Shown here: positions 1-64,000 of the stretch, piece after piece
Position numbering within the stretch: position 1 is the stretch's first letter
How the letters are laid out: the number at the start of each line of letters is the position of its first letter
Assembly (NCBI GenBank): GCA_036898135.1
Contig: CM072514.1
Coordinates: 80,014,973 to 80,078,972 of the forward strand
Reading direction: 5' to 3'
Source: Oncomelania hupensis
Lineage: Eukaryota; Mollusca; Gastropoda; Littorinimorpha; Pomatiopsidae
Length of the DNA stretch: 64,000 nucleotides
Made by a program: the position numbers and the translations under genes
The notes under the pieces: model-generated
Seen by the model: the letters and a program-made list of their open reading frames with translations, nothing else
What the model was told of the DNA's origin: nothing
Databases searched by the model: none

Positions 1-2
1 GC

Positions 3-23
3 GTACAAGGCGGAACAGACACT
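3..23 (+). CDS. GH31 exon (partial at window edge)
   Basis: Seven codons read VQGGTDT, followed by a strong donor (GTGAGT at 24). The Gln aligns with Q262 of E. coli YihQ, the first residue of the sulfoquinovose-binding set. The exon ends in phase 0, which fits the next exon. Confidence 0.8.
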
Positions 24-412
24 GTGAGTAAGCCCTAGTTATTTATTTATTTATTTATTTTATTTAGTTATTTATTTATTTGTATTGATCTATTACGTGT
101 ACCTTTTTTTCTTATCTTCTTCCTTTCCTTTTCTTTCTTTCTGTTTTATCGTTTGTGGAAAGTGATTCGACTACAAGACAACCAAATTAGAAGTATATTT
201 GTGTGGGTTTTAAAAAAATATTTATCTTTAGTGTTACACATTTTCTGTGTTCATTTTTTGCGCCTACAGCCTGTTACTATAGCAAAGGATATCGGTGCTA
301 TGCTAACAACCTTCAGCATCAGCATCGCCATAATTATCGAATTCATCTTGACTCTGATCGCCTTGCAAATGCAAATAGGATATTAAGGCACTACATCGCC
401 CTAAGGCATGGC

Positions 413-493
<81 letters not shown>

Positions 494-1307
494 AATGATG
501 ATGATGATGATGAGGAGGAGGAGGCAACTGTAAGATAAGTAAAGGGTCGATTTCTACGGGATGAAGAGAATTTAGAGAACAAATGAATCGGGATTCGAAT
601 TGTTGAAAGAAGAATACGAATCCGGTAAAATGCTTTGACTTAATGTTCCCCTACGAAATCGCGCTCTTTCCGGCTCACAAACCGATCGACCTGCTGGGAT
701 CATCAAATTGTATCAAACCAAGTGAGGACGCTATCCGACGGTAGCAAACTGTTTAAAACTATTTTCAAACTGTTCGATAAAGACAGTGTGACCTAAAGCT
801 TCACATATAGAAGCCGACAGTTGCGTGGCAAGACAGCTCTCCCTTATAGGCTTATAGTGTCCGGGGACGTTAATCTACCTGCCTGCAAGACAGCTTTATA
901 CCCAGTGCTCTCTCCGAAAGACCATCACACAAGCCATTGGACAACACGATGGCCTGCTCACAGTGGTGAAAAAACGGAAACTCCGATGGTATGGCCATGT
1001 CACCAGATCATCAGGTCTTGCAAAGCCCATCCTGCAAGGCACAGTGCAAGGAGGTAGAAGAAGAGGGAGACCGAAAAGGAGGTGGGAGGACAACATTCGA
1101 AAATGGACTGGTTTGACACTGGGCGAAACAACCAGGGTTGCTTAGGACAGGAAAGATGGAGTATGCTGGTTAAACGATCATCTGTGGTGCCCTTACGACC
1201 TCCGAGTTACGGGATAGGATAGAATAGGATCTCTACGTCATGTCCTTCTATATGGATGAAGATATATATCGCAGAAAATATCTTTTACACAGGGTGGATG
1301 AGAAGGC

Positions 1308-1360
<53 letters not shown>

Positions 1361-3164
1361 GGTGGTGGTGGAGGTGGTCGTGACGGTAGACATGCTCATG
1401 GGCAATACAGTTGATAAGCCACCATGTCTGTAACGTTCTTGATAAACTATCTGCCCTATGTCTCTCTAGATGATGAGCAGATGGAAGCAGGCTAACGACA
1501 GCGGCATCGCGGTGCGCGGCCTGTGGATCCAGGACTGGTCAGGGACCAAGAAAACGCCGTTTGGAACGCGAGTCTTCTGGAACTGGCAGTGGAACCAGCA
1601 GCATTATCCTAGTACGTCAACGTAAAGTAACCTTTGTTTTCATAGTAAGCCTACGTCAACGTAAAGTAACCTTTGTTTTCATAGTACGTCAACGTAAAGT
1701 AACCTTTGTTTCATACTACGTCTACGTAAAGTAACCTTTGTTTTCATAGTACGTCAACGTAAAGTAACCTTTGTTTTTATAGTACGTTAACGTAAAGTAA
1801 CCTTTGTTCTCATAGTACGTCAACGTAAAGTAACCTTTGTTTTCATAGCACGTCAACGTAAAGTAACCTTCGTTTTCATAGTACGTCAACGTAAAGTAAC
1901 CTTCGTTTTCATAGCACGTCAACGTAAAGTAACTTTCGTTTTCATAGTACGTTAACGTAAAGTACCCTGTGTTTTCATAGTACGTCAACGTAAAGTACCC
2001 TTTGTTTTCATAGTACGTCAACGTAAAGTACCCTTTGTTTTCATAGTACGCCAACGTAAAGTAACCTTCGTTTTCATAGTACGTCAACGTAAAGTAACCT
2101 TTGTTTTCATAGTATGTCAACGTAAAGTAACCTTCGTTTTTATAGTACGTCGACGTAAAGTAACCTTTGTTTTCATAGTACGTCAAGGTAAAGTACCCTT
2201 TGTTTTCATAGTACGTCAACGTAAAGTACCCTTTGTTTTCATAGTACGTCAACGTAAAGTAACCTTTGTTTTCATAGTACGTCAACGTAAAATAACCTTT
2301 GTTTTCATAGTACGTCAACGTAAAGTAACCTTTGTTTTCATAGTACGTCAACGTAAAGTAACCTTCGTTTTCATAGCACGTCAACGTAAAGTAACTTTCG
2401 TTTTCATAGTACGTTAACGTAAAGTACCCTGTGTTTTCATAGTACGTCAACGTAAAGTACCCTTTGTTTTCATAGTACGTCAACGTAAAGTATCCTTTGT
2501 TTTCATAGTACGCCAACGTAAAGTAACCTTCGTTTTCATAGTACGTCAACGTAAAGTAACCTTTGTTTTCATAGTATGTCAACGTAAAGTAACCTTCGTT
2601 TTCATAGTACGTCAACGTAAAGTAACCTTCGTTTTTATAGTACGTCGACGTAAAGTAACCTTTGTTTTCATAGTACGTCAAGGTAAAGTACCCTTTGTTT
2701 TCATAGTACGTCAACGTAAAGTACCCTTTGTTTTCATAGTACGTCAACGTAAAGTAACCTTTGTTTTCATAGTACGTCAACGTAAAATAACCTTTGTTTT
2801 CATAGTACGTCAACGTAAAGTAACCTTTGTTTTCATAGTACGTCAACGTAAAGTAACCTTCGTTTTCATAGTACGTCAACGTAAAGTAACCTTTGTTTTC
2901 ATAGTACGTCAACGTAAAGTAACCTTTGTTTTCATATTACGCGCTTACTTTCTTAAAGAGGGAGTAAGCTGACTGTGCTACAATGTCCGGCGGGTGTACA
3001 GGATAGTATACCCTGGATTCCTTCTTTTTTTCATCACACGAGTCCACTTTCTGCATGGACTATTTGTAAAGGGTTATATTTGGTCTCGTTTCGCCGCAGC
3101 CACAGTGTAAAGAACCCGGACATAGTTACACGATGCAGGTGAGACAGCTTCAGATAAAGTCAGG

Positions 3165-3233
<69 letters not shown>

Positions 3234-3343
3234 CACTACTACTACTACTTCCACTACTAATCCTACTCCTACTACTACTACTACTACTACTTCCACCACT
3301 ACTACTACTACTACTACTTCCACTTCCACTACTACTACTACTT

Positions 3344-3376
<33 letters not shown>

Positions 3377-3478
3377 GGCCTACTACTACTGCTGCTACTA
3401 CTTCTACTACTACTAAGCCTACTACTACTTTCAGCCTGATTAGTAGTTTAGAAAAAAACGTGTATATAGCATCCAATA

Positions 3479-3541
<63 letters not shown>

Positions 3542-3942
3542 TTTAAATTGCTTTATTGTCCTTTTTTATCGGGAAATTGTGGGCCGCCTCCCCTGGGGAA
3601 GGCGTAGTCGCAGCCTGTGGCGCGCCCAAACCCAACCTACCTAACATTAGTTGTGATTTTAAAATTTAGAAATTCTTGAAATTTTTTAAATTTTGCTGGG
3701 GGAGCAAACCGGAGTACCCGGAGAAAACCCCCGAGACGTTGCCCGAGTCGAAAGTAAATAGCTTAATATTTGGAGAAACATAACGCCCAAATGCTGGATC
3801 GAACCCACACCTGTCAGGCGCCATTTATTATTATTATTATTTTTAAAATTGTTGTTGTTGTTGTTTGTAGTAGTGGTAGTAGTAGTAGTTGGTGTTGTTG
3901 TAGTCGTAGACTAGTAATAATAATAATAATAACAATAATAAC

Positions 3943-4012
<70 letters not shown>

Positions 4013-4933
4013 CATGCTATATACGCGCATATCCTGAAATCACTAATCAGCCTCAAAGCGCGGCGATCTGTACCAGCATACACGCTCTTACCTATACCTT
4101 GTTATCGGTTTGTCTTCTTGTTTGTCAGTCCGATAGTCCATTTTTCTGTACAAGTCACTGCCAGTGTCTCTAGGCAAATTAAAATAAGCATCATCGCACC
4201 CACTTCTAAAAATAAAAAGACTACTGAAGGGAGTTTTCATTTGGGTAGCTGCTCAGTCAGTCAAGCAATGGCGTTTTGATGGGTAAAACTCGTTTGTGCG
4301 TGAAGAAGAGAAATGTTGGTCAAAAGGTGGGTGTTCTTGTAGGTGGGTAGATGGGTGGCTATCGATGGTAATATTACAAAGGTGATGGTTGGATAGGGGA
4401 GGGGAAAGGGGATGGGGGGGGGGGAGTGGTGAATTGAAGATCGCCTGCTGTATTGATGCTGCTTGGCTGCAGGTAGATTGGAACGTTGACAGTCGTGTTG
4501 ATATTTTGTAGACCTACGACGCACATAAATGTCCATGTGGTTTTATGAAGGCAAGAAAGAGTCTGATTTGTGATACAATAGCATCATTACGTCAAAGCAG
4601 CGATGGTAGGCTGGTTTATTGAAGGATTGATTTAGGGCTCTCCTTCGTGTTGTTTCCAGAATTAAACAGCACGATCGCTGCGTTACGTGAGTCCGGTGTG
4701 CGAGTGCTGGTCTACGTCAACCCCAGCCTGGACAGCAGCGGTCCACTGTTCCAAGTCGCCAAGCAGAACGAGTACCTGGTCAAAATGGCCAGTGGTCAGC
4801 CCTACCTGGTCGATTACGGCACCTTCCGTTGCGGCATGATAGACTTCACCAACCCACAGGCCTACGCCTGGTACAAAGACAGTTAGTATAACGACGAAAA
4901 CGACGACGACGATGATGATAATGATGATGATGG

Positions 4934-4996
<63 letters not shown>

Positions 4997-5707
4997 CGAT
5001 GAAAACTTGTACAGCGCCGGTATCTACAAACATCGGTGCTCATGGCGCAGCGTATCGTGAAAAGAAAGTGAACTTCGGGAACCTGATCTTCGGATATCGT
5101 GTGACGTAAATGGCGGACTTGTTTCTATAATCTATGTTTAACACACTGACGCCCGTATCGGGATGAGAACGGAGTGCACTGCTGTCTGCATACTTATTCT
5201 AGTTAGCAGAGAGAGGGACGGACGCCTGTGGTTTAACATAATCAAAGGATAGTACCCGGATCCATCTTGGACGTTGGAAGTTGAATTCAAGTCTAGGAGT
5301 AAGAGAATTTGGCGAGTAGGCTACCCCACACATAACTTTCTTTTTCTTCTTCTTCTTCTTCTTCTTCTTCTTCTTCTTCTTCTTCTTCTTCTTCTTCTTC
5401 TTCTTCTTCTTCTCTTCTGACAACCCCATGTTTATGTCTACATATTATTTTTACTGCCATTGCAGGCATCATCAAAGCCAACATGCTGAGCCTAGGGGTC
5501 GGTGGGTGGATGGCGGACTTCGGCGAGTACCTTCCAGTGGACGCCGTCCTGTACAACGGTCAAGCGTCGCTGCTACACAACCAGTGGCCAAAACTTTGGG
5601 CACAGCTCAACCACCAAGCTGTCACCGAGTTCGGACAAGATGGACAAGACATCGTCTTCTTCTCTAGATCTGGATTTTCTGGTCAGCAGCAGGCGTTTGT
5701 TATTTAG

Positions 5708-5747
<40 letters not shown>

Positions 5748-6413
5748 TGTGTGTGTGAGCGCGCGGGCTTGTGGAAGGGAGGGGAATGTGTATGTGCGTG
5801 TTAGTTGCGTGTTTGTGTATGGGGAGGCTAAAAAGGGCTCTTAACAATCTTTTGTCCCCTCAGAGTATTCCACCTAATAATTAGGATTATGTCCCTTTTG
5901 TTAACTCTGGTGGCCTTTCTGCAACCTTTTTTTTGTTGTTGCATCTTTTGTTTGTTTGTTTGTGGTGCCTCCCTGAAGCTTACAAAGCATTAATGCATTC
6001 TTCACGAAGGTGAAGATTCTGGAGGTGACGGCGTTTCTCTCTTACGTATACCAGCGTATAGAGAGAGCGACGTGTAGACTTCGGCATCTCTCACCTTCAG
6101 ATACGGGTGATTGTGATCCTTCTTTTCTACAGGGACCAGCAACGCCACAGTGCTGATGTGGGCCGGTGACCAGAACGTGGACTGGTCAGTCAGTGACGGA
6201 GAGGCGTCCACTATCCCTGCAGCCTTGTCCATGGGACTGAGCGGCGTGGGTCTGACCCACTTCGACATCGGGGGATACACCACTTACGTCCTGCCGCAAG
6301 TCAAGATGGTCCGGTCAGCGGAGAGACTCCTGCGTTCAGCAGAGCATGCCGTGTTTGGCCCCGTGTTTAGAACGCATGAAGGTAGGGCTATGTGTGCAAT
6401 GCAGTTTTTTTAA

Positions 6414-6496
<83 letters not shown>

Positions 6497-6677
6497 GAAA
6501 GAGATTACTCTTATATAGCGCACTTACAAGCTCAGAGAGCTTCTCAAAGCGCTGGCCACTACCATCCAGCAATCACAAAATAGTTTGCTGAAGTCAGGAT
6601 TCGAACCCACGTCGCCCGAGACGCATGTACACAAGTCGTGCGTTCTGACGACTGAGCTATCCCTGCCGCCAGATGGA

Positions 6678-6737
<60 letters not shown>

Positions 6738-9102
6738 TGATGATGATGGATGATGATGATGATCGATGATTGATGATTGTTAATGATGATGATGATTGAT
6801 GATGATGAAGACGACGATGACGATGATGATGACGATGATGACGATGATGATGATGATGTGCTCCCTTGTCATCTCCATCTTCCTATACGCTTGCGAAACA
6901 TGGACCCTCATATCAGACTTACAACAAATACAAAGTATACAAAGAATACAAAGCGTGGAGATGAGGTGTTACAGAAGACTTCTGGGCATTTCCTATACCC
7001 AGCACATCACCGACGACAAAGTCCGACACAAGCCATTGGACAACACCATGACATGCTTACAGTAATGAAGAAACGCAACCTCCGATGGTATGGCCACGTC
7101 ACCAGAGCATCAGACCTTGCAAAGACCATCCTGCAAGGAAGCAGAAGAAGAGGGAGATAAAAAAAAAAAAGGTGGGAGGACAACAGTCGAGAATGGACTG
7201 GCTTGACACTGAGCGAAGCCATGAGGGTTGCTGAGGACAGAGATAGACGGAATACGCTGGTTACACGATCATCTGTTGCGCCGCAACGAGTTACGGGATA
7301 GGATATGATAGGATAGGAATAGCATAGGCCTCCGATATGATTGGAAATATAGTTGATAGATTATGCATATGTTCCTCCAATTTTACCTGGCTATACGTTC
7401 TTTTGTTTTTTGTTAAAACGTAAGCTTACTTCTGACCAAAAAAAGGGAAGGGGGGGGGGGGGGGGGCTGCTTGGCTGGTGTAGTAGGATGGATGTAAGAA
7501 GATAGATGCAGAATGAAAATAAGAAAAAAGAACACCCAATTTTTTAAAGGAAGGCCAACACTCCAATTCTAACGCAACAAGTACACACTGCTGTGTTTCA
7601 GTTCGCTAGTTCCCAGTACCTCCCATTGAAAGCAAGCCAAAATCTCAGCAGAAATTCTTTGCTATTACGCCTATTATATTTACACAGGTAAACAGGGATA
7701 CTTACAGATTTAGTTCTTTATCCCTTCTTCCCTGGGATGGCTATCCATGTCTGCCGTATCGCCAATAATGGGTGTGGACGTAAAACTTCCATGTTCGTTC
7801 ATTGTTCTAGGTAATATACCCCAAGCCAACGTTCAGTTCTATAGCAACAGTTACACCCTGCAGTGCTTCAGCCTGTTAGTGAAAATGTTCATCACGCTGG
7901 CTCCCTATCACCAACACGTCGTCAACGTCACCGCCATCACGGGCCTGCCTGCCCAGCGGCCACTCTTTCTCAGGTATCATCATCATCATCATCGTCGTCG
8001 TCATCATCATCATCATCATCCTCATCATCCTCATCATCATCATCCTTCTCCTCCCCCTATCCTTAAAATCATCGTCATAATCGTTAGCATCATTATTTCG
8101 TTGCTGTGTTTTCTCCTTCTTGTTCTTCGTGTTGTTCTTTCTTTCTTTATTTCTGTCTTCCTTCTTCTTCTTCTTCTTCAATCTTCTTCTCCTTCTTCTT
8201 CTTCGTCTTCTTTGAACTGTGAATACACCATCAAAACAACTTTAAAGTAACGCGATGCGCACTCGCCTAATGAAGAAAGTTAAATAAAAGGTACTCGTAA
8301 TATATGCCGTGCATCGCATTCGAGGATTACAATTTCATAATTCTAAAACACTGTGGTCAATCAACATTAACACTTTTTAAGCTTGGTACCTGTAATCATG
8401 GCATATTACGCTGGAGGAATAAAACGCGGAGTTTAAAAGCAATCGAGGCATCCTGTTGTTTTTTTTTTAGATTCTTTTGTTTGCGATTAGTTTGGGGTCA
8501 AATCGACCCCTAAGTAAGGCGAGAGTTATTTGCTGGAAATCTGCAGAATGACGATGAAAACCGCTCTTCCGAGTTATGACCAACTAAAGAGAAACCCTAT
8601 AGCTTTATTTAAGTGCATTTCTTTATTGATTAGTTTATTTGTGTTGCGCAGTTATCCAGACGACGCTGACAGCTACCAGGAACAATACCAGTACCTGTAC
8701 GGCGAAGACTTGCTAGTCGCTCCTGTCTACCTACCTGGCCAGCTCACCTGGTCCGTCTACCTGCCGCCAGACCAGGATATCTGGGTCTACCTATGGGACA
8801 GCAACCTCACTTCACCCGGCGGAGTACGCCTCAACGTCTCCGCACCGCTCGGGCACGCTCCGGTTTTCTATCGCAGCTCCTCCAAGTTCGTGGAGCTGTT
8901 TCAGATCGTGGGGCAGATCCCAGCTCTTTCTCTACCCACTGCCGCTCCCTCTTCTACCCTTCCTCCTTCCTCCCTCCGCCCTACGTCAACTCGTTCTCTG
9001 TCTCCTGATCACACAGGGGGTAGTGGTGTGAATCGTGTGTCCACTACAGCTCTAGTGATCACCAGTATTGTTGGTCTTTGTATGTTGAAACTACTGAGTT
9101 AA
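3..9102 (+). CDS. Sulfoquinovosidase-like GH31 glycoside hydrolase, C-terminal 487 residues, seven exons
   Basis: Exons 3-23, 1470-1611, 4660-4881, 5466-5681, 6133-6381, 7811-7973 and 8652-9102 join in frame (1464 nt, 487 residues plus TAA). The 5' part lies before the window. Family knowledge: YihQ-type GH31 enzymes release sulfoquinovose from plant and algal sulfolipid glycosides. Residues seen: Q2, Q28, R41, W44 and Y249 match the E. coli sulfonate-binding set Q262/Q288/R301/W304/Y508, and D146 and D213 match nucleophile D405 and acid/base D472 (numbering recalled). The spacings 26, 13, 3, 67 and 36 are identical; only W44-D146 is one longer. After the catalytic and beta domains come about 35 Ser/Thr/Pro-rich residues and a hydrophobic C-terminus, absent from the bacterial enzyme. 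Inference: secreted or surface-anchored digestive enzyme of an animal that eats algae. Family is near certain; substrate is inferred. Confidence 0.93.
405..511. repeat. (GAT)n microsatellite
   Basis: Over 30 near-perfect GAT units. Poly-Asp, poly-His and poly-Ser reading frames across it are repeat artefacts. Confidence 0.95.
905..1232 (+). mobile_element. LINE 3' fragment (reverse transcriptase C-terminal region)
   Basis: Translations in shifting frames give LRWYGHVTRSSGLAKPIL, GRRRGRPKRRWEDNIRKW and a Trp-rich end, the recurrent C-terminal tail of an animal non-LTR retrotransposon polyprotein. The 3' end is CTCCGAGTTACGGGATAGG followed by short GATAG-type repeats. It is the first of eight copies in the window. 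Confidence 0.8.
1470..1611 (+). CDS. GH31 exon with the QDWSG and RVFWNW motifs
   Basis: Acceptor TCTCTCTAG precedes the exon and the donor is A|GTACGT. It encodes WIQDWSG and GTRVFWNW, carrying the Gln, Arg and Trp that bind the sulfonate in sulfoquinovosidases. The exon ends in phase 1. The donor lies inside the first unit of the minisatellite that follows. Confidence 0.92.
1612..2940. repeat. 33-bp minisatellite, about 40 units, starting at the GH31 splice donor
   Basis: The unit begins GTACGTCAACGTAAAGTAAC and ends CCTTTGTTTTCATA. Variant units (ACCCTGTG, GTCAAGG, GTCGACG) recur at 462 and 495 bp, so blocks of 14-15 units were duplicated. Because 33 is a multiple of three, a 396-codon minus-strand frame stays open; it is a by-product of the repeat. 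Confidence 0.96.
3163..3540. repeat. (ACT)n and (ATT)n microsatellites with a SINE-D tail
   Basis: A 260-bp imperfect ACT tract is followed by a short segment ending GTGTATATAGCATCCAATATC and then (ATT)n (3478-3540). That junction matches the 3' end of SINE family D elsewhere in the window. Confidence 0.85.
3541..3830 (-). mobile_element. SINE family F (tRNA-Ser/Leu-like head), copy 1
   Basis: Read on the minus strand it has a B-box-like GGTTCGATCC, then the shared core (GGTTTTCTCCGGGTACTCCG, 3697-3735), then a GC-rich tail with CTTCCCCAGGGGAGGCGGCC. Further copies lie at 34545-34835 and 38240-38540. Here the 5' head is cut off. Confidence 0.75.
3913..4235 (-). mobile_element. SINE family D copy with (ATT)n tail
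   Basis: On the minus strand the body passes through CAGATCGCCGCGCTTTGAGG and GCGCGTATATAGCATGCATT into about 30 ATT units. The rest of the body is diverged. Confidence 0.7.
4236..4659 (+). other. GH31 intron remainder, no feature
   Basis: AT-moderate sequence with a G-rich run near 4415. I see no exon or repeat family here beyond the acceptor at its end. Confidence 0.6.
4660..4881 (+). CDS. GH31 exon, (beta/alpha)8 barrel segment
   Basis: Acceptor GTTGTTTCCAG, donor A|GTTAGT. It encodes barrel strands and helices (RVLVYVNPSL, GMIDFTNPQAYAWYKD), colinear with the bacterial sulfoquinovosidase. An N-glycosylation sequon (NST) is near the start. Phase 1 at both ends. Confidence 0.92.
4903..4999. 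repeat. (GAT)n microsatellite 20 bases after a GH31 donor
   Basis: Near-perfect GAT units begin just inside the intron that follows exon 4660-4881. Confidence 0.95.
5340..5413. repeat. (CTT)n microsatellite before a GH31 acceptor
   Basis: About 24 CTT units, 50 bases upstream of the acceptor of exon 5466-5681. They may extend its polypyrimidine tract. Confidence 0.95.
5466..5681 (+). CDS. GH31 exon with catalytic nucleophile (GGWMADFGEYLP)
   Basis: Acceptor CTGCCATTGCAG, donor G|GTCAGC. The catalytic nucleophile Asp is at 5516-5518 in WMADFGEYLP, a sequence specific to the sulfoquinovosidase branch of GH31. It then covers HNQWPKLW and FFSRSGFSG. Confidence 0.95.
5711..5825. repeat. (TG)n microsatellite
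   Basis: TG run of about 24 units with a degenerate continuation, in the intron after exon 5466-5681. Confidence 0.9.
6133..6381 (+). CDS. GH31 exon with acid/base Asp and DIGGYTT
   Basis: Acceptor CTTTTCTACAG, donor G|GTAGGG. MWAGDQNVDWS holds the acid/base Asp (6168-6170). FDIGGYTT holds the Tyr (6276-6278) equivalent to YihQ Y508. The exon ends in FRTHE, where the bacterial enzymes continue RTHEG. Confidence 0.95.
6413..6735 (-). mobile_element. SINE family C (tRNA-like head) flanked by (AAT)n
   Basis: Read on the minus strand: GGCGGCAGGGATAGCTCAGT (A box), GGTTCGAATCCTGACTTC (B box), then AGCGCTTTGAGAAGCTCTCT and GCGCTATATAAG before (ATT)n. The 3' end resembles the AGCGCTATATAA end common to L2/CR1-mobilised SINEs. 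A second AAT tract (6678-6735) lies on the head side. A related copy is at 33850-34050. Confidence 0.8.
6735..6860. repeat. Imperfect (GAT)n tract
   Basis: GAT and GAC trinucleotides in irregular order, directly before a LINE fragment. Confidence 0.9.
6860..7318 (+). mobile_element. LINE 3' fragment (reverse transcriptase C-terminal region)
   Basis: Frames give SLVISIFLYACETWTL, MRCYRRLLGISYTQHI and NLRWYGHVTRASDLAKTILQ, ending in GAGTTACGGGATAGGATATG and pentamer repeats. It is broken by frameshifts and an A-run (7159-7171). Confidence 0.85.
7319..7714 (+). other. GH31 intron stretch without recognised features
   Basis: Contains a 17-base G run (7449-7466) and otherwise ordinary AT-rich sequence. 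No exon or repeat family was recognised. Confidence 0.6.
7715..7805 (+). mobile_element. SINE family B tail, adjoining a GH31 acceptor
   Basis: CCCTGGGATGGCTATCC...GTCTGCC...AATGGGTGTGGACGTAAAAC...CATGTTCGTTCATT matches the 3' part of the SINE at 37243-37480. The tail ends six bases before the AG of the acceptor at 7810. Confidence 0.75.
7811..7973 (+). CDS. GH31 exon, end of catalytic domain
   Basis: Acceptor CATTGTTCTAG, donor AG|GTATCA. It encodes the helix-rich region ending GLPAQRPLFL, as in the family. A SINE tail abuts the acceptor and an ATC microsatellite begins at the donor itself. Confidence 0.9.
7974..8240. repeat. (ATC)n then CTT-rich tract at a GH31 donor
   Basis: The donor GTATCATCATC runs straight into the ATC repeat (to about 8045). 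A CT-rich segment with many CTT units follows to 8205. Confidence 0.9.
8241..8651 (+). other. GH31 last intron, 3' half
   Basis: AT-rich and without recognised repeats. It ends in a usable branch and pyrimidine region before the acceptor at 8651. Confidence 0.6.
8652..9102 (+). CDS. GH31 terminal exon: beta domain, S/T/P linker, hydrophobic tail
   Basis: Acceptor GTGTTGCGCAG. YLYGEDLLVAPVYLPG and APLGHAPVFYR are the GH31 proximal and distal beta-domain signatures. After VELF the protein runs on about 68 residues: a Ser/Thr/Pro-rich stretch, a small-residue patch (GGSG), then TALVITSIVGLCMLKLL to the stop. No charged cytoplasmic tail follows, which favours a GPI-attachment signal over a plain transmembrane helix. 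Confidence 0.92.
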
Positions 9103-9345
9103 AATGTAGATTTTCGTTCGTCGGTATTTGCTCGCTTGTTATTTGTTGAGTGTACCCATATCTAGCACGGCTCTCGTGATCTTGTGACCCATTCATGTGT
9201 CCATGTAGTGGGACTGCGAGAATGTATAGATGAATGAACGAACGAATGAATGAATAGAATTGTTTGGATTACCTCCCGTTACCAGTCTCAAAAAGTGTGG
9301 CCCTGACAAAAGTGGGCGGGCATTAAACAAAAAGTGTTTGTGTGT
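9103..9345 (+). promoter_or_regulatory. Candidate 3' UTR and poly(A) site of the GH31 gene
   Basis: About 220 bases after the stop codon is ATTAAA (9322-9327), followed within 10 bases by a long TG run that could act as the GU-rich downstream element. No AATAAA is closer. Confidence 0.45.
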
Positions 9346-9599
9346 GTGTGTGTGTGTGTGTGAATGTGTTAACTTTGTGTGTGTGTGTGTGTGTGTGTGT
9401 GCGGGTGTGTGAGAAAGAGAGAGATAAGATGAGATAGTCTAATTTTATTTTACAAGGGTAAAAGAGTAAGGCGCTGGGTGCGCTTTTTTTTTACATCTTG
9501 CCCTTGGGACTTATAACAATAACTATTAACTACAACAAATTAATGTTATAACATTAACATCACGGAACAATAACAAATAAACAAATTTGTCATTAGATA
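9346..9599. other. Intergenic TG repeats and AT-rich sequence
   Basis: Two TG runs (to about 9410), then AT-rich sequence without coding potential. Confidence 0.6.
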
Positions 9600-9836
9600 A
9601 TATAATTTCAAACAAAATTATCGTTGTTTATACCCAGGAAGTTTTGGAAGAGTTTTCAAGAATAAAAGGTAGGTGGCTGGTCTAGCGAAGAAGAAAATAG
9701 TATAGTAGATTAATAAAACAGAGTAGAGATGAGAAAAAACAAAAGAGAAAGATAGCGACAGTGGGAATTTAAAGCACTAAATTTCCACAAAGTGGGGATA
9801 CTATTTATACTGAAACCTCCGGTGCCCCCATGGAGG
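9600..9836 (-). mobile_element. Retroposon family G, 5' part only
   Basis: On the minus strand: TTTCAGTATAAATAGTATCC, then GGAAATTTAGTGCTTTAAAT and a CT-rich stretch ending near CTTGAAAACTCTTCC. The same 5' portion is found at 20400-20580, 60830-61010 and 61580-61750. Confidence 0.75.
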
Positions 9837-9959
9837 AGAAGCTGGGGAGGGATGGGGGGAGGGGGGATCTGTTTTGTTGTAATTGTTTTGTCTGGATTGA
9901 GGGCCATGTGGTTGGATTCAGTCCATTCCTGTAGTTCACTAGCCCCTTTTTGTAATAAG

Positions 9960-10324
9960 GATAGATTATTGAAGTCTGTATTTTGAGAGTGTAATGTGTC
10001 ATCAGCGAAGAGTTTACAAGAGTTAGAGATATGAAGAAGGGGGTCATTTATGTAGATAGAAAATAACAAAGGTCCTAAAATGGAGCCTTGCGGTACTCCA
10101 GCTGTAACAATTTCAGATTGTGACTTTTGGTTATTTACATAAACACACTGTTCTCTGTCAGAAATAAACCATTGTAAAAATTCAAGTGATTTAGAATGAA
10201 TGCCATATAATTGTAGTTTACGTATGAGAAGGTCATGGTCTATTACAGCGAAAGCTTTTGCGAAGTCAACAAATAATGCTGCAGAAAATGTTCCCCTAAT
10301 ATTATTTACCCATTGTTCTATCAT
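9960..10324 (-). pseudogene. Reverse transcriptase domain fragment of the LINE
   Basis: An open frame running from 10324 down to about 9710 covers motifs A to D of a non-LTR reverse transcriptase: VDFAKAFAVIDHDLL, GVPQGSILGPLLFSIYIND, CKLFADDT and MALNPDKT. The motif A Asp and the FADD Asp pair are intact. Downstream the frame runs into family G sequence and loses similarity, so the thumb and C-terminus are gone. Confidence 0.9.
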
Positions 10325-10486
10325 TGAAGTAAGAGCTGTGTGACAAGAATGTTTAGCTCCGAAACCAGATTAATTTTCATCTAAGAGTTTTCAGTGAAAT
10401 GATCAACAATATTATTATTTATTATGTTTTTCAAGAGGCTTAGAGAAAGTAGAAAGAATTGAAATAGGCCTGTAGTTCGATGTTAA

Positions 10487-10735
10487 TTAGTTAGTCATTC
10501 ATTGCATACAGGGTCCAGAGGACTGCAAAGAGCCAAATTAGGACCACAAAATCAAGACCACAATTTGGCTGAAAGAGGACTCACCCCAGATCCGCATAAA
10601 AGATCAGCTGAAACAACCCCAGCCGTAGCACTGAAGGAGCTCAACCAGCCGTCACTTTACAATAAAGGCATCCCACGCAAGCGACGCTGAAGCTATTTAT
10701 CGAACCCCCGTTTACAAAAACAAATTAGCTGTAGT
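10487..10735 (-). mobile_element. Retroposon family G, 3' part, 5'-truncated, inside the LINE
   Basis: On the minus strand: TTTTTGTAAACGGGGGTTCG, GTGGGATGCCTTTATTGTAA and GGGGTTGTTTCAGCTGATC, ending GGACCCTGTATGCAATGAAT plus ACTAACTAATTAAC. It splits the LINE just before NYRPIS. A 5'-truncated copy with a short tandem tail fits target-primed reverse transcription. Confidence 0.75.
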
Positions 10736-11499
10736 TCGGTGGGTCAGTGCTGTCACCATTCTTGAAAAGGGAGCATAACTTTAGCTCTCTTTTTATAAAA
10801 TTATATGAAAATATGATTTGTCTATGCATAAGTTGTAAATATACGTAAAAGTGTCAGTAATAAATGACGCAGGCAATTTTAATATTTTACTATCCAATTC
10901 ATCAACTATCTCTTGAATTTGTTTGCTTGAGGTTTCTGAGTGCTTTGTGTACAAATTCTGTAGACAAACAAAGGATATCTAGCTTGTTTTTAATATTCTT
11001 AGAATGACAACAGTTTGCTAAATTTCTCTAGATTTTCTGTCCATTTGTCAATACAGTAGTAATAATCCCATCAGACGTTTTAACAAAATGTAAATTCAGA
11101 GAAGCAGGAGAAATATCTTTAATTTGTTGATATACTTGATTTGTTTGTCAATTGATTGCTTTCCAAATTGTGTTAGAACTAGTTTTGGACGACATTGAAT
11201 TTTTAATTTTTAAAAAAAAAATTTTCCTCTAGAGTAAAGTTACTGCATTTCTCTTTTCTTTTTTTTTATTCATCTTCTTTACTACGTTTTTTTAAATAAT
11301 CTCGAAAATTAATGGCTTTTTGCAGTTCTGCGCCTAACCATGGCTGTTTAGAATAGTACTTAGTTCTTTTGGAATATATAGGAGCATGCTTATTGTTTTG
11401 CTACCACTGACCCATTTCCACCACTTACCCCTTCCGAGAGTGCTCATTGGCGTAATCTCTTCCACCTGCTATCAACTTATTTGTTGTAATGGATCCTTT

Positions 11500-11660
11500 A
11501 TGTAATGTAACCTAAGTAATATTGTGCGGGTGTGTGTGTGTGTGTAGATGTGTGTATATGTGTGTGCGTGCGTGTGTGTGATTATATGTAAGCCTATATG
11601 CACGCGAGGGTACAAATGCTGTGTAATGTAATATGTAATGTAACCTAAGTAATATTGTGC

Positions 11661-11716
<56 letters not shown>

Positions 11717-11930
11717 GTGTATGATTATATGTATATGCACGCGAGGGTACAAATGTTGTTTATCTGGTACGTTTGTTTATTAAAACGAAGAGCTGAACAT
11801 TATATTGTAATAACGCAATTAGGTGTGTGTGTGTGGGGGTGTGCGGGTGGGTGTGTGTGGGTTTATTTCCCTCAATGTTATGTCATTATTACATTGCTGT
11901 CACTGTGTTTATTGCCACTATGAAATCCTG
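11500..11930. repeat. Tandem duplication with TG microsatellites
   Basis: TAATGTAACCTAAGTAATAT followed by a TG run and GCACGCGAGGGTACAAATG occurs at 11505-11630 and again at 11637-11757. A further TG/GGGTGTG stretch follows to about 11870. Confidence 0.85.
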
Positions 11931-12960
11931 TCTTGTCTTGCAAAGCGACAGTCTACATTTTTCTTTTTGAGAAATAAAGAATGCATTGACTTGACTTGAC
12001 TTGAAAATATATTCATAAAATTAATGTGCCATACCAGCACGATAATGCGTCATCAGGGTCAGTAAATTGTAAACATTTGAGAGAGCGCTGTTGCTGAGGT
12101 CAAAGAGGAAATCATCTTTATTAAATTTGGAAAAAAGATCTGTATGTTATTGTTTTATTGCCTGGTTTGGGTATTTTAGCTCCTTTTTTCCCCAGGTTAA
12201 ACAAACAGGATAATGATCACTGCAAGCAAATATTGGCACGCAAACTTCTACAACATGCGTCTCGATATAAGCCTATGTATATATGTGATCAATGAGTGTG
12301 CTAGAAGTCGCAGCTACTCTGGTTGATCCTGACACTAGTTGTTCAATGTTGCAAAGTTTAATAGTATCAGTCCAGTGTTTATTAGGTTTATGCAGGTCAA
12401 TATTAAAATCCCCTAAAATGAATAAATCTGTAGACTCTAATAATAGAGCAACGATCATAGAAGTGAAGTTATTAATCCAGTTTATATGTACATCAGGAAT
12501 GGATGTCTTTATAGGGATCCGACTATTATTGAGGCTGAATGTTTTATATTTATTTCAAGCCAAATAGACTCAATCTGATGCTGCTCAAGGTGGTACAGAC
12601 GCTTGAAATTAGGTGTTTCACTAATGTATATTAATAAACCAGTTTATTATTTTTTTTGTGTTCTATGACGTATTATTAAAGACAAACCTGGTACCGCCGT
12701 TTCAAAATCAACAGTCTTGCTGCATAACCAGGATTCAGAAAAGCCAAATATAAGAAACGGTGTATTATGGTTGTTTAAAATTGATGCTATTTCATGTCTT
12801 TTGTTGATTGCGTGACAAACATTAAGATGGCCAATTCGGGAACCATCTTTGGAAGGCCATGCGGTAAGAGACATTTGGTATATATAGAGGTGGCTCAATG
12901 GATGAAGGTCGGCGGGGTTTGGCGGAACAGGTTTTGCAGAAGAATTACATTTTAAAAAAG

Positions 12961-13359
12961 GGAAAAAAGAAAAAAGTCAGTAGTTGGGAGAGCGGAGGGG
13001 TGCATGCGAGGGAACCAGAATAGTTACAATACATTATAATATCAATTTACATGGGAATTGACAGGAACAATTAAAATGATCCACACACGCTAGATTCAGT
13101 ATACAGGAATGTCAAATCACAATACGCTCAGTACCACTGTTCTGTATCTACTCAAGTCTTTGAAGCCAGTCAATAAGATGTTAGGCGAGATTAGCATTGT
13201 CCTTGTGTGACAACACCTGTAATAGCAGTATGGAATCACTGCAGTAAATGATTCAGGACAAATCGTATTATAAATACGTATTATAAAGTCCAGCTTTCAG
13301 GCCATTGTCATGCTACGTTTTTAAATGTTCTGAATCACTCGGGCTCTTTCTTTCGCTCA

Positions 13360-13379
<20 letters not shown>
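12961..13379. other. Intergenic, no feature apart from a CA run at its end
   Basis: No coding potential or repeat family seen. The CA run at 13362-13390 leads into repeat family I. Confidence 0.5.
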
Positions 13380-13384
<5 letters not shown>

Positions 13385-13392
<8 letters not shown>

Positions 13393-13800
13393 TTGCAATA
13401 CATCACAAATGGGTTTATTTAAGAATGTAGGAATCGGAAAGTCATTATTTTTTACGGAAAAGGGTTAGGGTAAGGGCTAGATCTACAACTAACCCTTACC
13501 CGAACCCTTGTCTAAAAGGTTGACCTAGTTCGTCTCCTATAGGCGACGAAATAGGTCGAATTTTCTTCAAAATTTCTCCGAAAATTGACTGTATTTTCTC
13601 CGTCCCGGATAGAGCACTCCTGTGTACTTAAAACACTCTCATGCACTACAACTGCACTCCCATGCACTAAAAGAGCACTCCCGCGCACTTAGAAAAAAGT
13701 GGGGTCCTGGAAAAAAGTGGGTTCCAAGCAAATAAACCCATTTGTTACGAGAAAAGACAAGGTCTGCTACCCATTTGTGCGCTTTTGTGGGTTCACACTC
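13385..13800 (+). repeat. Interspersed repeat family I, copy 1
   Basis: About 410 bp closely matching 56103-56515. It includes an imperfect hairpin (GACCTAGTTCGTC / GACGAAATAGGTC) and several GCACTCC...GCACTAAAAG motifs. No coding or RNA-gene similarity was recognised; it may be a non-autonomous element. Confidence 0.8.
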
Positions 13801-14396
13801 ACACTCACACACACACACCCACACAAGTTGGAAGTGCTATAGTTATTTCTTTGGTGTATATTACTTGTATAACTATTATTGTCAACGCATCATAGTGTGC
13901 GGAAAAGGAAAAGAGGTAGGTCAGTATGGTGGGTACATCATAAAAGGGAGAGAAACATGGATTCCTAAACTGCATATGGTTCTGTTGTTGTATAAATGGA
14001 TCATTGTACATTCTCCTTCCACCAAAAGCAGGCTGAGGTGGAAGTCTAAGTGTACTCTTGTTATACATCACTAGTAGGACAACTCTGCATATTGCATAAG
14101 GGAGTGGTTTCACTTAAAGTGGTATTTAGCGCTCTGTGCATCTTGGGAGGCATTATTTTGATGTCCAAATAGTCGCGAAGCCCATGTTGACCCTGTCAGG
14201 GTAGAGAGCGCTAGGGTCGTAGGTGTTCTAAATAGTGGGGCCTTATCTCTCGTATCCATGTTGTCATTGGCAATTACAGGGCGATGTTCAGACGTTCTTG
14301 CGTTGCTCGTTTAAAGTTGCTACCTAGATGTCCAGAACCCAGATTGTTTGGATGAAGGTTGTCACAGTATGCCGCTTTCTTGAGAGAAAGAACGAA
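13801..14396. other. Intergenic, unclassified
   Basis: A short CA run (13806-13828) is followed by moderately AT-rich sequence. I recognise no gene or family. Confidence 0.5.
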
Positions 14397-15297
<901 letters not shown>

Positions 15298-15305
15298 ACT
15301 AACGC

Positions 15306-17173
15306 AGGCCTGGACTAGGGGGGGGGGGGTTACAGGGGTTACGTAACCCCCCCCCCCCCCTGGCCTGACTATGTACTTCTTTTTTTTTCTTTCTTTTTTT
15401 TTGGGAGGGGAGGGGTAGGGGGGTGTAGGGGGCTACGTTACAATCATAAGTAAATCCGGGGAGAAATTTCAACCCTCTCTCTCCCCTAGGCACTATAAAA
15501 AAATAAATCCTCTTGCACTCTACTCAATTTCAACCACTGATTCTTTTATCACAAGTAACTACATTCTGTTACCTGAGACACTGTGCTTCCCATAGCTTGA
15601 GTCTCTGCATTGTAAAAGCATGCGGCTTGCCTGCAGTGAAGAACATGATGGGAGCACTGAGGGAACTGTCACTGTTTTTCTCAAACTCTCCAAAGAGACA
15701 AAGAAAACTTGAAGATACATGTACCATCGAATCATCTCAGCCTGACACGACAAAAACAAAGCTTGTTGATCTGTGCAGAACAAGATGGGTAGAAAAACAT
15801 GAAACACTTTCTGGTTGTTCACGACTGTTTGGGACAAATGTGTGAAGACAGTGACAATTGGGACAGTGAGACACTGACCAAGGCAACTGGCTTCCTCCAC
15901 ACCTTGAGCAGCAGTGCTTTCCTCGTTGCATTCGTTGTCGTCCGCAATTGTTTGCGTTACTTAAAACCCTTGACAGTGAAGCTGCAGAAAAGGACAAAAG
16001 ATGTTGTCGATGCCTACAGGGAAATCAAAGCGGTCAGTAACTGCATGTCTTCTATTAGAAGAGATGTCGACACAGCGTTCGTTGCCTGGTTCGGTGAAGT
16101 CAGCAAAATGGCGAATGCTTTGACAACTGATGTTATTGTTCCTCGTCAAGCATCCAGACAGACTCTCCGTGACACTCCAGAAGAATATTTCAAGATTAGC
16201 ATTGCCATTCCTTTCTTGGAACACCTGTCAATCGAATTGGACTCGAGGTTCAAAAATGCTGACCTAGCAGTTGATGGTCTCTGTCTGGTGCCAAGCACTT
16301 TAATAGACAACCAGGATGGTTTCATGCAGGTTCCAGAAGGGGTGAAGACACTGGCAATGTTGTGGGAGTCTGATCTACCAGACAACGCTACCCTTGATGC
16401 AGAATACCAAAGGTGGGTTTGCAAATGGCGAAGTGCTGCTGAGAATGCGACAGCTATCATCCCATCCACGGCATCAGAAGCACTGAAACATTGTGACAGG
16501 GATTTTTATCCCAACCTGTTCATCATGCTAAAGAACCTTTGCACCCTGCCTGTCACTACTGCCAAGTGTGAGCGTTCAAACAATCAGTTGCGCAACCTGA
16601 AAAACTACCTGCGCTCTACAATGGGGCAACATAGACTCAATGGACTTGCTTTACTGAAAGATCACAGGGATGTTGATATTGACTTCAAAGAGGCAGTGAA
16701 CTGTTTTGCCAGAAGATACAATTCACAAATGGTACTAATGCCGAGGAACCTAGTGCAGCAAGACTGAAAGTGAAAGCAGGGCGTGATGTTCATAAATTAC
16801 AAGGTAAAGCTTTATACTGTTAACGATCAACAAAATGTAGTGAATAATAATAGTATACAAAACATCTCTGCTGATAAATAAATGTGTGTGTGTTTTTTTT
16901 GTTGTTGTTTTTTTAAGGGACGGGCAGATGATTATTTTTGTACCCCAGTGTTTGTCAGTTCAATTTGTTTAAAAAGCTCAAAGTCCCAGACCATCATAAA
17001 TGGCTTTTTCAAGGTTCAGATTGCACCAGATTGCACCATTTTGCATCCTTGAAAAAAAATTTTCCGGGGGGGGGGGGGGCATGCCCCCGGACCCCCCTAG
17101 AAGGCTCGGCGCTTCGCGCCTTCGCTGAATCTGTAACCCCCCCCCCCCTCAACTTTTCCCAGGTCCGGCCCTG
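15306..17173 (+). mobile_element. hAT DNA transposon with 8-bp target duplication
   Basis: ACTAACGC flanks the element at 15298-15305 and 17174-17181, the 8-bp duplication typical of hAT. The ends are imperfect inverted repeats: AGGCCTGGACTAGG on the left, and CAGGGCCGGACCTGG on the right read inward. Both ends carry long G/C homopolymers, and the left has a perfect palindrome GGGGTTACGTAACCCC. Inside is a broken transposase on the + strand. Confidence 0.9.
15513..16767 (+). pseudogene. hAT transposase remnant (52 kDa repressor/ZMYM-like), frameshifted and N-truncated
   Basis: The first frame (to about 15845) has HSLSLCIVKACGLPAVKNMM and LCRTRWVEKHET, typical of the central part of hAT transposases related to the '52 kDa repressor of the inhibitor of the protein kinase' proteins. 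After a shift near 15810-15840 a second frame of about 320 residues continues to TGA-ended QQD. It includes the C-terminal dimerisation region, CERSNNQLRNLKNYLRSTM and RLNGLALLKDH. The N-terminal zinc finger and first catalytic segment are missing, so the element cannot move by itself. No host role is suggested. Confidence 0.88.
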
Positions 17174-17181
17174 ACTAACGC

Positions 17182-19974
17182 ACGCTAAACTCAATAAACG
17201 TGATGAGATGAAAAACAATGAACAATCACAATAGCATCAACATGAGAATAGAGAACGTCAAAGTCACAAGGAGCAGCGAGAATAAAACGGAAGAGACAGT
17301 TGATGAAAACGACTACACCTGGTGGGAGAGACGAGGTTCCATCCGGATCCACGTGGTAAGATGATCGGAACTTGCCACTTCCGGTGTCGACAAATGTCAC
17401 GCACGTGGTCAGGATAGCAGATCCACGCAGTTTAGTCGTCACCAAGAAAAGGGGTAGACTACTGCTTGAAAGCAGACAGGCGATCACGTAGAAACCACGG
17501 CACAACGAAGAGCAGAGGTGAAATAAGTAAAGTGAAGAAAGGTAAAATAAGCCTGCAACAGTTAATGCATCCGAGGTAATCGGTCTGGCCAGGATGTATC
17601 CAACATTCCAACTTAGTGATGGCACTAGCTAACTATACAGAAATTCCACCAAAATCGTCACCATACATATTCAATTAGCTTCAATATAATATCCGCAAAC
17701 TATTATAACCACAAGACGAAAATGGAATACGTGAAGATGAAATGGAATAATGTACTGCGTAAAGGATGACTAAATAACTGTCATACACGTTCACGCCAGC
17801 CTCTACTTATCACCACCCATGCTTACAACCACAGCCACGCCACAGCCTAGCGCAACCTCAGGCAAGCATGCGCGCACAACACAGATTCGTCGAAAAAATA
17901 AAAATGTTAGTTTTCACGTACCCAATACGGCTTATGGTGAGCAGGAGCCACCGCCGAGTTGCCCCGCCACGGTGCTGTAGATTGACACAGTACTAAGGTA
18001 CTACACACTACCAATCCTGGCAGTACTTCTAGTCCAACTGACTGTCACGTGGGTTTTATGGGTTGCTGGGCTCTGCACAATGGAATGATGTAAACCTCAC
18101 GCTTTATCCTATGGGAACTGCTAGTTAGTCACCCTGTGGATTACTATGATAAATTTATTTATTTAGCTCGGTCTGTGTTAAGGATGGGTTACAGAGATAG
18201 ATAGAAAAATGGTAAAAGATTACTGTCACACTAGCTTTCACACGGCTATGAATCATATGTAGTCCAGCCACTTGATAACAGTTAAACATCACACATTTAT
18301 TTCTTCTACTCTATACAAGATTTTCTAAGTACTAATCTACCTTAAACGTTATATAGTCACTGTGAATAATTCGATCGCTGATAGTCTATGCAGCTAATAG
18401 TTCATCCTTGGGCACTGGATGTTATAGTTCATGAGAAGTGGACTACTGTGGTCCTGTAGCTCTCAGTTTTGTGTGTGCACACACGACTATAGACATAACT
18501 GTGAGTCTGGCGTGCTGTGCTGTGGTCGGTTTCCTGACAACTCTGTTGTCTCCTTCTTGTTTCTTCCCTGTGGGTAGACTGGTTGGCTTTCCTCGCACAA
18601 TGCTGGGGATACCGCTGCAGCCAACTAATGCGTCGACGTGGTTTCGTCTGAGGCTGTGTTGGGCGCACTACAGAACGCCTGTTCGTCTGTAACATATGAG
18701 ACGAAATTCTGCACAACCTTGAATGATAGGTGTGTGCAGAGCGTCTCACTGAAGGTCGTAATAGCCCTCAGTGATTAGCTCCACATCTACATATATAAGC
18801 GACGAACATTCTGCTAAGTCCGTGGTCCACTGGAATCTCCACTCTAATGTCCTATACATTCATAAATATAAAACATGGCTACTTATACACACCAAGAATT
18901 AATAATAATATACACATTCATTTGTACAGTCACTGGTCTGTAAGCATACATATAAGTTAAACAACAGTGGTTCCGTACATAATTCAAGATGGCGTTTGCC
19001 GGTTGTCTTTTGCCTCGTGGTCGGCTTCTCCACGTGTCAGGCAAAGTCGGGCTACCAATTCAATTCTATGCATAGCAAATTTCATAAACATAATTCAACA
19101 ATAATATAATACATCACGATGAAACAGAAATATGTTCATTTACCTTCGTGACAATATCAGGCCAGTGGCTACTTGAGTGAATTCGGATTTACACAAGTAC
19201 TGCGTCCTAGTCTTTTCTGGAGAGAACTACTGCTCCTGTGTAGCTATGTAGCTCTTTACTCTTCCTCGGTTTGAACACTGCCGGTTCTTCTCTACATTCG
19301 AAGTAGTCCGACCTAGTTGAGTCCCTTCTAAGCTGTGTTCTCATTGGCGAATAACTGACTTACCTAACGTAATTGCGATGATGTCATTGCCTGAGCTAGG
19401 GTCAGCGGCCACGGTGTGTAATCGGCAGTATGCTACTGCTACGCTTGATTACTTCCATCGTCTGCTGCTTGCTAACAAGGAAATTCTAATATTACATAGA
19501 CTAACCAAGCTAAATATTAAAATAAGCAGAGTAAAACTAGTCATCTCACGACACTGACTTCTAGCACAAGTGACTCCACGTCACACGAACTCACATGCCA
19601 ACAAGGCAAACAGTCACAAAGTAGACTTTCAACACACCCATTGGAACAAGCTATGCTACATTTCTGTAGCTTTACGCTCATCCAAAAAGTGGCTATTTTC
19701 ACAGCCCAACGCAGTTATTCTTAAAGATAACCTAACCTTCTAACAACACTGCCAATTGTCCGCCACTGAACAAACACTGTCACTGCCTATTTAACCCTGT
19801 CAATTTTCTCTAGAGAATTCAAAATCATAAGATCCAAGACACTCAAAACTTAAAAAAAAGGTCTTTCTTCTGTGAAACTCTAGACTGCTGTGCGCGTATT
19901 CAAAAACGTATAACATTTCATCCTACTCTGTCTTGCCCTCGGAAGGTTATAATTTTCGCTCACCGACACATTAC
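17182..19974. other. Unclassified intergenic block, 2.8 kb
   Basis: This is the host sequence into which the hAT inserted, followed by fairly even, non-repetitive sequence. A minus-strand frame of 144 codons (17191-17625) has no recognisable domain and poor codon character. No terminal repeats, RNA gene or conserved domain were found. An old retrotransposon is possible but unsupported. Confidence 0.5.
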
Positions 19975-20580
19975 ATTACATTACATGATTATTGCTTTAG
20001 GTCCAGCGGACTCTTCCGAGCCAAATCAGGACCAGTATAGCCGAATCAGGACCACAAAATAAAGACCACAACTTCGTTGAAAGAGAACTCGCCCCTGATC
20101 CGCATAAAAGATCTGGTAGCACTGAAGGCACTTCCCCAGCCGGTCACTTTACAATAAAGACATCCCACGCATGGGGGCGCTGAGGCTATACTCTAATTTA
20201 TCGAACCCCCGTTTACAAAAACAAAATAGAATATAAACATCATTATAAAATATTAACAAAGCACATACATATAAAATGCCTACATTGCCAAATAATAACA
20301 TCATAGGAAGCCCCAGTGACCACCTGGCAGAAAGCGTCCAATATTTCCAAGCTGATCCAACAGACCACACAAATAAGGAGTTTTGTCCCGGAAAAGTTTT
20401 CAAGAAAAAAGGTAGGTGATTGGTCTAGCGAAGATGAAGATAGTATAGTAGACTGATAGAACAGAGTAGGAATGAGAAAGAACAAGGAGAAAGACAGCGA
20501 CAGTGGGAATTTAAAGCACTAAATTTCCAGAAAGTGGGGATACTATTTATAATGAAATCCCCGGCACCCCAACGGGGTCA
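19975..20580 (-). mobile_element. Retroposon family G, full-length copy
   Basis: About 600 bp matching 60810-61395 and 61570-62148 in reverse. On the minus strand it starts near CCCCGTTGGGGTGCCGGGG, has a TATAAATAG box within 40 bases, and ends GGACCTAAAGCAATAATCAT followed by (GTAAT)n. It contains stop codons in all frames that I followed. Confidence 0.85.
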
Positions 20581-20960
20581 TCGACATGTGCACCCCGTTA
20601 ATTTATCCTCCACCTTTCATCCATCCCTATTCACTTCCACTATATCATCCACTCTCTCGCCTGTACTCTATCCAAACTATATGTGGACAACATCATTCTC
20701 GCTGCGCGACAATCATCATTGTAGTCGTCATTGTCGTCGTTGGTACTGTTATCAACACCAGCTTGACATCCAATGCTACAATAACATACACGTCCACACG
20801 AAATAAAAAAAAAAGTGAATGGGAAAACCCAATATCTAGTCGGTAATAACAGCACAGTAAAATATCAAAGTAAACAGTCGACCTCAAGCCAGCAGTGTCA
20901 AGTATCAGGAAAATAATAGGCCTATCTACGGAACTTTGAAGATAACAAAATAATCATGGC
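20581..20960. other. Intergenic, no recognised feature
   Basis: Mixed sequence with small CAT/GTC clusters. Short open frames here overlap each other and lack domain similarity. Confidence 0.5.
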
Positions 20961-21140
20961 TCTCCTAATTCCGTAGCTAAGTGGTACAGCGTTCGCCTGG
21001 CACGCCGATGACCCAGGTTCGAAACAAGTTGTGGGCGAGATAACAGTGGCCATTTTTCACTGTCCACCCTAGCAGTATGACTGCTCCAGTGGTTCAGTGT
21101 TGATTTATGTCCCTTTATCCCCTCTCCTCTAGGTTATGGT
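20961..21140 (+). mobile_element. SINE family B (tRNA-like head)
   Basis: CCGTAGCTAAGTGGTACAGC (A-box region) and CCCAGGTTCGAAAC (B box) start it, then TTTTTCACTGTCCACC and AGCAGTATGACTGCTCCAGT. The copy at 37243 is better preserved. The diverged arms show it is not a functional tRNA gene. Confidence 0.8.
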
Positions 21141-21850
21141 TGACAATTTAAAGTAATTATAATACTTATAATGGCAAGCTTTGCTCCGTGTCTAGGCAAT
21201 TTCTGTCCGTCTTTCGTCATCTTGATATCTTAATTGCTTTTTTGTTTCAATCTTTGGGTCTTTCGCATTTCATAAGCCAGCTGTAGTGCTATTTTTTAAT
21301 TTAAATTTTAAATATACTGTATTCTTCTATCATTGCTTCTGCTTCCTCCCGTCCGTCTGCCCCCTTCTCGACCTCATTCTGTCTTCTTTCTGTTTCTTTT
21401 TTCCGCATTACGTGTGCCTATGAACCAATGAAGACTGTCTACGTCTACTCGTGACACGTGTAGAGAGAGGCATAACAGCGACTGTTGTGACGCTAGTGGA
21501 AATTATGGGACACAGAACTACTGCTGAACATGTGCTGGAGAACCAGCTCATCTCTTTATCCATTTAACTTCTATTGTGGGGGTGAGTGGAAAGAAAATGG
21601 AAAAAAAGAAACGCAAAGATGGCAATTACGGGCACGCGGGCTCCCACTCTCTCTCTCTCTCTTTTTAATTTTCTCTCTCTCGTTTTTTTCTTTTTCCTTC
21701 CCCTCCTCTTCTTCTCTCTTTTCCTTTCTCTTCACGCTTCCTGGTGTTGTTTTGGTGTGTTTTTGTATGTGTGGGTGTGTGGTAAGTTAGTCTTTATTGT
21801 TTATTTTTTTAAAACCAGCTCATCGCTTGCTCAGTCCAAAGTCACAATAC
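21141..21850. other. Intergenic, CT-rich, no feature
   Basis: Pyrimidine-rich stretches (21640-21740). The short frames here are low complexity. Confidence 0.5.
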
Positions 21851-21857
21851 GATAGGG

Positions 21858-21952
21858 CCCACAATACAATACAATACAATACAATACAATACAATACAAT
21901 ACAATACAATATAATACAATACAATGCAATACATTACATTACAATACAATAC
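21858..21952. repeat. (AATAC)n pentanucleotide repeat
   Basis: About 18 units, adjoining the pentamer tail of the LINE fragment that follows. The same pentamer class recurs at 34865-34975. Confidence 0.9.
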
Positions 21953-22395
21953 CTATCCTATCCTATCTAGCAACTCGAAAGTCGTTGGGGCACCACAGAT
22001 GGTCGTTTAACCAGCGTACTCCCATCTTTCTCTGTCCTCAGCAACCCTCCTGGCTTTGCTCAGTGTCAAGCCAGTCCATTCTCGAATGTTGCCCTCCCAC
22101 CTATTTTTCTGTCTCCCTCTTCTTCTGCCTCCTTGCATCGTGCCTTGTAGGATGGATTTTGCAAGGCCTGATGCTCTGGTGACGTTGCCATACGATCGGA
22201 GTTTCCATTTCTTCACCACTGTGAGCATGTCGTGTTGTCTAATGGCTTGTGTGATAGTCTGTCGGACTTCGTCGTTGGTGATGTGTTTGAGTATTAGAAA
22301 TACCAAGAGGTCTTCTGTAGCACATCATCTCCATTCTTTGTATTTTTCGTTGTAGGTCTGCTGTGAGTGTCCATGTTTCGGAAGCGAGTGTATTA
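21953..22395 (-). mobile_element. LINE 3' fragment (reverse transcriptase C-terminal region)
   Basis: Minus-strand frame: ITNDEVRQTITQAIRQHDML, KLRSYGNVTRASGLAKSILQ, GRRRGRQKNRWEGNIREW. Its 3' end faces left with a CTATC-type tail. It is truncated at the 5' end. Confidence 0.88.
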
Positions 22396-23600
22396 CAATA
22401 CAACACATCTGTATTAGATCTACCTCAAACAAGGAATGTTCACAAGCGTAAACTTAAGAACAACTGCATGCACTCCAAACATAAAGATAGTACAGTAAAA
22501 CGTTACAAAATATTAAGAAATTATTATGGGCGTGATATGACATTGGCCTATTCGATCTCGAGTACTACCTCCTAATATTCTTTTGATGGTAATAATTAAA
22601 ATTCCTCAGAGGCTTTGCACGATTTAGGTGTCTTTGCCAGTTTAAAAAATCGTCTGGACTATCATTGGCAAAACCTCAATTAACTGCTAAACATCCTGAA
22701 TCTCAACTCAACCATCAACTAACATATCGAGCCTGGCAAGTGGAAATATCTTTGTTTTAAAATAAATCATCACCACGAATGCAAGTAAAATGTGGAGTAG
22801 TATGAAGTGATCGATGAACGGGTCAAGGAGAAAACCATTCTACGTCGAACAAGCTCAAATATAGCGCAGAAGTAAATGAAGATATTAGAGGTTCGTTGGT
22901 ACGCCGTTTGGGAATAAACCGTTTAAGCGGCCGGTTCGTTTCGCCTACGACGGAGTGTGATCCCACCCTTCTATCTACGATATATAGGCTGTACGCTACT
23001 ACCGCTACCTCTGTGCTATTGACGATTTATTCTATTTTCGTTATCGCGGATCCATTCTACTGGGTTATGCCCCTGTGCTTACTTCCAAAAGGGAGAAGGT
23101 CCCGTCTGGTCTGGCTGGACTAAGTAGACTTTTATGACTGCATGCACGAGCTGCACTTCTTTTTCCTATCTAATGGCAGTCTTTTGTTTTGTGCTGTATT
23201 CTTCCGGTCAACTTAATTGGTACCATACCACAAGCGCCCGCCTCTGGATGCGATAGAGCTCTCTCTAAAGAGTGCGTTCCTTTGTGCACTAGTATTATTA
23301 TCGTACAGAGAGGTACGCGCTAGAGAGACGCTGGCGCATCTAAGTTCGGGCGCCTGTGTATCATACAGTCTCCGCGGGTCCCGATACAGCCGACTCTTTG
23401 TACGTGTATGTTTAGGTTACGTGAAGTCAACCAAACTTTATTACCCACAATGGAGAATCCATGCAGCACATTGCATCGCAGCGAATAAGAAAAGAAAAAC
23501 AATTAAGAGGGAAAAAAAGTTTTTAAACAAATACAATAATACCTACAAATAATACATAAATCTGATAAAGCTTACGTAGTCATATTTGAAACACAACTAT
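22396..23600. other. Intergenic, unclassified
   Basis: No recognised gene, RNA or repeat. Two frames of 75 and 111 codons (22896-23123, 23217-23552) have no domain similarity and are probably chance. Confidence 0.5.
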
Positions 23601-23601
23601 C

Positions 23602-23686
<85 letters not shown>

Positions 23687-23960
23687 GATGCTATATACGC
23701 GCTTTTCCCCAAATCTCTAATCAAGCTCAAAGTGCGGCGATGTGTACCAACACACATATTTCACCCACTCTCACACACACAACAAGCATACATCTATCAC
23801 TGAAACATGGGGTGTAAAGACAGGGAGATCGCTATTAGAAGGCGAAAAGTAAATCGAACTTTTATTTTTGAAATGTTTATAATGACTGCATCCTATGCCA
23901 TTAATAAACTAGCTGAAGACTTAATTACAAAGCAAAATCGCTTGTACTTTAGGTAATATA
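23602..23960 (-). mobile_element. SINE family D copy with (ATT)n tail
   Basis: On the minus strand the body has GGTGAAATATGTGTGTTGGT, CGCCGCACTTTGAGCTTGAT and GCGCGTATATAGCATCCATT, then about 28 ATT units. It pairs closely with 57722-57960. Confidence 0.82.
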
Positions 23961-24639
23961 AAGTCAAGTCAAGTCAAAGGTTGTTTATCGTTCCAAAGCT
24001 GAAAGATATGGATGTCATCAATAAATTTAATTTGCGCAGAAAGTGAGTTACTGATTTCCATTTCTAGGTCTGTGCATGATGACCAACATCAAGGTCCGGG
24101 TTCTCAGTTGACGCTTGAAATGCACTAGCCTACTGCTGGATAGAAGTGTCAATTACATCTGACTATGCAACGTGCGCAGTTCGTTAGAATGGATGTGTAT
24201 GAGCGTGTTCAGTCAATTTAAATAACCAGTTTGTTTTAGACTCTTCAGTTTAGGTAGTGTAATGAAATATGTTTTTCTTGTTGCTGTTTGGTTGGCGGTT
24301 CTATATTCTGTGAGTTTGGTTCTTTTGTACAATGCAAACGATTTCTCTCGTTTCCTATGGGGACAGTAAAGGAATTCTTATTCTAATATCTAGCTCTTAT
24401 TAGGCACATTCAATTATAATTAAAAGAGCAAAAAAATAAATAAATAAACGCATTGTATGCGGAAATGTGGTGATGAAAACACAATTACTTCATTCACCAA
24501 CGAAGGCGGATTATCAATGCAACGGTGATTCATTCAATCAATAAAGTAGCACACCAGCTCTATGATAGTGTCGTCTGCTACGGCTGCAGTGCGTTAAAAT
24601 GTTGTCTGCTAGACGTTGTCATTCTGCATGACGCGCATG
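23961..24639. other. Intergenic, AT-rich, unclassified
   Basis: Nothing recognisable apart from a short AGTCA repeat (23962-23977). Confidence 0.5.
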
Positions 24640-24950
24640 CTCGGCGATTGGCCAATGAGATCACAGACATCGCGACATTCCTAAACGGCTAGGCTAGCAA
24701 GATTGACACTAACACACACACGCACTGTGTCGTCGTTGGTGTTGTGCGGGTCTGTGCCTCAACTGAGCGTAAACAAAAAGCTCCTGACCCATTTCGGAGG
24801 CTCAAGAAAAGGAACTCTCCGACTTGTTCCTGGAACACAAACACGGATGTAACAGTGACTCTACGACTGTGCAGGTCTGCTCGGACCGTACGTAATAATT
24901 CCGTCATTGGCTACTACTGCTTCTGACCGTTCACCTGTGGGATTCTAGCA
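24635..24950 (+). promoter_or_regulatory. Candidate CCAAT-box promoter and noncoding first exon
   Basis: GCGATTGGCCAATGAGATC is a back-to-back CCAAT pair (24647-24661), the site type bound by NF-Y. About 290 bases on, AGCAG|GTGAGA (24950) is a near-consensus donor. Local GC content is above that of the neighbourhood. It might start the downstream death-domain gene or a noncoding RNA. This is inference only. Confidence 0.25.
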
Positions 24951-25380
24951 GGTGAGATTTACCGCACCCAGCACAAGAACCGTGCCAATGTTTTTGAATG
25001 CTTCTCTGCTCTTTATAGTATAGGATAAGTTTCGTCAGTGTCTTCTCTTCTGCATTGAATGTGTCACCAATAGGTCTACTCGTTATGTTTACTGTAGTGT
25101 TAGCGTTATCATCTTCTTCCTGTTTTGATTAATCTTATAATAATTATATCTCTTAAAGTTTAATTTTTATTTTCATGTAGCCAGTCCGTTTTTTCAGCTA
25201 TAATATTGATTGCTCAACGCCTTGTCCTCTTTACGCTTATGTGTCCGGGGACGTTAATCTACCAACTAACTAACTTGTCCTAGCAGTGGGAGGGCATTTG
25301 TTAACTTCGACGTAGTATTATTACTGGTTCGTGGGCTACGTTCCGCCTCGCTGATTTCATTCAATTTGCTACAGCATAAT
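24951..25380. other. Intergenic with an isolated SINE 3' hairpin segment
   Basis: Contains GTCCTCTTTACGCTTATG and GTGTCCGGGGACGTTAATCT (25224-25263), the 3' end motif repeated across the window, followed by the tail ACCAACTAACTAAC. Confidence 0.6.
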
Positions 25381-25690
25381 TATTATTATTATGAAGATTT
25401 TGGCTGCGGCGAATAGCGTGATGTGGGTGCGTGTGTGTGTGTGTGTGTGTGTATGTGTGTGATAGAAGGAGAGATAGAGTAAGTGTGTGTCAAAGAAAGA
25501 GAGAGAGCTGAAGGAAATATAGACATACAGTGTATGTGTTTGTGTATGTGTTTGTGTGTGCATGTGATTGTATGTTCCCGTCTTTGATTGTCTGAACTGT
25601 TTGCATTCATGAGAGAGAGGGATGTTGTTTGTTTGTGTGTATGTGTGTGTGTGCATGCGTGTTTGTGTGTGTATGGGTGTGTTAACAAAC
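25381..25690. repeat. TG-rich low-complexity region
   Basis: Alternating TG runs and AGAGAG segments. The minus-strand His/Thr-rich frames are artefacts. Confidence 0.85.
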
Positions 25691-25936
25691 AACTATACAC
25701 TATTATTGTACAGATCTTTTCACAATGATTTAAGTGTGTAATTATTAATACAGGCTTTGAAACTCTATACCAGGAAGATGATACTATCTGAACTAGATTC
25801 AAGCCACTGTCCTTTGATAGAATCCCTTAAGCATGCCACACATACTAAGAAGATGTCTTCTGTTAGCTTACTTAACACCAAAGCTTAATGTAATTATAAA
25901 GCAAAATGTATTCCTTTTGCATTGTATGTCCCTTGT

Positions 25937-26646
25937 CAGGGCTAGAAATTAACCTTTTTCTTTGGGGGCCACCGGGCCCCTTGATTGAAAAATTTGAGGG
26001 CCCACAAGCAACTTTCGGGGCCCAACTTGAAAAATAATGTAGACTTTCTTTTTGCAGCCTGCGCCCGACACGGCACACAGAATAACACTTCTTGGCCGTC
26101 TTCGTTCACTTCAAGGCCATGCCATGGAAATCTTTTTTTCCACCCTTCATTGTAGTTCCTTGATCTTTTTTCCTCTTCATACTTCTTTTTTCTCTCTTTT
26201 TCTTGTTCTTTCCTTTCGTCGACGTTTTCTTCCAGCGTCTTTCGCTTCCCACAAATTGGAAAATACGCCATCGCTGATTGTTTTAACAACTGTATGGCGA
26301 CGATATGTAGCCATACTTTCGTACTTGCAAAGATGGACATTTTGCGCTTATGTTGTGCCCATAGCCTTTTGTTTCTTATATTAAAAAGATATTGAAGTGT
26401 ATATTAAACTTTTGAGTGCAAAATTAAAGGGTTTTGGCTTCTTTTCTCTGTGTTTTTTTTCTGTCCAAATTTAGGGCACCGGTGTGGGTTGCTTCCATTG
26501 GCCCAAATACGAAACTGCTGAGTACAGCTAGCTGTAGCAGACGAATTATTTTGCGGGCCAAGCGGGCCCTTCGTTTTTCAACTTTCCGAGCCCGAAATCA
26601 ACTTTGCGGGTTTTTGGCCCCGGGCCCCCGCTAATTTCGAGCCCTG
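25937..26646 (-). mobile_element. hAT-like element, 710 bp, with transposase zinc-finger fragment
   Basis: Inverted ends CAGGGCTAGAAATTA (left) and CAGGGCTCGAAATTAGC (right, read inward) are flanked by a 5-bp direct repeat CTTGT. On the minus strand (25990-26340) the frame SRNYNEGWKKRFPWHGLEV then VLFCVPCRAQAA is the TTF/BED-type zinc-finger N-terminus of a hAT transposase related to the KIAA1586/ZNF862 group. Everything after it is deleted, so this is a non-autonomous derivative. The 5-bp rather than 8-bp duplication is unusual for hAT. Confidence 0.8.
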
Positions 26647-26879
26647 CTTGTTAATTAGTATCTGAATATGAATGTAAAATGTTCTTATCCTATTATTTTT
26701 TTTCTCTCCGAATTTCCTCCCTCCCTCTTCAAATTCTCTCTCCACCTCCCCCCCCCCACCAACCTTTCTCCCTTGGCCTTCATAAAAAATACATTTAAAA
26801 ATAATAACGAATAAGAAAAAAAAGATGGAGAAATACTACTGTGAGACTGCTTAGTTAATTTAAAAAAAATATTTTTCTA
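26647..26879. other. Intergenic, CT-rich then AT-rich
   Basis: No recognised feature. It includes a C-run at 26747-26757. Confidence 0.5.
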
Positions 26880-27700
26880 ATGCACATATTAGAGAGAGAG
26901 AGAGAGAGTTTGTGTGTGATGTATGTGTGCGTGTTGTGTGTGTGTGTGTGCGTGCGGTTTTGTTTATCAAAAGTCACAATATTTATTTCCATAATAAACC
27001 ACATTTATTTATTTAAATTTTACGTCTCTACACATATATTGCAATTTGTGATGATCAGTCATTCAATCTCTCGCATCTGTACTCATAAACGCATGCCCAC
27101 AAGTGCACACACATACACAAACACACACACACACAATCGCCATTGGAAGAACAATAACATTTTTTTTAATTTTAAAATTATGCTAAGTAGCAAGACAAGT
27201 CAATTAATACCAACTTAATCATACAAAATTCTGCCTAGCTAAACCAAAGAGCTTATTATTATAATTAGGCTCTTTGGCTAAACCTATAACGAATAAAACA
27301 CAGAACATACTGTGAGACAAGTTAATTTAAAAAAACAATATGCAGAATAATGACAAATCTTGTACAGAGAGAGAGTAGATTGTGATGTATGCATGTTGTG
27401 TGTGTGTGTGCGTGCGGTTTTGTTTATCAAAAGTCACAATATTATTTCCATAATAAACCACATTTTTTTTTTTTTTACGTCTCTACAATATTGCAATTTG
27501 TGATATACACTCATTCTCTCATGCATCTCTCTAAACGCATGCCCCCACACACACATACACAACACACACACACACAATCAGAAAGAACAATAACAAAAAT
27601 TATGCTAAGTAGCAAGACAAGTCAATTAATACCAACTTAATCATACAAAATTCTGCCTAGCTAAACCAAAGAGATTATTATAATTCTCTTTGGCTCTTTG
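26880..27700. repeat. Diverged tandem duplication of about 0.4 kb
   Basis: 26930-27277 and 27395-27693 share GTGCGTGCGGTTTTGTTTAT, AAAGTCACAATATTATTTCC-like and TATGCTAAGTAGCAAGACAA blocks. Each copy ends in a hairpin: CCAAAGAGC/GCTCTTTGG (27244-27277) or CCAAAGAGA/TCTCTTTGG (27666-27693). The second copy is shorter through loss of simple-repeat bases. Confidence 0.88.
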
Positions 27701-27878
27701 GCACAGAACTACAAATTACATTTTATAACATAAGAATATGATCTTGTAAACGTCTTTTGATTGAGAAATCTTATCTTAATTCTCTACTCTCTGACTATTT
27801 TTCTCTACGTCTCACTTCCTTTCTCAGTGCTTTCTCTCTCTATCTCTTCTCTCCTTTTCTTCTCCTTGCTTTATCTCT

Positions 27879-27954
<76 letters not shown>

Positions 27955-28190
27955 AGAGAGAGAGAGAGAGAGAGAGAGAGAGTAAAGAGAAAGTGTGATT
28001 GAGAGAGTGAGAGAAGTGAGAGAGAGAGTAAGAGAGTGAGTGTGTGTTGTTTGTGCGTGTGAGAGGAGAGCTAGAAGAGATGTGGAGAGAAGAAAAAAAA
28101 GAAAAAAAAAGAGTGAAGAGAAAAGATGAAGAAGAGAAAAGAGAAGTATAGAAGAGAGTAGAAGAGAGTGTGTGTGCGTGCTGGTGTGTG
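27701..28190. repeat. (TC)n / (AG)n low-complexity region
   Basis: A TC run (27885-27949) flips to an AG run (27954-27982), giving a long purine/pyrimidine inverted repeat. Degenerate GA-rich sequence continues to 28170. Confidence 0.85.
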
Positions 28191-28435
28191 CGTGTGCGTT
28201 GAACTATGTTTGTGTGTTTGCATCAATGACAGTACAAAGAAAGAGAATGAAAAGGAATAATTTCAGCATCCTAAAAAATAATGAGAAACTAGCGATTGCT
28301 CCACAGTAATACAAGACAAGAAAGAGTGTTAGCCAGTTTGTATTGAATGTAATGTCTTTTAACATGCAGCGCGTTATGGCTCAATCAAGGCGGGCACTGT
28401 ACAATTATATCATACGGAGATTCAGCAGTTTCTGA
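28191..28435. other. Intergenic, no feature
   Basis: Nothing recognised. Confidence 0.5.
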
Positions 28436-28439
28436 TACC

Positions 28440-28925
28440 CTCGTGTTGTCTTGTAAAAGTTCTGTTCTTAGTTTAGAAACTCTGTTAATAATTGTCGGAC
28501 TACACAACTTGTAGCATGCTGTTACGCACTAGTAACTTATGTCCCAGTGTTAGCCTAAAAACTCTAGTGACTATTTTTAGACTACAATCTATTGTTAACT
28601 AAGTTTCGCTCTACCAAATTTGTTTTATTTATTTTTAGACTACAAAATGGTGTTAATAATTTTTAGCCTTCAAAATCGTGTTAATTATTGTTAGGCTACA
28701 AACTCTTGTTAATTATTTTTAATATATACACACTCTTATTTGTAATTGTTAACTATGTTTGGCGTACACATTTTTTTCACACAACCTTTTTAAAATGTAT
28801 TCTTATACATAGCCTTAAAAAAATTAACTATATTTAGCGAATGGACTCTTGTATCTATTTTTAATATTTAGTGTGCGAACTATTATTAGGCCTGCTATTG
28901 TTAGCCTACCACAAAGTCAAGGCCA
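28440..28925. repeat. Degenerate minisatellite of about 38 bp
   Basis: The phrase TAG(A/G)CTACAAA(C/A)TCTTGTTAATTATT recurs in diverged form about ten times, clearest at 28640-28740. Old and decayed. Confidence 0.55.
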
Positions 28926-29160
28926 ATAAACAAAAACAGGGATAGGAAGTGAAACCGTTCGTTGTAAACACGTTGTACAAGTACTATCAATCTATAGTCT
29001 TAATTCAGAGGTTAAATTCATTCTGAATAATTGTACTTAGAAAGACGGTTGGTTGTAAAATCTAACTAAAGGTGGCTTGACATGCATATTTTAAGGGTAT
29101 ATTATTTAATTAATGGATTCATCGGCCATTAAATGCGATTATCGTCTAAGTGTAGATTTT
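28926..29160. other. Intergenic, AT-rich
   Basis: Nothing recognised. Confidence 0.5.
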
Positions 29161-29169
29161 TTTAAAGTG

Positions 29170-29661
<492 letters not shown>

Positions 29662-29911
29662 TCCACCAAGATGACAAAAACTGTTTCCCGAATGTCACCC
29701 ACGGTCTTTAAGCTACATTTTAAGGTCATTTGACATCATAACAACCTATTTTTAGGTATAATTATTTTATATCTTAAGGTCAACCTATTTCGGCACAGAA
29801 TTTCAACAGTACAATCCCATTTATTGCTTGAAATGCTGATAAGAACTCCATCAGTAGTGCGTACGCCACTCTATAAGTTATTCTAAACTGTGCCACTACT
29901 ACCGGAACTAC
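29662..29911. other. Intergenic, no feature
   Basis: Nothing recognised before the LINE tail. Confidence 0.5.
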
Positions 29912-30463
29912 ACTATCCTATCCTATTCTATCATATCCTATGCCATAACTCGGAGGTCGTAGGGGCACCACAGATGATCGTTTAACCAGCGTACTCCATC
30001 TTTCCCTGTCCTCAGCAACCCTGATAGTTTCGCTCAGTGTCAAACCAGTCCATTCTCGAATGTTGTCCTCCCACCTCTTTTTCGGTCTCCCTCTTCTTCT
30101 ACCTCCTTGCACTGTGCCTTGCAGGATGGTGTTTGCAAGACCTGATGATCCGGTGACGTGGCCATACCATCGGAGTTTACGTTTCTTCACCACTGTGAGC
30201 AGGTCATCGTGTTGTCCAATGGCTTGTGTGATGGTCTGTCGGACTTCGTTGTTGATGATGTTCTGGGTATAGGAAATGCCCAGAAGTCTTCTGTAGCATC
30301 TCATCTCCATGCTTTCTATTCTTCGTTGGAGATCTGCTGTGAGGGTCCATGTTTCGCAAGCATATAGGAAGATGCAGATGACAAGGGAGCGAAGCAGCCT
30401 TACCTTGGAACGACACTGGAACTTAGAATTAACTACCGGTTTAGATAGGAGAACGCACGTCAA
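29912..30463 (-). mobile_element. LINE 3' fragment with an open 181-codon reading frame
   Basis: Best-preserved of the eight copies. The minus-strand frame covers RLLRSLVICIFLYACETWTL, MRCYRRLLGISYTQNI, VKKRKLRWYGHVTGSSGLAN and GRRRGRPKKRWEDNIREWTG, and runs to the 3' tail (CTATC-type repeats at 29912-29940). This is the C-terminal portion of a non-LTR retrotransposon polyprotein, 5'-truncated at insertion. The uninterrupted frame suggests a recent copy. Confidence 0.9.
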
Positions 30464-31085
30464 TGGTGACGGCGCAGTCAGAGCTAGAGAGGTTTTTGAG
30501 CCTGCATGACCCTTGACTTTCGACTATTACAATCACAATTACCGCTTCAAATAGAGATAAAAATACAAGGACTGCTTGAAATGCCGATAAGAAAGTTATC
30601 TGATGAGTCATTGTCAGATTTAACTCGCCGCCCCTGCTAGCCTATGTAATCAATCATGTATTACCATCATAACGTGCGTCATTGATGATTTGTTCACGGA
30701 CGTCCTATGTCTACTTACAATTGTCTTTATTTGTAATAATAAAATTATTTTTGTTCAATTCGATTAAACTGTGAATAATTAATCATTTAATAAGCCTATT
30801 TAATATGCCTATGTCTATTTAAAATAATACAATTGTCCTTATTAGTAATAATAAAACACTTTGTAGAAGTCGATAAGACTATAAATAGTTAGTTGTTTTA
30901 TAGCGAAAATATCTATGCAGTGAAATCAGTGTGTAGTCAGTAGCGTACTGAATAGTCTCGTTAACTGCGGTCGAACCACTTTAAACTAAATTTGTGTCTC
31001 CTTTAAATCCTACCTACTTACCACTACTACTGTTCAATCTAAGAACCGTGAAACTTTGGGAATGGTGCCTTAATGATTATTATCT
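30464..31085. other. Intergenic, AT-rich
   Basis: A short repeated phrase (TTTAAAATAATACAATTGTC / TACAATTGTCTTTATTTGTA) at 30716-30850. No coding potential. Confidence 0.5.
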
Positions 31086-31088
31086 TGT

Positions 31089-31096
31089 TGTTGATT

Positions 31097-31131
<35 letters not shown>

Positions 31132-31349
31132 CTTCTTCTTCTTCTTCTTCTTCTTCTTCTTCTTCTTCTTCTTCTTCTTCTTCTTCTTCTTCTTCTTCTT
31201 CTTCTTCTCCTTCCACTCCTCCTCCAATTACCTTTAGCTTTCGTCTCGAACAACCTTTGATTTTAGACGTTAATTAAATATGTTACAACTGCTACTTCTT
31301 CTTTTCAATTTTTATATGTATGGGCAACTAACTTATACAGTCAGCATAC

Positions 31350-31429
<80 letters not shown>

Positions 31430-31430
31430 C
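31089..31430. repeat. (GTT)n, (CTT)n and (AAT)n microsatellites
   Basis: GTT units change to CTT units at 31131. After 140 bases an AAT tract of about 26 units follows (31352-31429). Confidence 0.95.
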
Positions 31431-31560
31431 ATCAACCTTAAGTGTTAGTCAACGATAACGACGCCAGAGGGCTTGAGCATTATTTAGTTTGCCTTAAATG
31501 ATGAAGCGTTCCTCCCAGGCTTGATAATAGTTATGTTTAGCGAAGATCTCAGCAATCTCA

Positions 31561-32117
31561 ATACATTCTGTGTGCCGTCGTACTTAGAAGGACACATCTC
31601 CTACGAACGATCGAAAGTATAGTTTTCGTGCCTGTGCATGTTCGTGCGGTTTGTGTGTGCATGTCTCAAGTCTGTGCGTGTTGTTCGCGTGTTTGTGTAT
31701 GCATTTCTGTGCGCGTTGTTTGCGTGTTTGTGTATGCAAGTCTGTGTGTGTTGTTCGCGTGTTTGTGTATGCATGTCTGTGCGTGTTGTTCGCGTTGGTT
31801 GGTTGGTTGTTTTATTAACGTCTTTTTTCATCAAGATGATACATTCTGTGTGCCGTCGTACTTAGAAGGACACATCTCCTACGAACGATCGAAAGTATAG
31901 TTTTCGTGCCTGTGCATGTTCGTGCGGTTTGTGTGTGCATGTCTCAAGTCTGTGCGTGTTGTTCGCGTGTTTGTGTATGCATTTCTGTGCGCGTTGTTTG
32001 CGTGTTTGTGTATGCAAGTCTGTGTGTGTTGTTCGCGTGTTTGTGTATGCATGTCTGTGCGTGTTGTTCGCGTTGGTTGGTTGGTTGTTTTATTAACGTC
32101 TTTTTTCATCAAGATGA
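31561..32117. repeat. Perfect tandem duplication, period 278 bp
   Basis: The segment beginning ATACATTCTGTGTGCCGTCG at 31561 is repeated without any difference I can see at 31839. Inside each copy is a degenerate 32-bp motif (TGTTCGCGTGTTTGTGTATG). Each copy ends in the 3' tail of the LINE that follows, so the duplication is younger than that insertion. Confidence 0.92.
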
Positions 32118-32756
32118 TAAAGACCATACATACAGATTCACGCATTTAAACAGACATACATGAACACATAAATACACATAGATACTATTACTATCTCTCT
32201 AACATAACAACAACAATGTCAGTTAAATAAAACGAGCGACTGGAGAAGTAATTAGAGCTTTTGCCAATCCCACATTCAATTCATTGCTAATGTTTTTAAC
32301 TGATGTTATAGTATTTACTTCAAGGGGCAAAAGAGGATGAACCTGAATGCAATGAAATAATAAATGTTTTAGAGTTAAAGGTTCATCACAAATGCACTTT
32401 ACATTTTTACAATATTTGGTTTTAATTGAATTTAATAATATTCTGTTTGCTATAGATGAAACTGATCTGGGAAATCCATGAAGATTGTTATAGTTTGTAT
32501 GGAACTGAAGTTCTTTACAATATCATTTTCAATATTATTTTGAATCTCTTTGGAAGACAGATTTAATTTAACTGATAGGGAATTAATATTTAATGCCCCT
32601 AATTTTGCAGCATGATCAGCCCAATCATTATATAGAAATCCGCAATGCGATGGAATCCAGCAAAAGGTCACTTCAGTACCACTAATTATCAATCCATGAA
32701 TAACGTTATTAATCTCAAAAATAATCTCTTTTCGTTCACAGGTAATAGGTAACAGG
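32073..32756 (-). mobile_element. 5'-truncated LINE with RNase H domain, 9-bp target duplication
   Basis: TTGTTCGCG flanks the insertion at 32064-32072 and 32757-32765. On the minus strand the frame 32450-32692 encodes VTFCWIPSHCGFLYNDWADHAAK, the final motif of a LINE-type RNase H (His and Asp kept). The 3' end is GACGTTAATAAAACAACCAA with an (AACC)n tail. I clade-type elements carry RNase H; the clade is not certain. Confidence 0.88.
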
Positions 32757-32765
32757 TTGTTCGCG

Positions 32766-33849
32766 TGTTTGTGTGCACGCTGTGCGTGTGTGTGTATAGA
32801 GATTAATAACTATAGAAGAAGCACGAGTAATTCTGTAGAAGCTTTCAAGACAGCCCTGGAGAGACGCATGTTTTTCCAAAGCCAGCAATGACACTAGATA
32901 TCACATTATCAGCCACACGTACCGTGACGAAGGAATAATGTTAGCTAGCTAGCCTACAGATATAGAGGTCTCTGTCATGTTTATATATATGCCAAATAAG
33001 GAAGAATTTTGTGTAAAACAGCCAACGTAACAAAGCAAACGTGTAATCGTGTAGAGCAAAGAACTACAACTCGGTGTCCGTAATGATTTCCATTCATCGT
33101 TAACAGTATCGCACTGCCGTGTACTTCCTTGGTAACGGGGACAGTCTGCTATCAAGAGTTCTGATGCGACGAGTAGTCCTAAGCAAGTACTCTTAGACAA
33201 TAACAGTTGTCTGTCCACTACGCGTCACGTCGTAATTAGCGATTGTTTGGCCGCAGGTTTTTAGCCCAGACTTCTCTTATGCGTAGCAGAAAAGGAACTC
33301 CTTCGTTTTACATAATAAACACACCACGCCGACTTTACTACTACAGAGGAACTCCATATCAGCACTGGAAACTCAATAAATGGGTAATCCCCGCCACAGG
33401 AAAAAGCCCTTGAGGTTTACTGTTACAAGGGAAAAGGACAATCGCAAAATCGTGTTTTTGAAAACAAAGGTTGAAACAGAGACCGTGCTATTTTATTGAT
33501 GACGGAAACCGTGGGTTATATCATTACCTTAGCGATACAATTATTTGACTGGGATTGAGGATAGTGATCGTGAACATACAGATCATCAGCGATGAATGCT
33601 TGCTAGGGTAGATAAACGTCCCCGGACACTTGGCGTATAGGGGACAGAGAGAGACCCGGCCTTTAGCTGCGATACGGTGACGTGTGCACTAGTCTAGTCT
33701 CCGCAGTTTACAGTGACCCAAACCACAGGTAACAGCAACAGCGATCCGTAGGGTAAGATCGGTTAGGCTTGAAGCTCTTAGTTTCCAATAAAGGGGGGTT
33801 TTCTTTATAATAAATAAAGTAATGGAAAAAAATTCAAATATTAATTAAT
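32766..33849. other. Intergenic, unclassified, with a SINE 3' hairpin segment
   Basis: No coding similarity. The minus-strand SINE 3' end motif (GTCCCCTATACGCC...GTGTCCGGGGACG) is at 33612-33648. Confidence 0.5.
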
Positions 33850-34200
33850 AATAATTTGTCCATTTGTATAGCGCAATAGCACTTCGGGTGAAAGCATTTA
33901 CAAGCTCAGGGAGCTTCTCAAAGCGCTGGTCACTAATATCCAACAACATGATTTGCCGAAGTTAGGGTTCGATCCTACGTCAACCGATACCCACGTAGGC
34001 CTACACAAAGTGTGCGACTTGAACCACTGAGCTATCCCTTCCGCCCACTACCGAAGATTATAGTCTGTGGGTTCGATCCCCGACGCCGCTGTTCTTCTCC
34101 CCTGTTCTCCCCGCCCCCGCCCATCCCGGGTGTCAAATAGGCCTATTTCGTTTCGTAGGTAGATTACCGTCCCCGGACACAGATGCGTATAGGGGACTTA
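33850..34200 (-). mobile_element. SINE family C copy and adjacent SINE 3' segment
   Basis: 33850-34050 has, on the minus strand, GGAAGGGATAGCTCAGTGGT (A box) and TAGGATCGAACCC-type B box, then AGCGCTTTGAGAAGCTCCCT and a GCGCTATACAAAT end. At 34157-34196 is another hairpin segment (GTCCCCTATACGCA ... GTGTCCGGGGACGG). Confidence 0.78.
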
Positions 34201-34544
34201 AGCCTATTTATCTTAGGTTTTAGATTTATCGGCACACCGAAGGCTTTCTCAGGGTACTCCAGGTCTCTCTCATTTCCTGAAAATGAGCCTGGGTCAAATT
34301 TTCAAACCTGTACACTAAATAGTATGATTAATGTATTTTATGCAGTCGTTCTAAATTTTTTTTTTTAATAAAGGGCTAATTCCATCCCAGCTTCTATAAT
34401 TAGCAAGCTCCTTAGGTCGCCGCGCTTTGAGTTCGATTGGAGAAATAAATCGGGAGAATAGAATCGTTTTAGCATTATTGGCCAGAAGTTATGTTTTTAT
34501 TTGAGTTTTTTTTTTTAAATTTTATTTGATTTTTGACACTTTAT
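34201..34544. other. Intergenic with a decayed SINE core
   Basis: GGCTTTCTCAGGGTACTCC (34243-34262) is a diverged copy of the core shared by families D, E and F. Nothing else was recognised. Confidence 0.5.
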
Positions 34545-34835
34545 CGTTCCTTTTTATCGGGGACTTCTTGGCCGCCTCCCTTGGGGAAGGCGTAGACGCA
34601 GCCTGTTGCGCGCCTAAACCCAACATTAGATGAGTTGTTGAAATTTTGCTGGGGGAGCAAATCGGTGTACCCGGAGAAAAATCCCCGAAACGTTGCCCGA
34701 GTCGAAAGGAAATAATGTTAGGAGAAACATAACGTCCCGATGCTAGATCGATCCCACACCTGTCATGCGCCATTGATTTCTGGCCTGTGGACAAGGCAAG
34801 TTAGTCCCACCTTAGCCCACTTGGCCACAACGATC
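34545..34835 (-). mobile_element. SINE family F copy 2
   Basis: On the minus strand: GTGGCCAAGTGGGCTAAGG (A box, tRNA-Ser/Leu style), GGTGTGGGATCGATC (B box), core GGGGATTTTTCTCCGGGTAC, then AGGCTGCGTCTACGCCTTCC. It retains the head missing from copy 1. Confidence 0.82.
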
Positions 34836-34864
34836 AATACAAATTTCTCTTTTTTATCTGGCAA

Positions 34865-35110
34865 TGTTGTATTGGGTTGTATTGTATTGTATTGTATTGT
34901 ATTGTATTGTACTGTATTGTATTGTATTGTATTGTATTGTATTGCATTGTATTGTACTGCATTGTATTGTATTAATATGACCAACAACTTCCGAGGAGAA
35001 GCCAACAGATGTAAAAATCAAACTTTCTAGCTAAATAGAAAATACTGTTTTTCAGGGAGATCAAGACAAATGTATCGCTTTTATCGGGCAGTATTGTATT
35101 GTATTGTATT
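34865..35110. repeat. (GTATT)n pentanucleotide repeats
   Basis: About 20 units at 34865-34975 and a shorter run at 35090-35110, flanked by two similar segments (CAACTTCCGAGGAGAAGCCA / TAACTTCAGAGAAGAAGCCA), so a larger unit was duplicated. Confidence 0.9.
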
Positions 35111-35499
35111 GCATTAAAATTACAAATAACTTCAGAGAAGAAGCCAAGAGATGTAAAACATAAAAAAAGCTTTCTAGTTAAATAGAAAATATTTCTTAAT
35201 AAATATGGCGTAGGCGTTGTTTATCGCGCAAGCAGGGAAAATCTTATCCATTACCTATCTATTCATTATGCTGTGTTATAAATCTGTTAGCTAGCACATG
35301 GAATAACAGCATGACTATAGCAAATTGGCATCCAGGCAACAACGGTTCTAAAAGACAAAAGGGAAAAGTAGGGTGGGTGGGGGGGAGGGTGAGATTTTAT
35401 CCATTGCCTATCTATTCATTATTCTGTATTATAAATCCTGTAGCTAGAACATGAAACAACACCAGTATTCCTTTAGCAAATTGGCATACATACAATAAG
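35111..35499. other. Intergenic with a short internal duplication
   Basis: ATTCATTATGCTGTGTTATA...GCAAATTGGCAT recurs 130 bases later as ATTCATTATTCTGTATTATA...GCAAATTGGCAT. No coding potential. Confidence 0.6.
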
Positions 35500-35504
35500 C
35501 GCCT

Positions 35505-36880
35505 CTAAATGACAGACATGGCCATACAATTTCGCCTCTAAATAATAGACATTGCCATACAATAAGCACCTCTAAATGACAGACATAGCCATACAATAAG
35601 CATCTCTAAATGACAGACATAGCCATACAATAAGCATCTCTAAATGACAGACAAAGCCATACAATGTCGCCTATAACTGACAGACATAGCCATACAACAA
35701 GCACCTCTAAATGACAGACATAGCCATACAATAAGCACCTCTAAATGACAGACATAGCCATACAACAAGCACCTCTAAATGACAGACATAGCCATACAAC
35801 AAGCACCTCTTAATGACAGACATAGCCATACAATGTCGCCTCTAAATGACAGACATAGCCATACAATGTGGCCTCTAAATGACAGACATAGCCATACAAT
35901 GTCGCCTCTAAATGACAGACATAGCCATACAATGTCGCCTCTAAATGACAGACATAGCCATACAATGTTGCCTCTAAATGACAGACATAGCCATACAATA
36001 AGCACCTCTAACTGACAGACATAGCCATACAATGTTGCCTCTAAATGACAGACATAGCCATACAATAAGCACCTCTAACTGACAGACACAGCCATACAAT
36101 GTCGACTCTAAATGACAGACATAGCCATACAATAAGCACCTCTAAATGACAGACACAGCCATACAATGTCGACTCTAAATGACAGACATAGCCATACAAT
36201 GTTGCCTCTAAATGACAGACATAGCCATACAATGTCGCCTCTAAATGACAGACAGAGACATAAAATGTCGTCTCTAAATGACAGACATAGCCATACAATG
36301 TCGCCTCTAAATGACAGACAGAGACATAAAATGTCGTCTCTAAATGACAGACACAGCCATACAATGTTGCCTCTAAATAACAGACATAGCCATACAATAA
36401 GCACCTCTAAATAACAGACATAGCCATACAATAAGCGCCTCTAAATGACAGACATAGCCATACAATAAGCACCTCTAAATAACAGACATAGCCATACAAT
36501 AAGCACCTCTAAATAACAGACATAGCCATACAATAAGCACCTCTAAATAACAGACATAGCCATACAATAAGCACCTCTAAATAACAGACATAGCCATACA
36601 ATAAGCGCCTCTAAATGACAAACATAGCCATACAACAAGCACCTCTAAATAACAGACATAGCCATACTATAAGCACCTCTAAATGACAAACATAGCCATA
36701 CAATAAGCACCTCTAAATAACAGACATAGCCATACAATAAGCACCTCTAAATAACAGACATAGCCATACAATAAGCGCCTCTAAATGACAAACATAGCCA
36801 TACAACAAGCACCTCTAAATAACAGACATAGCCATACAATAAGCGCCTCTAAATGACAAACATAGCCATACAATAGCGCC
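35505..36880. repeat. Minisatellite of mixed 33- and 34-bp units, about 40 copies
   Basis: The unit reads CTCTAAATGACAGACATAGC then CATACAATAAGCAC (34 bp) or CATACAATGTCGC (33 bp). The 33-bp form is concentrated at 35820-36400, where open frames appear on both strands. The AAATAACAG variant dominates after 36375. These are direct repeats without unique spacers, so not a CRISPR array. Confidence 0.96.
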
Positions 36881-37092
36881 CCTGTTTGTCGCATGCGGTG
36901 TAGCAGTAGTTGTAGTTGTGGTGGCGGTGGACTAGAGTTGACAAAGATGACTCACGCTCGTTACGCCAGCAGGGCTATCATATAATCCTAGTTGATGTGT
37001 TATTATATCGACCCCATAGCTAGCTAGTATAAAGTTGCTGTCTACACCACCTCGTGTCCCAGCAATTAAAACACCATTTGCTGTTACTACTG

Positions 37093-37173
<81 letters not shown>

Positions 37174-37242
37174 TTACTACTACTACTACTTCTATTGCTA
37201 CTACTACTACAGTTACTACAGTACTGCTACTGCTGCTGCTGT
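36881..37242. repeat. (CTA)n microsatellite region
   Basis: About 40 imperfect CTA units (37086-37235), preceded by unremarkable sequence. Confidence 0.85.
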
Positions 37243-37480
37243 CCCAACGCCGTAGCTCAAGTGGTAGAGCGTTCGCTTGGCACACCGATGATTGAGGTTC
37301 GGATCCCGTGGTGGGCGAAATAAAAAACTGGCAATTTTTCACTGTCCATTTTAGCAGTATGATTGCTCTGGTGGTTCAGCGTTGATTCAGGTTCCTACCC
37401 CTTGTTCCCTGGGATGGTTGTCCCCGTCTGCCATATGTCTAATGGTGGGTGTAGACGTTAAACCTCCATTTTCATTCATG
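37243..37480 (+). mobile_element. SINE family B, best copy
   Basis: AACGCCGTAGCTCAAGTGG (A box), GAGGTTCGGATCCCG (B box), then GGCAATTTTTCACTGTCC and a tail CCCTGGGATGGTTGTCC... GGTGTAGACGTTAAACC. The arms outside the promoter boxes do not fold as a tRNA. Confidence 0.85.
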
Positions 37481-37512
37481 CTGCTACTGTTATTACTGCT
37501 GCTGCTGCTGCT

Positions 37513-37690
37513 TCTATCCTATCCTATCCTATCCTATCCTATAACTCGAAAGTAGTTGGGGCACAACACATGATCATTTAACCAGTATACGCCTGATGAG
37601 CATGTCATCGTGTTGTGATGGTCTGTCGGACTTCGTCGTTGGTGATGTGTTGGGTATAGGAAATGCCCAGAAGTCTTCTGTGCTGCTGCT
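37513..37690 (-). mobile_element. LINE 3' fragment, internally deleted
   Basis: It starts with five TATCC units, then CTATAACTCGAAAGTAGTTG and AACCAGTATACGCC, jumps to GAGCATGTCATCGTGTTG and ends near CAGAAGTCTTCTGT. It lacks the central 200 bases present in the other copies. Confidence 0.82.
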
Positions 37691-38239
37691 TTTAGGCTGC
37701 TTCTTCTACAGCTATTATTATTGTAATATTGTAATAATCAAACACGTAAAGTGTTTGCGTATTTTTGAGCTGTATGGTTTTATGAATAAGTATGCTATTT
37801 TTATATCTGAAAGCTACAGCGCTTATCAGTTAGGTATGGTTAAGGCTTTGAGTGGCGATGTCTTAGTTGCGTATGAAGTTATGTTGGGTGACTTGGCTTG
37901 TTTGTCTTTAAATAACAAAACAATTAGACCGGGATTTTATCAATTTTATTAATTAGTAACTGTGTGTACATAATTATATTTAAGCTGACACTGTGTGAAA
38001 GATAAGTTGAATTCAGTTGTATGTGCATATTATTGTGGTTGTATTGTTATTTTATAGTGATAACTGTGTCATATCCTGCTTTTAGCGTTTAGTGTAAATA
38101 GGCGCATGCCTCATGCACTTTAAATGGAATAAAACAACAAACAACAATTACCACTACTGCTGCTGCTATTGCTGCTTCTACTACTACTACTCCTGCTACT
38201 GCTGCCATTTTTGTTTCATTTTATTTGATTTCATAGTTT
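37691..38239. other. Intergenic, AT-rich
   Basis: A 118-codon frame (37596-37952) begins inside the LINE fragment and has no domain. GCT/CTA repeats lie at 38150-38210. Confidence 0.5.
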
Positions 38240-38810
38240 TTTTGTTGCAGTTTATTATCCCTTTCTATCGGGAAACTCTGGGCCGCCTCCCCCTGGGGAA
38301 GGCGTAGTCGCAGCCAGTGGCGCGCCCAAACCCAACCTACCTAACATTATTTGTGATTTTTTGAAATTTTTCTGGGGGAGTAAACCAGAGTACCCGGAGA
38401 AAACCCCGAGACGAAAGGAAATAATATTCGGAGAAACATAACGCCCAGATGCTGGATCGAACCCACACCTGTCAGGCGCCATTGGTTTCTGGCTTGTTGA
38501 TAAGGCAAGTTAGTCCCGCCTTAGCCCACTTAATGTGTAACTGTAGATTATAGTCACACGACACCGAAGCGTATAGGCGACTACTGGTCACATTATTCTG
38601 ACACCAGCGAACCAGTTGAAGGTAAGGGGAAAATAATATGGTCACACATTGGCCAATCCGGGATTCGAACCAGGTACCTTTCGGTTACTAGTAAGACGCT
38701 CTACCAGCTGAGCTACCCGGCCCCGTTAGCCCCCCCCCCTTTTTTTTTTTAAATCAGTTTATAGTCCCCTCTCTTCCCGATAAGGATTTGGCCACAACGC
38801 TAGTTTTTAT
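38240..38810 (-). mobile_element. SINE family F copy 3, split by a SINE family A insertion
   Basis: The family F body is at 38240-38540, and its head resumes near 38785 with TTGGCCACAACGCTAG. Between them lies a minus-strand family A SINE (38541-38727) and a C/T homopolymer pair. On the minus strand family A shows GCCGGGTAGCTCAGCTGGTA and GGTTCGAATCCCGG, and ends in GTGTCGTGTGACTATAATCT. Confidence 0.8.
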
Positions 38811-39420
38811 ACAGCGCGTTTTCATCTCAAGAGCTGCGCGAGGTGCTGACCACTACAGGGTCTTTGATCTTACTCGGGCCGCTGTTGTTGTTGTTTGTAG
38901 ATTATAGTCACACGACACTTTCGCATATAGGTGACTACTGGACCGATTTATACTGACACCAGCGGGCCAGTTGTTGGTAAAGGGGAAAATAATATGATCT
39001 CGGGCCGCCCTTCTTCTTCTTCTTGTATAGAGTAACGTCCCCGGACACATAGCGTATAGGGTACAAAACCGAGCCGCACACTACTTTACTGAACTCTTTT
39101 ATACCTTGGGGGGAGAAAGTATAAACATGCATGCGCGCGTTCCATCGCATGGACTTTAAAGATTCCAACACTGGTGTCCTAGACGGGCGAGTGCCGGCTA
39201 CATAAAGACACCCAGCACGCACTAGGTGCCTTCTCCCCATCTCCGGTCGCCCAAGATTGTGCTCAGCCGTCTGAGCGTCAGACTATGCGCCCAAAGCTTG
39301 CAAGTGGGCGCCTCGGGCGGCTTGAATGAGATGCTGCATCGGCCAGCGCCTTGAGCAGCTCTTGAGCTGGAAAAGCGCTATATAAAAACGATTAAATATT
39401 TATTTAAAAAAAAAAAAAAA
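38811..39420. mobile_element. Cluster of partial SINEs
   Basis: 38811-38860: + strand GCGCGTTTTCATCTCAAGAG segment of a family C-type 3' end. 38896-39000: minus-strand family A 3' half. 39025-39063: minus-strand hairpin segment (GTACCCTATACGC ... GTGTCCGGGGACG). 39060-39405: a + strand element ending GAGCTGGAAAAGCGCTATAT followed by an A-run. Confidence 0.7.
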
Positions 39421-39715
39421 CTTTTACTAATGCATATTAGTACAAGGGCGGATTATGGTCTTGATGAGGGGGGAAGGAGGATTCCTGGTTACGTTATATT
39501 AGATTTAGAGATCTTATAAGGGGAGATAGGACACTCAATCTTACGTCATATGTGGTTATTGTTCCTGACACCTTTCTATTCTTCTTGCAGCCTTATAGAC
39601 AGTGCAATTTGATCATACGTTTTCTCCCAAACTACTGACCAGATTATTGTGAAACTTGGTGTTTAGGTGGGAAGTAATGAGTTCTATGTGAAAATAAGTT
39701 TTCATAATTTTACCT
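39421..39715. other. Intergenic, no feature
   Basis: Nothing recognised. Confidence 0.5.
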
Positions 39716-39724
39716 TTAGACAAT

Positions 39725-39975
39725 TTCCAGTGGATCAGCGCTAACAGCTGGATCATGGCCACTCTGCTAGAGAGGGGATTGTTGTCCAGCCAAGGTGTGC
39801 GAGACTACTTGGCCTACACCGCCAAAATCGGGGAAATGGCCACTAGGTATACCTTGACGTCCGTGCTACAATACGACGAACAGTTTCGCGCCCACCAGGC
39901 TATCTACAACTTCAGGTGGGGCAGTGACTGCCCTCACCTCGCCCTCGTTGCGCTGCGGGAGCGAGCGCAGTCACA
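39725..39975 (+). pseudogene. Retroelement gag-like fragment (zinc-knuckle/recombinase-associated type)
   Basis: An open frame of about 80 residues reads WISANSWIMATLLERG, DYLAYTAKIGEMATRYT, VLQYDEQFRAHQA and FRWGSDCPHLAL. Family knowledge: the pattern of a 'LxYDxxFR..QA...RWG.D.PHL' helix bundle recurs in animal DIRS/Ngaro- or gypsy-type ORF1 proteins. The fragment ends where a family E SINE begins (about 40005). No start or downstream pol region is present. Confidence 0.5.
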
Positions 39976-40004
39976 CCATGAGACAGCGGGACGTCAGAAG
40001 CATC

Positions 40005-40300
40005 GCGCTTTTTCTTTAATGGAACTCAAAGCGCGGCGATCTGAAGAGATCGCTATAACAGAAGTCGGAATAAAAATCCATTTTAATTTTTTTTTTACAT
40101 TTTAGATTGAGTGCATCCAATACCGTTATTAAAGGGAGGGAGGAAACCGGAGCTCCCGGAGAAAATTCTCGTGGTCGTGAAAAGTCTCGTTCCTAGGTCA
40201 TGCGAGTTTGTCCCACTTGGGGTTCGAACCCACGCCCTTCGGCGGAGGATCCTGAGCTTTACGTCCCATCGCTGTATCTTTAAGGACAAGTTTTCTTGTA
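40005..40300 (-). mobile_element. SINE family E copy 1
   Basis: On the minus strand: GGTTCGAACCCCAAGTGGG (B-box region), core GAATTTTCTCCGGGAGCTCC, then CGCCGCGCTTTGAGTTCC. It is parallel to 58925-59190, where the head is complete. Confidence 0.75.
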
Positions 40301-40304
40301 ATGT

Positions 40305-40640
40305 TGCATCTGTATAGAGGGCGAGGCGACGATGTACTGTCGCCCTCAGTTAAGCGCCAGAGGCACCTGCGTAGTAGAGGACGTTGCTGGGTGCCTGCAC
40401 CCAGTTCTATAAAAACCTCCCGCTGCCGTGTGGTTTTACTTCCTATCTGCCTCAGGCCCTATGCCTAGCTTTATGTGGCTATAAGTGTTGATTTGTTTTT
40501 CCCGGGGCCAGCTTGGGCTGGCCCGCCGGACCCTTTCGTTGTTTCCGCCCGGTGAGACCTGGTCCTCTGGGCGCACACATGACCATTCTCTGGGCATAGT
40601 CTGCCCCTGTCCTCTGGACCTGGTCTGGAGGATCTAATCA
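40305..40640 (+). promoter_or_regulatory. LTR-like or promoter-bearing segment with hairpins
   Basis: GAGGGCGA...TCGCCCTC (40317-40346) and GGGCCAGC-TTGG-GCTGGCCC (40504-40523) are perfect stems. CTATAAAAACC (40409) is a good TATA box followed by GC-rich sequence. The segment is much richer in GC than its surroundings. It could be a solo LTR or part of the transposon that follows. Confidence 0.35.
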
Positions 40641-41128
40641 TCACCGCTCGTTACCGTTCACCAGAAGTTGGCCCCCGTTAAGGCAACGCCGTATACGCTC
40701 AGCCACCGCTTATAGTCCCTCCTACCGCTCCGAAAGTTTTGAGCTGCACAAAATATTGCGAGCGGTGAGGAGTGGGCAATTTTCCGCTCCGGCAAAGTTC
40801 ACCACCGCTCCAACAACGCCCAGTCAAAGTTTGGCACCGCTAGACGCAAGTTCGTGAACGCTTGGTTCCGCTAGGCCAACGCAGAAATCTTGAACGCTGG
40901 ACCACCGCTGCTTCGCCAGCTTTGCCCGGGCGGTGATTAAATGTTGCACAAACTTTGGTGGAGCGGTTGTAAGCGTTTTACGAGCGGACACGGGATTGCT
41001 GGAACGGTGTCTGGCGTTGAAGCAGCGATCCATTGCGGTGATGAACTTTGGTTTGGCGTTGATATGGAGGTGTCGGAGCGGGATCAGAATTTGGCTATAA
41101 ATACGGGGAGAAATGGACCTGGAGCCCA

Positions 41129-41332
41129 GAGGGGCCGGGTAGCTCAGTTGGTAAGAGCGTCTTGCTAGTAACCGAAAGGTCGCTGGTTCGAATCCCGGAT
41201 TGGTCAACGTGTGATCATATTATTTTACCCTTTACCAACAACTGGCCCGCTGGTGTCAGTATAAATCGGTCCAGTAGTCACCTATATGCGAAAGTGTCGT
41301 GTGACTATAATCTACAAACAACAACAACAACA
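41129..41332 (+). mobile_element. SINE family A nested in the Harbinger element, 12-bp target duplication
   Basis: ACCTGGAGCCCA flanks it at 41117-41128 and 41333-41344. Head: GGCCGGGTAGCTCAGTTGG (A box) and CTGGTTCGAATCCCGG (B box), a Thr(AGT)-like tRNA sequence whose anticodon stem no longer pairs. The 3' end is CACCTATATGCGAAAGTGTC, GTGTGACTATAATCTACA, then (AAC)n. Confidence 0.93.
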
Positions 41333-41429
41333 ACCTGGAGCCCATTAAGGCATTTGGAATCGAGCTGCCGTTGAGTGCAGACCTCATTTACATCGAATTT
41401 GCTCAAAGTTACAGTAAAACTGTACTACC

Positions 41430-42715
41430 ATGGATGCTGAGAGACTTGCTATGATTGGTGCACTAGTCCAGCAGCAGAATCAGAACCACCTCAGATTGCA
41501 ACAAGCTGTTGACAGAAGGAGAAGAGAGAGAAGGAGAGACAGAGTTGTGTTGGTCAGACAGTGGATTCTGAGAAGGCCTGAACATGGACTTATGACAAGC
41601 TGATGGTGGAGCTGAGGAATGAGGATCCACGGGCCTTCCAGCACTTCATGAGGATGCCACCAGCCATGTTTGATGAAGTTGTACAGAGGCTGACCTCCAG
41701 ATTGACCAAGCAAGACACCAATTACCGAGCAAGCCTGGAACCTGGTCTCAAAGTGGCAATCACCCTACGGCACCTGGCCTCTGGTAACACCTACAGAAAC
41801 ATGCAATACGCCTGGAGGGTTCCCCACAACACCATCAGTGTAGTAGTCAGAGAAGTGGTAAAGGCCATCACTGAGGAGTACACAGATGAACTCGTGTTTT
41901 GCCCAACAACTGAACAAGGATGGAGAGACCTGGCTGACCAATGGTACCAGACATGGAACTTTCCCCACACAGTTGGTGTCATTGATGGCAAGAACGTGGC
42001 CTGTAAAGCTCCTCGTAACTCTGGCTCAGAATTCTACAACTACAAAGGCTTTTACAGCGTGATCCTGTTTGCCATGGTGGATGCTGACTACAAGTTCACC
42101 TACATTGACCTATCAGGCAATGGCTCATCCTCAGACGCTCAGATCTACAACGAAAGTGATCTCCATCGTGGGCTGGACCAGAACAGGATTCATGCCTTTC
42201 CTCAGCCAGATCCCCTACCCAATGACAATCAGGATGTGCCTTACTTCATCATCGGGGATGACGCCTTCTCACTGCGGACCTACCTCATGAAGCCGTACAG
42301 CACCAGAAACCTCACCCACGAAGAGCGCATCTTCAACTATCGGCTATCCAGGGCAAGACGGGTCGTGGAGAATGCCTTCGGCATCCTGGCCAACAGGTTC
42401 CAGATTCTGCTCACCACCATGCAACATCACCATGAAACTGTCAGAACCATCGTGGAAGCTTGCTGCATCCTCCACAACCTGATGCACACCCGCTTCCCAG
42501 TGGTCCAGAACAGACTTGTGGACCGTGCACAACCAGATGGGAACCTGCAGTCTGGAGCATGGAGAGAAGGACGGAACTTGGGGGACACTATCGTTGTGCA
42601 AGGCCCCAACACAGCCTCACGTAATGGGAAGAGGCAGCGAAACCTAGTCAAGCATTGGTGCAACTCCCCATCAGGATCAGTGGATTGGCAGGAGAGAATG
42701 GTGGCTATCAACTGA
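41430..42715 (+). pseudogene. PIF/Harbinger transposase, one apparent frameshift
   Basis: A first frame (41430-41603) encodes an Arg-rich N-terminus (VDRRRRERRR, RQWILRRPEHG). The second frame (ATG at 41603) gives 370 residues: the helical region with NEDPRAFQHFMRM, then the DDE_Tnp_4 nuclease with GVIDG (D128), GNGSSSDAQIY (D178), IIGDDAF and RRVVENAFGIL (E256). The two frames overlap at TGATGG. The homology of RRPEHG and YDKLMVEL across the junction suggests one lost base near 41590. Otherwise the catalytic domain is full length with no internal stop, so this is a young copy. Its usual partner, a Myb-like protein, is not seen nearby. Confidence 0.92.
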
Positions 42716-43075
42716 ACACTGTGCTGCTGCCTTTCCTTCTCCAGCCTTCCCCTTCTTTTGTCCACGTGGCATGATGATCCGTTCAGCTCCGTAGTCAAAA
42801 GCGGTATGCCGCTAAACCAACTTTAAACCCCCGCCGAGCCAACGCCCGCATGCGCAGAATGCCGCTCTATCAACGCTCGCGTCACCGCTAAGCCAACGCT
42901 CGCTACCGTTAAGCCAACGCTATAGCAACGCCGGCATCAGCGGTGCACCGCTAAGGCAACGCCCGTATTTTCGATTTTTTTCCCATTTTGTGCGCGGTGA
43001 CGAGCGTTGTCGAAATTCGGTCCCCCCTCCCTACCGTTCAAGGAACGCTCCAACAAAGTGCGGGCGGTGTGACCG
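42716..43075 (+). repeat. Right subterminal motif array of the Harbinger element
   Basis: Between 42805 and 43065 CAACGC-type and ACCGCT-type motifs recur every 10-20 bases (for example GCTAAGCCAACGCTCGC, GTTAAGCCAACGCTATAG). The left flank mirrors it with AGCGGT and GCGTT. Such arrays are probably transposase-binding sites. Confidence 0.6.
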
Positions 43076-43545
43076 GGCCATTACACTACATACTGGACGT
43101 CGTAGCTGACCTGTGCGCTCCCTCTTTCACGCAACTTTCTTTATGCATCATGACTTCTTATTACATCGACCTCCTTCTATCCAAGTCCCCTATATGCCTA
43201 GAGTGTCCGGGGACGTTAATCTACCATCGTATCGTATCGTGGTGCAGCTCCCGTAGACAGCTGGCAAAAGGTGCCTTAGGGTGGCCAGCCTGCCACTGAC
43301 TGAAGTCTTGTTTAGCAGACAATCGGAGGGTAGTCATGGCCAGCAGCGACGAGGCCGAAGACAGCGCTTGGTTAAAACATAATTTTTTTTTATTTAAGCA
43401 AGCAACTAGAGCATTACAAAGAATACATAATGGCACACAAAAGCAAAGCTTACGTTAGTGCTACCTTTGAACATAAAAACAACAATCAGCTCATCAAAGG
43501 CGGACATAGTTGAACTAAACGCAAACGCAAGGAAAACATACGAAG
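43076..43545. other. Intergenic with a SINE 3' hairpin segment
   Basis: GTCCCCTATATGCC and GTGTCCGGGGACGTTAATCT at 43185-43222, followed by an ATCGT repeat tail. The rest is unclassified. Confidence 0.6.
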
Positions 43546-44170
43546 ACCACAGGGGAAAAAGGGCACATGTCACATTTTCCAATTATTTGAGTTATGTCCC
43601 CTACTATATAAACATAAGCCTGAAGGTTATCAAAATAGTTAAATCCAACCCAAAAAAAGGCCTATGTACTGCTACAGAAACACCCAAAGAAAAGGCATAC
43701 AGGGGAAAAAGGGCACAAGTCCAGACTGTAAAAGGGAAAAAAGGCCTGTGTACTGCTACAGAAACACCCAAAGAAAAGGCATACAGGGGAAAAAGGGCAC
43801 AAGTCCAGACTGTAAAAGGGAAAAAAGGCCTATGTCACAAACAACAATTCCTAGGCAGGTAATGTGACTAGCTTCAGCCAATTCACAACAAGAGAAGAGA
43901 GAGACCGCCTCATTACTGCTTTTAATGAGCTTCAAAACAACCAAGTCCCCTATATGCTTAATTGTCCGGGGACGTTAATCTACTTAATGAATGAATGAAT
44001 TCAAAACAAAGATGCTCAAGACGCTTTTCTGTCTACACTAATCGGTGTGCTAAATGTTGTAAGAAGAAGACCACAGGGGGAAAAGGGCACATGTCACATT
44101 TTCCAATTATTTGATTTCATTTATCTCAAAAGTGGAAATGTGTGACATGTGCCTTTTTTCCCCTGTATTC
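43546..44170. mobile_element. Fold-back MITE family and 84-bp tandem repeat
   Basis: 44074-44166 is an inverted repeat: GGGCACATGTCACATTTTCC on one arm, GGAAATGTGTGACATGTGCC on the other, loop about 25 bases. 43553-43600 holds one arm only. At 43655-43840 an 84-bp unit (GTACTGCTACAGAAACACCC ... AAGGGCACAAGTCCAGACTG) is repeated in tandem with the same AAGGGCACA phrase. A further SINE 3' segment is at 43945-43984. Confidence 0.8.
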
Positions 44171-45745
44171 TTACATATTTATACTTTATAAAAGCTAAGA
44201 GGGGAAAAATTATGCACATAAAGAAATAAAAACAAGCAAATAAACAAACAAAAACAGTAAAGAAAAAACCCACCCACACTTAAGGCGGCACCTCAAGCTC
44301 TTGACAACAACCCGGCAGCCGGCCAATGTGGAATGTTGACGCCATTAACTGAAGGGGAGTCCGAGAACAGGACGTGGCCCCGATCAGTCATAGAGATGAG
44401 GCCACTTATCGAAAAAGTTGGCTAGGGGTGAATCGGAATCATTCTCGACCCTCCGGCACCTATATCAGAAAGATCGACGACGGGCATCCATATCCACAGA
44501 GCGCCCGTCCCCGTGCGCCCGTCGATCTGATCTGCGGAAGCGGGATGAGGCATGATGACGAGAGCCTGATCACCACCTCGATGACCTTCGGCTTAGGAAA
44601 CGAGAGCTACCAGGCACAAACATCCAGTTCAATACATGACGTGGGTCCATTTGGATGGAGACAAGACTTAAGCTTAGTAGTCTCCCATTGATGAAGAAAA
44701 GGCGCTAGATTTTAAACGCAAGCCTCTTTCTACATCTTGATGTTGTGGTTCCATTATCTAGCTACAGGATACTGCATCGTGCTCTCCCCTTCCCCCTCCC
44801 TTCTCTTCCTTCTTCTTCCACAGTTCTTCTTTCAGCAGTTTCTCGGAAGGGGTTAATTTTTTGTGAAGAATGAATTACGTAGCCTTTACTAGAGCGACCC
44901 CACAAACGTCAGTAAAGGCGTAGTCTGTTAATTCAGCAGTTTCTCGGAAAGAGTTAGTTTTTGTGAAGAATGAATTACATAACCTTTACTAGAACAAGTA
45001 GAAACAAAATTAGGGGAAATAAGTCATAGTAGCTCGCGCTCAGCGTACCGTAGTTAAGGCTCAGCGAATACCTTTGATAAGTAGAGGCAAACGTAACCCT
45101 CTGCAGGTCTCAGCTACGCAGAGCCAATATCCAGTAATGGCGTTTTAACAAACGTTCAACCTTTGGCCTCAGTAAGGCATGATTTTTCCCACCCTCTGCT
45201 CAAGGGATCTTTTTATCCTTTGTCTCGCATTAGGCCCCCTCTCCCCTTCCCCCAACAACCCTCCCCCCTAAAAAAACAAATATATATATAAGCTTTTTTT
45301 TTAGGATCGTCTGGAAAAAAAATTGAAAAAAGTCAAAAAACTTCGCGCCCAAAGTGGGAAGGAAGCCTACCTACAGACCGTATTTGTTTCCCCCATGTTA
45401 CCGTAAACAGACTTTTTTTTTTTTTGGGGGGGGGGGGGGGTGGGGGGAAGGTAAGGGGATGGCCTTCGGGGATTATAACAACAACAACAACAAAAAGCCT
45501 TTTGAATGTAAACATTTACGAGAATTTCATTTTGTTGACACGCAAGTCAGTTGACCTTGCATGTAAGATTAATGTTAAATGGTTTTGTTGTTAAAGTTTT
45601 GCTATAATTATTTAATATAATGTCGTTTTTATTTTTTATTTTTTGTTAGTTTTTTGTATTAGTTTCTTTTTCAAAGCGCCTTGGAAGAGGGGTTAGTGAT
45701 GGATGGGAGTGGGGTTGGGAACAGGTTAGACGTTTAAAAATAAAA
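44171..45745. other. Intergenic, unclassified
   Basis: A 105-codon frame at 44374-44691 has no domain I know. TTCAGCAGTTTCTCGGAAGG recurs at 44832 and 44936 (a roughly 105-bp duplication). A T-run/G-run pair sits at 45413-45440. Confidence 0.5.
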
Positions 45746-45747
45746 AA

Positions 45748-45900
<153 letters not shown>

Positions 45901-46889
45901 TCTCTTTTTTTTAACTAAAAAAAGTAACATGTGATTGTGACAAGCATGATTATATTTTTTTAACTTTTATTCCAGGGAACAACTAGCGTAAACGGATTCC
46001 AAGAAGAAACCCCTAAATATGGCTGCTCAACGTGGACAACAACGGACTACTATGAATCTTCAACTTTTGCAGCATGTTCTTTGCGCTCGTGAGCAACACT
46101 TGGGTTTACGGAAGCTCAGGGTCAACATGCACACCACATGACTGACTGGAAAATCTACAAGAAGCAAAATATCTCCTTCTTGATTGTGGCTGATGTTTAT
46201 GCTCATGACGACGAAAACCTCGGGCATTGCATCTACAAAATAGTTCTCATTTTTAACAACGAAAGGGTTAAAAGCAACAAGTTGTTCATTAGTGTGATTT
46301 TAACAGGGCGTAAGATTTGTTTTCCGGAATCTCTGGAGTTGTAGTTGCCACACATACTTTTGCAGCTCAAGTGATGAAATACGGAACTATTTTTCTGTCG
46401 TAAGGTTTAAAGGATGTTGACGTGCTACAAATTGTTGTGACCTATTAACAATGTGACGATAATTCTGCTTGGAGAGCGATTCTGTGGTATAATAACTGAA
46501 ATTTGTGTATGTGCAGGAAGTGTTTGTTTTCAATGAGTAAATTATACAAAGTACAAGAACAGAAAAGTTGAATCTATATATACTGTGATTTACGGTGCTC
46601 ACAAAACTGTACGATGACAATTTTTATGCAGACGAAACGATAAACTAAATTGTTACAAAGAAAAAAAAAAAGTATGCTTCTTAAGTGAATTTATTTCAAA
46701 GCCTACATTTTTAACTGGCAATACTATTAACAAAACCACGTGGACATTTTATACTTGATATCTTAATACCTCAATATTCATCTTCCTACCACAAGCAACT
46801 GGAATCCACAAACCATTAATCAGTGAAACTACGTGAAGTTTTTCGATTCTTCCCTATTACATTATCAACGGATTTTTTTTGTTTGTTAG
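45901..46889. other. Upstream region of the death-domain gene
   Basis: A good acceptor (ACTTTTATTCCAG) at 45975 is followed by a 40-codon frame (46019-46141) starting ATGGCTGCTCAACG, but no matching donor is obvious. AT-rich sequence follows. It could contain a noncoding exon. Confidence 0.3.
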
Positions 46890-47172
46890 TAAAAAGTTCA
46901 TCAACAACGATGATAACCACGGAAACCGCTGGAGATTTGGCCGTCCCAGGCCATTGAGAAAACAGAAGACCGAAGAACACTGGCCTCAACGTCAGCGATT
47001 ACCACCGTCACAAATAACCCCTACCACCAACAGTAACAACTGCAAGGTCGTTATGGACGTATAAACTTTTAATACAGTCGTCCTTGCTGTCGGTGGAGGA
47101 GACATTAAAGGAGTCTGATCCTATTTACTAAAACAAAGCTTAGGCTGATTTACATTAACACCAGCAACGACC

Positions 47173-63858
<16,686 letters not shown>

Positions 63859-64000
63859 GTAAGTATTTGTTTTGTGTATGGGCTCTATTGGTCCGCAAAG
63901 CACAGGGTGTCTGATGCAAAAGGCCTAGCTTCACAATATCGGGTTTATCGCCATTCATCCCTCGGTATCTCAGCCTCTTTTTGAACATGCCTTTATTTTG

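Follow-up and report, generated by a model that had tools for sequence, protein, structure and literature searches.

A predicted GH31 alpha-sulfoquinovosidase gene in the gastropod Oncomelania hupensis

The gene described here raises the question of whether an animal may release sulfoquinovose (SQ) with an enzyme of its own. It lies at the start of the window, the 64,000-nucleotide stretch of Oncomelania hupensis contig CM072514.1 that was analyzed. PMC10755693 puts sulfoquinovose production at 10 billion tons a year, and a 2025 paper calls SQ degradation by animals unclear and reports no SQ degradation by germ-free mice or human cells (PMC12330013). No report of an animal sulfoquinovosidase (SQase) was found in the literature searched, and an earlier mention in work on SQase evolution or in subscription journals is possible. 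None appears in the accessible parts of PMC9061262, PMC10755693, PMC12330013, PMC13342648, PMC6011409, PMC11403624, PMC12890257, PMC13219744, PMC9594981, and PMC12312396. The term "sulfoquinovosidase-like" was not found in the literature searched; as a database name for relatives it is already known, and proteins named either "sulfoquinovosidase" or "sulfoquinovosidase-like" occur in Babylonia, Patella, Mytilus, sea urchins, Branchiostoma, and Ciona.

Gene structure and active-site residues

Seven exons are visible between positions 3 and 9102 of the forward strand, and all six introns between them have GT-AG boundaries. The 5' end of the gene lies beyond the start of the window, and the visible product, 487 amino acids followed by a stop codon, represents the C-terminal two thirds of a GH31 enzyme. 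The features are as follows.

3..23, + strand: first visible exon (VQGGTDT), with Q2 (Q262 of YihQ) at codon 6-8; the 5' part extends beyond the window
1470..1611, + strand: exon with WIQDWSG, Q28 (1530-1532), R41 (1569-1571), and W44 (1578-1580)
1610..2941, no strand: 33-bp unit repeated 40.2 times in tandem, within the second visible intron and outside the product
4660..4881, + strand: exon, (K)LNST...YAWYKD(S)
5466..5681, + strand: exon with WMADFGEYLP and the nucleophile D146 (5516-5518)
6133..6381, + strand: exon with GDQNVDWS and the acid/base D213 (6168-6170), and DIGGYTT and Y249 (6276-6278)
7811..7973, + strand: exon, (G)NIPQANVQFY...RPLFL(S)
8652..9102, + strand: last exon, with the end of the catalytic core, a P/S/T-rich linker, a hydrophobic C-terminal tail (GPI-signal-like or a membrane tail), and the stop codon (9100-9102)

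In a HMMER alignment to Escherichia coli YihQ (PDB 5aed; E value of 1e-133; query residues 1 to 423 against chain residues 261 to 674), Q2, Q28, R41, W44, D146, D213, and Y249 of the product fall on Q262, Q288, R301, W304, D405, D472, and Y508, with one additional residue between W44 and D146. The same correspondence was obtained with the YihQ sequence translated from E. coli K-12, which bears out the residue spacing given in a preliminary description of this DNA; the four motifs listed there (QDWSG, WMADFGEYLP, GDQNVDWS, and DIGGYTT) were likewise all found in the exons. The catalytic aspartates D405 and D472 are thus present as D146 and D213, and Q262, Q288, R301, W304, and Y508, which we take to be the substrate-binding set of YihQ, are complete in the snail product. 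Overall identity to YihQ is only about half, and all seven residues are nonetheless kept. The match is far above chance, and a chance motif match is ruled out.

Besides the catalytic core and all seven residues, the snail protein shares with YihQ (PDB 5aed, 5aeg, and 5oht) a score above the cutoff of NCBIfam NF007746, the family model that gives YihQ its highest score, whereas the snail gene differs in having introns, a P/S/T linker, and a hydrophobic C-terminal tail, and its activity is a predicted one. The partial snail protein scored 556.3 bits against the cutoff of 553, compared with 1246.6 for E. coli YihQ and 241.1 for YicI. The family's own label is alpha-glucosidase, and the match is no proof of function because the residue-altered Littorina protein P0002 passes too (730.1 bits). 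Among 57 non-animal rows, 43 carry the identical binding set and 12 the K,E variant; of the other two, YicI lacks the set and a short row departs from it at position 262. The K,E variant is that of the Agrobacterium-type SQases (PDB 5ohs and 7ofx), which have the fold, the R/W pair, and the catalytic aspartates in common with the snail protein but K,E rather than Q,Q at positions 262 and 288. Among the matches listed, both catalytic aspartates are present in all 41 animal rows and the full set of seven residues in 32 of them.

The copy could in principle be decaying or truncated at its 5' end and therefore be nonfunctional. In the readable stretch of DNA upstream, a tblastn search with E values up to 10 returned nothing convincing for the N-terminal exons, the region contains long repeats and remnants of transposons, and there is room for a 5'-broken gene because the N-terminal third is outside the visible part. 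However, seven open exons, six introns with canonical sites, and the full residue set make a nonfunctional copy highly unlikely.

Fold, relatives, and genomic setting

The nearest relative is Babylonia protein P0001, which is 69 to 70% identical to the snail product; the next named row among the matches listed is 54% identical. A structural model of P0001, not of the snail window protein itself, had a pLDDT of 86.8 and a pTM of 0.90. PDB ranks 1 to 23 for this model were all SQase entries with TM scores of 0.90 to 0.92, and the first other GH31 entry followed at 0.69. Judged on this relative, the predicted fold is closest to SQase structures.

An ordinary animal alpha-glucosidase or a MYORG-type GH31 protein with merely YihQ-like motifs would share GH31 membership with the snail protein, and MYORG (61 bits), lysosomal alpha-glucosidase, and neutral alpha-glucosidase AB did match at about 55 to 65 bits. 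However, YihQ scored 449.8 bits, and 384.6 to 447.4 bits were reached by five further SQase sequences (one of them a YihQ variant), whereas the best GH31 structure other than SQases reached 121.9 bits in the same search. In addition, the MYORG match begins at residue 40 and omits Q2 and Q28, and YicI has S, H, and D where YihQ has Q, Q, and R. With the structural ranking of the nearest relative, such an identity is barely conceivable and is refuted at the levels of sequence and fold.

In the phylogenetic trees, the snail protein grouped with the SQases; other GH31 enzymes were represented by YicI alone in the first tree (branch length of 10), the second tree held SQase-like rows only, and neither included a MYORG row. 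The snail protein paired with P0001 and with no other of the three Babylonia copies (support of 100 in the first tree and 100/100 in the second). Animals and three metagenome rows fell on one side of a branch with an SH-aLRT of 100 in the first tree (42 of 95 rows) and 99/87 in the second (39 of 87 rows). Among the matches listed, the animal clade adjoining the bacterial SQases contains molluscs, a brachiopod, a bryozoan, echinoderms, acorn worms, amphioxus, and a tunicate, and the named invertebrate SQase(-like) proteins within it mostly have the same architecture as the snail gene.

Identity to bacterial SQases is about 50%, which could point to contamination by bacterial DNA or to a gene acquired very recently. 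Contamination is excluded because the contig that contains the window is 93 Mb long and carries two further intron-containing SQase-like genes, one of which shares five of the six intron positions with the window gene in place and phase. The six spliceosomal introns, the relatives on the contig, and the Babylonia match also lead us to take recent transfer as refuted, and the probability left to either origin is vanishingly small. In contrast, an old acquisition is plausible because one animal clade adjoins the bacterial SQases, and, since that clade spans deuterostomes and lophotrochozoans, the gene probably dates back to their split or earlier. The ancient transfer proposed earlier is plausible to this extent, but the direction and number of transfers would depend on the root of the tree, which is itself uncertain; a single clade of animals and Paramecium was not rejected (p-AU of 0.078).

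A YihQ query of the genome returned three loci, the window gene and its two relatives. Of these two relatives on the contig, one has Phe at position 508 and the other an altered R301 loop. Among 20 other GH31 loci, only L091 and L094 exceeded 200 bits to SQases, the other 18 giving at most 46 bits or no match. Queries for YihS and YihT, two SQ-degrading enzymes of E. coli sulfo-EMP sulfoglycolysis, with YihQ as the positive comparison, gave zero matches each in the genome, an empty answer that alone shows little. Since neither matched, what the genome content supports is predicted SQ release rather than an SQ degradation pathway. The earlier suggestion that the animal degrades sulfolipid itself is accordingly retained for an apparently encoded SQ-releasing enzyme but not for the pathway.

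Predicted function and substrate

It is very probable, judging from the sequence comparisons, that the gene encodes a gastropod GH31 alpha-sulfoquinovosidase with a YihQ-type catalytic core. YihQ acts by retaining two-step hydrolysis. By the same mechanism, R41, W44, and a water bound by Y249 would hold the sulfonate, with Q2 and Q28 completing the binding set, while the nucleophile D146 and the acid/base D213 would cut the alpha-glycosidic bond and set SQ free from sulfoquinovosylglycerol or sulfolipid.

The C-terminal tail of the snail product has a 14-residue hydropathy peak of 2.31 that ends 4 residues before the C terminus. Among the matches listed, a hydrophobic C-terminal tail occurs in 32 of 39 animal rows versus none of 12 full-length bacterial rows, and a hydrophobic N-terminal stretch occurs in 29 of 38 animal relatives versus none of 12 bacterial rows. 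The Babylonia nearest-relative protein model has neither the tail nor a signal-like start. The tails and N-terminal stretches of the animal rows suggest that animal SQases are probably exported, tethered digestive enzymes and that the snail tail may serve for GPI attachment. The snail protein would enter the secretory pathway and be held outside the cell by its tail; the gut or digestive gland is the likeliest site. There it may perform the last step of algal sulfolipid breakdown, once lipases have taken off the acyl chains; the animal would probably use the glycerol part and leave SQ to microbes or excrete it.

More broadly, we give about even chances to the proposal that sulfolipid digestion by an exported, membrane-tethered SQase of the animal's own is found in many marine invertebrates. 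In this proposal the gene, of bacterial origin, would have entered animals ahead of the bilaterian radiation, persisted in many grazers and filter feeders, and been lost elsewhere, with some gastropod copies re-specialized and their sulfonate-binding residues dropped. If invertebrates do possess such enzymes, SQ release in the sea would be controlled by animals and not by bacteria alone. With the snail gene and its relatives, SQ degradation in invertebrates can be tested on concrete candidates that lend themselves to expression, and, since related genes occur in many of them, animal sulfolipid digestion is now testable.

The protein might also be an SQase by descent that has kept the fold and residues but whose main substrate is a different alpha-glycoside, acidic or sulfated. 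The stem leading to the pair formed by the snail protein and P0001 is long (0.58 in the first tree and 0.55 in the second), the activities of the animal members are all predicted ones, and Babylonia, which scavenges instead of grazing algae, has three copies. In a clade of gastropod paralogs (P0002, P0003, P0004, P0005, P0009, and P0013), Tyr508 is replaced by Phe in all six, Q288 is altered in three, and R301 is altered in two, so specificity may drift nearby. However, the snail protein, unlike those paralogs, keeps the whole residue set despite its divergence from YihQ, and we regard another main substrate as unlikely. The scavenging habit of the nearest relative, the missing tail and signal-like start in its protein model, the lack of YihS and YihT matches, and the drift among the paralogs are nevertheless observations that run against a sulfoquinovosidase. 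The intact and drifted gastropod copies form a natural series for probing the binding residues.

Family assignment of the window gene product

The initial 9.1 kb of the window is occupied by the 3′ two thirds of a single plus-strand gene, in which seven exons joined at GT-AG sites encode 487 residues with zero internal stops. The gene starts outside the window and enters across its 5′ edge, and the 2 nt ahead of exon 1 agree with the final two of the Gly codon before (V/I)QGGT in relatives. In tblastn searches within the window, exons 2 to 7 were matched at identical places by five invertebrate relatives, and no additional copy of the gene was found with them. One intron contains a 33-bp tandem array of 40 copies (window 1610-2941).

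HMMER alignment of residues 1 to 423 with residues 261 to 674 of the Escherichia coli sulfoquinovosidase (SQase) YihQ (5aed) gave an E value of 1e-133. The preliminary description had read a complete sulfoquinovose (SQ)-binding set from the sequence, and this reading was correct: Q2, Q28, R41, W44, D146, D213, and Y249 coincide with YihQ Q262, Q288, R301, W304, D405, D472, and Y508, and the single additional residue that it reported ahead of the nucleophile, D146, is present. The functional role of each YihQ residue is presumed.

Among the best 60 of 65 matches to PDB sequences, the top six are SQases (385-450 bits), including two YihQ forms; two of the six have a glucosidase/GH31 label in the sequence listing and an SQase title in the structure listing. 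The seventh is a transglucosylase (122 bits), while lysosomal alpha-glucosidase, MYORG, and neutral alpha-glucosidase AB scored 64-65, 59-61, and about 55-57 bits, respectively. With one third of the protein absent, the score on curated model NF007746 was 556.3 (cut-off, 553; E. coli YihQ, 1246.6; YicI, 241.1). Passing this model is insufficient by itself as proof of function because a residue-altered Littorina relative passes too.

The nearest relative, Babylonia protein P0001, was modelled from an alignment of 31 sequences (pLDDT 86.8, pTM 0.90). Among the best 50 of 425 structural matches with E below 0.001, SQase structures fill the first 23 places (E. coli YihQ, BmSQase, E. rectale, and Agrobacterium; TM 0.90-0.92), and the next GH31 in the PDB has a TM of 0.69 and 18% identity. 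The finding is genuine, and the window gene product extends a known enzyme family to hosts in which it was not expected.

Relatives and paralogs

A protein search yielded 4208 matches, of which 120 were listed. Among those listed, the best is a Babylonia areolata protein (68%; 69-70% in separate comparisons), followed by gastropods, bivalves, a brachiopod, echinoderms, acorn worms, and amphioxus (~48-55%), and bacterial and unnamed rows (~47-52%). Using an animal profile and a scallop N-terminal part as queries brought in a bryozoan and Paramecium as well as Ciona, Bulinus (a snail), and a fungus. Many relatives bear the database name "sulfoquinovosidase-like," and the family is therefore already familiar to annotation pipelines. 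One 671-aa SQase (P0130), Chlamydia abortus by source name, lies among Paenibacillus-like rows and is perhaps a mislabelled record.

All seven residues are present in 32 of 41 animal rows; one of the remaining rows (Batillaria) does not extend to residue 262. Q288, R301, W304, and both Asp are kept in 38, and both catalytic Asp in all 41. Q288 or R301 is lost in three rows (Littorina P0002, Babylonia P0009, and Nucella P0013), all belonging to a single clade of gastropod paralogs. Each of the six rows of that clade carries Phe in place of Tyr508, and the window protein falls outside it. Phe508 also occurs in a starfish, a sea urchin, and an amphioxus row.

The window lies within contig C4, 93 Mb long, of a 1.45-Gb assembly. 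A whole-genome YihQ query returned the window gene, two further genes, and two weak other matches. The two SQase-like genes lie in convergent orientation ~17.5 Mb from the window gene on the same contig:

C4:62449653-62464941, plus strand, first SQase-like relative; Q262, Q288, R301, W304, and WMADFGEYLP kept; GGFTT (Phe508)
C4:62467977-62481795, minus strand, second SQase-like relative (loci L106-L108); R301 loop altered; WMADLGEFLP

Both terminate in a hydrophobic tail. Their best matches are to proteins of caenogastropods, and the animal itself therefore probably belongs to this group. Splice sites were compared by eye between the window gene and the first relative: five of six visible introns share place and phase, and each gene has one intron that the other lacks. 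The second relative, P0002, P0009, and P0013, which keep both Asp but are altered in the Q288/R301 region, have perhaps changed specificity, judging from these substitutions.

Phylogeny and protein termini

The trees bore out the SQase placement, with the window protein in an animal clade near the YihQ group. A quick maximum-likelihood tree (95 rows, 416 columns) split off 39 animal and three unnamed metagenome rows by one branch (SH-aLRT 100), adjoining a Spirochaetia row (95) and close to the YihQ and Clostridium groups; the window protein paired with P0001 (100). A careful tree of 87 rows recovered both groupings (99/87 and 100/100, respectively). Tunicate, amphioxus, and crinoid branches are basal in the animal part, followed by other echinoderms, acorn worms, and lophotrochozoan rows. 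Gastropod rows are scattered over several places of an unresolved fork, and the branching order matches animal kinship only roughly. The ancient transfer proposed earlier is consistent with these trees, since a single old acquisition followed by vertical descent and duplications fits them, but they do not prove it, because the outgroup is very long, midpoint rooting of the 87-row tree places the root at a long fungal row, and a clade of animals plus Paramecium was not rejected by a topology test. P0141 (the ciliate Paramecium sonneborni) and P0252 (the fungus Saxophila tyrrhenica, on a very long branch) are YihQ-type proteins with the complete seven-residue set and were placed outside the animal clade.

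By a simple hydropathy count, a hydrophobic C-terminal stretch occurs in 32 of 39 animal rows versus none of 12 full-length bacterial rows, and an N-terminal one in 29 of 38 versus none of 12; several animal rows without such ends are models shortened at one end. Beyond the core of the window protein, which extends to about residue 423, come a linker rich in P/S/T and a tail (14-residue hydropathy peak, 2.31) that looks like a GPI signal or short membrane tail. The enzyme would be exported and tethered, probably in the gut.

Predicted sulfoquinovose release and other elements in the window

In the whole genome, YihS and YihT queries gave no matches and the YihQ query did. Of the sulfolipid degradation attributed earlier to the animal, the SQ-releasing step is therefore supported, as a prediction from sequence, whereas these queries give no support to E. 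coli-type sulfoglycolysis. SQ degradation is described as characterised in bacteria only (PMC12890257); PMC12330013 calls animal SQ degradation previously unclear, with mice and human cells negative, and PMC10755693 reports plant and algal members of GH188, a separate NAD-dependent family. No paper on animal GH31 SQases was found in the open-licence literature searched. With the window gene, animal sulfolipid digestion becomes directly testable.

The window also contains the following elements:

41582-42712, plus strand, open frame of 377 residues with a DDE_Tnp_4 transposase domain (domain match)
15793-16764, plus strand, hAT dimerisation domain fragment (domain match)
9713-10369, minus strand, reverse transcriptase fragment (domain match)
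858-1145 (plus), 6777-7157 (plus), and 29921-30523 (minus), similar coding-like fragments (…LRWYGHVT…GRRRGR…)

The single LRWYGHVT-type fragment scanned had no Pfam match; the three are perhaps remnants of a retroelement.
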